IMG/VR virus record: IMGVR_UViG_3300042543_000175
Span: 1-56,545 of that record
Origin: a virus
Length of the DNA stretch: 56,545 nt
Strand: one strand, 5' to 3'
The notes beneath the pieces are model-generated. The model did no database searches. It saw nothing but the letters and a program-made list of their open reading frames with translations, and was not told the origin of the DNA. Shown one piece after another: positions 1-56,545 of this stretch (position 1 is its first letter; every line of letters starts with the position of its first letter). The position numbers were made by a program, and so were the translations under genes.

Positions 1-1716
1 AAACAATACCGAATGAGGCTCAAAAGTCTGTCCTTGTCCCACTCCTTCAGATTGTTTAGTGCGAACAGTTTTGCCTTCGGGCGTCACCTCGTAAGTGCTT
101 CCTTGGGCTGTAGTAAATCCAGCTACTGTCGGTTTTTCGGCAGGAACGGCTTCTGCGGGCGTTGGAATCGGCGTGGGCGGCTCCTCCCTCTCTACGATCT
201 CTGGAGGCTCTACAGGGGCTACTGCGCCTTCGGGAGTGGGGACTACGGGAGGAGTTACAGGAACAGTGGGTTCAACCCCGCCTTCCCCCTCCTCTTCTAG
301 TTCTATTCCTGCTGCTGCGGTAGCTTCTTCTTGGAGACGGGCTACTCGCTGTTCGGGGGTTTCCTGAACAGTCTCAGCAATGATGGCATCGGCTTGTCTG
401 GCTACTGTTTCGGCGCTCGCGGGAGCAATATCCTTATTAGCCTCAGAAGACACCTTGGCTTTGGCTGCGGCGTTTTCCTTGGGATTGCCAGAGATAAATC
501 CACCAACCCCGCCAATAGCCCCGCCGCCCAGACCCCCCAAGGCGGAAGCATTGATGTATTCATTGATAGCCTCATCACTAAGGATATCTTTTCCTGCACC
601 AAAACGCTCTCCAACGGTTTGAACGGCTTCGGTTGCCGCCTCACCAACAGTTCCGATACCGCCAGCCACTGCCGCGCCAGCCAGCCTTCCAGCAGGAAGC
701 TTGTCTGAAAGTTTGCCCTTCAAGAGATCCAATCCAAATTTATCGACAACGCCTTCTATGCCGCCAGTGGCAACGCCCGTTCCCCAGATACGCGCCAAAT
801 CAACACCAGTAAGTTCCCGCCCTTCTGCTCGCGCCTGCTCTTCGGCTGATCCATAGATTGAACCAAGCTGCATTCCAACAGCATTAGCAAAAATGGCAGC
901 GTTAGATCCGATCTCCTTACCAGCCTGACGCTTGACAGCTTCTTGAGATGCGCGTTTGGCAACTTGCTCGGCTGTTAATTCAATGCCTTCTTTTTTAGCT
1001 TGGTTGGCAACAATTTTGGTTGCTTGGTTGGCAATGGCTTTTTCAACAAGATTTTTAGCAAGGGCTTTGAATCCAGTTTTCCCAGCCGCTGCAATTACTG
1101 CTCCTCCTGCCGCTGCTGGGGCTGCTGTAGGCCCGCCAGCCGCTCCCGCTGCACCGCCAGCTATGCCGCCCAAAACAGCAACTGCCGCTGTTTCTCCAAG
1201 TTGTCCAAGAGCATAGCCGATTCCGTATTGCGCCCAATCAACAAGTGCCCCAACATCACCTTCTTTTGCGCGTTGCCAAGCCACTGTAACATCATCGGTT
1301 TCTTTGGAGATTGGCTCCATGCTCTCAGCCCAATCCTGATATCCCTTGAATCCAAAATCCCGAAGACTCTCTCCATAACCCGTAATCTGTTCTGCGGTTT
1401 CCCCGACCAAACCCGCAACCCCATAAGCTAACTGCGGAACTTGCCGCATCGAAACTTCAAGACCTCGGAGCGTATCCCAGCTATTATCCCTTGGCTCTTC
1501 TACTACTGGTTGTGTTTCAAACCCATAAAGATCTAAATCACTAACTGGCTTTACGCCAAGAGCCTCAAAATCTATTTCGGTTTTTTTCGCTGGTTGTTCC
1601 TCTTCTTGCACGGAAGAAAGTCCAAACAAGTCTTCGTCACTAACGGGCTTAACGCCCAAAGCCTCAAAGTCTATGGCTGGTTGCCCGACAATAGTATCAT
1701 CTTTCTGGATGGCCAT
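1..1716 (-). CDS. Large ejection/internal virion-type protein, 3' end cut by window edge
   Basis: The frame opens at ATG 1716 and is still open at base 1 (572 codons), so the C-terminus is missing. Residues 15-32 and 48-65 are near-identical copies of IDFEALGVKPVSD followed by acidic/aromatic residues, a 33-residue period. Gly/Ala-rich hydrophobic stretches (about residues 165-210 and 385-407) look like glycine zippers, and a Pro/Glu-rich linker follows. Long proteins of this build after a virion module are typical of podovirus ejection proteins or virion lysins; the role here is inference. It begins 3 nt after the preceding stop. A minus-strand C-terminus at 56365-56545 could be the other end of the same gene on a circular map. 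Confidence 0.75.
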   Translation of the reverse strand, partial: MAIQKDDTIVGQPAIDFEALGVKPVSDEDLFGLSSVQEEEQPAKKTEIDFEALGVKPVSDLDLYGFETQPVVEEPRDNSWDTLRGLEVSMRQVPQLAYGVAGLVGETAEQITGYGESLRDFGFKGYQDWAESMEPISKETDDVTVAWQRAKEGDVGALVDWAQYGIGYALGQLGETAAVAVLGGIAGGAAGAAGGPTAAPAAAGGAVIAAAGKTGFKALAKNLVEKAIANQATKIVANQAKKEGIELTAEQVAKRASQEAVKRQAGKEIGSNAAIFANAVGMQLGSIYGSAEEQARAEGRELTGVDLARIWGTGVATGGIEGVVDKFGLDLLKGKLSDKLPAGRLAGAAVAGGIGTVGEAATEAVQTVGERFGAGKDILSDEAINEYINASALGGLGGGAIGGVGGFISGNPKENAAAKAKVSSEANKDIAPASAETVARQADAIIAETVQETPEQRVARLQEEATAAAGIELEEEGEGGVEPTVPVTPPVVPTPEGAVAPVEPPEIVEREEPPTPIPTPAEAVPAEKPTVAGFTTAQGSTYEVTPEGKTVRTKQSEGVGQGQTFEPHSVLF

Positions 1717-1719
1717 TAT

Positions 1720-2928
1720 TTACGGAATGTCTATTGCGATTCTTCCAATAAAAGCTCTAACTCCAGACGGAATTTTCCCTGCGTCTTTTGCCGCTTTAAA
1801 GTCTTCTTGATTGTCAAAAGCGAAACCACGAAGCGCAGCTTTGTCGATTTGCTTATCGATTAAGTTATCCTTTGCAGCCTGAAGGCTAGATTGTTGAGTG
1901 GCCGACAGAGATTTACGACCAGCCAAAGAGGCATTTAATTTGCGAAGATCCTCTGTTGCTCTGCGAATTTCTTTTTGGATCTCTCGTTCTTGAGATGTAA
2001 TGTTTTTTTCTTCAGCAACATTCGCTTGCGCTTCTGCCCTGCGAGTTTCAGTAGCTATGGCCCTTTCTTCTGCTTTGCTGGCCTCCTCTGCTTTTAAGAA
2101 ATCACCAGCATCAGCAATTGCGCTTAGATTTGGTTTAAACATACCGCGCTCGTCGTATGAACCAAATTCTTCAAATGGTCTTTTTGTTGCGGCTGAAATT
2201 TTAGCAGCCTCCAATTCTTGCTGTTGGGATTGTTGAATATTGCGATCACGAACTTTCAATGCATCATTAAGAAGCCCGCCCAATGTTTCTTTAACATACT
2301 GTTTTTCCATACCAAATGGATTCATTGCCATGACAGATTGAATTCGTTCTACAGCATTTTCATCGTTGATATTGATGGGGCTAACCCTGACTCCATCTGG
2401 GCGAGTGTAACCCATAACAGAATTCATTGCGTTTTGAGCCTGCTTAGATGCTTCTTCTTCGCGAAATTCTTTGGCAAGACCAGCCTTGCGAGCCGCATCT
2501 TGTTCTGCAACCATTCTGGCCTCTTGTGATCTTTGGATTGCGATGCGCTCCTGTTCTGCTTCTAGTTGCTTGGCAAACTTTTCCTCCTCCATCCTCATCT
2601 CATATTGCTTATCCCACTCTTGTTGCATACGAAGACCTCTGCGGGTTGTGGCTTCGGGGCGTTCTCCCATTCCCCCATAAGCTTTTGGAAGATCCATTGG
2701 ATCACGGCGACCAGCCATAACTTCAGAAGCAACCCAAGCATCTTTTTCTGCTCGTGTTGCCATGGGAGATATTCCTCTTCCAGCTTCAAATCTTTCACGT
2801 TGTTGTGTTCCCAATGGAGAAAGTCCTGCTTCAGCATAGGCTTGGCGCGTTTCTCCAGAAGCAAGCGGAGAAACCCCGAATCCCATACGCTCCCTAATAA
2901 TATCAGTAGATGTTAGCGGTTCGGCCAT
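1720..2928 (-). CDS. Coiled-coil virion-associated protein (hypothetical)
   Basis: 402 aa, starting at ATG 2928 one base after the upstream stop (2930-2932). An in-frame ATG at 2964 would add 12 residues inside the upstream gene and is less likely. The protein is rich in Glu, Lys, Arg, Gln and Ala with long heptad-like stretches (about residues 115-175 and 270-370), so extended helices or coiled coils are likely. Its place between two other large late proteins suggests an internal virion or ejection component. No enzyme motif is seen. Confidence 0.75.
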   Translation of the reverse strand: MAEPLTSTDIIRERMGFGVSPLASGETRQAYAEAGLSPLGTQQRERFEAGRGISPMATRAEKDAWVASEVMAGRRDPMDLPKAYGGMGERPEATTRRGLRMQQEWDKQYEMRMEEEKFAKQLEAEQERIAIQRSQEARMVAEQDAARKAGLAKEFREEEASKQAQNAMNSVMGYTRPDGVRVSPININDENAVERIQSVMAMNPFGMEKQYVKETLGGLLNDALKVRDRNIQQSQQQELEAAKISAATKRPFEEFGSYDERGMFKPNLSAIADAGDFLKAEEASKAEERAIATETRRAEAQANVAEEKNITSQEREIQKEIRRATEDLRKLNASLAGRKSLSATQQSSLQAAKDNLIDKQIDKAALRGFAFDNQEDFKAAKDAGKIPSGVRAFIGRIAIDIP

Positions 2929-2929
2929 A

Positions 2930-4042
2930 TTACGCTCTTTCAAAAATCCTCCTACGCTGCTCATCTGTTATTGTAGATGAAGCAAGACTTGAAGCGGCTG
3001 GCTGCGGCCCGCCAAGTCGCGATCCAATTCCGCTACGATTAGCAAAAAGAGAAGGAGCTTGAGCCAACGGCCCGCGAAAATCAGGAGCCTGTCCGACAGA
3101 TCTTTGCATTGCGCCAAATCCAGTAGATGCCAAAATGGGGGCATTGCGCTCAACTCTTTGAGCCACCGCTTCTTGAGATTGTGGGAACAAACCAACAAGC
3201 GATTGACCGAATCTTCCTTGTGGCGCTGGTGTAGCAGCAAATCTTGGGCCTCGGCTTTCTCCAAATTCCCTCATGGTCTGTGTGTAGTTGCTGGCAATTT
3301 TTTGACCAGCATTTCTCATTTGTGCAAGCAGTGCCTGTTGCTGTTCGGGTGTTCTACTTCCTCCAAATCCAGCATTTGGTTCTGATGCTTTCATTGCTGC
3401 TAAAGAAACCCCAGAAATGTCTTTTGGAGTAAATGTATTTCTTCCTTGGTTTCTAGCCTGTTCGGTTGCTCTAGCAATAGCAGAAATATCTCCAGTTGCT
3501 TTAGCGGCTTGAACCAACGGGTTTTGACTCCAGTCTGAAATTCTAGCAAAACCAGCCATTGGTCGAGATGCTTGTTCTGTGGCACTTGATGGCAAGATTG
3601 GTTGAGTTGTAGGTTGTGCTTGACTCTGAACTGGCATGGATAGGGCTGAAGAAATCTGTTGAGGTGCGGCAGCAGAATAACTAGAAAATGGAGTTTGTGT
3701 TTTTGTTACATCAAACCTTGGAAGGCCAGCCGTTGCAGCAAAAAGTCCATAGTTATACGGTTGACTTGCTGGTTGTGGAGCGGGCTGTGGCTCGTTCCCC
3801 ATTCCAAACATGGAACCAAACACAGGGCTGGTTCCCATAAGTGGCCCCTTATATTGAAGTTGCGAGAGTGATGCCCCAGCAGGCGGAACACTAACACCAG
3901 CCATGGTTGGGGGAGGGGTTCCAACAGCAGGAGTAAATGCCTGCATGATAGACTGTCCAACGCCGCGCAAAAAATCTCCAGTGCGTTGTGATGAAGGAAA
4001 AAGCGGCTTTCCTAAAATGGTTGGATTAAAATCAATGGCCAT
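2930..4042 (-). CDS. Low-complexity Pro/Gln/Ser/Ala virion protein (hypothetical)
   Basis: 370 aa. About residues 40-160 form a flexible Pro/Gln/Ala/Ser-rich region with tandem Pro-Gln dipeptides; the rest is Gly/Arg/Gln-rich. No membrane segment or enzyme motif is visible. It lies 4 nt from the preceding gene and 1 nt from the next, so all are co-transcribed. The composition fits a virion linker or ejection-type protein (inference); I do not recognise the family. Confidence 0.7.
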   Translation of the reverse strand: MAIDFNPTILGKPLFPSSQRTGDFLRGVGQSIMQAFTPAVGTPPPTMAGVSVPPAGASLSQLQYKGPLMGTSPVFGSMFGMGNEPQPAPQPASQPYNYGLFAATAGLPRFDVTKTQTPFSSYSAAAPQQISSALSMPVQSQAQPTTQPILPSSATEQASRPMAGFARISDWSQNPLVQAAKATGDISAIARATEQARNQGRNTFTPKDISGVSLAAMKASEPNAGFGGSRTPEQQQALLAQMRNAGQKIASNYTQTMREFGESRGPRFAATPAPQGRFGQSLVGLFPQSQEAVAQRVERNAPILASTGFGAMQRSVGQAPDFRGPLAQAPSLFANRSGIGSRLGGPQPAASSLASSTITDEQRRRIFERA

Positions 4043-4046
4043 AAAA

Positions 4047-5051
4047 TCAAGTCATATTTACGAGTCGGCGGGTTAGCCAAGGAGCAATTTGCATAACTCC
4101 TTCTTGCCCTGCGTTATACTCTTTTAGTTCGGCATTGAGAAGAAGAATCGCACGATCCATGTAGTATTGGCCGCGCTCTACATCAGCTTTCTCTTCGGCG
4201 TTCAGAGCCATAAGGCCCAGCTTGATGGCTTCCAAGGAATCAGGATAAAGCGGATCATTGTCGCTAATGGCCCAACAATGCTTGCGCTTGAAGATGCCTT
4301 GGACGCTATCCCAATTGCGATCCACTAGATAGCGGCGGTAGCTTATAGCCCGCTCCCCAGCCTCATACTTGGCCAATGTGGTCGCTCCCGCCGATAGGGA
4401 GATAACGCCCGTGGTAGGGGTTTTCTCGACAGAATAGATCTCCTTGAATGTCTGTGATGTGGTCTGGGTTCCGTCTCCAAGGTCAAGACGAATTCCCTCC
4501 ACTCGTTCATTATCAACGTCAGAATAAATTTTATTCCCATTTGAGTCCTTTCCGCGAATCCAGATGTAGCTTCCAGCACATTCAGTCTCGCTGCTAGATA
4601 GGGTAAGTGCTGATGCGGTCTCAATGTCCCGAAAGGTAACAAAGCCTTCACCCATGTCTTGAATCGGGCCGTAGTATTTCTCGTCGGTCTTGCGGATGCC
4701 GCGCCCTTGGGGTAGATACTGATACCATTCGCTTTGGACTGCGTTTGTTTTATATCCAGATTTACCCGCCCGAATACAGGTCTCCAGATGGCGAGGGAGA
4801 GTGATAAACTTATTATCGTTGGCGTCCTCGTAGGCCGTTATTGTTGCTTGTACCAGAGTACCAAGCCATTTACCCTCGCTCAAGACCCTCTCGCAGAAGC
4901 GATTAATATTATTACGGAGTTCGGCGTCCGCATCAAAACCCGCCAGATCGGGAGGATCGGCAACAGGTCGGACGGACGCAGGAATTCTCTCGCAACAAAG
5001 CCCAAGGGAAAGACTCGACATAATTGGCAAAGAAATTACCACCTTCGCCAC
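4047..5051 (-). CDS. Possible head-tail connector/tail tubular-type protein
   Basis: 334 aa from GTG 5051; an ATG at 5021 is an alternative start and neither has a convincing ribosome site. The N-terminal third has an INRFCERVL helix followed by a beta segment KFITLPRHLET, a pattern I associate with connector or tail-tubular proteins in which a short helical head precedes a beta domain. The C-terminal part is helical (DSLEAIKLGLMALNAEEKAD). Context among virion genes supports a structural role. Family assignment is tentative; a structure-based search would decide. Confidence 0.6.
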   Translation of the reverse strand: MAKVVISLPIMSSLSLGLCCERIPASVRPVADPPDLAGFDADAELRNNINRFCERVLSEGKWLGTLVQATITAYEDANDNKFITLPRHLETCIRAGKSGYKTNAVQSEWYQYLPQGRGIRKTDEKYYGPIQDMGEGFVTFRDIETASALTLSSSETECAGSYIWIRGKDSNGNKIYSDVDNERVEGIRLDLGDGTQTTSQTFKEIYSVEKTPTTGVISLSAGATTLAKYEAGERAISYRRYLVDRNWDSVQGIFKRKHCWAISDNDPLYPDSLEAIKLGLMALNAEEKADVERGQYYMDRAILLLNAELKEYNAGQEGVMQIAPWLTRRLVNMT

Positions 5052-5068
5052 AGAAGGTCAATAGCGGA

Positions 5069-5854
5069 TTATTGCTTGAAAAGTAAATCCGCAGAAGCCC
5101 CACTTCCAACCCACGGCAAAAATTGTTTAAGATCTTTTACGGGCCACTCCGTATTACTTTGCAGTCTCTCCCAATCCTCACAGGCATTCTCGTATCCACC
5201 TTTGTATATACGTTGTTTCTGGGCCACTTGTTGCGGGGTCACCCATGCCATATGAAGGATCTTGCCTACCGTCATGGAGGTCTTTCCACGATCTAGAAGC
5301 TTGCCCTTATTCCCGTTGAAGATCGGGGGCTCATGGCGCTCCATCCAAAGCCCAACACTATACCGCCAAGCCCGAATCCACTCATTCTTCCTATTTCCAT
5401 AACCATCTGTAGATGTGGATTTTACGTTAGGGCCAAGCATGTAATCCATTTCAAACTGAGCGGTATTGGTTTCGGGGTTTGCGGCGAATAGTTCGACTAA
5501 TCTCCGCATCTGCTCTTCAGTCCATAACTCGTCGCTATCCATTTGAAGTAAGACGCCATCTTTTTTAAAGGCGGTCAACGCCGCATTAATCATCTCGGTC
5601 TTGCCTCCCCACTCAGACTTGCTATTAACCGTGATTCGGGGATGGGATGCTAGGGCTTGCAGGAATTGATGGGTGCCGTCATGGGAGACTTTCCCTGTCT
5701 GGTTGCCCATCCAAGCAGTGTCCTTCTGGGGCATCGCCGCCCCCTCCACAATCGACCAATGCCAGTCGGTGTCTCTTAGTCGGCACAACTCCGCAAACTG
5801 CGCCCCGATCCACGGAGAACCATCAAGAACAATTGTAAATATGTTGAGGGTCAC
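5069..5854 (-). CDS. Glycosyltransferase, GT-A fold, family 2-like
   Basis: 261 aa. It opens with TLNIFTIVLDGSPWI, the first strand of GT2-like enzymes, and carries MDSDELW near residue 105, the D-x-D site that binds the metal and nucleotide-sugar. GTG 5854 overlaps the upstream TGA (GTGA), favouring coupled translation from this GTG over the TTG at 5866. Sugar donor and acceptor are unknown. It is one of three divergent predicted glycosyltransferases here (others at 13783 and 39015), so a decoration function for virion, host surface or DNA is likely. Confidence 0.75.
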   Translation of the reverse strand: MTLNIFTIVLDGSPWIGAQFAELCRLRDTDWHWSIVEGAAMPQKDTAWMGNQTGKVSHDGTHQFLQALASHPRITVNSKSEWGGKTEMINAALTAFKKDGVLLQMDSDELWTEEQMRRLVELFAANPETNTAQFEMDYMLGPNVKSTSTDGYGNRKNEWIRAWRYSVGLWMERHEPPIFNGNKGKLLDRGKTSMTVGKILHMAWVTPQQVAQKQRIYKGGYENACEDWERLQSNTEWPVKDLKQFLPWVGSGASADLLFKQ

Positions 5855-6078
5855 AACCCGTCCCAAAGATCTCCCTGACCAAGCTTATCCAGATACTCTC
5901 CAAAGGTAATTAGCTGTTCTTCGTTATAGATATAGTCGAATAGATGATCTCGGAGTTTATCTTCTCCATCTAATCCAAGCTCAAAGCACAAGGACTCAAA
6001 GTAAGCATCTTGAACCCGCGAGAGTTCGTTGATGAAGTCTTTGACCTTGAAGATGCTATCGTCTGGGTGTGGTTTCAT
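5851..6078 (-). CDS. Small acidic hypothetical protein
   Basis: 75 aa, acidic, helical in appearance, no Cys or membrane segment. Its ATG overlaps the upstream stop (ATGA at 6075-6078) and its TGA overlaps the GTG of the glycosyltransferase, so the three are translationally coupled. Not recognised. Confidence 0.65.
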   Translation of the reverse strand: MKPHPDDSIFKVKDFINELSRVQDAYFESLCFELGLDGEDKLRDHLFDYIYNEEQLITFGEYLDKLGQGDLWDGL

Positions 6079-6212
6079 TTTTCTTTAAACCCACCCTTTT
6101 TGCTCTTCATCTTCTTATAGACCTTGGGGTCAATAGTTGATTTGGATTTCGGGCGGCTAGTGCCAGCCTTCTTCCTTGCGTTGATATTGTCGTATAGTCC
6201 TCGTTTTTTCAT
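6075..6212 (-). CDS. Small basic phage protein, MKKRGLYDNI type
   Basis: 45 aa from ATG 6212. It begins MKKRGLYDNINARKKAG, a start I recognise from short basic proteins (GLYxNIxAKRxR) common in tailed phages, then a Lys/Ser-rich tail. Longer frames upstream overlap the neighbouring gene and lack the conserved start. Function unknown; the charge suggests nucleic-acid or virion association. Confidence 0.7.
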   Translation of the reverse strand: MKKRGLYDNINARKKAGTSRPKSKSTIDPKVYKKMKSKKGGFKEK

Positions 6213-6216
6213 AGTA

Positions 6217-6474
6217 TTAGCATTCCCATTTTTTGCGCGACCAGTAATTGGCCGACAGTTTGTTACTTGTTCCCTTGATACCGCCAGAACGCGCACAGTA
6301 GCTTTTCTTTCGGGCTGGCTGGTCTTTCTTGATCGACATCGTGGGATCTCCGAAGCGAACTAGTTTCACTTCATCTCCCTGTTTGGCAAGGACGGCGAAT
6401 TTTTTAGGGCCGTTGGCCGTGCGTTTTGGCTTGTTATAGCCACTGAACTTTTCTCCTCTGTATTCTATGCTCAT
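6217..6474 (-). CDS. Conserved small phage protein (KLVRFGD...SIKKDxPARKKSYxAR)
   Basis: 85 aa from ATG 6474. It carries the pattern GYNKPKRT...KLVRFGD..MSIKKDQPARKKSYCARSGG...SANYWSRKKW, which I recognise as a widespread small phage family of unknown function, probably the one catalogued as DUF5872 (name not verified). Regularly spaced basic and aromatic residues suggest a compact, perhaps metal- or nucleic-acid-binding fold. It is 4 nt from the next gene. Confidence 0.75.
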   Translation of the reverse strand: MSIEYRGEKFSGYNKPKRTANGPKKFAVLAKQGDEVKLVRFGDPTMSIKKDQPARKKSYCARSGGIKGTSNKLSANYWSRKKWEC

Positions 6475-6479
6475 ATTTA

Positions 6480-7349
6480 TTAATTGGTTTTTAGGTTTCT
6501 TCCGAATTGGCAGAACTGGCGCACTCGACAGTAGTCCATACACCGCGCACAACTCCCTTCCCGTCTCTCGACGGCACCAGAAATTCTTTTTGCGTGTTCT
6601 TTAGCCTCAGATTCAGATTCGTACAGCCCTCCATTAACGGCACGTTTCGCTCCTTCTTTCGGGAGGACGGCGTAGATGGTGGGCTTTTCCCACCGCTCTT
6701 CTGGTGTGCAGATCGGGATCTGGTCATCGGAAAGTTCTTTTGCTTGTTGGTGGAGTGTAATACGGCTTTTGATATATGCAAACGTTTCTTCGGGCTTCCA
6801 TGCATCCAGTTTGATTTCCACAATCGCACACTTTGGATAGTCGGCCTTGATTTTAGAATCCCGCATCCTCCAATCTTTCATTACTAAGATGATGGCTGCG
6901 CGTTTCACTGAATAGCCATTGTGTTCCAGTAGCAGGCGGTTGACCGCCGCCTGTGCCGTCCACTCAAACCTGTCATCACTCATGGCCTTGTAGACGCTAC
7001 TCACCTTGTAGTCATAGAGGACTTGCTCCTGTTTGTCATAGAGATCGATCTGGCCTCCGAGTTTCACGCCATCAACATCCATGTAGAATCTCTCCTCGCA
7101 GACGTAGCGTTCGGGGTTGCGCTTGGCAATTTGTTCTAGAACGTAGTGGTTGGCTGTCCCCAACATTGTCCATACCCGATCCGAAGCATCTTCGGTGATG
7201 GTATCGGCATGACGCCGCATTAACTCCCGAATCTTCGGAGGTTGGAAGAGGCTCGTTGTGGTGATGTCTGCCTCCCCCGCCGAATATGAAGACTCGCTCA
7301 CCAAGTCAACGAACGGCTGGGGGAGATTGAATGTATTAGTGACAGTCAC
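6480..7349 (-). CDS. PD-(D/E)XK nuclease with C-terminal Cys cluster (Cas4/RecB-like)
   Basis: 289 aa from GTG 7349, whose G is the last base of the preceding TAG. Residues about 98-117 contain GGQIDLYDKQ...LYDYKVSS, the Asp and D-x-K of a RecB/Cas4-type catalytic core, and an upstream Glu pair (CEERFY) may complete it. The C-terminus has C-x2-C-x3-C-x5-C (CARCMDYCRVRQFC), as in Cas4/AddB iron-sulfur clusters. Expected role: exonuclease for recombination or end processing of phage DNA. No helicase domain and no CRISPR genes are nearby. Nuclease-fold confidence is high; iron-sulfur binding is inference. Confidence 0.85.
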   Translation of the reverse strand: MTVTNTFNLPQPFVDLVSESSYSAGEADITTTSLFQPPKIRELMRRHADTITEDASDRVWTMLGTANHYVLEQIAKRNPERYVCEERFYMDVDGVKLGGQIDLYDKQEQVLYDYKVSSVYKAMSDDRFEWTAQAAVNRLLLEHNGYSVKRAAIILVMKDWRMRDSKIKADYPKCAIVEIKLDAWKPEETFAYIKSRITLHQQAKELSDDQIPICTPEERWEKPTIYAVLPKEGAKRAVNGGLYESESEAKEHAKRISGAVERREGSCARCMDYCRVRQFCQFGRNLKTN

Positions 7350-7510
7350 TAGCGTTTCTTTTTCTTTTTGCTCATGCCAGCCTCGCTGAGTGCGATGGCC
7401 ACAGCCTGTTTCTGGCTGGTAACTTTCTTACCAGAACCGCTTTTGAGTTTCCCGCTGCCATACTCGCGCATGACCTTACTGATCTTTTTTTCTCCTTTGG
7501 ATTTCTTCAT
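7349..7510 (-). CDS. Small Lys-rich phage protein, DUF6496-like
   Basis: 53 aa from ATG 7510. It reads MKKSKGEKKISKVMREYGSG, then KLKSGSGKKVTSQKQAVAIA and LSEAGMSKKKKKR. The VMREYxxGKLKSGSGKKVTS.KQAxAIALSEA core is a common small phage family (DUF6496-type) of unknown function. The stop shares one base with the GTG of the nuclease gene, so the two are coupled. Confidence 0.85.
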   Translation of the reverse strand: MKKSKGEKKISKVMREYGSGKLKSGSGKKVTSQKQAVAIALSEAGMSKKKKKR

Positions 7511-7513
7511 ATA

Positions 7514-7774
7514 CTATGCTGCTATTTCTAGTTGGTTGTTGTTGGTTGGCTTCGGCGTTTCGACGCCCAAGAGTTTACAGAGGTATCTGATGTGGAAGCA
7601 CTCTTTGCGGAAGTGATAGCCTGAACAAGTGCAGGAACATCCTGTGATGTCTCCCGCTTCATCGGTAGTGAACTCCACCAAGTAGTAGTCTTCGCGATTA
7701 GACCGACTTTGAACGAGGAATGATCCCTTATCATGCGACAGAATTTCGATGCCGCGCTCTCGCTCATCAGTCAT
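7514..7774 (-). CDS. SWIM-type zinc-finger protein
   Basis: 86 aa. Residues about 47-61 contain C-x-C-x8-C-x-H (CTCSGYHFRKECFH) preceded by beta strands, matching a SWIM zinc finger, which binds DNA or proteins and often accompanies recombination factors. The gene overlaps the upstream gene by 8 nt and lies 3 nt before the DUF6496-like gene and the nuclease, so a DNA-processing group is plausible. Confidence 0.8.
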   Translation of the reverse strand: MTDERERGIEILSHDKGSFLVQSRSNREDYYLVEFTTDEAGDITGCSCTCSGYHFRKECFHIRYLCKLLGVETPKPTNNNQLEIAA

Positions 7775-8390
7775 TCGCTTGAGGATTTTTCAAGGATTCG
7801 GCCTTGCTTGCCCCGAAGCCAAGTTGTTCGGGCGTGTATGCCGTGATGGGCATTGCTGAAATATGGCCTTGGCGATCTGCCTGAATGAAGAGGGTGGTTG
7901 CAATTCCCTGACGATGCTGCTCTGGAAGGTTGAGTTCCACCGCAATGTCGTTGGCCTTCTTGACGCATAGACGCATCAGATTTGCCGCCTGACAGAGGAA
8001 TTGCTTGGCGTCCTTATCTGGATGGGCTGGGGCCGTAATGACCTTTTCTGCGGGCTTCTGAGCTTGTTGCGGGGCGCTCTGGGCTGCGGGCAGGCTGGAA
8101 GCGGGAACCCCAGCAGGCTGAATCTCCATGGAATCGGTCTTCTGCTTAGAGTTGCCAGAAGCAATAAGTACCACAGACTTGCCGACATATTGCTGGAATT
8201 TCGATGCAATGTCCTTGTTCTCAGTAAAATACACATGAGCTACGCCGTCAACGATCAATTCGATAACGCACAGGCTGTTTGACTTCACCCATTTAGGGGG
8301 CGATTTAACTGATACGAGCTTCGGCCCATTTTTGGCCAAAGTAAAATGTGAGAGGATTGGTGCTTTAGGTTGGTTGGATTGATATGCCAT
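7767..8390 (-). CDS. Hypothetical protein, possible OB-fold single-strand-binding-like
   Basis: 207 aa, first gene of its operon. The N-terminal ~85 residues alternate short beta strands (SLCVIELIVDGVAHVYFTEN, GKSVVLIASG), a Pro/Ala/Gln linker follows to about residue 125, and the C-terminal domain is helical (AANLMRLCVKKANDIAVELN). This build, and linkage to a SWIM protein and a RecB-like nuclease, suggest a DNA-binding accessory, but I cannot assign a family. A promoter sits just upstream, leaving a leader of only about 8 nt and no Shine-Dalgarno site. Confidence 0.65.
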   Translation of the reverse strand: MAYQSNQPKAPILSHFTLAKNGPKLVSVKSPPKWVKSNSLCVIELIVDGVAHVYFTENKDIASKFQQYVGKSVVLIASGNSKQKTDSMEIQPAGVPASSLPAAQSAPQQAQKPAEKVITAPAHPDKDAKQFLCQAANLMRLCVKKANDIAVELNLPEQHRQGIATTLFIQADRQGHISAMPITAYTPEQLGFGASKAESLKNPQAND

Positions 8391-8404
8391 ATAGGTAGAT
8401 GTTC

Positions 8405-8431
8405 GTTATATCCGACAACCCAACTTGTCAA
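8405..8431 (-). promoter_or_regulatory. Promoter for the 8390-to-1 minus operon
   Basis: On the minus strand TTGACA (8431-8426) is followed after 15 nt by TATAAC (8410-8405). Transcription would begin about 8 nt before ATG 8390, giving a nearly leaderless mRNA. It directly follows a terminator T-tract. Confidence 0.6.
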
Positions 8432-8437
8432 GCGTTC

Positions 8438-8474
8438 AAAAAAAGCGGGGCCGAGTTTTTAGCCCGACCCCGCT
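8438..8474 (-). terminator. Rho-independent terminator (minus strand)
   Basis: In minus orientation AGCGGGGTCGGG pairs with CTCGGCCCCGCT (12 bp, two wobbles, loop CTAAAAA) and is followed by seven T. It has a U-tract only on the minus strand. It can therefore stop leftward transcripts that run antisense through the 8601-13786 genes, just before the next promoter. Confidence 0.8.
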
Positions 8475-8560
8475 CCACACACACATTGAAAACAGGAAGA
8501 CGAATGCCCTCCAATCTGCAATCTAGCAAAGACACGGAATCATGCAAGCGGAAAATCATC

Positions 8561-8589
8561 TTGCCGCCACCTTCTTTTTAGAGTAGATT
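8561..8589 (+). promoter_or_regulatory. Possible promoter for the plus-strand virion genes
   Basis: TTGCCG (8561-8566), 17-nt spacer, TAGATT (8584-8589), a few bases before ATG 8601. Both boxes are imperfect. A transcript from here would be almost leaderless, as at 8405. Confidence 0.35.
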
Positions 8590-8600
8590 TTCGGGATTCT

Positions 8601-11150
8601 ATGGCCGAACAACCAGCTTTAAATCGTTCCTACGTTATTTCTTATGCGGCAAATGATCGGGACTTTCCTGTAATAGGATTGAGGCTTGATCCTCGTGTTG
8701 CGGGATATCGGGTTCCAGAAGATCTAAGTCCGCATCCAGACTCCAAGCGGTATCCCAACCATGTCTTTACAGGCTCCAATCCAACCAACGGAGATGAACG
8801 AGTTACCCACGTTTACGAAATTTTGCCCGCTCCTTGGGTTCCGTTCACCCGCTATGATGACGATTTAGGGCCAGTTCAGGGACGGCGGAGGGCGGTTAAA
8901 AATGAAGGACAGCAAGCCAGTTTGTCGTCTGATAAAAAGATATCATATGAAGGGCGGGACGGATCGGCCATTGTTTCTCTAGAAATAGAAGAGATTTGGT
9001 CTATAAAGACCGACGAAGATGAAAACTCTCTATTCCCAATAAAAGATCGGGATTTTTACGATCCAAGACTTGGCGCTGTTAAGGAAAGAAGGCAATTATT
9101 TGTTCCGACAGGGGAAGAAAAAGCATCAATTGAATTTAATGATCCTGTAGTAACACAGATTGGTTATGAAGCGTACAACGAATATCTATCATACAAGGTA
9201 ACAACAACTTACACATTAAACGGCCCAGTTCGCAGAGAGGACGTTTATGATCCAATCAAAGGCCCGATTGAAAGGATTAGTCAGATTGTTTACGATGATG
9301 GAAGTCTTGAGGGATCACTTGTTAATAACGGCGGAATAATTACTCAGACATCTTATCAGCCCATCAATACTTTGGTTGTTGATAAAATTGTTGAAAAATA
9401 TTCCGTAAGCGGCCCCCAATTAATCGGGCAAGCAACTGACAACGAAAAACAACTTGTTACTATAACAACGCAGCGAAAGGCGGCAGATGGATATGTTCCG
9501 CCAAATCCAACAGCAATCAAAACAGTTGAAGTTTCACGCGAAGACGCCGAATCAATAATTGAAAGAATTACTGAAACTCCAGAAATTTTTAGCGCAAAAG
9601 TTTTCTCAACAGAGCGCCCAGATCCGATACCAGAAAAGTTCAGGGTTCTTATTCCGTCTACCACAGAACAGTCAAACATAGAAGGAACTGCAACAACTCC
9701 TATTTTGTCTTCTGGGCAAATATCCAAAAGCGAACAGCAAGTAGATAAGTTTGTAAAGCGTATATCATCAACATCAAGAAATCAAACATTACTTCCAAGA
9801 ACTCTTACACAAAAAACAACTAACAATGATTTGCAACTTGCAAATATTACAGAAACGCTTCAAGGCGGAGACACAACAGAGCAACCAACAGCAAAAAAAA
9901 TCATTCAAAGCGAAGCTCTTGGAGATGGAAACTATGTAGTAAGAAAAACAGAGATTGATAATGTATTTGACTCTAAGCTTTTGTCGGTTCAAAAAACCGA
10001 TCCAATACCTGAAAAATTCAGAATTAATAGCCCTCTCAATAGAACGGAGGAAACAAAAGAACAAACTACTGTTTCTATTCCAGTTTTAGAAGATGGACAA
10101 TTTTTAAAATCAGAACAAAGGCTTACGGCTCACACTGTTCAATCTGTTACACTGCAAAGAGAAGAAAATTACGAACAAATAAATAACGCAGATCTTGACG
10201 AAAGTTGGGGAATTCAACTTCCTTTTGTAGAATATATATCTTCCACTGTTGTAACTGGATCAAATATTGAAGTTCAGGGACTTGGTGATGACAAATATCT
10301 AATCAGGCAATATGACCTAGCCGCATTAGGCTCTATACTTGGAGACTTTTCTATAGTTATTCCTTCATCTGTAGATGTGAATACACCAAGAGTTCTTTCT
10401 GATATTAAAATTGCAGGATGGCAGGAAGAAAAGAACTTGGGGGAAAGTGAATTTGATTCTTCTGGACTTTCAGGATCTTTTGATTCTTTAGCACAAAGAG
10501 ACAATGGATCAATATCTTCAACACTGTCGTTAGTTCCAAAAATTGAAATAATATTTAAAGAATATTGGGGCAATAATATTCCAGCAAATATTCATATATT
10601 CTTTTTGAGAAAATCCAACTTGACGAGCGACTCTATTAAAAGCAGGGTTGGAGCAGTGGGAAATTGGCCAGTGTTCAAACCAGAATCTTTTGTTGGAACA
10701 GTATATGGAATATCCGAAACAAAAAACATTTCTGTTGGAATAGGTAGGGCTATTTCTTTTACTTCTGGAGGTGATACGGGATTCCAGCCAACAAAAGAAT
10801 CTCAAACGGATTATAAAAAATCATTAATTCCTGTTATTATAAATATACCAACATGTTTGCGACCACAAAAAACTCTTAATCTTTCAAAAACATTAAGTAA
10901 TGATTCTGGATCAATCGAATTAAGCTATGAAGGATTGGCCACATCTAACGGAGAAATATTGCCTGCCGTAAATCAAACAAAAACACTTACACACAGTATT
11001 ACAATTTCAGACACATTAACAATCGGTTCAACGCAACAAACAGATGTTCCAAAGTCTGGAAAATATATAATCAGCACATCTGTGGAGCCATACAAATTTG
11101 ATTGGTTTTTGGTTAGGGCTGTTGTTTTTGATGCTTCTGTTTTTGCTTGA
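8601..11150 (+). CDS. Large beta-rich virion/tail protein (hypothetical)
   Basis: 849 aa, Thr/Ser/Glu-rich with short alternating strands and no membrane segment. The N-terminus has a distinct segment with many Pro/Arg/Asp (about residues 20-95). A motif DPIPEKFR recurs near residues 340 and 466 with similar flanks, so the middle contains a duplicated unit. The start lacks a Shine-Dalgarno site. Together with the next two genes it forms a plus-strand block between minus-strand late operons. A tail or receptor-binding component is likely from size and composition only. Confidence 0.7.
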   Translation: MAEQPALNRSYVISYAANDRDFPVIGLRLDPRVAGYRVPEDLSPHPDSKRYPNHVFTGSNPTNGDERVTHVYEILPAPWVPFTRYDDDLGPVQGRRRAVKNEGQQASLSSDKKISYEGRDGSAIVSLEIEEIWSIKTDEDENSLFPIKDRDFYDPRLGAVKERRQLFVPTGEEKASIEFNDPVVTQIGYEAYNEYLSYKVTTTYTLNGPVRREDVYDPIKGPIERISQIVYDDGSLEGSLVNNGGIITQTSYQPINTLVVDKIVEKYSVSGPQLIGQATDNEKQLVTITTQRKAADGYVPPNPTAIKTVEVSREDAESIIERITETPEIFSAKVFSTERPDPIPEKFRVLIPSTTEQSNIEGTATTPILSSGQISKSEQQVDKFVKRISSTSRNQTLLPRTLTQKTTNNDLQLANITETLQGGDTTEQPTAKKIIQSEALGDGNYVVRKTEIDNVFDSKLLSVQKTDPIPEKFRINSPLNRTEETKEQTTVSIPVLEDGQFLKSEQRLTAHTVQSVTLQREENYEQINNADLDESWGIQLPFVEYISSTVVTGSNIEVQGLGDDKYLIRQYDLAALGSILGDFSIVIPSSVDVNTPRVLSDIKIAGWQEEKNLGESEFDSSGLSGSFDSLAQRDNGSISSTLSLVPKIEIIFKEYWGNNIPANIHIFFLRKSNLTSDSIKSRVGAVGNWPVFKPESFVGTVYGISETKNISVGIGRAISFTSGGDTGFQPTKESQTDYKKSLIPVIINIPTCLRPQKTLNLSKTLSNDSGSIELSYEGLATSNGEILPAVNQTKTLTHSITISDTLTIGSTQQTDVPKSGKYIISTSVEPYKFDWFLVRAVVFDASVFA

Positions 11151-11152
11151 TT

Positions 11153-11938
11153 ATGGAATTCAGTTCAGATATTAGAGCAAATGAAGTTGACGCTCGCAAC
11201 AAGGAAAGACGGGAACAAAAAAGTTTAGCGTCTTCAATTCTTTCTACACGGTCTGGACAAGAAGCTTTATTACAGTCTATGGCAAGTGGCGGGCCACTTG
11301 GTCGTAAAATAACTAGAGAAATAAAAAGATCTCAATCTTCTGGAAGAATTAGCGGCTGGTTGGCCGATCAGACTATTAATAGCGCGATACAATCAACAAA
11401 AAACACAAAAACAAACACTGATGAAAATGGCTCAATTCAAATTGGATCTCCAATTAATTTTGAAACAATTCAGCCGTTTAATGGATTACAAAAATTTAAA
11501 CCAGAAATACCATCATCTGCTACAGCATCCAGTTTAAATCCATGGGATATTTATATAGTCAAAACAGAAGAATCGTCATTTGATGTTAAAGTTAGGGCTG
11601 GAACAATTAGTGGGATTTTGCCACAAAACTGGGATGATGAATTTACTTGCAGTAAAGATACTCTTTATTATGGAAAGGTAATTGTTCAAACAGACGGAAG
11701 AAATGTTACTTCAGCGACAATAGACATTGATACATCAGAACCACAAGCCCAAGAAGCCAATGAGTTTTCTGTTGAATCTCCCGTTGAATTTTTGTTTGGT
11801 CTGTTTCGTAATACTGGGTTCCGTATTGCTACACAAGGAAATATACCAGCAAGTCCATCACTTGTATTGACCACAACTAAATCCCCAGCGGCACAAGCTG
11901 GAGAATCCCCTTATGTTTTCTGGTATCGGCTGCAATAG
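11153..11938 (+). CDS. Hypothetical virion-associated protein
   Basis: 261 aa from ATG 11153, 2 nt after the upstream stop (a TTG at 11147 is possible). The first ~90 residues are charged and helical, then come beta-rich segments (NPWDIYIVKTEESSFDVKVR, DTLYYGKVIVQ). This helix-plus-beta arrangement suits an adaptor between a large tail protein and its neighbour. Not recognised. Confidence 0.65.
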   Translation: MEFSSDIRANEVDARNKERREQKSLASSILSTRSGQEALLQSMASGGPLGRKITREIKRSQSSGRISGWLADQTINSAIQSTKNTKTNTDENGSIQIGSPINFETIQPFNGLQKFKPEIPSSATASSLNPWDIYIVKTEESSFDVKVRAGTISGILPQNWDDEFTCSKDTLYYGKVIVQTDGRNVTSATIDIDTSEPQAQEANEFSVESPVEFLFGLFRNTGFRIATQGNIPASPSLVLTTTKSPAAQAGESPYVFWYRLQ

Positions 11939-11941
11939 TCC

Positions 11942-13786
11942 ATGATCTCGTGGACAATTAGCGTTGAGCCTGTAACGTCAAGCACCGCTTCGACAAACGT
12001 ATACAGCAGTGGCGGGCTGTTTTTGCAAAACTACAACGAAGGAGCTTTGGGCGTCCCAGCGATTTCTTCGGCGCTTGGAGTTAGAAGAAACGAAAGCACT
12101 TTTAGAACGGCAAACTGGAGCCAAACCATACAAGATCAGTCTGGAGTTGATTTTACATATCTTGCCACAACTATTCGCGGGACAACCAATAGCACCGTTG
12201 AAGACGTTGGGCTAAATTCTTACTTTCGTGTCACTGGCATTACTCGAAACGTGACACTTTTGGGAACTGTCGCGTCTCAAACCTCGACCACAACAACAGC
12301 CCAACGCACATCTACGGGAACGTCTACAACGACACAAAACTACGTTGTCTACACGACAACAAATCCAAGCGCGTCAAGCGACATTGTAACAACAGCCACA
12401 ATTACGACAACGCGCACCGTCCAAAGAACTACATCGGCCACGCACTCTGTGGAAATAGACACCATAACTACCACGGGTTCTCACTTGAACAATGTTGCTG
12501 CCGCCACAGTTTACCAAGCCAACACCAGATACGCAACGGACGCCAATGTGATATGGGTAGCCGACCAGAGTTTGATTTCAGACGAGATTGCAACAGGTGC
12601 GGCTAGTGTGACTGCAACCAGCACTACGCGCACAACATTATATCCCGATACGCAGACAATGACTTATTCAGTCGTTGCCAAATCTGCTACATCGGAAATA
12701 GATCACACTAACGTAAGCTCAACTCAAAATCTTGCATTTGTCAGCGGACAAAACACCACAACAGAAACAACTTATGTGACATCGGAATTTGCAATCCCGC
12801 AACTGACCAGCAATGGGCAAACAGAAACGCAGCGAACGACGGCCTCAAACAGAACAACATCGGTATTTACCTCCAATGTTTTTGGCGCAGCGTTTACAAA
12901 AACAGCCACGCAGTTAGGCACAAGTTTGTTCAAAGCCAACGACACGTTTTACGGACTGCAATGCGACAGGACATATACTCGGCAAACATCTCGGACAATT
13001 AAAGCCGAAGACAATGCTTGGGTCACAAGCGGCAGCACCACGACTTCTGCGGCAGCGCCAACATCAACTTGGACAACAAGCTCTGCGCTGTCTGATACAC
13101 AAGTCGTCGTCGGAAACCCCATTAGCCAAAGCACACAAGAAGTAAGGGGCATAACGGCCATGCTTATGTTGCATGGGCAAGCGACTACGGTAAGCGGCGG
13201 CTCGGTGTCGCGTGTTGTAGAAATTAAGTATGGCGTCAGAACTCCGCAAAATAGCGTGGCGGGATTTTACGCCGCCAACGGATTGGACGAAACTCTATTT
13301 GTCGATGATGCTTATGCTTTTGCTTCTCGCGGCGTCAGCACGGCAAAGCCCGTTTCTTTTGCTGTTTTCTCAACCTATGGAGATTCTGAATATCCCGACT
13401 TTGACAATATCGGAACAGCGTCTTTCAGCGGATTAAACGGATCGGCTACAACCACAACATCAAGCGGATCGGAAACTAGTTCGTCCTTTACATTTTCTTT
13501 GCAGCCACAGGGAGACGCTAGAATGGAGCAAACCAACTCAACGCGCAATTTGGCGGGGTTTAGCGGGGTGCTTGGTGAATTTGAAACCTTGCTTGTAACT
13601 ATTCCTCGCGGAATTTACCTCAAATCGAACGGAGACACTGTTTCCCATAGCGAGCAAGTTGTTTCCTATACAAGCGGATCAGGCGTAGAATGGCTTGAGC
13701 CAATCACTTATTTCCGCTCAACCGTAGACCAAAGTGAAACGGCTATTCTTTGGACTGCCCCCCGCAACTCAACTAATTTGCCTTAA
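11942..13786 (+). CDS. Thr/Ser-rich fibrous virion protein (hypothetical)
   Basis: 614 aa with extreme Thr/Ser content and long runs of alternating Thr-containing beta strands (about residues 105-330), as in beta-helical fibres or spikes. GC content is visibly higher than in the two preceding AT-rich genes. Its TAA overlaps the stop of the convergent glycosyltransferase (TTAA at 13783-13786), leaving no room for a terminator. A fibre or spike role is inferred from composition and context. Confidence 0.65.
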   Translation: MISWTISVEPVTSSTASTNVYSSGGLFLQNYNEGALGVPAISSALGVRRNESTFRTANWSQTIQDQSGVDFTYLATTIRGTTNSTVEDVGLNSYFRVTGITRNVTLLGTVASQTSTTTTAQRTSTGTSTTTQNYVVYTTTNPSASSDIVTTATITTTRTVQRTTSATHSVEIDTITTTGSHLNNVAAATVYQANTRYATDANVIWVADQSLISDEIATGAASVTATSTTRTTLYPDTQTMTYSVVAKSATSEIDHTNVSSTQNLAFVSGQNTTTETTYVTSEFAIPQLTSNGQTETQRTTASNRTTSVFTSNVFGAAFTKTATQLGTSLFKANDTFYGLQCDRTYTRQTSRTIKAEDNAWVTSGSTTTSAAAPTSTWTTSSALSDTQVVVGNPISQSTQEVRGITAMLMLHGQATTVSGGSVSRVVEIKYGVRTPQNSVAGFYAANGLDETLFVDDAYAFASRGVSTAKPVSFAVFSTYGDSEYPDFDNIGTASFSGLNGSATTTTSSGSETSSSFTFSLQPQGDARMEQTNSTRNLAGFSGVLGEFETLLVTIPRGIYLKSNGDTVSHSEQVVSYTSGSGVEWLEPITYFRSTVDQSETAILWTAPRNSTNLP

Positions 13787-14817
13787 TGAGCAATCCATGG
13801 TTGTTTTATAGTTCTGAGATGACCTGAATATTCTCCATTTTGTTCATGAAACGCTTTATAGTGAATAATATCTGGATCATCTGATGTATCATTTTTTGAT
13901 TTTCTTTTAACATGATCACAAACCGCATGTGGAACACAAGCAATACGCAATCCCGCTGGATACCAGCGATGCCAGCATAAATATAAATCTTGAGTTCCCT
14001 TGCCATCGTATCCATCGAATGTAGCTAATGCCAAAGCTTTTTGCGAAAGTAACGTACACCCAAGTCCGCACCAATCTGACGGAACAATGGATCCCCTGCC
14101 AATCGCTGGATAAGCAAAATCCATCCACCCCCTTTTTCTCCATCCGTATTTTGCCGTAATCTCCCAAATATTTCCATCGGGTGGATATTTTTTTACTTTT
14201 TCCCTTAAACGATGCATCCGTTTTGATTCTTTTTCTCCAGTTAATTTATCCTTGCAAGATTTTAACCTTTCTTCGCAGGACTTTATGGCTTTTTTAAGAC
14301 GCTTTGGAAGCTTTCTTTCCTCTGGAATAAAATCTTCAGCTATTGGATGTTGCGGGGTTCCAAAACCGCCCAAGAATAACCCATTGGGATAAGTTACCGC
14401 TGCAATATCATAGTATGGAGTTCCATCAGCTTGAGGCATCTGTAATACCCATTCTGCAACGCGAAGGCTTTCTGCGCTGACCAACATATCACTTTCCACG
14501 CTCCAAAATGATGTCGCTCTTATTTTTCTAGCCAGACTAAAAGCCGCTCCTTGAAGAGAGGTGATTAGCATTTGGCTTTTTTCTTTATATTTTTCTCCTT
14601 CGGAATCATTCAAATCTAAATTAATAGATGAAATTTTCCATCCGTCTGGAAGTTCTGATTGGGCTACATCAATAGCTTCTTTGGATTCCTTGCTTTTATC
14701 TGTGGCAAGAATAAAATGGGCTTCTTCGTGGTGGGACGCAGCAGCCGAAATATTTCTAACTACCGATCTCCAACAGTAGAAATACTTTTTAGTTGCGTAA
14801 GTGGCTATAGCAATCAT
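13783..14817 (-). CDS. Glycosyltransferase-like protein (GT-A type)
   Basis: 344 aa. The N-terminus (IAIATYATKKYFYCWRSVVR) resembles a GT-A first strand and helix. VESDMLV near residue 105 supplies an acidic D-x-D-like site, and the later segment GLGCTLLSQKALALATFDGY with GTQDLYLCWHRW resembles the acceptor-side region of family 2 enzymes. Start ATG 14817 overlaps the upstream TGA. A Lys/Arg-rich insertion lies at about residues 185-215. Linked to an RmlC-like protein, it probably transfers a sugar; substrate unknown. Confidence 0.7.
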   Translation of the reverse strand: MIAIATYATKKYFYCWRSVVRNISAAASHHEEAHFILATDKSKESKEAIDVAQSELPDGWKISSINLDLNDSEGEKYKEKSQMLITSLQGAAFSLARKIRATSFWSVESDMLVSAESLRVAEWVLQMPQADGTPYYDIAAVTYPNGLFLGGFGTPQHPIAEDFIPEERKLPKRLKKAIKSCEERLKSCKDKLTGEKESKRMHRLREKVKKYPPDGNIWEITAKYGWRKRGWMDFAYPAIGRGSIVPSDWCGLGCTLLSQKALALATFDGYDGKGTQDLYLCWHRWYPAGLRIACVPHAVCDHVKRKSKNDTSDDPDIIHYKAFHEQNGEYSGHLRTIKQPWIAH

Positions 14818-15242
14818 CGTGATTCGGGGTTCCAGTTGTAATTAAATTCATAAGGCCCGACTCTATCTTCGTCTGGATTTTCCAAATTATATGGCTTTGA
14901 AACAATATTCAAAATGGCAGTTTCGCGATATCCCCAAGCTGGTGTAAATCCATGCCATATTCCAGCAGGAATCGTCACAAGCATAGGAACTAAAGATGAT
15001 AGAATTATGGTTTGGTTAATTCCAGATTCGCTGTTATATAAACCAAGCCTTGCCGCGCCATTTACACAATACCAGCGATCTATTTGCTTTTGATGGCGAT
15101 GCCAAGCTTTAATTACTCCTTGTGTGCAAGTTGTAATATATGCCTGCCCAAATCCATGGGGATCGTCGGTAAGCCTGAATATTTCAGTCAAGCATCCACG
15201 ATCATCAATATTTACTTTAAGTTGTTTGATTTGTGCTAACAT
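14814..15242 (-). CDS. RmlC-like cupin (dTDP-sugar epimerase-like)
   Basis: 142 aa, shorter than the ~180 aa of typical RmlC. NIDDRGCLTEIFR, GVIKAWHRHQKQ, VTIPAGIWHGF and the C-terminal KPYNLENPDEDRVGPY match the order of motifs in dTDP-4-dehydrorhamnose 3,5-epimerases, including the catalytic-type His (HRHQKQ). The reaction would be epimerisation or isomerisation of a nucleotide-linked deoxysugar. It overlaps both neighbours and precedes a glycosyltransferase, suggesting a small sugar-modification unit. It may be a binding cupin rather than an active enzyme. Confidence 0.75.
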   Translation of the reverse strand: MLAQIKQLKVNIDDRGCLTEIFRLTDDPHGFGQAYITTCTQGVIKAWHRHQKQIDRWYCVNGAARLGLYNSESGINQTIILSSLVPMLVTIPAGIWHGFTPAWGYRETAILNIVSKPYNLENPDEDRVGPYEFNYNWNPESR

Positions 15243-15526
15243 TTTGGCCTGACAAAGTTCATTGTTTTAATAGTCCCTCCATCTTTGACCCTTTTCTTTT
15301 CACGATCAAACTTCTCCTCGCTGATCATGTTGCGAATTCGGGAATTGGACAGTCCAGTAATTTTCATTACTTGATCCACTGTCTTCCATCCATCAGCGTT
15401 CATCGCCTCAATGGTGGTGTATTCGCTGTTGTCTTTAAAAGACTCCCAAACATCATCCCAAGAAGGGACTATAATTTTAGGAGCGGAGCCTTTTGTTCTA
15501 CGAGTTTTGCTATGTGTTGTTTCCAT
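15236..15526 (-). CDS. Small DNA-binding-like protein (putative winged helix)
   Basis: 96 aa from ATG 15526, 58 nt inside the end of the phosphoesterase gene. Residues about 45-80 (WKTVDQVMKITGLSNSRIRN then a basic helix) resemble a helix-turn-helix, while the N-terminus is basic and flexible. An upstream in-frame ATG would lie deeper in the other gene. Possible transcription or packaging regulator. Confidence 0.6.
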   Translation of the reverse strand: METTHSKTRRTKGSAPKIIVPSWDDVWESFKDNSEYTTIEAMNADGWKTVDQVMKITGLSNSRIRNMISEEKFDREKKRVKDGGTIKTMNFVRPKC

Positions 15527-16266
15527 GAGAATGAACCTTTGTCTACGGTGAAGGTGAGGAATCCAAAGTCTACTTTGCCCACACATCGGCGGGCTCCGAA
15601 CTTGCTGCCTGCTCCTTGGAGTGCTGGGGTGGTCATGGCGATCCAGTCGCTTCCTCCGCAGAAGTTGTGGTAATGAACATGACTTCTTAGCAAGACGTTG
15701 GCCTTGTGCTGCTCTCCTTCTTCGGTAAGCAATACATTCCAGAGGCGGTCTTTGGCTACCCCCGTGTGCCTTGTGTGGGGGAGGCTCCCGCTTCCTGCTG
15801 GGTGGTGTTTGAGATCGAAGACGATTCCTTCGACTTCAATCCAGAGTTGGTCGGAGATGGTGGCTCCCACTCGTTCTGCGATAACATTCTCCCAATCCTC
15901 TCCGTCTGAGGAACTCACATGGTAGGGAGTGCCCCTTGAAATTGCTATCTTGCAGTTCTTTGTTTTCGGGATTTGACGGATGATCTTTACGGCCATATCC
16001 GCCTGATCCTCCATATCGGGGGCTAGAAGCTCCGTAGCCCCGCTTTTCTTGCCCTTACCATCCACCAGATCCCCGTTGACGAAAATAATGTCGTAGGGGC
16101 CGTTACGCGCAATCTCGCGGGCATACCATGTCCAGTGGGCTTTGTTGATTTGCGCCCAGAGCGGGATTTCCCCGTTTTCATCTTTTTCGGGCAACCAGCC
16201 TGTAGGGGTAAGCCCAACACGATGGCCGCAGTGAAAGTCCGAAAGGACTGCTATTTTTTTGCTCAT
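15469..16266 (-). CDS. Calcineurin-like metallophosphoesterase
   Basis: 265 aa from ATG 16266, which overlaps the upstream stop (ATGA). The two-metal motifs appear in order: LSDFHCGH (D-x-H), VNGDLVD (GD), RGTPYH in place of GNHD/E, DLKHHPAG and RSHVHYH. These are the ligands of the calcineurin-like phosphoesterase fold. The GNH variant is seen in phage members of the family. It may act on nucleotides or nucleic acid; the neighbour is a nucleoside deoxyribosyltransferase-like protein. Cytoplasmic, no signal peptide. Confidence 0.85.
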   Translation of the reverse strand: MSKKIAVLSDFHCGHRVGLTPTGWLPEKDENGEIPLWAQINKAHWTWYAREIARNGPYDIIFVNGDLVDGKGKKSGATELLAPDMEDQADMAVKIIRQIPKTKNCKIAISRGTPYHVSSSDGEDWENVIAERVGATISDQLWIEVEGIVFDLKHHPAGSGSLPHTRHTGVAKDRLWNVLLTEEGEQHKANVLLRSHVHYHNFCGGSDWIAMTTPALQGAGSKFGARRCVGKVDFGFLTFTVDKGSFSWKQHIAKLVEQKAPLLKL

Positions 16267-16865
16267 AGAGAGGTTGCTTGGTTGCAAAGATCTAAACACC
16301 GCGCATAGCCTATAATGTCTACACAACTATCCTTATGACGGGGTGAGTTGGTGAGTCTGGAAAGCTTGACCGCAATCATGCACATGGCGATTTGTTGCGG
16401 GGTCACATTGGTTCCAAGGATGGCCCCCCACATCTTGGCTTGCTTGGTAAAATCTTCAATCGGGCTTCCGTAGTCGGTCTGGCGATCATAGGAAGTAAGA
16501 CGTTTGGCAATGTCGCACACATCTTCTTTGTCCAATCTAACCATAGATGGGTAGAGACGCAAGGGTTTTTCTAGCCATTGGGCTACAGCAACTTCCGCTC
16601 TGGCTCCTTTGGACTTCTCCCACTTGGGAATAAGAACCAACTCATCGCATTCAAAGACCGCATCAATATCTCTTCGGGCACAGTCCTCAATAAACTTGCT
16701 GTCCATTTGGGAGTTGTGGGGATTTAACCCTAACTCCTGATCCATCCTTGCGGGATTGATGACATTGTATCCTTTGGCTTTGAGTCTTTCTTCGGCCTCA
16801 AAGAAGGCAGGATGATTAAGATTTTTAATGCCCCTCATGGCCCCACAAATATATACTGTAGTCAT
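16263..16865 (-). CDS. DUF4406-like (nucleoside 2-deoxyribosyltransferase-like) fused to DUF6378-like domain
   Basis: 200 aa, two domains. Residues 1-105 (VYICGAMRGIKNLNHPAFFE, GYNVINPARMD, RRDIDAVFECDELVLIPKWE, SKGARAEVAVAQWL) match the DUF4406 family, related to nucleoside 2-deoxyribosyltransferases. Residues about 130-195 (DYGSPIEDFTKQAKMWGAIL, MCMIAVKLSRL, DSCVDIIGYARCL) match the DUF6378 phage domain. A role in nucleotide salvage or modification is plausible but unproven. The fusion suggests that the domains act together. Confidence 0.8.
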   Translation of the reverse strand: MTTVYICGAMRGIKNLNHPAFFEAEERLKAKGYNVINPARMDQELGLNPHNSQMDSKFIEDCARRDIDAVFECDELVLIPKWEKSKGARAEVAVAQWLEKPLRLYPSMVRLDKEDVCDIAKRLTSYDRQTDYGSPIEDFTKQAKMWGAILGTNVTPQQIAMCMIAVKLSRLTNSPRHKDSCVDIIGYARCLDLCNQATSL

Positions 16866-16929
16866 TGGTGTGTGTTTTGGTTTAGTTGAAATGGATAGAC
16901 CTAGCGTCTATCAAAATTGTTCAATCTTT

Positions 16930-17193
16930 TTAGAGATCTTTGATAACTTTTTTCAAATCACCGTCATCCAAATCGTCATCATCGTCATCTTCTTCCGATT
17001 GCCCGTAAAGGATATCATGGATGTTAGAGACCAGTCCTTCAATGGCGTAGTCATTGCCAAACTTAATGAAGGCGTTCTTTGTTTCCTGTCCCTCTTCAAA
17101 TGTGGCCACAATAAACCCAGAATCGAAATATTCAACCAGATCTTTCGATAGCTTGTCCAAGACTTTTTGGAGCCTTTCGTCGTGGACGGCCAT
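16930..17193 (-). CDS. Small acidic hypothetical protein
   Basis: 87 aa ending in an Asp/Glu-rich tail with six consecutive Asp. It starts 4 nt after the zinc-ribbon gene. The acidic tail could mimic DNA or bind a basic partner; that is speculation. Not recognised. Confidence 0.65.
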   Translation of the reverse strand: MAVHDERLQKVLDKLSKDLVEYFDSGFIVATFEEGQETKNAFIKFGNDYAIEGLVSNIHDILYGQSEEDDDDDDLDDGDLKKVIKDL

Positions 17194-17197
17194 AGAA

Positions 17198-17353
17198 TCA
17201 GATTTGTTGCTCTCGACAATCTTTGCATATCCGAATTACTCCGACATGCGAAATTGTTAAACGTTCAAGATTTTTTGACCCACAAGCATAACATTCTTGG
17301 CTTTCGGGCTTGCGGTAGATTTTTTTCTTGCGGGGTTTTGCCTCGTCTTTCAT
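17198..17353 (-). CDS. Small zinc-ribbon protein
   Basis: 51 aa. ATG 17353 overlaps the endolysin stop (ATGA), and TGA 17200-17198 is 4 nt before the next start. A Lys/Arg-rich N-terminus is followed by CYACG...RICKDC, two C-x2-C knuckles 20 residues apart, which define a zinc ribbon. Likely nucleic-acid binding. The tight coupling on both sides supports a real gene. Confidence 0.75.
   Translation of the reverse strand: MKDEAKPRKKKIYRKPESQECYACGSKNLERLTISHVGVIRICKDCREQQI
17233..17260 (-). promoter_or_regulatory. Weak promoter-like site inside the zinc-ribbon gene
   Basis: TTAACA (17260-17255), 16 nt, TAATTC (17238-17233) on the minus strand, about 40 bases before ATG 17193. The surrounding words (TTGAACG, GTCGGA) also occur at the 8405-8431 promoter, which is the only reason to list it. 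Confidence 0.25.
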
Positions 17354-18036
17354 TGCACTGTTGATGGATGGATTCTGATGTAATTCCTTACCAGTGAAGG
17401 CGTTCTGGTTTTAAGCCAAACCCCGTCCCCAGAATCACTGTCTCTGGTTCCTTTTTGGTTAGTATTTCCCTCCACACATTGAAAGTTTTTTTCTCCGACT
17501 TTGACGATGATGCCGATATGAGAGAAATCAAACACCACGATGTCTCCAATTTTGGGCTTGGCTTTTTCGGTTAGAATCTTCGTGGTGGCAGGGCGACCCT
17601 TGGCCCATTCGATATATCCAAATGCTGCTGCCGTCTTAGGTCTCCATTTCTCTGGAGTCAGTAATTTGAGATTGAGCCATTTAACAACCTCTGGGTCTTT
17701 AAGCCATTCGCGAATTATCCACGATGTAAAGGCGGCGCACCATGGCCAAGCTGCTGGTTTTAAGGTAGTTGCAGATTGGTATTCCCGAATCTTTGCACCC
17801 TTGTTATTACCACCAACTTCCTTGACTCCGACTTGAGACAATGCGATCTCAACGAGTCTTTCGATTGCGGGGCTTTCTTTTTTTTGGGGCGCTACGGAAA
17901 CGCTCGGCTCTGGCGCTGAGTTCTGCTTGGATTCGGATGGCAATCTCGGCAAGGACGGCGCTTGGCCATCTTTTGATTCTAGCCCAAGTAGTTTCAGGAT
18001 CAATTGCCACACGGCGGCATTTCTCCAATCTACCAT
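17350..18036 (-). CDS. CHAP-domain endolysin
   Basis: 228 aa from ATG 18036, overlapping the previous TAG by 7 nt; a TTG at 18063 would add 9 residues. After an N-terminal helix and a Pro/Ser linker, the catalytic domain has PWCAAFTSWI (Cys about 100), DFSHIGIIV (His about 173) and CVEGNTN, the Cys-His-Asn/Glu order of CHAP amidases/endopeptidases. It cleaves peptidoglycan peptide bonds or the glycan-peptide link at the end of infection. No signal peptide is evident, so release needs the holin candidates encoded just upstream. Confidence 0.85.
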   Translation of the reverse strand: MVDWRNAAVWQLILKLLGLESKDGQAPSLPRLPSESKQNSAPEPSVSVAPQKKESPAIERLVEIALSQVGVKEVGGNNKGAKIREYQSATTLKPAAWPWCAAFTSWIIREWLKDPEVVKWLNLKLLTPEKWRPKTAAAFGYIEWAKGRPATTKILTEKAKPKIGDIVVFDFSHIGIIVKVGEKNFQCVEGNTNQKGTRDSDSGDGVWLKTRTPSLVRNYIRIHPSTVQ

Positions 18037-18230
18037 TTGCAGACTCGGCGTCCAATGTCCCAATTCCTAGAAATCCGTTCCACCTCGGACTCCGATGGTG
18101 ACGGCAGTCTTTCCCCCATCGCTCCGCTTGACTTTGGTGAAGAATCGGATGGAACTGAATAAACGGACAAGGAAACTTCTGCGATCTTCTTTGGGAGGGA
18201 CGGAGACGAGTATTGCTTTGAGGACTTCAT
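18030..18230 (-). CDS. Small Ser-rich hypothetical protein in lysis cassette
   Basis: 66 aa, Ser/Pro-rich, no membrane segment, ending 7 nt into the endolysin gene. It starts 12 nt after the holin-like gene without a clear ribosome site. Operon position is the main support; the composition is unusual and it might not be translated. Confidence 0.45.
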   Translation of the reverse strand: MKSSKQYSSPSLPKKIAEVSLSVYSVPSDSSPKSSGAMGERLPSPSESEVERISRNWDIGRRVCKW

Positions 18231-18242
18231 GGGAAAGAGGCT

Positions 18243-18599
18243 TCACAGACGTTTCTTGCGGCTACAGGCGGGCTTGCGGGCTTTCATAGCCTTGGGAACC
18301 TCAATGGCCCGACGAACCTCTGTATAGGTCACGGGGCCAGCAACTCCGTCTACATCGGTATTAACCAAGGCTTGGATCTTCTTAACCCCCCTGACGTTAA
18401 TCTCGTTAGTAACGTAATTAACAATGGAGAGAATAAGGGCAACAATAAATCCTGTGAGGCTGACTTGATCAACAGACTCAGCCAACTTGGGATCAATCAT
18501 GGCGAGCTTAGAAACAACCGCCGCCACAGCCATGGCGATAAGCGGAGTGATGATGCCTCCAGATTTAGAGACTAGGAATGCTAGGATTTTATCTTTCAT
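18243..18599 (-). CDS. Holin-like membrane protein
   Basis: 118 aa. Two hydrophobic segments (about residues 14-33, IITPLIAMAVAAVVSKLAM, and 46-62, LTGFIVALILSIVNYV) separated by an acidic turn, then a basic cytoplasmic tail ending CSRKKRL. Position directly upstream of the endolysin and the two-segment topology support a holin or membrane partner in lysis. Another holin-type protein follows at 18604. Confidence 0.7.
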   Translation of the reverse strand: MKDKILAFLVSKSGGIITPLIAMAVAAVVSKLAMIDPKLAESVDQVSLTGFIVALILSIVNYVTNEINVRGVKKIQALVNTDVDGVAGPVTYTEVRRAIEVPKAMKARKPACSRKKRL

Positions 18600-18603
18600 T
18601 TGA

Positions 18604-18888
18604 TTATTCTTCCACCTTCACGCGCTGAACTGCCGATTCAATCGTAAAACGAATTAAGGACTCGGAAGCATCGATGCCGTTACGAAGAGCCGCTTGGGTA
18701 AGCTTTTTAACAGCAGCCTCGCGTTTTTGCGACCCAGTTTTGCTAGAGTCAGCCAACTCGCGGACGATGTCCAATGCGAGAGGCAGGAGGGATGCGGCGG
18801 CATCCACGAAGAGTTCACGAAGGATGGGAGCATAGAAACTCCAGATTTTGGCGGGAACCCCGAATAGATAAGTGAAGAATGATTTCAT
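18604..18888 (-). CDS. Phage holin, superfamily 6 (LLH)-like
   Basis: 94 aa. An N-terminal hydrophobic region (FFTYLFGVPAKIWSFYAPI) and an amphipathic segment precede GSQKREAAVKKLTQAALRN and IRFTIESAVQRVK, the QKRExAVKxL...IExAV pattern of LLH-type holins. It would form or regulate the inner-membrane lesion. Lies 4 nt upstream of the next membrane protein gene. Confidence 0.65.
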   Translation of the reverse strand: MKSFFTYLFGVPAKIWSFYAPILRELFVDAAASLLPLALDIVRELADSSKTGSQKREAAVKKLTQAALRNGIDASESLIRFTIESAVQRVKVEE

Positions 18889-18904
18889 AGGTTTTAAAGC
18901 TAGA

Positions 18905-19189
18905 CTAGAATCCTTTGGATTTCAAGTAATCTTCGATTCTTTTTGTGCGCTCGTCAATGCGGGCTAGGGTCTCAGATCTCTCTTGGTTTTCCTTATTAAT
19001 CATTTCAATCCGCGCATCCTGTTTAGCATCATTAGCTTGGATAGACCGCATTTGTTCTGGCAAGACAACCCATCCATTGAGCGCCGAAAATAAAGTAACC
19101 ATCAAAGCAACCCCAGCAATCAACTCACTCATCGTAAGCTTTACTCCGCGCTCCAGACCTCTGCGTCTTGGTATTTCTTCGATACTCAT
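18905..19189 (-). CDS. Membrane-anchored coiled-coil lysis accessory protein
   Basis: 94 aa from ATG 19189, which overlaps the upstream TGA (ATGA). One hydrophobic segment (MSELIAGVALMVTLFSALNG, about residues 20-42) is followed by a charged coiled coil (IQANDAKQDARIEMINKENQ and onward). Anchor-then-coil topology is shared by XhlA-type accessory proteins and inner-membrane spanins. Placement in the lysis cassette supports a lysis role. Confidence 0.7.
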   Translation of the reverse strand: MSIEEIPRRRGLERGVKLTMSELIAGVALMVTLFSALNGWVVLPEQMRSIQANDAKQDARIEMINKENQERSETLARIDERTKRIEDYLKSKGF

Positions 19190-19878
19190 AGTGAAGTAAT
19201 AATTGCAGCAACTTGGTAACGCCAAGGCCAGTTGATGTAGGTGGCTAGGTTGGCGGAATTGCCTGTGTCTCCGCGATAGGCTGCTGCGATATGGCCCAGA
19301 GCCTGCTTCTCGCTCCAGTCGATAGTGCCAAGGCTCGACCCCGAAACAGCATTATAAATATCTTTCCAAGCGTATTGTTTCGGTAGTCCAATATAAGCCG
19401 CTTCATCTTTCGGTGCGCCTGCGGCTACGGCAATCTTGGCCCAGAGGTAGCGTTCTGGGAGGGTGACGTAATTGGCAATTGGATTGGTTGCGGGGATTTC
19501 GGTGACTGTGGGGGCTGGCCCAGTCCCCACATCAGATGGCTCCCATGTTTCAACTAACCAAGGAAATTCAACATCTTCAGTCGATTCATAATAGGTATCG
19601 CTAGCAGAGTCGTTTATTCTCCAGAGTTCAGTTGTCCAATATATTGAAGAATCTGTTACACTGTTTGCAGCGTCAACCAAATTATAGTAAGGCTTCCCAT
19701 TTTCCTCACCACGCGCAGTGTAAGTGCCATTAGCCTCATCAGACCCCGCCCCAGAAACCAAAACACTAGATGGCCCAGCTACTTCTTCTTTTTCTCCTAC
19801 CAGCCATTGGGAAAGCATCATCCTTCGGGGCAGATCCGCCGCCGAAGCAAAAGTAGCATTTAAAGTTGGAAGGGCCAT
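19186..19878 (-). CDS. Hypothetical virion protein
   Basis: 230 aa. The N-terminal half carries beta-strand motifs (EANGTYTARGEENGKPYYNL, SIYWTTELWRI) of a small carbohydrate-binding or virion beta domain; the C-terminal half is helical with repeated Leu-Pro-Glu/Lys-x-Tyr-x-W units (TLPERYLWAKI, GLPKQYAWKDI, NWPWRYQVAAI). These three similar units suggest an internal repeat. Located between capsid and lysis genes; probably structural. Confidence 0.7.
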   Translation of the reverse strand: MALPTLNATFASAADLPRRMMLSQWLVGEKEEVAGPSSVLVSGAGSDEANGTYTARGEENGKPYYNLVDAANSVTDSSIYWTTELWRINDSASDTYYESTEDVEFPWLVETWEPSDVGTGPAPTVTEIPATNPIANYVTLPERYLWAKIAVAAGAPKDEAAYIGLPKQYAWKDIYNAVSGSSLGTIDWSEKQALGHIAAAYRGDTGNSANLATYINWPWRYQVAAIITSL

Positions 19879-19899
19879 AGTCTATGGAACCCTTACAGC

Positions 19900-20145
19900 T
19901 TAAGCCATGCCCATGATTCGCTCACCCATGCCAGCCATAGGGGACACGCCAGCTTCCATTTCGTCAGCAGCCTCGTCCTCCATCTCGTCTTCGTCTTCGG
20001 CCTCTTCAGCCGCAATCTCGACGCCAGCCAACATAGTGGGAACCAGCGAATCTCCGTCAACACGGAAGGTCACAAGCTCTTCAAAGGTGTCGCCATCAGC
20101 AACATCTTCAGGCAAGGTATAATCGGTCGGTATAGTTAATTTCAT
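19900..20145 (-). CDS. Small acidic protein downstream of major capsid gene
   Basis: 81 aa with a beta-strand N-terminus (KLTIPTDYTLPEDV) and an Asp/Glu-rich tail (EEAEDEDEMEDEAADEMEAG). An upstream GAGGAGAG lies about 10 nt before the ATG. Acidic small proteins directly after a capsid gene are often decoration or assembly factors; this is inference. Confidence 0.65.
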   Translation of the reverse strand: MKLTIPTDYTLPEDVADGDTFEELVTFRVDGDSLVPTMLAGVEIAAEEAEDEDEMEDEAADEMEAGVSPMAGMGERIMGMA

Positions 20146-20168
20146 AATAGTTATTCTCTCCTCATAGA

Positions 20169-20198
20169 GCTTGCCTTAGATTTTACTCCAAGGCAAGC
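20169..20198 (-). promoter_or_regulatory. Intercistronic hairpin after the capsid gene
   Basis: GCTTGCCTT pairs with AAGGCAAGC (perfect 9 bp, 12-nt loop) 24 nt after the capsid stop codon. No T-run follows on either strand. It is better read as an attenuator or RNA-stability hairpin lowering downstream expression than as a full terminator. Confidence 0.55.
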
Positions 20199-20221
20199 CT
20201 TGATGAATAGAGACTAACTAA

Positions 20222-21454
20222 TTACGCGAGGTAGCCGTAGCCTGCGCCAGACGGGCAAGCGACGAGGTCGCCAGCCAGATTGCAGCGCAAGTGAAGCAGA
20301 TAATATCCAAACTCAGGGAAGATCTGTTTCGCCGCACAGGCCATCTTTGCCCGCCAGTAACCGCTGTTTTTGTCAGGGTTGCAATTCTTGTCGTACTCGT
20401 TGATCCAGCGGAAGTCTCCGCGATAGTTCTGAGCATCATAGACAAGCTTGCCAACCTTGAGGTTCGGGTTCGGGACGAGCCACTCAACGGCCTTCGGATG
20501 GAAGATAACCGTGGAGGTATACTTCGCAGCCTTGTAGGCGGGGTTGATGATATACTTCGTTCCCTTGACCGCGCCAGAGGCAGCGATATACGGGGCAACT
20601 TCGGTATAACCACCAGCACCGTCATCGTTGAAACGTTTCGGGAACGGGCGGCTATGGAAGACGAATCCACCGTAAGCCTTCTTGGGCAGGAGCGAGGAGC
20701 CGTTGGCACCAAGCAGATCGTTAACGCGATCACTGTAACGGATATCCTGACGGACATCTTCGTTGAGCTTGATCAGGTTCTCAATCGTGGCGCGTTCGGC
20801 AAACACGTTGAACACAGGCGAACCGTCATCAGTCACCGCATCACCGTCATCACCAGCGTTGTTCTGGTAGAGGCGGTCATAGAGTTCGCGAAGGACACCA
20901 ACCGTGAGGACGGAGGTAGGATTCGGCAGGGAGCCAAAGGTGGAACCAGCGGTCTCAGCGAGGCCAGCCTCGACAGAGATCTTGGTCACCGTGGCATAGT
21001 AATCGTCATCATAACGCTTGATCCACTCAACGTTGACGTTGTCGGCCAAGATTTTGATGTAGTTGTTGACATCGTCAATCGGGAAAGCCGAAGTGCGAAC
21101 GTCTTCCAAGCAGATCCAATCCGACTCAATCGCCTGATGGCGGAGCGAAAAGGTCTTCTGATCGAAGGCGTAGCCGACTTTCTTGACGGGAGCCAAGCAG
21201 GAGTTGTCCTGACCAGACTCACCCGTCACACCGATTTCCTCCCAGCCGCTGCCTGTGGCAACCGTGCGCTGGGCGATGGTGTTGGTGATGGTTTTCCCCA
21301 TGTTGTCGGGGAATGCGGACTGCGTAACAAAACGCAGATAAGGGTCTTTATACAGACCCAAGCGATGGGTGCCAAGGGCAATACGTCCAGTCTCTCTCTG
21401 GAAATTGTCATTGATACTTTCGCATGTAACGGAAGCAGCATTTGGTGCTGACAT
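20222..21454 (-). CDS. Major capsid protein
   Basis: 410 aa. Order (portal, scaffold-like, this gene), length and composition identify it as the coat protein. Features include an N-terminal helix region, TQSAFPDNMGKTITNTIAQR, and an extended beta C-terminus (VIFHPKAVEWLVPNPNLKVG; GDFRWINEYDKNCN). GC-rich third positions unlike its neighbours indicate selection for high expression; this bias also leaves an open antisense frame. It has its own promoter and a ~165-nt leader. An HK97-like fold is expected from the family context, not demonstrated here. Confidence 0.85.
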   Translation of the reverse strand: MSAPNAASVTCESINDNFQRETGRIALGTHRLGLYKDPYLRFVTQSAFPDNMGKTITNTIAQRTVATGSGWEEIGVTGESGQDNSCLAPVKKVGYAFDQKTFSLRHQAIESDWICLEDVRTSAFPIDDVNNYIKILADNVNVEWIKRYDDDYYATVTKISVEAGLAETAGSTFGSLPNPTSVLTVGVLRELYDRLYQNNAGDDGDAVTDDGSPVFNVFAERATIENLIKLNEDVRQDIRYSDRVNDLLGANGSSLLPKKAYGGFVFHSRPFPKRFNDDGAGGYTEVAPYIAASGAVKGTKYIINPAYKAAKYTSTVIFHPKAVEWLVPNPNLKVGKLVYDAQNYRGDFRWINEYDKNCNPDKNSGYWRAKMACAAKQIFPEFGYYLLHLRCNLAGDLVACPSGAGYGYLA

Positions 21455-21627
21455 AGTTTTAGTTTCTTTCTATTTAGTTTAAGGGTTAGGTTTGATTTCA
21501 GGGCATAGAATGCCCATCTATCGGTTGAGTTTCTGGGCCGCGACCAGAGATTTACGGCTACAAATTTTGAAGGCGCTAACCCGCCAGCGAGGTGTCTGCG
21601 ACCAACTCAGACTTCAGTCTTGGGTGC

Positions 21628-21656
21628 AAGCTATTACATTTGCACAAATTTGTCAA
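21628..21656 (-). promoter_or_regulatory. Probable promoter for the major capsid gene
   Basis: TTGACA (21656-21651), 17-nt spacer, TAGCTT (21633-21628) on the minus strand in the 212-nt gap before the capsid gene. The leader contains GGGCAT-TCT-ATGCCC, a 6-bp hairpin about 45 nt before the start codon, and two copies of TGGTCGC. Confidence 0.55.
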
Positions 21657-21666
21657 TAGCAGAATT

Positions 21667-22986
21667 TTAGCGCCGACCAAGAATCGTCTTGCCAAAGTTC
21701 ATCAGACTATCAACATCTTCATCATCGTCGCTAACATCAGTCTCGGTGGCCTTGCCCAAGCTGGGGGTGGCCCCGACTAGACCTTCTAGCTGGGTTTGGA
21801 GTTCTTTGATCTTAGCATCTTTTTCGGCGCTTAATTTTTCGGTCTGGGCCGTATAGTGATTAATGGCGCTCTCAAGGAAGGGGACTACTGCTGCCCGTGC
21901 GAGGATGGCACTGCGGTCTTCGACGCTCAAACGATCCAGATTGGTCTCGGCAGCATTCTTCTTGGCTGCGCGGATGTGGCTATTCCAATCATCCTGCCCG
22001 TCGATTTCTTGGAGGAAGCTGTAGCGGTCTTCCAGATTTGTCCATGTCTTGGCTGTAAAGGCTTTCTGGAGGCGGAGGTCATTCTCAATAAACTCCTGCT
22101 CGGATTGGGCCTTACGAGCATTTTCGGCCTCTGCGAGGGATTCCGCCTCTTTCTGGAACCGCTCATGGTATTGGGCCAACTCATGGTATTTATCGGCCAT
22201 CTTGACGATGGACAACTGCTCCATGCGCTTGAAGTCCGCCGTCAGGTCTTCCAGAGAGTCGATACGCTTGCGGGCATCTGGCTCTGTTAGGGCTTGCCAA
22301 AGTTTGGAGAAGTCGGCGTCATTGGCTTCTGCAATAGCCTTCAAATCACCTTGGAGGCCACTCAGGGGCTTTTTAATTGTTTCGACGTATTCGGGGCTTC
22401 TTTCAAAGTTTGCGGTCTTTAGCTCGCGATTAAGCTCTGCCATGCGAGTTTTGTAAGCCTCAAGCTCTTCTTGGAGGGTCTTGACCGTTTCCCCTTCATA
22501 CTTACCAACCTTCTCTTTGGTGGCTTCCAGTTCGGCCTTCAGGCGATCCCGCTCTTCGCGGGCTTTTTTCATTTCACCTTTGATCTCTTTCCAACTTGAG
22601 ATTCCTTTCTCGGAATCATCTCCTTCAGGTTTATCGGAAACAGGCTTGTCGGAGAAGTGGGGATTGATCGGAAGATCATCCTCTGAAGTGTTCTCATTTG
22701 ATTTCTCTTCGGTCTTCTCGGAAGAGACTTCTTTGGTAATATCTGCAACCTTTTTCTCTACCTCTTCCTTGGTGGACTTGGATTTGGTTTCCGCCTTAAC
22801 GGGAGTTTTTTTCTCCGCTTTGGGAGTTTCCTCTTTTGGGGTTTCGGCTGCGGGTTGCTCTTGCTCTTGTGTTTCGGGCGTTTCATTGGGTTGAGCTTCT
22901 GGGGCTGGTTCGACATTAGCCGTTCCAAAAACAGTTCCTGCAAAGTCCGCATCACCCGTAAGGGCAGAGTTGAGTATATTAGCCAT
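21667..22986 (-). CDS. Scaffolding-like protein
   Basis: 439 aa, highly charged. Residues about 25-130 are a Glu/Lys/Pro/Thr-rich disordered tail. Residues about 135-200 (EIKGEMKKAREERDRLKAEL) and 265-320 are predicted coiled coils, and the acidic C-terminus ends DSLMNFGKTILGRR. Position immediately upstream of the capsid gene, helical charged composition and a basic C-terminal tip are typical of phage scaffolds, which guide procapsid assembly and leave before packaging. Confidence 0.8.
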   Translation of the reverse strand: MANILNSALTGDADFAGTVFGTANVEPAPEAQPNETPETQEQEQPAAETPKEETPKAEKKTPVKAETKSKSTKEEVEKKVADITKEVSSEKTEEKSNENTSEDDLPINPHFSDKPVSDKPEGDDSEKGISSWKEIKGEMKKAREERDRLKAELEATKEKVGKYEGETVKTLQEELEAYKTRMAELNRELKTANFERSPEYVETIKKPLSGLQGDLKAIAEANDADFSKLWQALTEPDARKRIDSLEDLTADFKRMEQLSIVKMADKYHELAQYHERFQKEAESLAEAENARKAQSEQEFIENDLRLQKAFTAKTWTNLEDRYSFLQEIDGQDDWNSHIRAAKKNAAETNLDRLSVEDRSAILARAAVVPFLESAINHYTAQTEKLSAEKDAKIKELQTQLEGLVGATPSLGKATETDVSDDDEDVDSLMNFGKTILGRR

Positions 22987-22994
22987 AAGTTATA

Positions 22995-23282
22995 TTAGTT
23001 AGTTTCTTCTGAAGTTATATGAGAGAAGGGTTCTGGCAAGTCAAATTTAGGTTTATTTACCTGTCCATAACCCAAAGTTTCAATGAGATCCATAACCTCT
23101 TGACTGCCCTCATAAAAACCCGCGCTCTTAATAAACACGGGCGACAGATCGAACCCTTGGGCCACGGGACTGCTACTCCGTTTCGGTCGAACCCGTTTGG
23201 AGATAAATTTAAGCCCCTTCTGCATATGGGGCATCGCCCATGTCTTAGCCCACTCGCGGGCATCTTGATCTGTCCAATCCAT
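22995..23282 (-). CDS. Small hypothetical protein between portal and scaffold
   Basis: 95 aa. WTDQDAREWAKTWAMPHMQK is an amphipathic helix; a basic stretch RVRPKRSSS and a C-terminal acidic tail follow. The gene ends 8 nt before the scaffold-like gene. Not recognised; head-assembly context. Confidence 0.65.
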   Translation of the reverse strand: MDWTDQDAREWAKTWAMPHMQKGLKFISKRVRPKRSSSPVAQGFDLSPVFIKSAGFYEGSQEVMDLIETLGYGQVNKPKFDLPEPFSHITSEETN

Positions 23283-23327
23283 TAAGAAAATAGCTACACC
23301 TTATTGGTGGTGCTGTTTATAGAAAAT

Positions 23328-23669
23328 CTATTTCTTGCTTTTCTTTTTCCACTCTTCGTATTGACGGCGATTATCGCGGGCTTTTTCGGCACTTTCGCGA
23401 CCAATGCTTCCGCTCTTTGCGGGAGCCTTAACTTTGCCAAAATTAGGAGAAGACATCATGCCTTCAATTCTTTTACGGCTTTCTTCGGGTGTGCGAGAAT
23501 AAGTTGTCTCTCGTTTTGGATAGCTCATTGCGCGAGCCTCGTTTCTGGCGTCTGTTTTTACTTTATTGATAGCCATACTGCCAAGTCTAGCAGCGGCAAC
23601 TCCTGCGGGGCCAAGAGCCATGGTTGCTCCCTTAATCCAATCATCCCAAGGTTTTTTCTTTTCGGCCAT
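23328..23669 (-). CDS. Small basic hypothetical protein in head module
   Basis: 113 aa with a short Ala/Gly hydrophobic stretch (ATMALGPAGVAAARLG, residues 15-30) and a strongly basic, Arg/Lys/Glu-rich remainder. No clear ribosome site. The hydrophobic patch is too short and helix-breaking to be a convincing membrane anchor. Probably a minor head component. Confidence 0.65.
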   Translation of the reverse strand: MAEKKKPWDDWIKGATMALGPAGVAAARLGSMAINKVKTDARNEARAMSYPKRETTYSRTPEESRKRIEGMMSSPNFGKVKAPAKSGSIGRESAEKARDNRRQYEEWKKKSKK

Positions 23670-23711
23670 AATCGTGTATATTATCTATTGTTTAGTTTTT
23701 GTCTAGTAAAA

Positions 23712-25988
23712 TTATGCCTGTGCCGCCATAGGGGGTCGGCCTGCGGGTTTGGCGGTTTTCTCCAGAATAGAACTGCGGGTCTTGAGGTCATTGAGAGCCA
23801 TCTGCTGACGGATTGTCTCCATCTTCTGTTGATGTGTCTCTTGGTTCATCATCCGCTTTTCCTGCATTTCGGCCAACTTTAGTTGCGCTTTTTGCATTTC
23901 CATCTCCATCTTAGGATCGATTTGCCCCTGCGACTGCTCTCCAGCTTGAATGGCCTGTTCTTGCGCTTGGCTTTGTTGGGCCATCATGCGGTTGATTACT
24001 TGTTGTTCTAGCTCATCAATGTAAGCCGTAAGATTCTGGAGTTGGCGCTTGAGTTCGCGAACCTCCTGCGCCCTAAAGCTGTTATTAGAAAACAAGACAA
24101 GATGTTCTGTAACGTGGTCGGCGGCAGGACGAAGAATTTGCATTGCTTGCTCATCGGCCATCTGTTGCTGACGATGAGCTTCAATAATCTCGGCAATCAT
24201 CGGGATGTGAGCCTCAATATGAACAGCATGGTTTTGACTGTCGTGAACCATCTGCTGGATACCTTGACGAAGATTTCCGTTTTCCAGATTGGCAATATCG
24301 TAATCGATGGTACGGCGCGGGCCTTTATCGGAGACAAAGAGATTAACTTTTTGCCAACCCACACCAGAGATGCCAGCGATGACAGAACGAAGAGTGTTTT
24401 CTTTGCCCTTCTCATCCATCAAGGAATAAAGCTCCATGAGTTGCTTGGATGCCATTTCGGTCATTACGGGACTTCCATCACCCATGGCGCGGAAGGCTGT
24501 GACTTTAAGAAACTGGCGCATACGCTCGACACTCACGCCCCTGCGGGCGCAACGCCTGCGAAACTCAAGAGCAAGCTGTCCTCCCTTATCATTGGCGGTT
24601 AGAAGCGGATTTACAGCCCTGCGGTATTGCTCGGTCAAAAGCTTGTTATACGGGGTGTAAAAGAGTTCCAGTGCTGCGGCGTTCAGTGTGGATTCTTGGC
24701 GAGCCTGTTGAACAACCTCTGTAGCAGAACGGGCCTGACCATCTGATCCTGTTTGGCGTGAGCGGTAACTACCTGTGTTATTTTGCAACACTTGGCTCAT
24801 CAGGTTGTAAACAGGAAGACCTTGAGTGGCAATCGAAGGAGGTTGAAGTTGAATCGGGGTTAGTCCGCTTGGTATGAACGTATAAGGCCCGACTTCGATA
24901 TACTGGAAGTCTTGGATTGCTTCGGCGTCACCCTGCAATTGTATGAGTCCTGCTGTGATGGCAGCTTGTGCTGATTGACAAAGAACGCGATTGGAAATCT
25001 GGATCTGGTTGTAAATCTTTTGTTTGAGTCCGCGAATTGTGTGGAAGGTTCCTTGTCCCACTCCATAGGTGAAGATAACGAAGCACTGATTCACGTTTCC
25101 ATAACGGCTGTAACGCTCATAGAGAAAATCCGAAGAATCGCGGGAACCGATAAGTTGAGTGAACTTGCCATCAAATTCGCGGTTGTAGCCGTAGATTAGT
25201 TGGGCGCGGTGGTAGGCTGACTCACCAGCATAAAGGTCATTCTCTTTAATTTCGCGCTCAAAGTCTTCCCAGTGGGCAGTGTAGTTCTTCCATTGATCGC
25301 GCTTGGTAGAAGCTTTCCAAATAGCTTGTTTAACCGAATTAAGATTCCAGCCCAGTTCTTTTGCGGCTTTAGGATTGCGGATATAACGATAAAGTTCGCT
25401 TACGCTCATGGAGCGTTGGACGATAGCCACTTCGATAGACTCATCTGATACTTTTGTATCACGGGCTACTTTGAAGTCTTTGAGACCGCAAGGCTCCCAG
25501 AAGATAGAACGTTCGTCTGGCCACATAGCTACTCCGACCCCGTCACCCACAAACTCGCGGGAAAGAAGTTGCATGTTGTAGGCATGATCACTCCACTCTT
25601 TAAGCATCCAGTCAAACTCTTCAGAGATAATTTCGGAATCTTCATTGGAGTCCCCTTGATAGGAGTCCATAACGACATTAGCAATGCGAGGAACCCCGTT
25701 CTGGAGTTCAATATATGGGGCCAAAGCCGCTTCCATGATGGCATTAGCTTCCCCGAAGTTGGCGTTGACCACATGGGTCAGTCCTTTGGATTTTAATTCT
25801 TCGGCATCGTAGGGGGCTTCTCCATTGACTAGGGCTTGCGCCCGCGCCCGAAGATATGCCGCATCCTCATCTTGTTCGATATACTTGTCTGCAATAGAGA
25901 CAAGGCTATCAGATGATTTGATGCGTTTTTTCGGGGGACTACCACTTTCTGGTAGATTTTCCAATTCTGCGTTGCCGTTAGAAGCCAT
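23712..25988 (-). CDS. Portal protein
   Basis: 758 aa, within the range of P22-like portals. The N-terminal region is charged; the central part contains the portal-type helices and strands (FGEANAIMEAALAPYIELQN, GVGVAMWPDER, FYTPYNKLLTEQYRR-like helix). The last ~130 residues are a Gln/Met/Glu-rich coiled coil (MEMEMQKAQLKLAEMQEKRM) like the barrel of P22 gp1. It forms the dodecameric DNA entry channel and docks the terminase and tail. The downstream genes are head genes in standard order. Confidence 0.85.
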   Translation of the reverse strand: MASNGNAELENLPESGSPPKKRIKSSDSLVSIADKYIEQDEDAAYLRARAQALVNGEAPYDAEELKSKGLTHVVNANFGEANAIMEAALAPYIELQNGVPRIANVVMDSYQGDSNEDSEIISEEFDWMLKEWSDHAYNMQLLSREFVGDGVGVAMWPDERSIFWEPCGLKDFKVARDTKVSDESIEVAIVQRSMSVSELYRYIRNPKAAKELGWNLNSVKQAIWKASTKRDQWKNYTAHWEDFEREIKENDLYAGESAYHRAQLIYGYNREFDGKFTQLIGSRDSSDFLYERYSRYGNVNQCFVIFTYGVGQGTFHTIRGLKQKIYNQIQISNRVLCQSAQAAITAGLIQLQGDAEAIQDFQYIEVGPYTFIPSGLTPIQLQPPSIATQGLPVYNLMSQVLQNNTGSYRSRQTGSDGQARSATEVVQQARQESTLNAAALELFYTPYNKLLTEQYRRAVNPLLTANDKGGQLALEFRRRCARRGVSVERMRQFLKVTAFRAMGDGSPVMTEMASKQLMELYSLMDEKGKENTLRSVIAGISGVGWQKVNLFVSDKGPRRTIDYDIANLENGNLRQGIQQMVHDSQNHAVHIEAHIPMIAEIIEAHRQQQMADEQAMQILRPAADHVTEHLVLFSNNSFRAQEVRELKRQLQNLTAYIDELEQQVINRMMAQQSQAQEQAIQAGEQSQGQIDPKMEMEMQKAQLKLAEMQEKRMMNQETHQQKMETIRQQMALNDLKTRSSILEKTAKPAGRPPMAAQA

Positions 25989-26015
25989 TGAATTAAAGAG
26001 TTTAGGTTATTATGT

Positions 26016-27041
26016 CTACTGTGTCCAGCCAGTTATGATCCCGTTGGATATGGTCACGGAGTTCGTGGTGTAGTTAGTTCCGTTGTAGGAGACAAAAGTG
26101 CGGTTGGTGGTGATGCCACCGCCGAGGCCGAGGTTGGTTCTGGTTGTATCGGCGTTTGTCGTGGCGTTGAAGCTGATTGCGCCGTCGATTCTGGTATTTC
26201 CTCCGAGTTGAACTCGCTGTGCTGCTGATGATGAAAACGCTCCTCCGATGATCACGCCATTAGTAACAGCCTGTAAGATATGATAAGACGGTGAATGGTT
26301 TCCGTATATTTCAAACTTGTTCTGTTTTGCATAAAAGATAGTGCTGTTGGCAGAGTTAACAAATTGAAGTTCTGCATAACTACCACCGTTTGTTGCCATG
26401 TTTGCAATAACCGCTGTGCCGCCTGCGCCAGCATTATTGAATTCTACCTTTAATGCGCTTGCCGCATTCCAACCTAGATTGGTTACACCTATGGTCAACG
26501 GGTAAACTGAATACCCCCAACCAAGAGCCGAGTTTGTCTGACTGCCAACAAACATCAATGGACGGGTTCTTTGTCCAGAGATATCCGTCACATCAAAATA
26601 CATTTCCGCGACAGTTCGCGCAGGGTTATTTGTATTTTGTTCGGAATTGTATTCGTTCTCCAACACTAACGCCACTGAGCCAAAGTTGGTGTTTTTGCGT
26701 GTAAAATCATTTCCATCAGCAGTTGGCTGAATGTTTTGCCCCCACGCGCCCTGTGACCAATTGGTTTGATTGATACCAAACCACAGATTTGTCGCATGGC
26801 GACGAGAAAATGCCAACATAGATCCATCTCCAACCCCATCTGAAGTTTGCCAAAACAATGTTGGAATATTGGTGGTGTCAGATCCTTTGATCTGAATGTT
26901 TTTTAAGAACGTGAGCGTGTTCGTGCCGCTATAAACCACCTGACCGTTGGTTGTGTTATACCCCAGACTCTTGATCGTCTGGCCATAGACCCCGACTCCC
27001 AGAATCCCGAATAAAAGTGTAAGTGCTAGTTTCTTCATCAT
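26016..27041 (-). CDS. Fibre-like protein with N-terminal signal peptide
   Basis: 341 aa. The N-terminus MKKLALTLLFGILGVGVYGQ has the basic, hydrophobic and cleavage regions of a Sec signal peptide. The body is beta-rich, with an RTNLGLG motif (about residue 304) shared with the fibre at 31302, then NRTFVSYNGTNYTTN and a short C-terminal strand. Fibre-type repeats suggest receptor binding, but a signal peptide implies export from the infected cell. It lies between the portal gene and a fibre-cluster protein. An adjacent start MMK (one codon earlier) is equivalent. Confidence 0.75.
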   Translation of the reverse strand: MMKKLALTLLFGILGVGVYGQTIKSLGYNTTNGQVVYSGTNTLTFLKNIQIKGSDTTNIPTLFWQTSDGVGDGSMLAFSRRHATNLWFGINQTNWSQGAWGQNIQPTADGNDFTRKNTNFGSVALVLENEYNSEQNTNNPARTVAEMYFDVTDISGQRTRPLMFVGSQTNSALGWGYSVYPLTIGVTNLGWNAASALKVEFNNAGAGGTAVIANMATNGGSYAELQFVNSANSTIFYAKQNKFEIYGNHSPSYHILQAVTNGVIIGGAFSSSAAQRVQLGGNTRIDGAISFNATTNADTTRTNLGLGGGITTNRTFVSYNGTNYTTNSVTISNGIITGWTQ

Positions 27042-27253
27042 GGTAATACCTCTGTTAGCGGGGTTCCGTCTGTGTCTACTCTGAGTCGGCGTCTGACCCC
27101 ATTGGAATCCCGAAAGATAATCCCCTTGGCCGCATTGGTGATCTCAATGTCATCTGACCCCACCTTGAAGGCAGCATCGTCTCCCTCCGCATAGGTTCCT
27201 GCGGTGGTGCCAGCTACTACTGGTAATGGGTAATATGCAGAGAGGGAGGCCAT
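27038..27253 (-). CDS. Small conserved virion-cluster protein
   Basis: 71 aa, beta-rich: FKVGSDDIEITNAAKGIIFR followed by DSNGVRRRLRVDTDGTPLTE. I recognise the AKGIIxxDxNGxxxRxxVxxxG pattern from small tail-cluster proteins in phages; function unknown. Stop and start overlap with the downstream gene (ATGA). Confidence 0.7.
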   Translation of the reverse strand: MASLSAYYPLPVVAGTTAGTYAEGDDAAFKVGSDDIEITNAAKGIIFRDSNGVRRRLRVDTDGTPLTEVLP

Positions 27254-27266
27254 GAAATATGTATTG

Positions 27267-27310
27267 TATTATGTTTCGGGATTTGGGGCTACTATTATGT
27301 TTCAGGATTT
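27267..27310. repeat. Tandem TATTATGTTTC(G/A)GGATTT repeat
   Basis: TATTATGTTTCGGGATTT (27267-27284) and TATTATGTTTCAGGATTT (27293-27310) differ at one base. On the coding (minus) strand these read AAATCCCGAAACATAATA and AAATCCTGAAACATAATA. The second overlaps the stop codon of the 27295-27792 gene; the first is in the leader of the next gene. The core CCCGAAACAT recurs near other starts. Confidence 0.65.
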
Positions 27311-27792
27311 TGACCTGATTGCAACCCCGCCACAGCCTCCCCACTCGCCTCCGCAAAGCTCGCCTGCGGCACGCCGAAAGACCCCGCTGGTGCGGGTGTC
27401 GGGTTCGCGGCCCATGAAAGCATGACGGTTTCCAGCCATGTCTTCGCGGCGGTCATCTTCGGGCCGAGGGGCTTGCCTGCTTGAGCAAGGGCCATGCGAA
27501 GCTCTTGCAGGGCGGCGATCTGGTAGGCGCTGAAGTATTGGCTGACGGCTTGTTCGGCGGTGATCGTCGCCACAGGCGCAGGAGTCCCCGCGACCCACTG
27601 CCGCTCCACGCGATCCTCAAGCCAAACAACATTCGGCTCCCATGCGCCTTGTTCGGGCTTCGGGATTTTGACCAGCGGCACAACCGTCTGCCCCTCTGGC
27701 ACATCGCGCCAGTTGCCCTCGTCATCGGTGAGCAGGCTGACGAGTTGCTGTGAGGGCACAAGGCCGACTGTGAACATTTGATTAGGTTCCAT
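27295..27792 (-). CDS. Tail-fibre-associated protein (possible assembly factor)
   Basis: 165 aa. The N-terminal half is beta-like with Pro ([32 protein letters not shown]), and the C-terminal half is Ala-rich helix ([20 protein letters not shown]). The gene follows the large fibre gene with an 11-nt overlap and shares its high GC. Size, position and organisation resemble fibre assembly proteins, but no specific match is recognised. Confidence 0.65.
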
Positions 27793-30700
27793 AAGCGACC
27801 TCCACGGCGTCCACGCTGGCGACCCAGCGCCATGTTTCGGATGTGATTCCAGTTGGGCGGATGCGGATGTAGTCGCCTGCGTCCACCGTTGCGACTTCCA
27901 GAGATGTCGATGAGGCGTTGTCCGTGCCGATAGTTACTGGCGCAAACACTTCACTGCTCGTCCCCGCCACATTCTTGGCCGCGTATTGCCGCTCGTAGGT
28001 GGCGACTACGGAGCCGTCTGACTTCACGCCGACCACCTTGATATTGCAGAAAATGACCTTGCCGCTGGGGATCGTCAAATAAGTCGCGCTGCCGTCGAGG
28101 GCCATTTCTACGGCGGCGTTGGTGGTGGTCTTGCAGCGCAGGACGGCGCGGATTCTTTGGGCGTCACCGTTGGCGGCAAAATTTGCAGATGCGTGGGCAA
28201 ACAAACCGCGCCGATCCGAAACAGATCGCTCGCCAAGCGCCACCGAGTTGGTCGCTGAAGCCGTGTTCGATTGCCCCAAAGCAAAACTGTTGGTTCCGCT
28301 TGAAGTATTTCCATCGCCCGCCGCCATTGAGCGGTCGCCGCTGGCCGTATTGTTGCGACCAGAAAATATGCCCGCCAAGAATCCGCTTGCCGTGTTGCCC
28401 GTGCCGCCGCAGCAAACCGAATCTGGCCCGCTGCCTGTATTATTTGCGCCTCCCCCAATGAACGCCCGCTCGCCTGACGCAACGGCAGTTGCCGAGGTGC
28501 GAACCATTTGAAGCTCGACGGCGCTGACGCCTCGCGCATTTCCTCCGCTGCTGCTTGCGTCAGGCTGCGGCCCCAACACAAACGCCCCGCCGCCTTTTGG
28601 GCTTAAAACCAGCGCCGAATTGGTATCGCTGGCGACATTGGACACGCGCACCAATGTTTGCACGGCATGGCCCGTGAGCAATGTGCCCGCCGTGATGTTG
28701 GTCGTGAAGAGCGATGCCGACCCGCCGTCCGTGGTGGACAACTGGAAAGTCGCCCCGCTGGCGTTGATGACGAAGTAGTTGGTCGTGGTGTTAAGCCCCG
28801 CGCCTCCAGTGAGGGAGGTAAAGCGCACTCGCTGGCCGTTGGCGAAGGCCGACCCTGTGGCGGTGATAATATCGGTGCCCGCATCGCCTGTGATGCCTGT
28901 GAAAGCGGTCACTGTGTCTTCGATGACAAGGCCGCTGGCCTGCAACGTGCTGCCCCCCGTGCCGTCACTCCGCAAAATAGAATTGTCGGTGGAGCCTGTG
29001 CCGCCGCCGATGGTGCCTGTGGCCGTAGCCGTCAAGGTCGTGCCCGAAATCGACAACCCCGATCCCGCCTCCAGATAGCGCCACTTGCCCTCGCTATCGT
29101 CGTAGAAAACGATGCGGTCGGCATTCGGGTCATCGGCAACCAGATCAGACCCCGACACGCTCAACACATCGGCGGTGGATGCGCCGACTGCGGTGACGCC
29201 CGATCCCGTTGCCGACAACTCCCCCGCCGACAGACTCAAGCCCGACCCGATTGTGATCTCCTCGACGGCACCTGTGCTCGCTGTCGTTCTTCCGAGGATG
29301 CGGGCGGTGGCTTGCGTGAGGCCGCTGGTGGTGATGGCTCCTGCCGCTACCGCGCCAACATCTCCTGCGGTGGTTGGGATGTCTGTAACGACTGCGATAG
29401 TTCCCGACTGGTCGGGGATCGTGAGGGTTACGTCATCTGTAAGCTGCTCTTGAACATCTATTGTCGCAGTATATGGCCCTTGCTCGTCAAAGCCTAAATC
29501 GTCAACAAGTTTGGCGCTTGCCATGAGGATGTTGGCAAGCCCGCCGCCGCCTTGCTCAATGCGGACATCGGGGTTGCTTCCTTGCAAAAACATTTCGCCC
29601 GCACGAAGACCAAGCAACGCCTCATTGTTGCTTTCGTCCGTAACGGAAATGTAGGGAGTACCATTGCCGCCAGTATGTTGAAATGTTAGCTCTCCTGATT
29701 CAAATTCAATGATATTGCTTGATGCGCCGTTTAGCGAAACTAATGAAACATCATTGCCATCATTAACGGCAAGTTGAGAAAAAGACGGAATTGGGTCTGA
29801 TCCGCCAGCAGTCCCGCCAGAAAGTGTAATGTCCGCGCCATTGGATGGGATTTGTTCTTCGTCACCCCAAATTAAAGTTGCTTGGTTAGATGGATTGGCC
29901 GAGTTCCACGCAGACAGTCGGTTACTTACCGACTGAGAGCCATTAAATGTAAGCGTGATGCTGTTGCCTGCGGTTCCAGCGGCGTTTGCGCGAACAAGAA
30001 CGGGCGTGGTGGCTCCTGCGGGTATATCTTTAAATTCGGCCCTAACTCCAGCCGCATGACTGGCCGCATGAGCCAGCGTTGAACTCGGCGTCCTCGCATC
30101 CGAAAGCCGCGCATCATTGCCTTGGCAGGCAGTTCCTGCCGTTGTTCCGTAGCTTACTGCCAGTGTGCGGTCTGCCGTGAGGTCTCCGCCACCCGTCAAT
30201 CCCGCACCGCTACTGACGGTTCGGGATGTCGGGACTGCTCCGATATCTGTCGGGGTCGCGGAAGCTCCAACGGTTGCCCGTCCCTTGGCATCAACGGTGA
30301 CCTTGGTATAAGTGCCAGCGACAACCCCCGTAGTAGTTAAGGTTGGATTAGGATAAGTTCCAGTAAGGTCTCCGCCTGCGGGGCCGCTGGGTGCTGTGGA
30401 GATGGTTCCCCATTCGGGGGCCGTGGCTCCGCTGTTTACTTTAAGAACCTGTCCTGCTGTTCCAATTGGGAGTCGGGCATTGACGCCCGTAGCCCGATAA
30501 AGCATATCGCCAGTTGTGGTAAGCGTGGATTCTCCAGCACCGCCAGAAGTGCCATAGCGCGGAAGAATCTGCCATCCACGGGTAGCCCCCGTGTAGATCA
30601 TCGTGAAGTAAGCTCCTTCGATGTTACATACTAAATTCTCTTCAATTCCCTCAATCTTTGTTCCGTTTCGGGCGATGGTCAGATTGTTGGTGTCGAAAGT

Positions 30701-30940
30701 ATCAGAAAAGTCGAAGATATCTACCGCATCACCATTACTTGGGTTTGCTGGCAAAGTAAGAGTAAACGCCCCTCCAGATGTATCGGCAGCTATAAGGTCT
30801 GCTGCTTCTAGGGTTCGGGCGCTTGAAACTACCTCATAGTTGATATCGGGTTGCGGGCCAGTAGGCCCAGCGGGGCCGCGCTCAACGATCTCAATAACCT
30901 CAATCTCCCTCTCTGTTACCTCAATGACTTCTTGGCTCAT
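27782..30940 (-). CDS. Large tail fibre with trimeric-adhesin-like head repeats
   Basis: 1052 aa. The N-terminus has a Glu/Val/Ile strand region followed by the collagen-like triplets GPAGPTGP. The middle contains fibre segments ([35 protein letters not shown]). About residues 840-930 show 14-residue NTASGxxSxAxGxxN repeats like YadA head beta-rolls, followed by a knob-like C-terminal domain. It should trimerise and bind the host receptor. High GC and extensive repeats leave long antisense frames, ignored here. It overlaps the upstream gene by 4 nt (ATGA) and the downstream gene by 11 nt. Confidence 0.85.
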
Positions 30941-31305
30941 CGGGCAATCTCCTGATAGACCTTGGCCTTGCCAGTTGCGAACGCGATATAGGTGTAGCCA
31001 GAATAAAGTTCGATTTCGTAGACATTGTCTCCTGCTGTTAAATTTGCTGCTTGTGTGGCAGTTATTTCTATTTCGATGGTTCCAGCGGTTCCGCCAAGCG
31101 TAATCCCGCTTCCAGAGGTCAATGTGAGCAATGTAGCACTATCCTTGGCGCACTCACGAATAACCATATTTGCCCCATAGCCAGTAAGATTGACTGGGAC
31201 GTTAGACTTTCCCTTGCAAGACTTGGTCAGATAACGAAACTTCGCCGTCCATGTTTTTCCTTGGACGATTTCAATATCTCTCTCAAGTCTCCAGTAGTTG
31301 GTCAT
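30937..31305 (-). CDS. Fibre-cluster beta-sandwich protein (paralogue of 34111 gene)
   Basis: 122 aa. [34 protein letters not shown] and [10 protein letters not shown] parallel the 34111-34473 protein strand for strand. The pattern (polar function on a beta-sandwich, NLxGYxAxMxIR then an acidic DxVYxxEL) resembles N-terminal baseplate/fibre adaptor domains. It precedes the large fibre gene with a 4-nt overlap, so it probably connects that fibre to the tail. Confidence 0.7.
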
Positions 31306-33788
31306 TGATGGGCTGGAATATAAAAAACATTAGTTCCAACACGAATTTGCAGCCATCTAGCTGGTGTATTCGGGGTCACAGGTGTCGCGTTGGTGTGGTT
31401 GGTGGAGAAGTCTACAAACCCATTAACCACAAGATTGGTGGTTGCCGTCACAGTGCCAGTAGCTGTCAGAGTTCCAGATGCCGTTATATTGCTGAATGTG
31501 ACATCGTTGGTTTGGCCAAGGCCGAGGTTGGTGCGGGTGGCTGATGCATTTGAAACACTTATTGTGTTAGCGTTTAAATTCCCAAGATCTCCTTGAGTAG
31601 TTTCTACGCGAACATTTGTAGAAGAACTTTGTAAAAACATATCATCACCACGAATTCCCAATATAGCAGATTTGTGCAACGCGGAATTTGTGTAGCTTTG
31701 TAAATAAACAGCACCGTCATTTGTGTTTGTCGTTTTAAACTGAAACGATCCAGAAATCGGTGAATCGACAACAAAAGCGGAAAAATTTGTTCCAGACTTA
31801 AATCCTGAAGCGGCGACATTGCTGAATGTGACATCGTTGGTTGATCCGAGTGCGAGGTTTGTGCGGGTGATAGCAGCTTCATTAGTGTTTGCAAAATTAA
31901 TAGATGGAAAATTATAAATATACCCAGTTCCATCAAAATCTATAATTCCCTCATCTAAAATAAGAATCTTCCCAAACTGATTATAATTTGTTGAGTTAGG
32001 AACAATAATATTTCCAAATGTTACAAAGTTGGTGCTACCCAACCCCAAATTGGTTCTGCTTGCCGCCGCATTGGCTGTTGCGTTTGTTCCAGAAAATCGA
32101 ATTGGTTCCACAAAACTAATGTTGTGATAAAACACCCAATCTCCATTTTCGTAAATAAACTTAACAGCCTCATCAAGATTATTGATAGTGATAAAATTGT
32201 TTGTTTCACCCAACCTCCTAATTGCTGTTGTGGAATTAGTTAATCCCTGATGGGTTACGGTAACAGTGTCACCAGCTAGTGTTGCCGCATTGGTGGGAAG
32301 TGTAATGGTATTGGTAACTCCAGAAACATTGGTAGACAAAGAATATACGTAGACATTTCTTCCGTTGGTTGTGGCATTTGTCGAATTGGTATTCGGAGAA
32401 AATGTCTGGACAATGGTTAGCAAATTGGAAGAAATGGGGGCTAATTGCCAAAAATTTGTCGGGCTTACCACAGATCCATTGGAGTCCACGGAAACCAATC
32501 TAGTTCCAGTATTGCTGTTTGTTAGCGCAGACCATCCAAGACCGAGGTTGGTGCGGGTGATGGCGGCGTTGGTGGCGCTGTTAAAAGAAATGGGCCTCCA
32601 CGCCGTAATTAAATCGTTGGTAAAATATAAATAATCAGAACCATCAGAATAAATTATACTATCACCACTAAAATAAATTGCTTCAGTCTGAATTGCTCTA
32701 AACGTAACATCATTCGTCGCCCCCAACCCAATCGCCGTCCTAAAATTCGTGACATTGGTGTTGGTGAGCCATGTGGCTCCGAGGCCGAGGTTGGTGCGAT
32801 TGACCCCAGCAAATGCGCTAATCGTAAAACTATTGGTGTCTTCGATTAGCTCAATGCTTTGAAAGTTTGGTTCACTTGTCGCACCCAAACCCAAATTGGT
32901 TCTGCTTGCCGCCGCATTGGCTGTTGCGTTTGTTCCAGAGAAATAAACAGGATTGGCAAATGCTTGGTTTTCCAAAAGACTCCAAGATGTTGTGTAAATA
33001 AATTTTGCAGCTTCTTGGAAATTACTGATGCTTATTAGGTTTGTTATTTCTCCCTGCTGCCTAATAGCTGTTGTCGAATTGGTTAATCCGCGATGAACAA
33101 CTGTTGCAATGTCACCAGAAGATGCGTTGGTCGGAAGCTGGATTGTGCTAACGACTCCAGAAATATTTGTTCTGCTGCTATAGACATAAAGATCTCTGCT
33201 ATTTGTAACGGTGTTTGTTTCGCTTGAAACGAGATTTGTAAAGCTTTGAACTACTGTTGAAATTGGAGAATTTGCCCAAAAATTTGTCGGACTCACAACA
33301 ACTCCGCTTGTGTTTACCAAAACTAGATTGGTATTAGTTCCAAATAACGCAGTTTGAAATGTAGAAGCACTGGAATTAGTCAGCCCAGACCAAGGAAGAC
33401 CAAGATTTGTTCTGGCTGTTTCGGCATTGGTTGCCCCCGTTCCTCCAGAAATAATTCCAAGAACTCCACTTAAATTTGTAAGCTCAATTGTTGGAAGGTT
33501 TGAGCTTGATATTTGTCCAACAAGATTTGTGGAATTCAAATTAGTTAAAGATCCACCATTACTTAAAGCAAGATTACTAAGAGATAAGCTAGAAGGCTGA
33601 AAGGCTGTTGCGGGGTTGGTAGCAGCGGTTCCAAGACCAAGTCCTGCGCGGGCATTGGATGCATCAACGCTCCAGAAGTTAGTCGGCTGAACCACTGTGT
33701 TATTAGTTCCAACAAGAACATTGCGAGTTTGCCCGAAGCCCGAAACAACCAAAGCTCCTCCGATAATAAGTGAGAGAATAAGTTTCAT
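31302..33788 (-). CDS. Fibre-like protein with signal peptide and RTNLGLG repeats
   Basis: 828 aa from ATG 33788; an ATG at 33809 would bury the signal sequence and overlap the upstream gene. MKLILSLIIGGALVVSGFGQ is a textbook signal peptide. The body has at least ten copies of (N)AAxxRTNLGLGxTNDVTFxxI, separated by related Asn/Thr/Ser-rich beta segments and a duplicated block (SPTNFW...TTIRQQGE-like, about residues 160-280 and 445-565). The C-terminus (TPNTPARWLQIRVGTNVFYI) resembles fibre caps. Exported or surface fibre is implied; a virion fibre with an uncleaved leader remains possible. Confidence 0.75.
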   Translation of the reverse strand: MKLILSLIIGGALVVSGFGQTRNVLVGTNNTVVQPTNFWSVDASNARAGLGLGTAATNPATAFQPSSLSLSNLALSNGGSLTNLNSTNLVGQISSSNLPTIELTNLSGVLGIISGGTGATNAETARTNLGLPWSGLTNSSASTFQTALFGTNTNLVLVNTSGVVVSPTNFWANSPISTVVQSFTNLVSSETNTVTNSRDLYVYSSRTNISGVVSTIQLPTNASSGDIATVVHRGLTNSTTAIRQQGEITNLISISNFQEAAKFIYTTSWSLLENQAFANPVYFSGTNATANAAASRTNLGLGATSEPNFQSIELIEDTNSFTISAFAGVNRTNLGLGATWLTNTNVTNFRTAIGLGATNDVTFRAIQTEAIYFSGDSIIYSDGSDYLYFTNDLITAWRPISFNSATNAAITRTNLGLGWSALTNSNTGTRLVSVDSNGSVVSPTNFWQLAPISSNLLTIVQTFSPNTNSTNATTNGRNVYVYSLSTNVSGVTNTITLPTNAATLAGDTVTVTHQGLTNSTTAIRRLGETNNFITINNLDEAVKFIYENGDWVFYHNISFVEPIRFSGTNATANAAASRTNLGLGSTNFVTFGNIIVPNSTNYNQFGKILILDEGIIDFDGTGYIYNFPSINFANTNEAAITRTNLALGSTNDVTFSNVAASGFKSGTNFSAFVVDSPISGSFQFKTTNTNDGAVYLQSYTNSALHKSAILGIRGDDMFLQSSSTNVRVETTQGDLGNLNANTISVSNASATRTNLGLGQTNDVTFSNITASGTLTATGTVTATTNLVVNGFVDFSTNHTNATPVTPNTPARWLQIRVGTNVFYIPAHQ

Positions 33789-33790
33789 TT

Positions 33791-34114
33791 TTACATTAAT
33801 CGCTTCCAAACCCGCTTGGTTCCTGTTTGGCTATCATAGTCATTGGGTCGAACTACAAATGGTAGATTTTCGGAGTCAGTACCCTCAGTTAATTGATATA
33901 TGGCTGGTAGTCCGCTGATAACCAAAAAGATAACAATACCAACAGCGTAGGTTCCACTGACGGTATTTAAGCTGTCAAGATTGGTTGCTCCACCACCATC
34001 CAAGCCTGTAATCGATGGCTCAACACGAAGGATGTTGACGCTGGGAGTTTGTATCGGGGTTGAGGAAACTCCGATAACACTAGAGGAAGGAATAGGAATA
34101 CAGATTTTGCTCAT
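33791..34114 (-). CDS. Conserved fibre-cluster protein
   Basis: 107 aa. The N-terminal half is beta-like (SVNILRVEPSITGLDGGGAT) with Gly-Gly-Ala, then LDSLNTVSGTYAVGIVIFLV, ending in a basic tail KRVWKRLM. The hydrophobic stretch YAVGIVIFLVISGLPAIY could be a core beta element. Its start overlaps the upstream stop (ATGA). A similar protein is frequent in phage fibre clusters, function unknown. Confidence 0.65.
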   Translation of the reverse strand: MSKICIPIPSSSVIGVSSTPIQTPSVNILRVEPSITGLDGGGATNLDSLNTVSGTYAVGIVIFLVISGLPAIYQLTEGTDSENLPFVVRPNDYDSQTGTKRVWKRLM

Positions 34115-34473
34115 CGGGTTACCTCTGGAGAAATAATTACGTTACCTTGTAGAATGCGGGTTGTGACGGCCCCTGTAGTAAGCTCAAGGTCATATACGGC
34201 TTTATCACAGACCGAGAGCAATGCCGTGTCAGACGCTGAAATAAACAACCTAATAGATCCAGTAGTCTCATTTAAAATAATTCTACCATTGTCTGTCGAT
34301 AGTTCAAGGATTAGTGCTTTGGATTCGGGCTTTGAGCGGATATGCATCTTGGCTGTATAACCCGCAAGGTTGACAGGAGCCGAAGGTTCGCCCGTCTCAT
34401 AGAAAAGAGTCTGGTTAAAAGTCGCGCCTTGGAATATACAGATATCCGCAATGGCAATAGGTAGTTCGGCCAT
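34111..34473 (-). CDS. Fibre-cluster beta-sandwich protein (paralogue of 30937 gene)
   Basis: 120 aa. APVNLAGYTAKMHIRSKPES, DNGRIILNETTGSIRLFISA and KAVYDLELTTGAVTTRILQG align with the 30937-31305 protein in the same order. Each paralogue is followed within two genes by a fibre gene. Probably a fibre or baseplate adaptor; lies 18 nt after the terminase stop. Confidence 0.7.
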   Translation of the reverse strand: MAELPIAIADICIFQGATFNQTLFYETGEPSAPVNLAGYTAKMHIRSKPESKALILELSTDNGRIILNETTGSIRLFISASDTALLSVCDKAVYDLELTTGAVTTRILQGNVIISPEVTR

Positions 34474-34491
34474 AAAAATTCAGATTAGAAT

Positions 34492-36333
34492 CTACCATTT
34501 TGTCTTCAGAGTCAAGGACTGTTTAAGTTTCTTGAAGCTTTCTTTGTTGAGCCGTTTCTTTTCCTCAATCGCCTCGCTGCCAGCCATAGCTCCGAATATC
34601 TTGCGGGCGACAAACAATCCTACTGCAAAAGAGTCAAATAAGTCAGGAGACTTTCCTATCCGCTTTTTCATGTCGGTTTTAGACTCAATAATAATCTTCC
34701 GAGTCCTACGCACATACTTTCTCTGAGTCATCTCCCATGCCAGATCGGGGGTTATTCCTTTGAGTTGTTCGCATTCTAGAAAGTAGCGAGCGGCAAAGCA
34801 GAGTTCGCTTGCCATATTGTGAAACAATTCTTTGCCAACTTGGGGTTTTCCCGTGACTTCGTTCCTCATGGCGTATTGGGCGCTGACGGGCAAATCGGAT
34901 GCTGCCCCTGCGAAACTCACTGCATGCCAACCCTTTAGGAGTTCTCGTTCTCCGATTGACCAGAAGATACCACCCGCCGAAGCATCCACCCCCATCCATT
35001 GATTTGGTATTCCCAATTTAAGGGATAGGTCGTGGATTTGCTGGATCATCTCGTATTGGAAGTCCTCTTGAGATCCCGCCCTTCGGTTGAGGACATACTG
35101 TTTCTCGACAGCTATCGCCCACTTGCCGCTGATCAGCCTCCCATACTTCATGTGTGTGAAAACAAAGCGGTCTCCTCCTTCGGTGTAGCTAGGGTCAATT
35201 CCAGCTATATCTTTCGGGGTTCCATCCCAGATGGGTTTATCCAATGCCCCGTGACGAGCTAGTAGGATATCTGACACAATCGTGGAATCATCGGCGTCTG
35301 CGGGAGGCCAGAAGCCCCGAAACTTTCTCCAATACTGCGGGTTTAGCTCTCCGAGTTCCTTTTTGGCCAATGCCACATCGTTTGGCTTGGGTAGGAATGG
35401 GTAACGGAGTCCCTTGCCAGCATCGAAGGATTGTTGGTTGGGGTTGTCGTTTTCTGAATCAAACCTGATACAAACCCCCTCAATACCAGCTACTCGTATC
35501 TTCCAATTCGGGGTTTGCTCGTCCACACTCATCCACCCCTTGATGGGTTCGCAGAACTTCCCGTGGGGGTCAAAGATGGAGGATGGGTTGCCAGCGCCCA
35601 CAATATAGAGTTCTTGCGCTCCTTTGAACCCCCACACCGCCTCGTTAATTATAGAAGCCGAACAATCTTGTAACTCATCTGCTATCAACACGATACGACG
35701 ATTTTTCTTACCTTGAAGTCGCTTCTGGGCATCATCCTTGTATTCGTCACCCGCTGCTAGGAGCATGATGGAAGATGCATCACTCACACCTGTTTCGGGG
35801 TCGATAATAGCCCCCTCTTCATCCGAGAGCTTGATGATGTCCATGGACTCAATGAGTCGTCCAGAGGCTAGTCCCATGTTTCGGGCTTCGCGGTACATCT
35901 TGACCAGTGCCGCCCAGATTCGCTGCTTTGCGTCTATTTTTGACGTAGAGACCACAATGGTCATCGTATTGATTGGGTCGCAGAACCAGTTTACAAGAGC
36001 AAACGCCGCCATCCCGTAGGATTTACCAGAGTCCGTTCCGCCAGCGAGACCAGTAACACTTCGGACAAATCGGTTACCCGTAGCCTCGTCCACCTCGTAG
36101 ATTTGGTTGCAGAATGCCTGTGCGCTCAGTTCAGCCCACCTATGCCATTGGAACGTTGGCCAGATAGCAGAGACAATATTGCGATAATGGCGGGCCTTTC
36201 CAAGTCCTCCATCTTCTGGAGTAAGTCCCTGCAAAAAGGCGTCCATCTCAATACGAATTGGAGTAATCGCCTGTCCGTCTTTGGGTAACCACAACCTCCC
36301 GTATTTCTCTATCCCTTGATCAACTGTTGCCAT
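34492..36333 (-). CDS. terL: Terminase large subunit
   Basis: 613 aa. Walker A AGGTDSGKSYG (about residues 97-107) and Walker B RIVLIADE (D219-E220) form the packaging ATPase. The nuclease domain has IDPSYTEGGD (D380), GVDAS (D450) and a late DLFDSF Asp, the three-Asp RNase H-like site that cuts concatemers. The protein docks on the portal and pumps DNA into the capsid. It is the first gene of the main late operon; the divergent 36362 gene, 28 bp away, is the best small-terminase candidate. Confidence 0.92.
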   Translation of the reverse strand: MATVDQGIEKYGRLWLPKDGQAITPIRIEMDAFLQGLTPEDGGLGKARHYRNIVSAIWPTFQWHRWAELSAQAFCNQIYEVDEATGNRFVRSVTGLAGGTDSGKSYGMAAFALVNWFCDPINTMTIVVSTSKIDAKQRIWAALVKMYREARNMGLASGRLIESMDIIKLSDEEGAIIDPETGVSDASSIMLLAAGDEYKDDAQKRLQGKKNRRIVLIADELQDCSASIINEAVWGFKGAQELYIVGAGNPSSIFDPHGKFCEPIKGWMSVDEQTPNWKIRVAGIEGVCIRFDSENDNPNQQSFDAGKGLRYPFLPKPNDVALAKKELGELNPQYWRKFRGFWPPADADDSTIVSDILLARHGALDKPIWDGTPKDIAGIDPSYTEGGDRFVFTHMKYGRLISGKWAIAVEKQYVLNRRAGSQEDFQYEMIQQIHDLSLKLGIPNQWMGVDASAGGIFWSIGERELLKGWHAVSFAGAASDLPVSAQYAMRNEVTGKPQVGKELFHNMASELCFAARYFLECEQLKGITPDLAWEMTQRKYVRRTRKIIIESKTDMKKRIGKSPDLFDSFAVGLFVARKIFGAMAGSEAIEEKKRLNKESFKKLKQSLTLKTKW

Positions 36334-36361
36334 TTATGAAATTTCTACTAAACTAATCTGG

Positions 36362-37132
36362 ATGGAGAAAAAGCGCAAGAGCGGAGAGCGTGATTGGGAT
36401 AGCCCCGAAAACCGCATTAAAAAACAAAACGCATTCAGGCTTTATGCCGCTGGAAGAGATATGCCTGAAGTAATGAAAGCCTTGGAAACCAAACACAAAG
36501 CTACGCTAGAAAAGTTGATTTATAGCGAGAAGTGGGATGACCATGCCAAAATCTGGAAAGATAATCCCGAAAAAGAAAACCCTTATCCTTGGGACATTGA
36601 AAAACCTATAGCCTTGGTTCCTCCTCCAGCCAAGATGGAAGAGATGGACAAGAGACGCAGGCTTGAGTGTATCAAGGGATTCTCCATGTATTGTTCGGGG
36701 CGCACCCTGCGTGACATTGCCGAAGAGCTTAAAGTAAGCGAATCTACTGTTTGTCTGTGGCGGGATACCCAACGTTGGATTCAATGCCGTGAGCGTCTTA
36801 CCAATGAGCAATCTCCAGCACCTTGGGAAGATGACGGAGTTCCAACATTGATGTCTGAAATTACGGCTTCATTGGAGACCATGAAGAAGTCGATCAAGTT
36901 TCTGACTGGTAAAGTATTAGTCAAGGCCGCTGATGCTGCTCAAGATCTAGACGGCATGGAGGCTCTTGGCATGATGAGAAACATTAAACAACTTGCCGAG
37001 GCGGCATCTATCAATTTTTCAGAAGGCCCGAATCAGCAAAATGCCATCCAGATTAATATTGCAACTAAACTAGAGTCCATGAAGATTCCCGAAGACTCAA
37101 CCTACGAAGCAGAACTTGTAGTCAATGAGTAG
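36362..37132 (+). CDS. Helix-turn-helix protein, putative small terminase
   Basis: 256 aa. Two helical segments each look like HTH: residues about 22-50 (FRLYAAGRDMPEVMKALETK) and 100-135 (GRTLRDIAEELKVSESTVCL, then WRDTQRW). The C-terminal helices (TLMSEITASLETMKKSIKFL) could oligomerise. HTH plus helical core next to the terminase fits TerS, which selects packaging sites. Divergent orientation from terL is unusual, so a transcription regulator is the main alternative. Confidence 0.6.
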   Translation: MEKKRKSGERDWDSPENRIKKQNAFRLYAAGRDMPEVMKALETKHKATLEKLIYSEKWDDHAKIWKDNPEKENPYPWDIEKPIALVPPPAKMEEMDKRRRLECIKGFSMYCSGRTLRDIAEELKVSESTVCLWRDTQRWIQCRERLTNEQSPAPWEDDGVPTLMSEITASLETMKKSIKFLTGKVLVKAADAAQDLDGMEALGMMRNIKQLAEAASINFSEGPNQQNAIQINIATKLESMKIPEDSTYEAELVVNE

Positions 37133-37724
37133 TCCGAGGTTTTGTTATTCCCGCAAAAGCGATGTTCCGCCACAAGGCTGGTGGGTAAAATGCCCCGTTC
37201 TTGATGAGCCAGTTCGCGGAGGCGATTGGAATGACATGGTCAATAACTGCGAGAAGCTTCTAATCTCAAGGGGTATTACGCCGCCAATAGATTTTGTGTC
37301 ACAAATAGAACATAATCTTTGTGACCGCATGGCTGGTCATGTGCATTGCATTCCATGCACACAAGAGAAACAAACATTAGGATTTGCACAGATTGTTCGA
37401 TGGGTTAAGGCCATGTATCAATTTGCCATCAATGGAAAGTTTGAGCTTGTCTCTCAAGAAGAAGCAGAACGGCGGGCTAAGATTTGCGCGGCCTGTCCAC
37501 ACCAAATTGCAACCTCTGGATGCTGGGGATGTAAGGGCATTGCTGGGATGCTTCCGCATATTGCTGGAGCCAGAAAAACCTCTTACGATCCACAACTAAA
37601 AGCTTGCGGAATCTGCGGTTGCTATTCCGCAATCGCTGTCCATCTTCCATTAAATGTTCAAGGCGGAGAAGGATTGAACTTCCCAGACTTCTGCTGGAAG
37701 TCTAAGCAGGCTCAAAGCGAGTAA
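37125..37724 (+). CDS. Cys-rich putative zinc-binding protein
   Basis: 199 aa with about 17 Cys. The C-terminal half has clustered knuckles: KICAACPHQIATSGCWGC and ACGICGCYSAI, compatible with two zinc sites. The start overlaps the previous stop by 8 nt. The 3' end overlaps the convergent helicase gene by 23 nt. I do not recognise the family; nucleic-acid binding is likely but unproven. Confidence 0.7.
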   Translation: MSSPRFCYSRKSDVPPQGWWVKCPVLDEPVRGGDWNDMVNNCEKLLISRGITPPIDFVSQIEHNLCDRMAGHVHCIPCTQEKQTLGFAQIVRWVKAMYQFAINGKFELVSQEEAERRAKICAACPHQIATSGCWGCKGIAGMLPHIAGARKTSYDPQLKACGICGCYSAIAVHLPLNVQGGEGLNFPDFCWKSKQAQSE

Positions 37725-39006
37725 TCGCCTTGTTGAAATACATATTGGCTACACCAGTAGGGCCGTCACGATGCTTTCCGACGATAAATTCCATAGTTGG
37801 CATTTGTCCGTGATCTTGTGATTCTTCGCTATGAAGCATGATGACAATATCAGAGTCTTGCTCAATAGCTCCAGAACCCTTTAGGTCTGAAAGGCTTGGG
37901 CGTCCTCCGCGCTTGTCTGGATCGCGATTAAGTTGAGCCAGTACCAAAACTGGTACTTTGAGAGTCTTGGCAAGGTCTTTGATTCCTCCGCTAATCTCCT
38001 CAACTTCGCACACGCGATTGTCCTTACCACGCTTGCTATCACCCTTCACTAACTGTAGGTAGTCAATGATAATGAGATCTAATGGAGTGCGTTGATGTGC
38101 GCGTCGAGCAACGGCCTTGAGATAACCGATAGATTTAGCAGAGCTATCGTCGCAGATAATTTCAGAGCCTTGGATCTCTTGAACGGCCCGTCCTAGAGAT
38201 TGTTTTTGATGCGGGGTTACGCGACCAGAAAGAATATCAGCCGCACCCACACGCGCCCGCGAGCGTATCATGCGCTCCATCAAAGCAACGCTTGTCATTT
38301 CCAATGAGAAGATAAGAACACGCTTCTTCTGATTCAATGCCACGTTCTCCGCAATCTGAAGGGCGCTTGCCGTCTTGCCGACTGCTGGCCTTGCGGCCAA
38401 GACAACCATGTCTCCTCCGCGCAATCCAAACATCAAAAGATCGTCCAATGGTGTGATTCCAGTGCGAATACCAATACATGGTTTTCCAGCAATCGTAGAT
38501 TCGATGTTCTGGGCAGCGCGGTCTAATGCATTGACGATAGAAAGCTTGTTGCCGTCATCAATTTCGTAGTCAGCCCTCATCACTGTGGTTTCCGACCAGT
38601 TCTTGAGTTCTTCGATCTTTAGCTCGCGGTCTCTGGCCTTGTGAACCATATCGTTGGCCAAGTATTCTAACGACCTTCTGTATCGGGCTTCCTCCAGCTT
38701 TGGGTAGTAGCGTTTCCAGTTATTATGGGCCACACACGAAGTTGCAACTTCTGCAATTTTTTGTTCACCGCCAATGATGTCGTATTCATTGGCGGCTTCG
38801 ATCTCCCCCTTGACATTGATAATATCGGCCTGCATCCCCTTGGCGATACAACGCATGATCGCCCGAAAGATGATCTTGTTCTCCTGTAGATAGAAATGAT
38901 CCTCCTTGATTGATAGAAGAATCTCGCGTTGATCCTCTGTCGGCGCATGACAGAGGCAGGAAAGGATTGCGGTTTCAGCCGATGGTTCGTGAATGACTTC
39001 GTGCAT
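37702..39006 (-). CDS. DnaB-like replicative helicase
   Basis: 434 aa. The N-terminal domain (EPSAETAILSCLCHAPTEDQ) is the DnaB-type primase-interaction fold. The RecA-like domain has TGITPLDDLLMFGLRGGDMV, Walker A AARPAVGKTASA (about residues 204-215), Walker B LDLIIIDYLQL (about 295-305), LAQLNRDPDKR and KGSGAIEQDSDIVIMLH. It would unwind DNA as a hexamer on the lagging strand. No loader, primase or polymerase is visible here, so host partners are expected. Its last 23 nt overlap the end of the convergent Cys-rich gene. Confidence 0.9.
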   Translation of the reverse strand: MHEVIHEPSAETAILSCLCHAPTEDQREILLSIKEDHFYLQENKIIFRAIMRCIAKGMQADIINVKGEIEAANEYDIIGGEQKIAEVATSCVAHNNWKRYYPKLEEARYRRSLEYLANDMVHKARDRELKIEELKNWSETTVMRADYEIDDGNKLSIVNALDRAAQNIESTIAGKPCIGIRTGITPLDDLLMFGLRGGDMVVLAARPAVGKTASALQIAENVALNQKKRVLIFSLEMTSVALMERMIRSRARVGAADILSGRVTPHQKQSLGRAVQEIQGSEIICDDSSAKSIGYLKAVARRAHQRTPLDLIIIDYLQLVKGDSKRGKDNRVCEVEEISGGIKDLAKTLKVPVLVLAQLNRDPDKRGGRPSLSDLKGSGAIEQDSDIVIMLHSEESQDHGQMPTMEFIVGKHRDGPTGVANMYFNKAITRFEPA

Positions 39007-39014
39007 AGGAAGCG

Positions 39015-40007
39015 TTAGACAGCCGATTGGGCCTTTCGTTCACGCTTTCTTTGCAAAATCACCAACATAGATTGCCTGCGGCGTTCGCGCTCTTCTTCAG
39101 AGATAACCCGTTTCTTTTTCGCCTTTTGTGGCGATTTGGGGCGGGATTCTGGCTTTAATTCGTCATTTGTGACGATTTGTTCGACATTGCTGCAAACCGT
39201 CCCACTTTGTGCCTCATTGTTGACGCTTTGTGGCATTGGAAACCCCTCTTGCGCCATCTTGTGGAGTGACCCATCTTTACATCCGTGGATGACCACGGCT
39301 TGGCTGGAGATGGTTCTGTCTGGGCAAGTGACTCCTTGAACGGCTTGGGCTTCGGGGTCTTCGGCGTAGAAGACAATCTTCCCATCTTTCCACTGATAGT
39401 TCACACTTTTCCAGTAGGTTCGGATAAGTGGAGTGTCGCGGCCAATAGCCATAAAATCCCAACGACAACGAACATCCCAAGGCTCTGGAATTGTCCCTGC
39501 GTTCTTGTAAGCCAAGTTATAGGTGGACAAGGACTGTGCGGATGGGCAAAAGTCTAAGAAGTTGTGCGGATACACCGCGCTACCCACAATCATCTTGTAG
39601 ATATTCTTCCCATTGGTTGCCATACCTCCTTCATAGAGATGACCCATGATGCCGATCTTTTTATGGTATTCAGTGTCCAAGTCATCCACCCACCCTTCTT
39701 TCATCGGAACACAATCTGGCTCCCAGAAATAAAATGGTACGCCAGTGGCGTACATGGCAGCAGCCGCATCAGCAAACATTTGGTTCGGGCCAAGCGGCCA
39801 TCCGTCAAACCCGTCTTGGACAAACATCTGATCCACTTCTTGAAAAGACTTTTTCAGTTCTTGGATGATGGCGTTGCAATCTTTAGTGCCTTGTTTGGTA
39901 CAGACATAGGCTTTGTGACGCATATTGAGTCCCATGGCTGTAATAGCCTTAGCTGACTCCATGGCCAATTCGGCGTCCCCATTGTGGTATGTGAAAACAA
40001 TGTTCAT
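39015..40007 (-). CDS. Glycosyltransferase-like protein with basic C-terminal tail
   Basis: 330 aa. IVFTYHNGDAELAMESAKAI begins a GT-A-like Rossmann strand. FYFWEPDCVPMKEGWVDDLD (about residues 95-112) provides a D-x-D-like metal site in which the first Asp is Glu, then VVIHGCKDGSLHKMA gives the late His seen in many GT-A enzymes. Residues 285-330 are Lys/Arg-rich and probably bind nucleic acid or another phage protein. This is the third predicted glycosyltransferase here and the only one beside replication genes, so base modification is an alternative substrate class. Confidence 0.65.
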   Translation of the reverse strand: MNIVFTYHNGDAELAMESAKAITAMGLNMRHKAYVCTKQGTKDCNAIIQELKKSFQEVDQMFVQDGFDGWPLGPNQMFADAAAAMYATGVPFYFWEPDCVPMKEGWVDDLDTEYHKKIGIMGHLYEGGMATNGKNIYKMIVGSAVYPHNFLDFCPSAQSLSTYNLAYKNAGTIPEPWDVRCRWDFMAIGRDTPLIRTYWKSVNYQWKDGKIVFYAEDPEAQAVQGVTCPDRTISSQAVVIHGCKDGSLHKMAQEGFPMPQSVNNEAQSGTVCSNVEQIVTNDELKPESRPKSPQKAKKKRVISEEERERRRQSMLVILQRKRERKAQSAV

Positions 40008-40195
40008 TGTGCGTCAAAGTTGAGCGGCCAAGTCGGATGGACGGGATCCTCCAGACGCACTCGCACATTTTTGTATCCTTGTCCCATAAGTTTGTGGGCT
40101 TCCATCTCAGCTTCTTCCTTGCTGAGTCCGTGTTTGTGAAGCTCCACAACTTTCTCTCCGTGGCACACAATGTAAGTTTTATTACTTTCGCTCAT
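40004..40195 (-). CDS. Small hypothetical protein
   Basis: 63 aa, YIVCHGEKVVELHKHGLSKE followed by EAEMEAHKLMGQGYKNVRVR: a short strand-helix-strand unit. Overlaps both neighbours by ATGA-type junctions, which supports translation. Not recognised. Confidence 0.65.
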   Translation of the reverse strand: MSESNKTYIVCHGEKVVELHKHGLSKEEAEMEAHKLMGQGYKNVRVRLEDPVHPTWPLNFDAQ

Positions 40196-40416
40196 TTTTT
40201 CTTTTTTTTCTCTGATTGGTTGATGTATTTGGCAAACTGTTCAGCGCATGTTCTGGCCATCTCGACTTCTGATTCTGGGTCAAAGAAATAACCGCCACGT
40301 TCAGAGTAGAGTATTTCCATCGGCATGGGGGTTCCTCTACGAAATCGTGGGCCAACCACGAATGGGGAGACGGAGTCTTCATTGATAACGGTTAATACTA
40401 CTTTGAATCGGGCCAT
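40192..40416 (-). CDS. Small hypothetical protein with poly-Lys tail
   Basis: 74 aa from ATG 40416 (a TTG at 40425 is possible). Strands FKVVLTVINEDSVSPFVVGP and YFFDPESEVEMARTCAEQFA suggest a small alpha/beta fold; the C-terminus ends in several Lys. It overlaps the upstream gene by 19 nt and the downstream ATG by 4 nt. Confidence 0.65.
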   Translation of the reverse strand: MARFKVVLTVINEDSVSPFVVGPRFRRGTPMPMEILYSERGGYFFDPESEVEMARTCAEQFAKYINQSEKKKKK

Positions 40417-40586
40417 GGACTCCAATACTTAATCACGCGCTCAAGGATATGTCCAATCCCGCTCCATCCATGGTGGGGATGGTAGTGGCAGGCCCACCTC
40501 AAAGGAGGGTTTGACTCGTCGTTTTTGATAAGATAGATTCCCTCTGTATCGGGCTTCATCTGGTTGTAATCGTTCCAAGTAATCAT
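40398..40586 (-). CDS. Small hypothetical protein, His/Trp-rich
   Basis: 62 aa from ATG 40586, opposite and only 7 nt from the plus-strand HNH start. TEGIYLIKNDESNPPLRWAC, HYHPHHGWSGIGHILERVIK: the HxHPHH cluster might bind metal. Longer upstream frames would run inside the HNH gene and are rejected. Similar short proteins beginning with DTEGxYLIKN are familiar in phages, function unknown. Confidence 0.65.
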   Translation of the reverse strand: MITWNDYNQMKPDTEGIYLIKNDESNPPLRWACHYHPHHGWSGIGHILERVIKYWSPWPDSK

Positions 40587-40593
40587 AGTAGGT

Positions 40594-40965
40594 ATGACAA
40601 GAAAAACTCCACTTCGTTCAAAAACTCCACTGAAGCGCGGCAACTGGTTGCGGGCTGCATCGAAAAAACGCCAAGGTGAATACAATCAGTATGCAAAGGA
40701 GAAAAAGGCGTACCTTGCCCTCCACCCACAGTGTGAACGCTGCAAGAGTAAAAAAGCAACCGATCTCCACCACAAGGCGGGCAGGGTTGGTCAATGGCTG
40801 TGCCGTTACGAATACTTCGCGGCTCTTTGCCGCCAGTGTCACGATTGGCTCCACGCCAACGGCAAGGAGGCCCGCAAAGCTGGATGGATTATCGACGTTC
40901 ATAAGATAGGTCTTGCTGATAATTCTGCATCAGAGGATCCCAGACCCTCCCCTTCGGAGAAGTAA
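40594..40965 (+). CDS. HNH endonuclease, inserted on the opposite strand
   Basis: 123 aa. A basic N-terminus (TRKTPLRSKTPLKRGNWLRA) is followed by CERCKSKKATDLHHKAGRVG and FAALCRQCHDWLHANG, the zinc-binding Cys pairs and catalytic His of the HNH fold (C-x2-C...HH...C-x2-CHxxLH). It cuts or nicks DNA. Lone plus-strand orientation inside a minus operon and antisense overlap of 77 nt with the lipoprotein gene suggest insertion of a homing-type or recombination nuclease. Confidence 0.8.
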   Translation: MTRKTPLRSKTPLKRGNWLRAASKKRQGEYNQYAKEKKAYLALHPQCERCKSKKATDLHHKAGRVGQWLCRYEYFAALCRQCHDWLHANGKEARKAGWIIDVHKIGLADNSASEDPRPSPSEK

Positions 40966-41128
40966 GTCTTCGATAGGTATCCACGGCATTCTGCCAACTT
41001 GTTTCAAAAGGCTGGTTCCACTCCTCTTCTGGGGGGAAGTTCCATGGATAAGGTCTTGGATAGGAAACACAACCACTTGCAATAAGTAGTGCTAAAACTA
41101 TCCCTGCTCTTTGAAATCGTAGAACCAT
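40889..41128 (-). CDS. Small lipoprotein
   Basis: 79 aa from ATG 41128, preceded by a strong GGAGGA 5 nt upstream. VLRFQRAGIVLALLIASGCV contains the hydrophobic core and lipobox LIASGC, so the Cys should be lipidated. The mature part is Trp/Pro-rich (WNFPPEEEWNQPFETSWQNA). Candidate roles are superinfection exclusion or outer-membrane spanin partner; its neighbour at 41742 is an exported coiled coil. Its 3' end overlaps the antisense HNH gene. Confidence 0.7.
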   Translation of the reverse strand: MVLRFQRAGIVLALLIASGCVSYPRPYPWNFPPEEEWNQPFETSWQNAVDTYRRLTSPKGRVWDPLMQNYQQDLSYERR

Positions 41129-41745
41129 AGTTCCTCCTCGCTTTCGCTGACCCAGCGGCTTCCGACATGCTCGCAACTGAATTCTTGGCTGAAGACTTTC
41201 CAGTCGGGCTTGATGGGAAATTTCTTGGCAATAAACGATCCGCCATCCATCCACAGCACACGATTATTTGGTTGAATGAAATATTGCCCATCGCCCGCAA
41301 ATACATGGCCGCATTTATGCCCAGCGGCCATTTCTCCGTAGCCGCTAGTATATTGAGGGCCGAAACACCAGTCCAAGGTGAACATATACTTAGCCGCCTC
41401 AAAAGATTTGTTCTTGAGCATGATGTTTGCCGCACGATTCTTGCAGTAGTCTAGGATATTGACCGAGCAATAGTAGCTCATAGAGTCCCAGAGTTGTATC
41501 CAGTCTAACGGATAAAACGTCCCTCCAACATCATCAGTGTGGAGATAGTGGATCGGGACTCTGGCGTGTTGGCTTCCGTATTCCGTCATCACGCTAAACA
41601 TCCCGCAACGTTGTGGAATTGACGTATAGGCAAATACCTCGACTAGCTGCCTTTCGCGATTGACGTTGGGTTCCAAATCATAAAAGAATCCCTCGTCTAC
41701 AAAGGCAAAGAATGTCGGTATATTGACGTTGAGATAATTGCTCAT
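41098..41745 (-). CDS. Hypothetical protein
   Basis: 215 aa, aromatic-rich with 7 Cys, no signal peptide. Motifs YLHTDDVGGTFYPLDWIQLW and QPNNRVLWMDGGSFIAKKFP suggest an alpha/beta enzyme-like fold with conserved Asp pairs, but I cannot name it. Start overlaps the upstream stop (ATGA) and it carries the lipoprotein start inside its last 31 nt. Confidence 0.7.
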   Translation of the reverse strand: MSNYLNVNIPTFFAFVDEGFFYDLEPNVNRERQLVEVFAYTSIPQRCGMFSVMTEYGSQHARVPIHYLHTDDVGGTFYPLDWIQLWDSMSYYCSVNILDYCKNRAANIMLKNKSFEAAKYMFTLDWCFGPQYTSGYGEMAAGHKCGHVFAGDGQYFIQPNNRVLWMDGGSFIAKKFPIKPDWKVFSQEFSCEHVGSRWVSESEEELWFYDFKEQG

Positions 41746-42023
41746 TTGTCGGCAATCTGTTGAAGGAGTCGCGTCTGACGGCGGAGTTCTTCAAGCTGAT
41801 GGCTTGCCGCAATCTCCGCGCTTAAACGGTCGTTTGATTCTTTTAACTCTGCATTGATCCGCCTCATGGTCTGAAGAAGGGTATCCTTTGGTTGTGGGGA
41901 ATCAACAGATCCGTTGATAACTTGAATACGGCCCGAATCCAAATCAAAGACTGTACCCGAAAAGCTACCGTCTTGTGCCTGAATATTTGTAGCTAGTGTT
42001 AATAACAGTAGTAGTTTTTTCAT
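41742..42023 (-). CDS. Exported small coiled-coil protein
   Basis: 93 aa. MKKLLLLLTLATNIQAQDGS is a clear signal peptide with likely cleavage at AQA-type residues 15-17. The remainder has a short beta region (GTVFDLDSGRIQVI) and a charged coiled coil (INAELKESNDRLSAEIAASH). It should act in the periplasm. The structured RNA region lies directly upstream and forms its leader. Confidence 0.7.
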   Translation of the reverse strand: MKKLLLLLTLATNIQAQDGSFSGTVFDLDSGRIQVINGSVDSPQPKDTLLQTMRRINAELKESNDRLSAEIAASHQLEELRRQTRLLQQIADK

Positions 42024-42117
42024 AAAAGAGATTGGAGGCAGGGTGGCGCGGACTTCATTGGCCCCCCGACCTTTGAAGCTTTCGCATTTTCATGCTGGGT
42101 CTCCCCACCTCCAAAAG

Positions 42118-42183
42118 TGGTGGAGGAGTCGGCATTGCAGCCGAGTCCGCGCATTAAATGGCGCGTCGAACCTATTCTCCCCC
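42118..42183 (-). ncRNA. 66-nt tRNA/tmRNA-like domain ending in ACCA
   Basis: In minus orientation GGGGGAG (42183-42177) pairs with CTCCTCC (42128-42122) as a 7-bp acceptor stem with one wobble, followed by an encoded ACCA. Next comes AATAGGTTCGAC, like the stemless D-loop at the 5' end of tmRNAs (GGxTTCGAC). It is followed by a 5-bp arm CGCGC/GCGCG with 8-nt loop CATTTAAT, GAC, and a T-arm-like TCGGC/GCCGA with 6-nt loop TGCAAT. The GGAC...CTCCACCA-type 3' end also matches tmRNA. Unlike tmRNA there is no message or pseudoknot region. The T-loop is one base short and the D-stem is missing, so charging is uncertain. Confidence 0.6.
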
Positions 42184-42758
42184 TTAAAGTTGTCATGGAG
42201 TAATAGACCACAGCCGCTTCGCGGCGTTCAATATTTTTTCTTTTTTTTCTTTGGGGGTATTCGGCGGGCTAAAGCCGTGCGCCCGCCTATATAGCGGCTC
42301 TCTTTCGCTTGAACCCCGAACGCCGCCGTCATTGGATTAATAATTCCTTGAGCTAGATCCGACCGATTGACTACACCTCGCCCCCGCAGGGGCAAAGGCA
42401 TAGTCAAAATTGGATTCTCATTCCTATGAGTGAGTCCTCCGCTTTATTCCACAGATTGCGATCTAGGCTCCGAAGCCGCTAGTAGACCTTCAAACAACCG
42501 CAATCGACCTCCGAGGGTATTATCCCTCGCGCTTACTCTGTTGGCTGACACAATTTTTGTATATTTTATGTGTCAGGCTTGAAAGAAATACTTATATCTT
42601 TTTCTTTCAAAAACCAGAGATTCCCACGCCGCAATGTGTTCAGGCTATGGGACGGATGGCTGATCCGTAAGTGCGGCGGTTTTATCCTTGCATACCTCGT
42701 TACGGGGTTTAGTGGCGTATGTCGCGCCCACTTTGCGCTTGTCCTTCCAGACATGCGG

Positions 42759-42787
42759 AGGCTACGACACGTTCAAAATTAAGTCAA
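42759..42787 (-). promoter_or_regulatory. Possible promoter into the structured leader
   Basis: TTGACT (42787-42782), 17-nt spacer, TAGCCT (42764-42759) on the minus strand, directly after the sRNA terminator T-tract. It would transcribe the hairpin chain, the tRNA-like domain and the 42023-37702 operon. Confidence 0.4.
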
Positions 42788-42856
42788 GAAAAGAAAAAGG
42801 GTGCGGCTCCGAAGCGAGGTCTGGAAGACAAGCGCAACATTTTTGGAACCGCACCC
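42788..42856 (-). terminator. Rho-independent terminator of the candidate sRNA
   Basis: 12-bp stem formed by 42856-42845 and 42810-42799, then a minus-strand T-rich tract at 42798-42788. Confidence 0.65.
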
Positions 42857-42868
42857 AGATGCAAGGAT
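42788..42868 (-). ncRNA. Candidate ~80-nt small RNA with terminator
   Basis: A promoter at 42903-42875 would start a leftward transcript near 42868. It folds as GGGTGCGGTTCC/GGAGCCGCACCC (12 bp, one wobble) with an apical GTCT-TCC-AGAC hairpin and ends in TTTTTCTTTTC. Its two unpaired or loop segments are complementary to the adjacent leader RNA (see the inverted pair). Protein coding is excluded by length. Confidence 0.55.
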
Positions 42869-42874
42869 CGACGC

Positions 42875-42903
42875 AGAGTAACGCCAGTGTTGTAGAGTGT
42901 CAA
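42875..42903 (-). promoter_or_regulatory. Promoter of the candidate sRNA
   Basis: Perfect TTGACA (42903-42898), 17-nt spacer, TACTCT (42880-42875) on the minus strand. The -10 box matches only half of the consensus. Confidence 0.4.
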
Positions 42904-42923
42904 CAAGAGAGTAATATGTTTCT

Positions 42924-43214
42924 ATGGATAAAGAATCCTATAGATCCTACTTGAGAACGCCTTATTGGAAGGAAGTGAGCCGTCTTGTGAAAAAACGTTT
43001 TGGCTGGAGATGTGGGGTTTGCAACAGTCCCCTAGAACTCCAAGCCCACCACCGCACCTACGAACACCGAGGGGACGAACTCAACCATCTGGATGATCTG
43101 ATCTGCCTCTGCAAGCTCTGCCACAAATTGTTCCATAAAGAACAGAGGAAAGCCCGTAAACCACAGAGGGCGCAGAAACGAAAGTCTCCACGCCCCCGAA
43201 ATATTAATATTTGA
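42924..43214 (+). CDS. HNH endonuclease
   Basis: 96 aa. WRCGVCNSPLELQAHHRTYE then DDLICLCKLCHKLFHKEQRK gives C-x2-C, the catalytic HH and C-x2-C-H-x3-H of the HNH nuclease fold. The N-terminal YRSYLRTPYWKEVSRLVKKR is the usual basic lead helix of small HNH proteins. It cuts double-stranded DNA; roles in packaging or homing both occur. It sits immediately beside the hairpin-rich noncoding region, as intron-associated HNH genes do, though no intron is established. Confidence 0.85.
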   Translation: MDKESYRSYLRTPYWKEVSRLVKKRFGWRCGVCNSPLELQAHHRTYEHRGDELNHLDDLICLCKLCHKLFHKEQRKARKPQRAQKRKSPRPRNINI

Positions 43215-43241
43215 CGGCAAGTAAAGCCCAGCTACTGTGTA

Positions 43242-43571
43242 ATGTCAATACATAATTATATGATCAACACATCTACTCTACCTACTGAAATTCAGGAAAA
43301 CCCCGAAATCACCATTGGCGAACTGGCCGTAAAACACGGATCAAGCTACCATGCTATGGCTTCGGCGTTGAAGCGGACTGGTATTCGGGCCAAGCGCAAG
43401 AAGACTACCAAGAGGCGAATGTCCAATGGGGGGCGGGCTTTCAAAATCCTTGGCTATCTCATGGCCAACCCTGAAATGAACTTCACTGCTGTTGCCGAAC
43501 AATTCAATTGTACCCGCGAGTATGTGAGCCAGATTGAGGCCATTGCCCGTGAGGAGGGGATCATTAAATGA
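43242..43571 (+). CDS. Helix-turn-helix DNA-binding protein
   Basis: 109 aa (ATG 43260 is an alternative start). Two HTH-like units: residues about 25-45 (ITIGELAVKHGSSYHAMASA) and 80-103 (NFTAVAEQFNCTREYVSQIE), separated by a basic stretch. Likely an early regulator, possibly of the promoters in the adjacent noncoding region. Confidence 0.7.
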   Translation: MSIHNYMINTSTLPTEIQENPEITIGELAVKHGSSYHAMASALKRTGIRAKRKKTTKRRMSNGGRAFKILGYLMANPEMNFTAVAEQFNCTREYVSQIEAIAREEGIIK

Positions 43572-43765
43572 CTGTAGGAACCACACAAATGACGGTAGGA
43601 CGCATTCATTCTACTATGAATCCTACTCCTGTTTCGGGGATCTTGGAGGCTCTACTAGAACAGAAAGAGAGACAATTGGAGAAAGCCCGCCAAGCACTGA
43701 TGATGTGCATCGCCCCCGACCCCGAAGCCGAAAGACTCAAAGAGGAAGTATTGCTTGAGCAATAA
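43568..43765 (+). CDS. Small hypothetical protein
   Basis: 65 aa. ATG overlaps the upstream TGA (ATGA). The C-terminal half is a charged helix (LEALLEQKERQLEKARQALM), possibly a dimeric coil. ATG 43586 would shorten it by 6 residues. Confidence 0.6.
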   Translation: MTVGTTQMTVGRIHSTMNPTPVSGILEALLEQKERQLEKARQALMMCIAPDPEAERLKEEVLLEQ

Positions 43766-43789
43766 CCCCATTGTGTGATATACGGAGAA

Positions 43790-44737
43790 ATGGCAAGTTT
43801 CTTAGAGAGGGTATCAAAAAGACTACAGAGCGCACTTGGATTGGATGATCCACTGGAAAGCTTTGTTTCAAAAGGAAGGCCATACACCACAATGACTGAT
43901 GAGGAGTTGGCTGGGCAATCTTTTCCCGCCCTTGACGAACTTCGCGCCAGAGCATACTCGTCCGAAAGATTCCAACTTACCCCAAGACAATTTCTTGAGC
44001 CATACTACGGCAAAAACCTAGATACGGAGATTGCTGCTGCTCGCGGCGTCCAAGGCGCACAAGATGTGGGCGGGGCTTTTTACAGCGTGTATAGGAAGGC
44101 ATTTGAGCAAGATTACTCAAAAATTGACGAACCTGTTAATTTTGAAATACAGCAAAATCCGCGAAGACAATACAGCCCAGATTATACATATTCAAAAAAC
44201 TTGGCCCGATTAAATGATCCCAGCTTTCAATGGGGGGCAAAACAAGATGCGGAAAACCTTGCCAGCCCCGACCCCGAAAAGCAAAAAAGAATTGAAAAAT
44301 TCATGCGGACAAATGCCTACATCCCAGAAGACATAACTTTTGCCGCCCAAAACCCAATGAACAAGTTGGTTCAAGATGCGGAACATGAAATGGGCCATTC
44401 CTTCACCTCATCCACAATGTCTTCCAGTCATCCTAGAACCAAAGGGCGAGGACATATTGCGAAACCCAATGAAATGGCCAACGCTCTTGGAAAGATACAA
44501 AGAGATACTTATTCAATTTTTAATCAAAGGTTTGACAAGAGATCGTTTTCAGCTTTTATGGAAAAAGAAGCCGCGAAAAAGCCCGAAGAAAGATTTAAAG
44601 ATTATTCAAGGGAATCCAAAAGGGGGCTTAGAACGCTGATGGAATTCTACGAAAAGAAAGAAGAGCCATTCCAGTGGGCGGCGGACAACATTGGTAAATT
44701 TGTAAAGACCAATCAAAAAGCCAAACCAGTTGCATGA
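43790..44737 (+). CDS. Putative HExxH zinc-protease-like protein
   Basis: 315 aa from ATG 43790; GTG 43775 is an alternative. DAEHEMGHSFTSSTMSSSHP (about residues 198-217) holds the zinc motif HEMGH, with later Glu/His residues as possible third ligand (GRGHIAKPNEMANALGKIQR). The remainder is charged and helical with several aromatic clusters. The virion or early role is unknown; context is early genes. A peptidase or a zinc-binding structural protein are both possible. Confidence 0.65.
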   Translation: MASFLERVSKRLQSALGLDDPLESFVSKGRPYTTMTDEELAGQSFPALDELRARAYSSERFQLTPRQFLEPYYGKNLDTEIAAARGVQGAQDVGGAFYSVYRKAFEQDYSKIDEPVNFEIQQNPRRQYSPDYTYSKNLARLNDPSFQWGAKQDAENLASPDPEKQKRIEKFMRTNAYIPEDITFAAQNPMNKLVQDAEHEMGHSFTSSTMSSSHPRTKGRGHIAKPNEMANALGKIQRDTYSIFNQRFDKRSFSAFMEKEAAKKPEERFKDYSRESKRGLRTLMEFYEKKEEPFQWAADNIGKFVKTNQKAKPVA

Positions 44738-45102
44738 AGGAACTACCAGCGGGCTATGTGGAAGTAAGCAAAGGAGTCTATGAAAGAACTGATATTGCGG
44801 CTAAACGTCGATTACAAAATACACGGACTCAACAGCCTGTTCAGCATGAACCACTGGCAAAGATCGAAGATCAAGAAGGAGACTCAAAACGCCTGCTTGT
44901 CCGCATTGAAAGTGTGCGAAAGTTCTTCCTCGACACCGATGGACTCTACGGCGGGAGCAAGTTTTACATCGATTTTTTACGATACTGCGGTGCAATCAGG
45001 CAGGATACTGAAAAAGACATTGAACTCAAAATCACGCAAAGGAAGCCGAAAAAAGGCGAAGCCGAAAAAACGATAATTGAAGTTTGGAAGCGAAGCCAGT
45101 AG
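44734..45102 (+). CDS. RusA-like protein (Holliday junction resolvase family-like)
   Basis: 122 aa. GLYGGSKFYIDFLRYCGAIR followed by DTEKDIELKITQRKPKKGEA follows the KxxxDxLxxxGxIxxDxxxxI pattern of RusA-like phage proteins. The usual first acidic D-N pair is replaced by Gly-Gly, so catalytic activity is doubtful. ATG overlaps the upstream TGA (ATGA). A second frame inside (44780-45076) lacks these features and is rejected. Confidence 0.6.
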   Translation: MKELPAGYVEVSKGVYERTDIAAKRRLQNTRTQQPVQHEPLAKIEDQEGDSKRLLVRIESVRKFFLDTDGLYGGSKFYIDFLRYCGAIRQDTEKDIELKITQRKPKKGEAEKTIIEVWKRSQ

Positions 45103-45112
45103 TATAGGGCAA

Positions 45113-45268
45113 ATGACACAGTCGCAATTCGATGCTGATCTAAAAGTCGCCTACGATGATACAGGTGTTCTGATGCCATTTCCAGAGCAAGAAGAAGGCT
45201 TTTGCGACAATCCTATCAGAAGGCTGTTTGAACAAGTTGAGGAAGAAGATGTCGAAGAAGAGGAATAA
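45113..45268 (+). CDS. Small acidic hypothetical protein
   Basis: 51 aa, TQSQFDADLKVAYDDTGVLM then an acidic tail of consecutive Glu/Asp. Begins 10 nt after the RusA-like gene and its stop directly abuts the next ATG. Not recognised. Confidence 0.6.
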   Translation: MTQSQFDADLKVAYDDTGVLMPFPEQEEGFCDNPIRRLFEQVEEEDVEEEE

Positions 45269-45841
45269 ATGGATCAAAACACCATTAACTTTCTTGGTCG
45301 GTCTATCCTCAAATACCGCCGATTCAAGCTGTCTTTTGTTCCGCAAAAGTATCTGATTACGGGCAAGGCCACCTCTGTAGGGTGGGCTGATAATAAGGAG
45401 TTACGCATAGCCACCAAGCGCCCGCTTTCCACATGGCTGGATGTCTTTGTCCATGAGACCTGTCACCTAGACCAGCAAATCCAAAGACCCAAGTGGCACA
45501 AATCCAAAGAAGATGCCCTTGGATTTGTAGACGAATGGCTTGCTGGCAAACGAGTGGACTACGTCGATAAATATATCCGCCTAGTCGTTGAACTGGAATG
45601 GGACTGCGAGATGCGGTCTGTGCGTAAGATTCGGGCCAATAAGCTTCCTGTGGATCTTAAACGCTATGCCCAGATGGCCAATGCCTATATCTTGGGTTAT
45701 CACTGGACATTCAATAATCGCAAGTGGTGCAAGAAAAGTTACGAGACAAGCCGTATATGGAGCCAGATGCCCGAAAAAATCATCCCTTTAAAGACCGCAT
45801 TATTTCCACCTAGTAAATTGACCGATCCGTACTATGATTGA
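45269..45841 (+). CDS. Putative zinc metallopeptidase-like protein
   Basis: 190 aa. WLDVFVHETCHLDQQIQRPK (about residues 58-77) contains HETCH and the following VVELEWDCEMRSV supplies an acidic third ligand, the layout of gluzincin-like phage proteins annotated as putative metallopeptidases. No signal peptide, so it acts in the cytoplasm or virion. Adjacent to another HExxH gene in the same operon. Protease activity is inference. Confidence 0.75.
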   Translation: MDQNTINFLGRSILKYRRFKLSFVPQKYLITGKATSVGWADNKELRIATKRPLSTWLDVFVHETCHLDQQIQRPKWHKSKEDALGFVDEWLAGKRVDYVDKYIRLVVELEWDCEMRSVRKIRANKLPVDLKRYAQMANAYILGYHWTFNNRKWCKKSYETSRIWSQMPEKIIPLKTALFPPSKLTDPYYD

Positions 45842-46109
45842 TCTGATGGATGGACTTAACGGCAGCAACGGAAAAGACGAGGATAGTTATATCCCGTGTC
45901 CTGCATGTTCGCAGCTTGAGGAGATAAAAGAACTAATCTCCGAATATTACACCTTCCAAGAAGAAAATCCATCAATCACAATTGATCTACTTGTATCAGA
46001 AGTAAAGATGTGGAGAGCAAAGGACGCTTACGAGCGCAAGCTTAAAACCACTATGATTGGTGGGATGGTAAAGAAATTGCAGGACAATGGATTCCAAGTG
46101 GATAGCTAG
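45834..46109 (+). CDS. Small hypothetical protein
   Basis: 91 aa. IPCPACSQLEEIKELISEYY has one C-x2-C, then ISITIDLLVSEV-like and DAYERKLKTTMIGGMVKKLQ helices resembling a winged-helix. Overlaps the previous gene by 8 nt and the next by 23 nt. Not recognised. Confidence 0.6.
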   Translation: MIDLMDGLNGSNGKDEDSYIPCPACSQLEEIKELISEYYTFQEENPSITIDLLVSEVKMWRAKDAYERKLKTTMIGGMVKKLQDNGFQVDS

Positions 46110-46524
46110 GTATACCAAGTTGGCAAAAGAGATTGCCACTTGGAGTAAGGACGCCTCATCGCAAGTTGGCGCGGTCATTGTCCGACCAGACCGAACCATA
46201 GCTTCTGTAGGGTTTAATGGATTCCCGCGAGGGGTTGAAGACAACCACCATCGGATTACCAACAGAGAGGTTAAGCTTCTCTACACAATCCATGCTGAGA
46301 TGAATGCCATCTTGTCGGCCAAGGAGCCTCTGGCTGGATACTCTATCTTTGTCTGGCCCTTCCAGCCATGCGCCCATTGCGCGGCATCTATCATTCAATC
46401 TGGGATCAAGGATGTGTATTGCCCGTTTAACGCCCATCTAGAAAGCTACGAACGCTGGGCCGACTCATTTAAGGCGGCTCTCCAGATGTTTGACGAGGCG
46501 GGGGTTAGGGTTATTTTCTCTTGA
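46087..46524 (+). CDS. dCMP deaminase (deoxycytidylate deaminase family)
   Basis: 145 aa. SQVGAVIVRPDRTIASVGFN gives the family start; HAEMNAIL (zinc ligand His and catalytic Glu) and PCAHCAASIIQSGIKDVY (second and third zinc Cys) complete the active site. It converts dCMP to dUMP, feeding dTMP synthesis for phage DNA. Length matches phage dCMP deaminases (about 140-190 aa). The start is inside the previous gene. Confidence 0.9.
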   Translation: MDSKWIARYTKLAKEIATWSKDASSQVGAVIVRPDRTIASVGFNGFPRGVEDNHHRITNREVKLLYTIHAEMNAILSAKEPLAGYSIFVWPFQPCAHCAASIIQSGIKDVYCPFNAHLESYERWADSFKAALQMFDEAGVRVIFS

Positions 46525-46549
46525 CATCCCCGCAATCCTCGTCTCTATT
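46521..46549 (+). promoter_or_regulatory. Probable promoter
   Basis: TTGACA (46521-46526), 17-nt spacer, TCTATT (46544-46549), overlapping the end of the deaminase gene and about 10 nt before ATG 46559. Would drive a nearly leaderless transcript. Confidence 0.45.
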
Positions 46550-46558
46550 AACCAAATT

Positions 46559-46774
46559 ATGAGCGAAGGACTAGCTAAAACCTTTGAAAAGGTCAGTGGA
46601 TGGCGTGAGTATTCGGAGTTTGAACACGACCATGAGGGATATATCACCAAAGAAAGAGTGGGAGACGCCGCAGCTTTTTTCCTTTGGAGGGTTGACAAGG
46701 AACCCGTCCACCTCGACCATATGTATATGGATGGAAAAACCTTCATCCGATTTACAGATAACCAACATTTATGA
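46559..46774 (+). CDS. Small hypothetical protein
   Basis: 71 aa from ATG 46559, beginning MSEGLAKTFEKVSGWREYSE. Alternating helix and strand (PVHLDHMYMDGKTFIRFTDN). Longer frames starting at 46490 would lie inside the deaminase. Not recognised. Confidence 0.6.
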   Translation: MSEGLAKTFEKVSGWREYSEFEHDHEGYITKERVGDAAAFFLWRVDKEPVHLDHMYMDGKTFIRFTDNQHL

Positions 46775-47013
46775 GCGAAGAAGCAAACAAAACCGCCAGC
46801 CCGCTGGCCCCCGAAACCCTCCAAGAGCGCGTAGACAAAGCATATATCGCAAAAGGCTACACACTTCTTAACGGAGGAACTGATAACATCCTGATGATTC
46901 AGGGAGAAAAGAACGAAACCACCGCCGACATCCTGATGACCTTTGACGGCGTCAAGGAAATGGTTGATCAGCTTGAGCCTGACACTCAACCAAAAGAAGA
47001 AAAAAATGACTAG
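46771..47013 (+). CDS. Small hypothetical protein
   Basis: 80 aa. ATG overlaps the preceding TGA (ATGA). TGGxxxILMIQ-type strand (LNGGTDNILMIQGEKNETTA) and a charged C-terminus. Not recognised; the tight junctions support expression. Confidence 0.6.
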   Translation: MSEEANKTASPLAPETLQERVDKAYIAKGYTLLNGGTDNILMIQGEKNETTADILMTFDGVKEMVDQLEPDTQPKEEKND

Positions 47014-47164
47014 CATTTGGCTGATTGGGGCAGTGGGTATCTGCTACGGGATTGTCTCCATTGAACAGGCAATTCGCGGAAACATAGCCCTATCAGTTAT
47101 CTGGGGAGGATATTGCTTCTCTCAATGGGGATTACTTTGGGTAACACTTTACGGAACCAAATAA
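47006..47164 (+). CDS. Small membrane protein
   Basis: 52 aa, MTSIWLIGAVGICYGIVSIE then a second hydrophobic stretch SVIWGGYCFSQWGLLWVTLY. Two short transmembrane segments with a charged turn (QAIRGN). Its ATG lies in the end of the previous gene. Function unknown; first of several tiny membrane proteins in this region. Confidence 0.6.
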   Translation: MTSIWLIGAVGICYGIVSIEQAIRGNIALSVIWGGYCFSQWGLLWVTLYGTK

Positions 47165-47214
47165 TTCTGGCATAATTCCCGCTTCGTTCTTTTACAGAAA
47201 GGAGGTGGGAAGAT

Positions 47215-47355
47215 TTGAACAACTACTATACCAATGGATTCGGTATTGTCTACGGCCCTTACGGGAGTATTGGATATGCCCCGCGACCCAAAACGAAGCA
47301 GGATAAACCCAACTGTTTCGGGTTGTGCCGCTGGATTGCGTGTCTTTTTCTGTAG
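47215..47355 (+). CDS. Small protein with TTG start and strong Shine-Dalgarno site
   Basis: 46 aa from TTG 47215. An AAAGGAGGTG sequence, the best ribosome site in the window, ends 7-8 nt upstream. The product NNYYTNGFGIVYGPYGSIGY then a basic segment and CFGLCRWIACLF is Tyr/Gly-rich with a Cys/Trp hydrophobic tail that could insert in a membrane. A frame starting at ATG 47234 lacks a site and is rejected. Confidence 0.55.
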   Translation: MNNYYTNGFGIVYGPYGSIGYAPRPKTKQDKPNCFGLCRWIACLFL

Positions 47356-47383
47356 ACTAACGGGTTCAAACTACAGAAACAAA

Positions 47384-47418
47384 GGGAGGGGGCAATTAGT
47401 CCCCTCCCTATTCTTTTT
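47384..47418 (+). terminator. Rho-independent terminator
   Basis: GGGAGGGG (47384-47391) pairs with CCCCTCCC (47401-47408), 9-nt loop, then TATTCTTTTT. It lies just before ATG 47419, so the T-tract is part of the next gene's leader; it probably attenuates rather than separates. Confidence 0.7.
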
Positions 47419-47511
47419 ATGGAAACAATCGTAATTATCCACGCCATGATGGGATGTCTATTCATCGGATGGTGGAAGGTGACAGGAAAACACATTGATA
47501 AAGACATATGA
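47419..47511 (+). CDS. Tiny membrane peptide 1
   Basis: 30 aa: METIVIIHAMMGCLFIGWWK then a charged tail. One transmembrane-length hydrophobic stretch. Starts just after a terminator-like hairpin, and its TGA overlaps the next ATG. Real translation is likely from this coupling but not proven. Confidence 0.5.
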   Translation: METIVIIHAMMGCLFIGWWKVTGKHIDKDI

Positions 47512-47597
47512 TCGACTACCTTCTGGCCTATGGGATGTTTATCGCTATCGCGATAGTGGCTTTGAAAATCATCAAGGATTCAATCAATCCAAAATGA
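47508..47597 (+). CDS. Tiny membrane peptide 2
   Basis: 29 aa: MIDYLLAYGMFIAIAIVALK with a basic tail (IIKDSINPK). ATG is shared with the previous stop (ATGA), and its TGA overlaps the following ATG. Single transmembrane segment. Confidence 0.5.
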   Translation: MIDYLLAYGMFIAIAIVALKIIKDSINPK

Positions 47598-47686
47598 AAC
47601 CACTACTATTCATCGCTTCTTGTCTTGCCACGGCCACATTTTGGCTTTTTGCGCTTTATGGAGTCTACGCCTACTTCTGGAAATAA
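47594..47686 (+). CDS. Tiny membrane peptide 3
   Basis: 30 aa: MKPLLFIASCLATATFWLFA then YGVYAYFWK. Hydrophobic with a single transmembrane span. Third of an unbroken ATGA-linked series; its 3' end lies inside the next gene. Confidence 0.5.
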   Translation: MKPLLFIASCLATATFWLFALYGVYAYFWK

Positions 47687-47861
47687 ACTGGATAACTGGA
47701 TCAAGGCCCGATTTGCCGACCAGAAAGAAGTCCTTAACGTCTTGCAGGAATACGGGGTTATCTCAGACAACTGCGTTAACGTGGAAGATGTGGGCAACGA
47801 CAAGGAGGCTATGATATGGCTGGCAAAAAACTTTGAACATTTCAAGCGCCATGGTGTCTAA
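47658..47861 (+). CDS. Small conserved hypothetical protein
   Basis: 67 aa, MESTPTSGNKLDNWIKARFA. The C-terminal pattern GVISDNCVNVEDVGNDKEAM resembles short phage proteins with SDNCVxxEDVxN motif. Overlaps the previous gene by 29 nt. Function unknown. Confidence 0.6.
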   Translation: MESTPTSGNKLDNWIKARFADQKEVLNVLQEYGVISDNCVNVEDVGNDKEAMIWLAKNFEHFKRHGV

Positions 47862-48324
47862 TAGCTCAATGGATACATGCTATGAAATAGGCCAGTCGGC
47901 GGAAAAGAGGTTTGCCACAAAACTTAGTAAGCCCTCATTCTCCACTCCAGAGCAGGACATGGAAGAGCATTGGGATATAGAATCCTTCGGTAAGAAGTAC
48001 GATGTTAAGGCCATGAAGAAGTGGAGGCGGTCAGACACCGAACCAACAGATCGTATGCACTATGTCGAGCTACGCAACGTCCACGGAAACAGGGGATGGC
48101 TTTACGGTCAAGCCAACTACATTGTCTTTGAAACAAGATCCTACTGGCTTGTGGTTCCCAGAGAAGATCTGGTCAATTTTATTGATGGGGCCGTAGAAAA
48201 GAATGAACGAAGCTTACAGCCAGAGGTCTATAAACTTTACCAACGCCATGAAAGAAAAGATTTGATTACGGTAGTTCCAACAGTGGATCTGCTGTCAATC
48301 ACTGAAACAGCAATAAAAAAATAA
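47851..48324 (+). CDS. Possible PD-(D/E)XK-fold nuclease-like protein
   Basis: 157 aa from ATG 47851 (ATG 47869 alternative). EEHWDIESFGKKYDVKAMKK gives a D-x(n)-D-V-K core, preceded by an N-terminal helix with Glu (IGQSAEKRF). This is the minimal PD-(D/E)XK pattern. The lack of further motifs makes it a candidate only. Located next to a second PD-(D/E)XK-like gene (48611). Confidence 0.5.
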   Translation: MVSNSSMDTCYEIGQSAEKRFATKLSKPSFSTPEQDMEEHWDIESFGKKYDVKAMKKWRRSDTEPTDRMHYVELRNVHGNRGWLYGQANYIVFETRSYWLVVPREDLVNFIDGAVEKNERSLQPEVYKLYQRHERKDLITVVPTVDLLSITETAIKK

Positions 48325-48329
48325 ATACA

Positions 48330-48545
48330 ATGAGCAACCAACAACAAAAAGATAATTCGGGAGCGTTGTTCCCGAACAAAAGTGACAACCCTAAAGCCCC
48401 TACTCACAAAGGCAAAGTCATCGTCAATGGAGTAGCCTTGGATGTGGCAGGCTGGAAACAGAAGTCCCAAAAGGGTGTGGACTATATCAGCCTGAAGTTC
48501 TCTCCTCCTTACAAGAAGGAAGAAGAGGTAGACGAGGCATTCTAA
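48330..48545 (+). CDS. DUF736-like small protein
   Basis: 71 aa. NSGALFPNKSDNPKAPTHKG and GKVIVNGVALDVAGWKQKSQ with KGVDYISLKF follow the NSGALFxN...G...W.k...G..YlSL.f pattern of DUF736-type phage/plasmid proteins, small beta proteins often linked to DNA metabolism. A short acidic tail follows. Function unknown. Confidence 0.7.
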   Translation: MSNQQQKDNSGALFPNKSDNPKAPTHKGKVIVNGVALDVAGWKQKSQKGVDYISLKFSPPYKKEEEVDEAF

Positions 48546-48562
48546 TTTAGGGTGTCAGCCCA

Positions 48563-48598
48563 TGGGGTGGGAGGTAATTCGACCTATCTCCCGCCCCA
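48563..48598 (+). terminator. Hairpin, possible weak terminator
   Basis: TGGGGTGGGAG (48563-48573) pairs with CTCCCGCCCCA (48588-48598), 11 bp with one wobble, followed by ACTCTTACTTTT. The U-tract is poor, so it may only attenuate before the 48611 gene. Confidence 0.5.
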
Positions 48599-48610
48599 AC
48601 TCTTACTTTT

Positions 48611-49120
48611 ATGAAAACAGAAACAGTAGATCACAACAGAATAAACGATAAATATTTATTCCCTATAGAGCAATATGAAGAGGAGACTGATCTTGCGGAA
48701 GGCCAATCCAAAAGTTGCGATACGGGCACCCAAGCCGAAATACTCTTTATGGCAGCGGCCTCTCAGCAGGGTTGGTGCGTTTATGCCCCGCTAGGACACT
48801 CAACTCAAGTAGATGTTATTTTGCTTAAATCAGGAATAACGCCCATAACCGTTCAGGTTAAAAAAGGAGTCTACCAAAAAGATGGCGGGTTTTGGAAAAC
48901 AGTAATGGGTTCATGTAAGCCGACCTGTGCAGCCAATCCTAATGACTATGGAAAACGCTATCGCAAATATCAAAAAGGAGAATTTGACATCCTTGCTTTG
49001 TGGATTATGGAGCGCAATGGATTTGCCCTTTATTCGCTGAGTGAACTTGTTGAGGTGGGATATTGCACAGTTAGTTGGCGTGATGGCGGTCGGCTGAACA
49101 ATTGGTGCATATTGGAGTAA
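48611..49120 (+). CDS. PD-(D/E)XK nuclease-like protein (resolvase-like)
   Basis: 169 aa. TGTQAEILFMAAASQQGWCV, APLGHSTQVDVILLKSGITP and ITVQVKKGVYQKDGG give the E...D...(Q)xK order of the PD-(D/E)XK core, as in archaeal-type and restriction-like nucleases. Downstream NDYGKRYRKYQKGEFDILAL may bind DNA. Expected function is junction resolution or restriction-like cleavage. No Shine-Dalgarno site. Confidence 0.75.
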   Translation: MKTETVDHNRINDKYLFPIEQYEEETDLAEGQSKSCDTGTQAEILFMAAASQQGWCVYAPLGHSTQVDVILLKSGITPITVQVKKGVYQKDGGFWKTVMGSCKPTCAANPNDYGKRYRKYQKGEFDILALWIMERNGFALYSLSELVEVGYCTVSWRDGGRLNNWCILE

Positions 49121-49140
49121 TTAACGCTAAACCCCGAAAC

Positions 49141-49338
49141 ATGAATAATACAATTTCACAGCTTAACGACGATCTCGTCCACGCCGAATCAACGTTAAGA
49201 TCTCTGTTGGAATCCACCCGCGACTGGCTAGATAGCGAGATCAAGGAGTCTGGAGAAGACTTCGTCAAGGGTATGCAACGCCGAATCATAGACCGCCATC
49301 CGCAATTGGGATGGGTTATTGACCCATTGGAGTTTTAA
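49141..49338 (+). CDS. Small hypothetical protein
   Basis: 65 aa from ATG 49141, helical and charged (SQLNDDLVHAESTLRSLLES). The start codon is embedded in CCCCGAAACATGAAT, a motif repeated before other genes. Stop is 3 nt before the next ATG. Confidence 0.65.
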   Translation: MNNTISQLNDDLVHAESTLRSLLESTRDWLDSEIKESGEDFVKGMQRRIIDRHPQLGWVIDPLEF

Positions 49339-49341
49339 GCC

Positions 49342-49866
49342 ATGAGTGACACACTTCAGACGTTGGGCGATGCTCGGAAGCAATTCATGGAACGTTTAGA
49401 CAAAGGGGACGAATGCCCCTGTTGTGGTCGATACACCAAGCGTTACAAGCGTAAATTAAACAGCGGAATGGCGTGGATGATAATTCAAATTTACCAGAAA
49501 TGTTGCAGCACCAAATCTATGGTTTTGCATGTTACTGATTCCTTTCTGGCTGAAAGAAAAAACGCGGTGGCGCAAGAATATTCAAAACTACGTTTCTGGG
49601 GGCTGCTTTTGCCAGTAGAATCCGATGATCCAAGAGTGCAACGAGAGCAATCGGGGTCTGGCCTGTGGCGGCTGACTTCCGAAGGGGTCGCTTTTGTCAC
49701 GGGGCAAACAACAGTTCCCAAACACGTTTTCCTAGTAAACGGCAAACGCGAAGGATTTAGCGACGAAAGAACATCTATAAGACAGTGCTTGGGAAGCAAG
49801 TTTAATTACGATGAACTGATGGCCCACTCTAACTTTGAAGAAATAAAAAAACGAAATGGCTGGTAA
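49342..49866 (+). CDS. Zinc-knuckle and winged-helix-like protein
   Basis: 174 aa. DECPCCGRYTKRYKRKLNSG has a C-x2-C zinc knuckle, GMAWMIIQIYQKC follows, and EYSKLRFWGLLLPVESDDPR then GLWRLTSEGVAFVTGQTTVP resembles a winged helix. I recognise this CPCCGRYxKxYKRKLxSxMA pattern from many phages; function unknown. Confidence 0.75.
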   Translation: MSDTLQTLGDARKQFMERLDKGDECPCCGRYTKRYKRKLNSGMAWMIIQIYQKCCSTKSMVLHVTDSFLAERKNAVAQEYSKLRFWGLLLPVESDDPRVQREQSGSGLWRLTSEGVAFVTGQTTVPKHVFLVNGKREGFSDERTSIRQCLGSKFNYDELMAHSNFEEIKKRNGW

Positions 49867-50014
49867 AGGAGATCGCCCACGCAAGGTGAATGGCCCGAAG
49901 TATCGGGACAACTACGACTACATTTATGCGAGCAAAAGTCATCGGAATAAAGCAAGATCGCAATGCTGCCAAGCACACCCCCAAACCCCGAAACGTGAAC
50001 CCAAAGATCAATAA
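49856..50014 (+). CDS. Small basic phage protein, MAGKGDRPRK type
   Basis: 52 aa: MAGKGDRPRKVNGPKYRDNY followed by DYIYASKSHRNKARSQCCQA. The MxGKGDxPR...YxxNYDxI start is a common small phage family. ATG overlaps the previous gene by 11 nt. Confidence 0.8.
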   Translation: MAGKGDRPRKVNGPKYRDNYDYIYASKSHRNKARSQCCQAHPQTPKREPKDQ

Positions 50015-50180
50015 ACTACTCAAGGATGGAAGGCTGCTTCCCATCTACAACGCCATAGGAGAGACTTTGTGCCTCGTTGGCTATCGTCGCAAGCCCAGCA
50101 GCAGAAAAGCCCACCAGCGGCCCTTTATGCTCAAACAACCCATACCCTTGGGGCCGATTGAGACCAAGCCCGAAGCATGA
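49995..50180 (+). CDS. Small basic hypothetical protein
   Basis: 61 aa from GTG 49995, placed within CCCCGAAACGTGAAC, the same start motif as gene 49141. ATG 49926 would give 84 aa but overlap the previous gene by 89 nt. LPIYNAIGETLCLVGYRRKP looks like a small fold with a basic tail. Start choice uncertain. Confidence 0.55.
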   Translation: MNPKINKLLKDGRLLPIYNAIGETLCLVGYRRKPSSRKAHQRPFMLKQPIPLGPIETKPEA

Positions 50181-50437
50181 CCACAATAGAGGCAGACAAT
50201 CTCCTAAAGGAGAGGGAGGAAAGCGTAGTATTCGCAGATGGCCTAAAAGAAGCCTTTATAGGAATAGGCTACCAATTCCACTCACCAGTAGCCATCTATT
50301 CCCAGAAGAAAGCCATACAATGCCTAGAAAAGCAGGGGATGAGCGAGCTAGAGGCCATAGAGTACTACGACTACAATATCGCAGGATCCTATGTCGGAGA
50401 AAACACACCTATCTTCTTAGATGACCTAGACCAGTGA
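50177..50437 (+). CDS. Small acidic hypothetical protein
   Basis: 86 aa. ATG overlaps the previous stop. KEAFIGIGYQFHSPVAIYSQ then AIQCLEKQGMSELEAIEYYD looks like a short helical/strand protein seen in several phages (ends in the acidic GENTPIFLDDLDQ). Function unknown. Confidence 0.65.
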   Translation: MTTIEADNLLKEREESVVFADGLKEAFIGIGYQFHSPVAIYSQKKAIQCLEKQGMSELEAIEYYDYNIAGSYVGENTPIFLDDLDQ

Positions 50438-50637
50438 GCAACAGATACCTAGAGTACATCGGGATCGACCCAGAACCCACAAACCTAATCCCATTCTCCT
50501 GTATCTACCTCTTCAAGGGAGAGAAGCATAGATTAGTGATCTACGCCCACAACTGGGCAGAAGCCCATAGCTACGCCCAATACCACGGGCTAGTCGTGGA
50601 AGAAAAACTATCCTTCGGAGTACAAAACGAGCAATAG
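50434..50637 (+). CDS. Small hypothetical protein
   Basis: 67 aa from GTG 50434, overlapping the previous TGA as GTGA. RYLEYIGIDPEPTNLIPFSC and RLVIYAHNWAEAHSYAQYHG alternate strand and helix. Last gene before the noncoding region. Not recognised. Confidence 0.6.
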   Translation: MSNRYLEYIGIDPEPTNLIPFSCIYLFKGEKHRLVIYAHNWAEAHSYAQYHGLVVEEKLSFGVQNEQ

Positions 50638-50880
50638 TTCAAATTTGGCTTAATCTATTAGCCAATATGTACACAAAATCCCGAAACATAGACACATTCC
50701 CCCCAACATGTCTAAGCCGTAGACATATTAAAGGATAGAGACAATTCCTTTAATAGAGTAACCCGTTATAAAACCAACCCCGAATTTATAACAGAGAAAA
50801 ATATTTAAGACTGGGTTCGCTTTAAATAAGGGGGTAGGGGGTTCTCTAGAAATAAAAGAGACGGGGGTGGGGGCTAGACA

Positions 50881-50973
50881 ACGCTACGCTCTACCGCCCC
50901 TATATAAGGGCGGATAGCGCGATAGCGTCCACGCTACACCACGCTCAAATAGCGTCCCATAGCGTAGTAGCGT
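50881..50973. repeat. TAGCG iteron cluster
   Basis: ATAGCGC (50914-50920), ATAGCGT (50922-50928), ATAGCGT (50949-50955), ATAGCGT (50959-50965) and GTAGCGT (50967-50973) are direct copies; ACGCTAC (50881-50887), ACGCTAC (50931-50937) and ACGCTC (50941-50946) are inverted copies. About eight copies within 93 bp. AT-rich sequence follows at 50978-50990. Confidence 0.7.
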
Positions 50974-51117
50974 TCCTGATAAATTATTACTTGACGGGTT
51001 ACTTTTGCACAGAAAATTTTCGAGAGGGGGTATTTTCCCAGTCGCAGTGCCCGCGCCAAGAGAAGGTCGGGGGGGAGACGGGTGTGGTGGGGTCTGTGAT
51101 CTGCGAGCGTGTTATCG

Positions 51118-51158
51118 GTGGCTGGCTGGCTGTCCTGCGTCCCGTGGCTGGCTGGCTG
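51118..51158. repeat. Direct repeat GTGGCTGGCTGGCTG
   Basis: Identical copies at 51118-51132 and 51144-51158 with 11 nt between them. Each contains three GGCTG units. No known function. Confidence 0.7.
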
Positions 51159-51356
51159 AGAGTGTGCTATCGTTTGCGCTCTACTCTGTCCGCCTCTGTC
51201 CGTTAGTCAGACATGATACATGATTCGCGGCTTATACGGCCCTATGGCAAGACTTTCCTTTTTTCGGGACTACTCACCGCCGAGAACCGACAGAGGATCT
51301 AGGGTCAAATCCCGAAACATGACCAACCCTTTCCCGCTTCCCCGCCTTGGGACATA

Positions 51357-51396
51357 TCATCATATCCGCATATCTTGATGCATCATGATATGATGA
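51357..51396. repeat. Imperfect palindrome with internal TGATGCATCA
   Basis: TCATCATATC (51357-51366) is inverted at GATATGATGA (51387-51396), enclosing TGATGCATCA (51376-51385), itself a perfect palindrome. GATGCGTT repeats follow (51395-51410). A symmetrical protein-binding site or origin element. Confidence 0.6.
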
Positions 51397-51449
51397 TGCG
51401 TTGATGCGTTGTCTTCTCGCACTAGGGCAATTCTTATTTGTAATTATTC

Positions 51450-51475
51450 CAATTAGTCCCGCTAAAAACTAATTG
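51450..51475. promoter_or_regulatory. Operator-like inverted repeat before gene 51524
   Basis: CAATTAGT (51450-51457) is inverted at ACTAATTG (51468-51475) with a 10-nt spacer, 11 bp upstream of the -35 box of the winged-helix gene. This suggests autoregulation by that protein. Confidence 0.45.
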
Positions 51476-51485
51476 AAAATATCAC

Positions 51486-51514
51486 TTGCGCTTTAGTCAG
51501 TCCCGCCTTATTTT
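51486..51514 (+). promoter_or_regulatory. Possible promoter for gene 51524
   Basis: TTGCGC (51486-51491), 17-nt spacer, TATTTT (51509-51514), about 9 nt before ATG 51524, implying a near-leaderless mRNA. The same -10 box occurs at 53842. Confidence 0.4.
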
Positions 51515-51523
51515 TTACTCGTT

Positions 51524-51925
51524 ATGGAAAACACCACTGAAAACATGATGGGCACGGGGATTTCCGCCGTGCGTTTGACCGAATTGGAAACCAAAGCAAT
51601 GCACGTTCTTTTTGATAGTGCAGAGGGTAACGGCCATGATTTTGGGTTTATTGATGACCTGATCGATGCCAAGATCATGGGGCGCAATCAGGTTTCGGGC
51701 GTTGTCTCTTCACTTGTAAAGAAGGGCATTATTGAGGATTGGGGAGAAGAAAAAGTTAATTGGGATTCCTCCTACACTCAATTCACTTGGGGCAAACAAT
51801 GCGGATTCGGCCCGAACATGAATGAAGGTTGGGACAGATTGCCTGACACTGTATCGCAATTCTTCACCATGTTTAACATTCTTCCCGCCCTTGTTAGTTT
51901 TGAGGGATTGAGACAGAATGCCTGA
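51524..51925 (+). CDS. Winged-helix DNA-binding protein
   Basis: 133 aa. Residues about 20-75 (LTELETKAMHVLFDSAEGNG, NQVSGVVSSLVKKGIIEDWG) are a MarR-like winged helix; the C-terminal half may dimerise. It is first of the right-hand early block and is preceded by an inverted repeat and promoter, so it is a likely early regulator. Confidence 0.75.
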   Translation: MENTTENMMGTGISAVRLTELETKAMHVLFDSAEGNGHDFGFIDDLIDAKIMGRNQVSGVVSSLVKKGIIEDWGEEKVNWDSSYTQFTWGKQCGFGPNMNEGWDRLPDTVSQFFTMFNILPALVSFEGLRQNA

Positions 51926-51935
51926 TTGCTTCCCC

Positions 51936-51975
51936 GTCTCCCCGTGGGCTCTGTCTCGCGGGGAGCAGGGGAGAC
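51936..51975. promoter_or_regulatory. Intergenic hairpin GTCTCCCC/GGGGAGAC
   Basis: 8-bp stem (51936-51943 with 51968-51975), 24-nt loop in which CTCCCCG/CGGGGAG can also pair. Followed by AATCCCGC and an A-rich leader ending CCATATG. First of three similarly built intergenic spacers. Confidence 0.55.
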
Positions 51976-51993
51976 AATCCCGCAAAAAACCAT

Positions 51994-52182
51994 ATGAAAA
52001 ACAATCCATCAAACCGCATTGCGCTTCATGCGCGCTGCATCATTCGCAATCCGTCACGCTGGTCATTCTATGCTCACGGGATCATTCGGGAGTTTCGGGA
52101 GTGTTCTACGCTCGCTGTATGCGTAGTCTTTACTCTCTTTGTTTTCGGGCTCTCGCTCGTCAACTCGTTTTTTCAACACTAA
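51994..52182 (+). CDS. Small membrane protein
   Basis: 62 aa. Basic N-terminus (KNNPSNRIALHARCIIRNPS) and one transmembrane segment STLAVCVVFTLFVFGLSLVN. Preceded by CCATATG as in other genes here. The overlapping frame 51918-52205 lacks these features. Confidence 0.55.
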   Translation: MKNNPSNRIALHARCIIRNPSRWSFYAHGIIREFRECSTLAVCVVFTLFVFGLSLVNSFFQH

Positions 52183-52201
52183 CACCAACACCATACACCA
52201 T

Positions 52202-52519
52202 ATGATCACAATCAGCAAAACATACGAGATAGTCACTCCCGAATCCGCCGAAAGCGGGGACGTTCAAGATTCGGGATTCCTCACTGAAGCGGAAAGCGTC
52301 ACGTTTCGGGAGCTTGTCAGCATGATGCGGGATTTTCCTTGCCCCTCATGCTCTCCCGCCAGCGGAAACGAAAACGAATGGCTCTCTTCCTACCCTGAAA
52401 CCGATTTTCGGACGGGAGAAGAAGAAACGCAAAGCCTGCACTATTCGCGGGAGAATGCACCTTGCAAGGCGAAATACTGGCGCAAAGCTATGATCGCGGC
52501 GGGAATCATCAAAGCCTAA
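52202..52519 (+). CDS. Conserved small hypothetical protein
   Basis: 105 aa from ATG 52202, leader ACACCATATG. YEIVTPESAESGDVQDSGFL then ETQSLHYSRENAPCKAKYWR: a charged beta-rich protein with a single Cys pair (CPSC). Similar proteins occur on plasmids and phages; function unknown. Confidence 0.65.
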   Translation: MITISKTYEIVTPESAESGDVQDSGFLTEAESVTFRELVSMMRDFPCPSCSPASGNENEWLSSYPETDFRTGEEETQSLHYSRENAPCKAKYWRKAMIAAGIIKA

Positions 52520-52533
52520 CACCTGACAACACC

Positions 52534-53211
52534 ATGAAACTACTTAGCACCAACAACACCAAAATCAAAAAAGGGGAGAAACTAGGCTGGAGAACCTATG
52601 GTCTTTCCCTTTCTCCCGCTGGAAAGAGTGGCAAGCAATTCTGTCCGCATCGCTCAAAAGGGTGCGAGATGGCTTGTCTCGATACGTCAGGCATGGGGAT
52701 TTTCGGAAACGTGCAGGAAGCTAGACTTGCAAAATCCCGCTATTTCATCGAATCCCGCCCCGAATTTCTCTCACAATTCCAGCGGGAATTATGCAATGCG
52801 GAAACATGGGGAAAGCGTAAAAACAAGCCTGTAGCATGCCGCCCGAATGTTTTGTCGGATCTTCCATGGTATAAATTGATTGAAATGGAAAGGTTCCCTT
52901 CCATTCAATTCTATGATTACACGCCAAACCTAGAACGCATGATGCAATTCTTAAACGGGGAATTGCCAAAAAACTATCACCTGACGTTCTCCCGAAAGGA
53001 AGATAACCAGCATAGGGTGCATGCGGTAATTGCGGCGGGGGGAAATGTCGCGGTAGTCTTTAATGAGTTACCAGAGACCTATCTTGGCAAGCCTGTCATT
53101 AATGGCGATGAGAGCGACCTTCGTTTTCTAGATCCGAAAGGAGTGATTGTTGGATTAAAGGCCAAGGGGAAAGCGATTAAGGATGATTCGGGCTTTGTCG
53201 TTCAAGTCTAA
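52534..53211 (+). CDS. GP88-like (gene product 88 family) protein
   Basis: 225 aa from ATG 52534. LLSTNNTKIKKGEKLGWRTY, LSLSPAGKSGKQFCPHRSKG and CEMACLDTSGMGIFG match the GP88 family start, with CPHRSKGCEMAC as a likely metal-binding Cys cluster. The rest is helical with basic patches. Common on phages and plasmids, function unknown. Confidence 0.8.
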   Translation: MKLLSTNNTKIKKGEKLGWRTYGLSLSPAGKSGKQFCPHRSKGCEMACLDTSGMGIFGNVQEARLAKSRYFIESRPEFLSQFQRELCNAETWGKRKNKPVACRPNVLSDLPWYKLIEMERFPSIQFYDYTPNLERMMQFLNGELPKNYHLTFSRKEDNQHRVHAVIAAGGNVAVVFNELPETYLGKPVINGDESDLRFLDPKGVIVGLKAKGKAIKDDSGFVVQV

Positions 53212-53218
53212 GGTTATT

Positions 53219-53258
53219 CCCGTCCCCGCTTCCTGAGTGTAACAGGGAGCGGCACGGG
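53219..53258. promoter_or_regulatory. Intergenic hairpin before gene 53297
   Basis: CCCGT/ACGGG, CCGCT/AGCGG and CCTG/CAGG nest in a stem spanning 53219-53258. GGGGAAAATCCCC and an AC-rich, G-free leader ending CCATATG follow. Same architecture as at 51936 and 55167. Confidence 0.55.
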
Positions 53259-53296
53259 GAAAATCCCCTGACAACAACACCAAACACCATAACCAT

Positions 53297-53629
53297 ATGA
53301 TAACAAAAGATCAAGAGTTAGCAACACTGAGAGAAACTGCTGCCAAGCTTGGCCCGAATTCCTATCTTGGCCCTTGGATGGAATCCGTAGCGTTTGAGCT
53401 TGAAGCGATGATGCGGGCGGATTCCTTCCCGTGCGTAAATCTGGCCGAATCAGAGCATCATGCGGGGAAGATCGTCGCGGAGGCTGAGAGGAAAGCGGAA
53501 ACCATCATCGCGAATGCGAAACGGGAAGCTAATGACCGCGAAAGGCTAATCGATGACCAAAGGGAACGCGCACGGGCGCTTATCATTGGGGCTCAACAAT
53601 CCCTGTTGGCGATTGAAGAAAGACTCTGA
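53297..53629 (+). CDS. Helical hypothetical protein
   Basis: 110 aa with a long charged coiled coil (residues about 55-108, HAGKIVAEAERKAETIIANA). No enzyme motif. Leader ends CCATATG. Possibly a regulator or assembly helper; unassigned. Confidence 0.65.
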   Translation: MITKDQELATLRETAAKLGPNSYLGPWMESVAFELEAMMRADSFPCVNLAESEHHAGKIVAEAERKAETIIANAKREANDRERLIDDQRERARALIIGAQQSLLAIEERL

Positions 53630-53630
53630 C

Positions 53631-53893
53631 CCGATAAGGTGACAAGGTGCGCGGAGTCCGATCCTCCGCCCCGTCCCGCCCGATTTTCGCGCTTAAATGC
53701 CCCGCACGGCCCTTTTTATTCCCTCCCCGCTATGATGACATCCCCCAAGGCAAGCCCGATCCCCCGCGACATGGTGACAAGGGGCGCAATCTTTTTTCTT
53801 TCCCCATTAAAAAAACCAGTTGACAAACAATCTCCCCAAGCTATTTTTACTTTCATCAGACCAAGCCTTGCCCCGATAGGGTGACAAGATGCG
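53631..53893. repeat. Three GGTGACAAG(G/A)xGCG repeats
   Basis: CCGATAAGGTGACAAGGTGCG (53631-53651), GGTGACAAGGGGCG (53773-53786) and CCGATAGGGTGACAAGATGCGG (53873-53893). The first and third share about 18 of 21 bases. Likely operator sites around the 53820 promoter. Confidence 0.6.
53820..53847 (+). promoter_or_regulatory. Promoter before genes 53927 and 54111
   Basis: Perfect TTGACA (53820-53825), 16-nt spacer, TATTTT (53842-53847). Flanked by the GGTGACAAG repeats, which could act as operators. Confidence 0.55.
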
Positions 53894-53926
53894 GAATGAT
53901 AAAAAACAAAACCACACAACACCAAA

Positions 53927-54079
53927 ATGACAGCACCAACAACACAAGCAACGGAAACGCAAGTTGTAGAACAAATCATGCAAGCCATAGACGGAATTGA
54001 TCGTGAGGGCTTGGTTGATCTCGCCAACACTCTTCTGGGAACTGATTTCGTTCTGGAAGACATTGAATGGGCAAAATAA
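53927..54079 (+). CDS. Small acidic hypothetical protein
   Basis: 50 aa, TAPTTQATETQVVEQIMQAI then DGIDREGLVDLANTLLGTDF. Leader ACACCAAAATG. Precedes the DUF932-like gene by 31 nt. Helical; function unknown. Confidence 0.65.
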   Translation: MTAPTTQATETQVVEQIMQAIDGIDREGLVDLANTLLGTDFVLEDIEWAK

Positions 54080-54110
54080 AAAACAAACCACAATACAAAA
54101 TACCGCACAT

Positions 54111-55151
54111 ATGGCACACAAAATCGAACAACCCCATGATATCGTTCTGTCCGTTCAAGGAACCGAATGGCATGGACTCGCTCAACACGTTTCAGCAATT
54201 GGAGATCAGGAAGTCTCTCCTTTGCTGTTCGACATTATCGAATCCCCTGCATTTGTTCAGGTGGACGGGGAACAGGCAACACTTGAAGACTACAAAGTCC
54301 TCGTGGCGGATCATCGCAAAGTTCGTCCCGATCTTTCAGGGCGCGATGCTCTGGTTCCGCTTCACATTCCGAAAGCGGGATACAAAGTAATATCGAACCG
54401 CGAAATCTGGAATGTCATGCAAAAATCTTTGCGTGATCTGGATTGCGCCGTCACCTCGGTTTGCACCTTGGAGCGTGGAAAGAAGTTTTCCATATCCTGC
54501 GATATCGGAAACTCCGACATGGTGATCAATGGGGACAAGTTCAAAGCCAATCTGAATTTTGTCACCTCGCATGATGGCACGATTGCAATGGAGTCTTTTG
54601 ATTCCGCGATCCGTATTGTCTGCATGAATACCTTCCAATGGTCGCGGGATGCGGCTCAGAACGTCCTAAAGGTTTACCATACCAAAAATGCAGAGTTTGC
54701 GCTGGAGGGTCTCGGTGACCTTCTGAACGCTATTCTCAAGGGTCGCGTGGAATTGGTTCAGGTGATGGAATACCTCGCGAACCACACTTGTGATGCGAAT
54801 ACCGCGCTGGCTATGGCGGCGGGATATTTTTGCATGACAACGGACGCGAAAGACAACAAACTCGCGACTCGTTCGATGAACGCTGCCCGTGAGATTGCTG
54901 ACCTGTTCGCCAATGGCATCGGAAACAAGGGTCGCAGCCTCTATGATCTCGCTAATGGTGCAACTGAATACTGGACTAGCGGTAACGGCACGGGGCGCAA
55001 AGCCAGCGTGGCCTCGCGTGTCTACCGCTCACAGCTTGGTTCGGCGGCGGAGCATAAGCGCAACTTCATTGCCATGCTCGCTGGCTCTGATCGTGTGACC
55101 ATGTTCAATCGTGGCACAGAAGCTGTCAGGCAAGCCGTCCTAGCGAACTAG
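54111..55151 (+). CDS. DUF932-like phage/plasmid protein
   Basis: 346 aa from ATG 54111. GTEWHGLAQHVSAIGDQEVS, HRKVRPDLSGRDALVPLHIP and the C-terminal GNGTGRKASVASRVYRSQLG match the DUF932 / plasmid-like protein family. These are frequent on phages and plasmids, and some act as anti-restriction or replication helpers; the function here is unknown. GC-rich and highly expressed-like in codon choice. Confidence 0.8.
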   Translation: MAHKIEQPHDIVLSVQGTEWHGLAQHVSAIGDQEVSPLLFDIIESPAFVQVDGEQATLEDYKVLVADHRKVRPDLSGRDALVPLHIPKAGYKVISNREIWNVMQKSLRDLDCAVTSVCTLERGKKFSISCDIGNSDMVINGDKFKANLNFVTSHDGTIAMESFDSAIRIVCMNTFQWSRDAAQNVLKVYHTKNAEFALEGLGDLLNAILKGRVELVQVMEYLANHTCDANTALAMAAGYFCMTTDAKDNKLATRSMNAAREIADLFANGIGNKGRSLYDLANGATEYWTSGNGTGRKASVASRVYRSQLGSAAEHKRNFIAMLAGSDRVTMFNRGTEAVRQAVLAN

Positions 55152-55166
55152 GCGAGGGTTTTCCAT

Positions 55167-55207
55167 CTGTCCTCTCTTCGGAGAGGGCAGAATGGGGAAT
55201 CTTCCCC
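55167..55207. promoter_or_regulatory. Two adjacent hairpins before gene 55222
   Basis: CTGTCCTCTC/GAGAGGGCAG (55167-55176 with 55181-55190, TTCG tetraloop, one wobble) and GGGGAA/TTCCCC (55194-55199 with 55202-55207). An AC-rich leader AATAAACCACACAATG follows. The first could also act as a weak terminator. Confidence 0.6.
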
Positions 55208-55221
55208 GAATAAACCACACA

Positions 55222-55383
55222 ATGAAAACACCTGAAGAAATCACAAAGCAATTGAATGACGCCGTTTCGGTGATCATCCTCTCACCAGAGATCCGAAAGT
55301 TTCTCACAGTGATGGATCCCAAGGCGCTTGAACAATGTTTCGACGCATTCAACGCCTATCGCAACAGCACAAAAACCAAATAA
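55222..55383 (+). CDS. Small hypothetical protein
   Basis: 53 aa, MKTPEEITKQLNDAVSVIIL and a helical C-terminus (LEQCFDAFNAYRNSTKTK). Leader ACACAATG. Not recognised. Confidence 0.6.
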   Translation: MKTPEEITKQLNDAVSVIILSPEIRKFLTVMDPKALEQCFDAFNAYRNSTKTK

Positions 55384-55394
55384 AAAACCACACC

Positions 55395-55574
55395 ATGAAC
55401 GCACTGATCAACAAATCCAAAGTAAAAAAATACATTCTGGAATACGCTGCGAACAATCGGGCGCACAAATATACCAGAGTATCGCAGGAAACTATCGACA
55501 GAGTCGAAGCGGCGGCACGTTCTGCTGCCAAGGCTATCGTCACTCAGGCCCCATCGAAAGGAAAGACGCTGTGA
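55395..55574 (+). CDS. Small conserved basic protein (VSxxTIDxVEAAARxA)
   Basis: 59 aa from ATG 55395, leader ACACCATG. KVKKYILEYAANNRAHKYTR then VSQETIDRVEAAARSAAKAI and PSKGKTL. I recognise this basic helix pattern from many phages; a histone-fold-like DNA-binding role is possible but unverified. Confidence 0.7.
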   Translation: MNALINKSKVKKYILEYAANNRAHKYTRVSQETIDRVEAAARSAAKAIVTQAPSKGKTL

Positions 55575-55903
55575 GTTACTCAATCGAAATAGATAAAGAA
55601 ATACCCATTGGTGACAAGTTATTCTATGCCTTGATCGAAGCGGATGTTTCCTTCCGCGATTCCGAAGACCCTGAACCCTGTGGTCTTGAGATCACAAAGG
55701 CGGAGGTTTCCCCGCTAGACGGCGAACCCATGCCGCTAGAGTATGAGGGGCGGAGGATAGAAAAAGTCATCGTCACGGGCCATCCAGAGCTTACAGAGGC
55801 TATCGATCAAGCCCTTTGGGATGAAGTCTCAAGATTCACAGAAGACAACTTCTGCGACATTGCCCGCGACATGCGGGATGCGGAGGATGAAAGGGATTTA
55901 TGA
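55571..55903 (+). CDS. Acidic hypothetical protein
   Basis: 110 aa from GTG 55571, overlapping the preceding TGA as GTGA. Strongly acidic, with alternating strands (GDKLFYALIEADVSFRDSED, IEKVIVTGHPELTEAIDQAL). Could be a DNA-mimic or enzyme; unassigned. ATGA junction with the next gene. Confidence 0.6.
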   Translation: MSYSIEIDKEIPIGDKLFYALIEADVSFRDSEDPEPCGLEITKAEVSPLDGEPMPLEYEGRRIEKVIVTGHPELTEAIDQALWDEVSRFTEDNFCDIARDMRDAEDERDL

Positions 55904-56094
55904 CAGCACAAGTAAAAGCAAAACAAATAAAGGGGAGTCTTGGAGGAGAAAAACCATTTCGGTTTATTCCCGCTGGACTCTACTACTTCGGCGGGGGATG
56001 GGCCAGACCCATGTCCAATCAGTCAATGATAATTGACGGGGCGGCTTACGAACTGCCTAAAAACTGGTTTCAGAAGCTTATCGATAGCCTGTGA
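55900..56094 (+). CDS. Small hypothetical protein
   Basis: 64 aa, basic N-terminus then FIPAGLYYFGGGWARPMSNQ, Gly/Tyr-rich. ATG overlaps the upstream TGA. Not recognised. Confidence 0.55.
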   Translation: MTAQVKAKQIKGSLGGEKPFRFIPAGLYYFGGGWARPMSNQSMIIDGAAYELPKNWFQKLIDSL

Positions 56095-56363
56095 AACGCA
56101 AAGTCTCCATCGTAATTGATGACGAGAACCCTCTCATTCCGAAATGGAGTGAGAGGAGTCGCGCCATCCATCCTTTGATGGTTCTGCTTTCGGGATTGAA
56201 GGTAGGAGAGTCCTTCACTTGGCCTGCAATGGCAAAAGAGAATTTGGAATTACTGCGCGCTCGCGCTCATGGTTACGCCCGATCCCACGGGAAAAAGTTT
56301 GCCACTAGGTTGGTGACAAGGGGCCGAAACAAACCCACCATGATGTTCTGGAGGACAAAATGA
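56091..56363 (+). CDS. Small basic hypothetical protein
   Basis: 90 aa from GTG 56091, overlapping the previous TGA. HPLMVLLSGLKVGESFTWPA then LELLRARAHGYARSHGKKFA and basic C-terminus RLVTRGRNKPTMMFWRTK; resembles a small phage DNA-binding fold. Stop adjoins the convergent partial gene. Confidence 0.6.
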   Translation: MKRKVSIVIDDENPLIPKWSERSRAIHPLMVLLSGLKVGESFTWPAMAKENLELLRARAHGYARSHGKKFATRLVTRGRNKPTMMFWRTK

Positions 56364-56364
56364 A

Positions 56365-56545
56365 TCATTTGCCTTTTGTTGCCCACTTCTTTTCTCCTGC
56401 TCGCCGTCTGGCTCCCCGTCCCTTCCTATCGGGACGATTCCGAATGGCAGCAAAGCGGATGGCTTCCTTTTCTTTAGGAGTCAAGGGCGGAGGAACAAAT
56501 GGTTTCTCTGCCACTGGCGCTGGAGCTTCCCCATCCTCTGGAGGA
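56365..56545 (-). CDS. C-terminus of a protein entering from the right edge (partial)
   Basis: The last 59 residues (codons from 56544) of a minus-strand gene whose start lies beyond the window. The end is Pro-rich (EAPAPVAEKPFVPPPLTP) then a basic helix (KEKEAIRFAAIRNRPDRKGR). The left-edge gene also runs minus and also has a Pro/Glu-rich tail, so they may be one gene split by opening a circular genome. A direct join of the window ends leaves the frame off by two bases. Confidence 0.65.
   Translation of the reverse strand, partial: PPEDGEAPAPVAEKPFVPPPLTPKEKEAIRFAAIRNRPDRKGRGARRRAGEKKWATKGK

What the first reader, a model, noticed from the sequence alone, without database searches (positions are those of the whole stretch)
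42118..42183. tmRNA-like tRNA domain without a message region
A 66-nt minus-strand element pairs GGGGGAG with CTCCTCC, encodes ACCA, and carries GGTTCGAC and GGAC...CTCCACCA signatures of tmRNA ends, but only a 5-bp hairpin replaces the whole message and pseudoknot region. The T-loop is one base short and no D-stem exists. It lies in a chain of hairpins before an exported-protein operon. A phage RNA mimicking only the alanylated end of tmRNA could be a ribosome-rescue decoy, a charging-dependent leader or an inhibitor of host trans-translation. These roles are inference.
Basis: partly seen in the sequence, partly recalled or inferred. Interest (0 to 1): 0.85.

Follow-up and report, generated by a model that had tools for sequence, protein, structure and literature searches.

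The report
Phage mini-tmRNA lacking its message
A freshwater phage carries a 66-base RNA that is only the tRNA-like end of tmRNA, the bacterial ribosome-rescue RNA; close cousins occur in many unrelated phages, and a published experiment with a similar molecule suggests that such RNAs block the host's rescue system.

Summary
Window 42118-42183(-) is a complete tmRNA tRNA-like domain (TLD): 7-bp acceptor stem with the AlaRS identity pair G3.U70 and A73-CCA, the tmRNA D-loop GGTTCGAC, a 4-bp P2 hairpin in place of the message and pseudoknots, GGAC, and a 5-bp T-stem with a 6-nt T-loop (TGCAAT). A covariance model built only from unrelated phages finds it at exactly these ends (47.2 bits, E about 1e-8). 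It is not a pseudogene: stems covary in its own lineage and in unrelated phages that share the short T-loop. A stricter scan of 84,980 bacterial and archaeal genomes found six clear cases. Five cultured phages that I checked carry unannotated ones. The kind is known: mycobacteriophage DS6A has a TLD-only tmRNA, and a similar molecule inhibits tmRNA, charged or not (PMC4131195, citing Mao 2009). New here are the breadth, the short-T-loop subtype that ARAGORN and Rfam miss, and its place as one exchangeable cassette in a variable phage RNA array. The most likely role is a SmpB/ribosome decoy that damps host trans-translation. This is inferred, not shown for this RNA.

The parts
42118..42183 (-). 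TLD-only mini-tmRNA (whole element, 66 nt)
   Evidence: R1 covariance hit 47.2 bits, E 1.2e-8, model 1-78 of 78; covariation with unrelated phages
42177..42183 (-). acceptor stem, 5' strand GGGGGAG (G3 = 42181)
   Evidence: pairs with 42122-42128; 100% paired in A3, 3 pairs with two-sided changes
42165..42176 (-). D-loop region AATAGGTTCGAC, the tmRNA-type stemless D-arm
   Evidence: TCGAC invariant in alignment A1 of 59 mini-tmRNAs (TCGAC was fixed by the search pattern); matches the R1 consensus
42149..42164 (-). P2 hairpin GCGC-CATTTAAT-GCGC, in place of message and pseudoknots
   Evidence: 4 of 4 pairs have two-sided changes in A3
42145..42148 (-). GGAC junction before the T-arm
   Evidence: shared by all members collected; fixed by the search pattern
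42129..42144 (-). T-arm: 5-bp stem TCGGC/GCCGA with 6-nt loop TGCAAT
   Evidence: 4 of 5 stem pairs have two-sided changes; same 6-nt loop TGCRAT in L227 and L228-L231
42118..42128 (-). acceptor stem 3' strand CTCCTCC (U70 = 42124) plus A73-CCA
   Evidence: G3.U70 and A73, the known AlaRS identity elements; read directly from sequence
42114..42190 (-). exchangeable cassette unit: the 72-nt TLD unit between ACTTT microhomologies (42186-42190 and 42114-42118)
   Evidence: slot is 60 nt without it (7 contigs), 132 nt with it; other modules occupy the same slot in other relatives
42026..42116 (-). conserved structured 3' element of the array (TTTTGGAGG...CCTCCAATCTCTTTT), just before the ATG of the exported ORF
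   Evidence: present in all 31 relatives that span the slot; forms a closed multihelix domain in the MFE
41742..42023 (-). downstream ORF, 93 aa, N-terminus looks like an export signal; no family known
   Evidence: sequence; no Pfam match
42924..43214 (+). divergent HNH-endonuclease-like ORF (96 aa), bounds the array upstream
   Evidence: sequence motif read by eye; no Pfam match; conserved neighbour in relatives

Best explanation
The element is a natural TLD-only tmRNA: the aminoacyl-acceptor and SmpB-binding half of tmRNA without message or pseudoknots. Shown here: the fold, the AlaRS identity elements, conservation by covariation, recurrence in many unrelated phages, and its place as an exchangeable cassette on the same strand as the downstream phage operon. 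Inferred: it is transcribed from the array, trimmed at its 5' end by RNase P, alanylated by host AlaRS and bound by SmpB and EF-Tu. It thereby titrates SmpB, or enters stalled ribosomes without a message to resume on, and so damps host trans-translation during infection. The benefit to the phage could be protection of its own incomplete proteins from tagging, or exclusion of competing phages that need trans-translation.
For: Exact TLD anatomy with G3.U70 and A73-CCA. Independent model hit, E 1.2e-8. Covariation in the class: 98.5% of cells paired against 48-56% in slid controls, 12 of 17 pairs with two-sided changes. Covariation in the 6-nt T-loop subtype: 11 of 16 pairs. 84 distinct TLD-only RNAs from viral contigs, all with G at position 3 although A-U would also have paired. 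Sizes 66-89 nt; only 7 matches with a message gap of 45-75 nt. Near-absence from cellular genomes. Precedent: TLD-only tmRNA of phage DS6A, and strong inhibition of tmRNA by a similar molecule, charged or not, perhaps by titrating SmpB (PMC4131195; PMC11915505). Trans-translation matters to some phages: lambda-immP22 plates 10,000-fold worse on ssrA or smpB mutants (PMC2862035).
Against: No expression, charging or SmpB-binding data exist for this RNA. The 6-nt T-loop could weaken the T-loop/D-loop contact that SmpB recognises. No sigma-70 promoter was found in the region. The host is unknown. One relative (L010) lacks the encoded CCA. No SmpB gene was found in the record, so the RNA would have to use host SmpB.
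Confidence: 0.6

Rival explanations
1. Processing punctuation: the tRNA-like fold is there to be cut by RNase P and tRNA 3' nucleases, separating the other RNA modules of the array or trimming the operon leader. Mimicry of tmRNA is incidental.
For: It sits among other structured modules with short A/T-rich linkers and on the strand of the downstream operon. Class members often lie in or beside tRNA genes (30 of 110 loci have a tRNA or tmRNA call within 3 kb; L218, L239, L241).
Against: A tRNase substrate does not need G3.U70, the tmRNA D-loop and GGAC, all of which are kept. Arrays without the TLD are common in relatives (23 of 31), so the array does not need it. Pontimonas phage phiPsal1 carries one alone between capsid genes.
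Confidence: 0.13
2. Productive rescue without tagging: alanyl-TLD with SmpB enters stalled ribosomes, takes the nascent chain, and lets the ribosome be recycled by other factors, so phage fragments are not tagged for proteolysis.
For: AlaRS identity elements and acceptor end are conserved. Some phage growth depends on ribosome recycling by tmRNA rather than on tagging (PMC2862035).
Against: A TLD-only molecule inhibited tmRNA even when not chargeable (PMC4131195), and without a resume codon no termination step is known.
Confidence: 0.1
3. Decoy for something other than SmpB: a sponge for AlaRS or EF-Tu, or for a host defence that attacks tRNA-like or tmRNA molecules.
For: It lies in a rapidly swapped cassette slot, as accessory counter-defence genes often do.
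Against: No specific partner is known. A plain tRNA-Ala mimic would not need the tmRNA D-loop.
Confidence: 0.1
4. Relic: a tmRNA pseudogene, or an attachment-site fragment left by integration at ssrA.
For: Phages do integrate at tmRNA genes and carry 3' fragments (general knowledge; fragments noted in PMC4131195).
Against: Both acceptor strands, P2 and the T-arm covary. An attachment fragment would lack the 5' half. The same anatomy recurs in unrelated phages.
Confidence: 0.03

Closest known systems
TLD-only tmRNA of mycobacteriophage DS6A (Hudson 2014, PMC4131195; Mao 2009 as cited there)
   Same: [quoted passage not shown] a similar molecule inhibits tmRNA.
   Different: The DS6A record was not retrieved here, so no direct alignment was made. 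The window RNA has a 6-nt T-loop and sits in an exchangeable RNA cassette array of an uncultured freshwater phage.
Transfer-messenger RNA (Rfam RF00023) of bacteria and of phages such as Bxz1
   Same: Acceptor stem with G3.U70, A73-CCA, stemless D-arm with GGTTCGAC, GGAC, T-arm.
   Different: No message, resume codon, tag or pseudoknots; 66 nt instead of about 350; Rfam and ARAGORN miss this one.
CDS-less plastid tmRNAs of Mallomonadaceae, about 65 bp (PMC11915505)
   Same: TLD-sized tmRNA without tag reading frame.
   Different: Organellar, not viral.
Unannotated TLD-only RNAs of cultured phages found here: Streptomyces phages pSt2308, LuckySocke, Shaeky, BRock; Pontimonas phage phiPsal1
   Same: Same architecture, R1 53-58 bits, Rfam tmRNA 54-65 bits.
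   Different: 7-nt T-loop, longer P2 with an internal loop, CCA not encoded; four of the five lie among phage tRNA genes.

Membership tests
tmRNA (tRNA-like domain) | acceptor stem with G3.U70 and A73 | tested here: met
   G at 42181 with U at 42124, A73 at 42121; invariant in A3 and in 84 of 84 class members (U70 and A73 were fixed by the pattern, G3 was not)
tmRNA (tRNA-like domain) | stemless D-arm GGTTCGAC followed by P2, and GGAC before the T-arm | tested here: met
tmRNA (tRNA-like domain) | 7-nt T-loop TTCRANT on a 5-bp stem | tested here: not met
   loop is 6 nt, TGCAAT; stem of 5 bp is met and covaries
tmRNA (full, RF00023) | tag reading frame with resume codon, pseudoknots | tested here: not met
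   8-nt loop instead; Rfam below threshold
TLD-only (CDS-less) phage tmRNA, DS6A type | complete TLD closed by a short hairpin, no message, phage-borne | tested here: met
   R1, built without this lineage, matches end to end, E 1.2e-8; IMG/VR virus record
TLD-only (CDS-less) phage tmRNA, DS6A type | inhibits host trans-translation | not testable with these tools
   shown only for a similar molecule in the literature (PMC4131195)
two-piece (permuted) tmRNA | acceptor 3' piece precedes the 5' piece in the gene; message in a separate piece | tested here: not met
   both acceptor strands lie in one 66-nt piece in normal order; weak 13.6-bit match only
tRNA | D-stem and anticodon arm | tested here: not met
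   neither present; ARAGORN finds no tRNA

The most novel reading that the evidence does not exclude
Phages carry a widespread, largely unannotated class of TLD-only tmRNAs, including a subtype with a 6-nt T-loop adapted for binding without productive ribosome entry. They act as RNA anti-rescue or superinfection-exclusion factors that are exchanged as cassettes in variable RNA arrays.
Probability: 0.3. Interest if true: 0.85.

Novelty: new variant of a known kind. Interest (0 to 1): 0.64.

Why it matters
In the papers read here, TLD-only tmRNA was on record for one mycobacteriophage. Here it appears as a broad viral RNA class with strong covariation, almost confined to viruses, unannotated in the cultured phages checked, and with a subtype that standard tools miss. 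It makes a concrete question testable: do phages routinely switch off or hijack trans-translation with an RNA decoy? The cultured Streptomyces and Pontimonas phages give handles for an experiment.

Tried and rejected
BLAST of the array and of the terminase against cultured phages: no match. DnaB gave only distant helicases, so the host is unknown. Sigma-70 promoter scan: nothing. Pfam and PHROGs on neighbours: no informative family around the array. SmpB in the record: none. Fetching DS6A by two accession numbers recalled from memory failed. A taxon-wide model search failed for lack of a genome handle and was not needed after the genome scan. MAFFT alignment of all 59 mini-tmRNAs (A1) shifted the acceptor strands, so the model was built on 24 sequences with the same D-region length (A2). 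Rejected: two-piece tmRNA, attachment-site remnant, pseudogene, tRNA. Of the first pattern's 11 rows, L081 and L082 are chance matches. About ten rows are 3' ends of full tmRNAs or chance matches that lack the acceptor pairing, and were dropped. Loci L095/L114 and L138 carry overlapping ARAGORN full-tmRNA calls, and L181 a permuted one; these were not resolved.

Full report
What is there. The minus-strand sequence 42183-42118 reads GGGGGAG AATAGGTTCGAC GCGC CATTTAAT GCGC GGAC TCGGC TGCAAT GCCGA CTCCTCC ACCA. It is the tRNA-like domain of tmRNA drawn complete: 7-bp acceptor stem, tmRNA-type stemless D-arm, a P2 stem closed by an 8-nt loop, GGAC, a T-arm and encoded ACCA. It contains G3.U70 and A73, which are established AlaRS identity elements (general knowledge). 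The T-loop has six bases instead of seven. The ordered signature occurs once in the window and never in 100 shuffles. ARAGORN and Rfam report nothing, and no complete tmRNA was found in the record, which may be a fragment.

Relatives at the same locus. The DnaB gene of this phage drew in 80 loci of related phages, many from the same freshwater-type sample series (the habitat is inferred, not stated by the tools). In 31 contigs that span the site between the HNH-like ORF and the 93-aa exported ORF, the same slot is filled differently. Eight carry the TLD (132-nt slot, or longer with further modules). Eight carry a 59-nt module B alone, seven are empty (60-nt slot), and eight carry longer fillings: a 57-nt module C and a 160-200-nt module D in seven of them, with extra pieces in five, and in one (L058) an HNH gene with D. 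The TLD also occurs next to B (L067) or D (L022). A further TLD copy lies in the partial contig L080. The TLD unit is bracketed by ACTTT at both ends, and the empty slot has a single ACTTTT, so gain and loss look like exact cassette exchange. Modules B/C and D are themselves structured RNAs with compensatory changes.

Relatives elsewhere. 111 hits (84 distinct) have a perfect 7-bp acceptor stem, length 66-89 nt, and G at position 3 in all 84. U70, TCGAC, GGAC, the T-loop core and ACCA were fixed by the pattern, and the acceptor pairing was used to keep hits, so those features are not independent evidence. P2 and the T-stem were not selected for. On 24 of these sequences (A2) the three-helix structure is 98.5% paired, against 48-56% with the 3' partners slid by 1-3 columns; P2 has two-sided changes in 5 of 5 pairs and the T-stem in 4 of 5. 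A stricter pattern over 84,980 bacterial and archaeal species genomes gave eight rows, six of them clear TLD-only RNAs. Among the viral hits, 78 of 111 satisfy that stricter pattern. The form is therefore essentially viral. Forms with 45-75 nt between D-arm and GGAC are rare (7 contigs), so TLD-only is a discrete class.

Membership of the window element. Model R1 was built from A2, which contains none of this phage lineage. It finds the window element end to end at 47.2 bits, E 1.2e-8, and its relatives L022 and L067 at 49.2 and 46.0 bits. Full tmRNA 3' ends and tRNAs score at most 37 bits. A second pattern with a 6-nt T-loop (TGCNAT) found two unrelated phage lineages with the same short loop, L227 and L228-L231. 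Across these five sequences 11 of 16 pairs show two-sided changes and all cells pair. The short T-loop is thus a conserved subtype, not decay. Rfam's tmRNA model catches the 7-nt class (54-74 bits) but misses L227 and L228 and the window.

Cultured phages. BLAST with class members found unannotated TLD-only RNAs in Streptomyces phages pSt2308, LuckySocke, Shaeky and BRock and in Pontimonas phage phiPsal1. In the Streptomyces phages they lie among tRNA genes. In phiPsal1 the RNA lies between the prohead protease and capsid genes.

What it most likely does. The literature already holds the key precedent. [quoted passage not shown] repeated in PMC11915505). I read the original 2009 experiment only through these citations. 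Trans-translation matters for some phages: lambda-immP22 plates 10,000-fold worse without ssrA or smpB (PMC2862035). The best-supported mechanism is a decoy that binds host SmpB (and, if charged, EF-Tu and stalled ribosomes) and damps trans-translation. Whether this protects phage proteins or excludes competitors is open. Shown: fold, identity elements, conservation, distribution, cassette behaviour. Inferred: transcription, RNase P processing, alanylation, SmpB binding, inhibition.

Limits. There are no transcripts, no host, and no direct alignment with DS6A. One family member (L010) has lost the encoded CCA. A few contigs among the 111 also have overlapping ARAGORN tmRNA calls, which I did not resolve.

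Verdict. The element is real and conserved. It is a new variant (short T-loop, cassette-borne) of a known but little-noticed kind, TLD-only phage tmRNA, which turns out to be widespread.

Noticed in passing
window 42113-42240 (-) and L020, L027, L043, L062, L067, L071: A hypervariable slot of exchangeable structured RNA modules: B/C (57-59 nt, core CATTGAGGG...AGCGACCTGA with covarying stems) and D (160-200 nt, TGCTGGGCAG...CCCAGCA). None matched Rfam in the loci scanned. Possible new phage RNA families.
   Followed up: partly
window 42700-42900 (-): Region with a long possible pseudoknot-like pairing (GCGCTTGTCTTCCAGAC with GTCTGGAAGGACAAGCGC) inside an outer ATCCTTGCAT/ATGCAAGGAT stem; it could be the core of a large ornate noncoding RNA. 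Read by eye.
   Followed up: no
L058 3934-4576: An HNH-type endonuclease ORF has been inserted into the cassette slot (read by eye).
   Followed up: no
L008 2098-2171, L032 3247-3321, L043 3408-3483, L068 1849-1924: Relatives carry a tRNA-Met(CAT) beyond the HNH-like ORF at the edge of the array; the window lacks it.
   Followed up: no
L010 1336-1398: TLD copy whose encoded CCA is replaced by a new junction to an inserted module; it scores only 32.7 bits. A possible decaying copy, or one that depends on CCA addition.
   Followed up: no
L226 940-1372 (Brevundimonas phage Bajun), L225 951-1446 (crAssphage cr50_1): Annotated phage tmRNAs whose T-arm and CCA lie near the start of the annotated gene; either permuted genes or miscalls worth checking.
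   Followed up: no
L233, L234, L236, L237, L238: Intermediate-size tmRNA-like RNAs (112-127 nt, perfect acceptor stem) in viral contigs, between TLD-only and full tmRNA.
   Followed up: no
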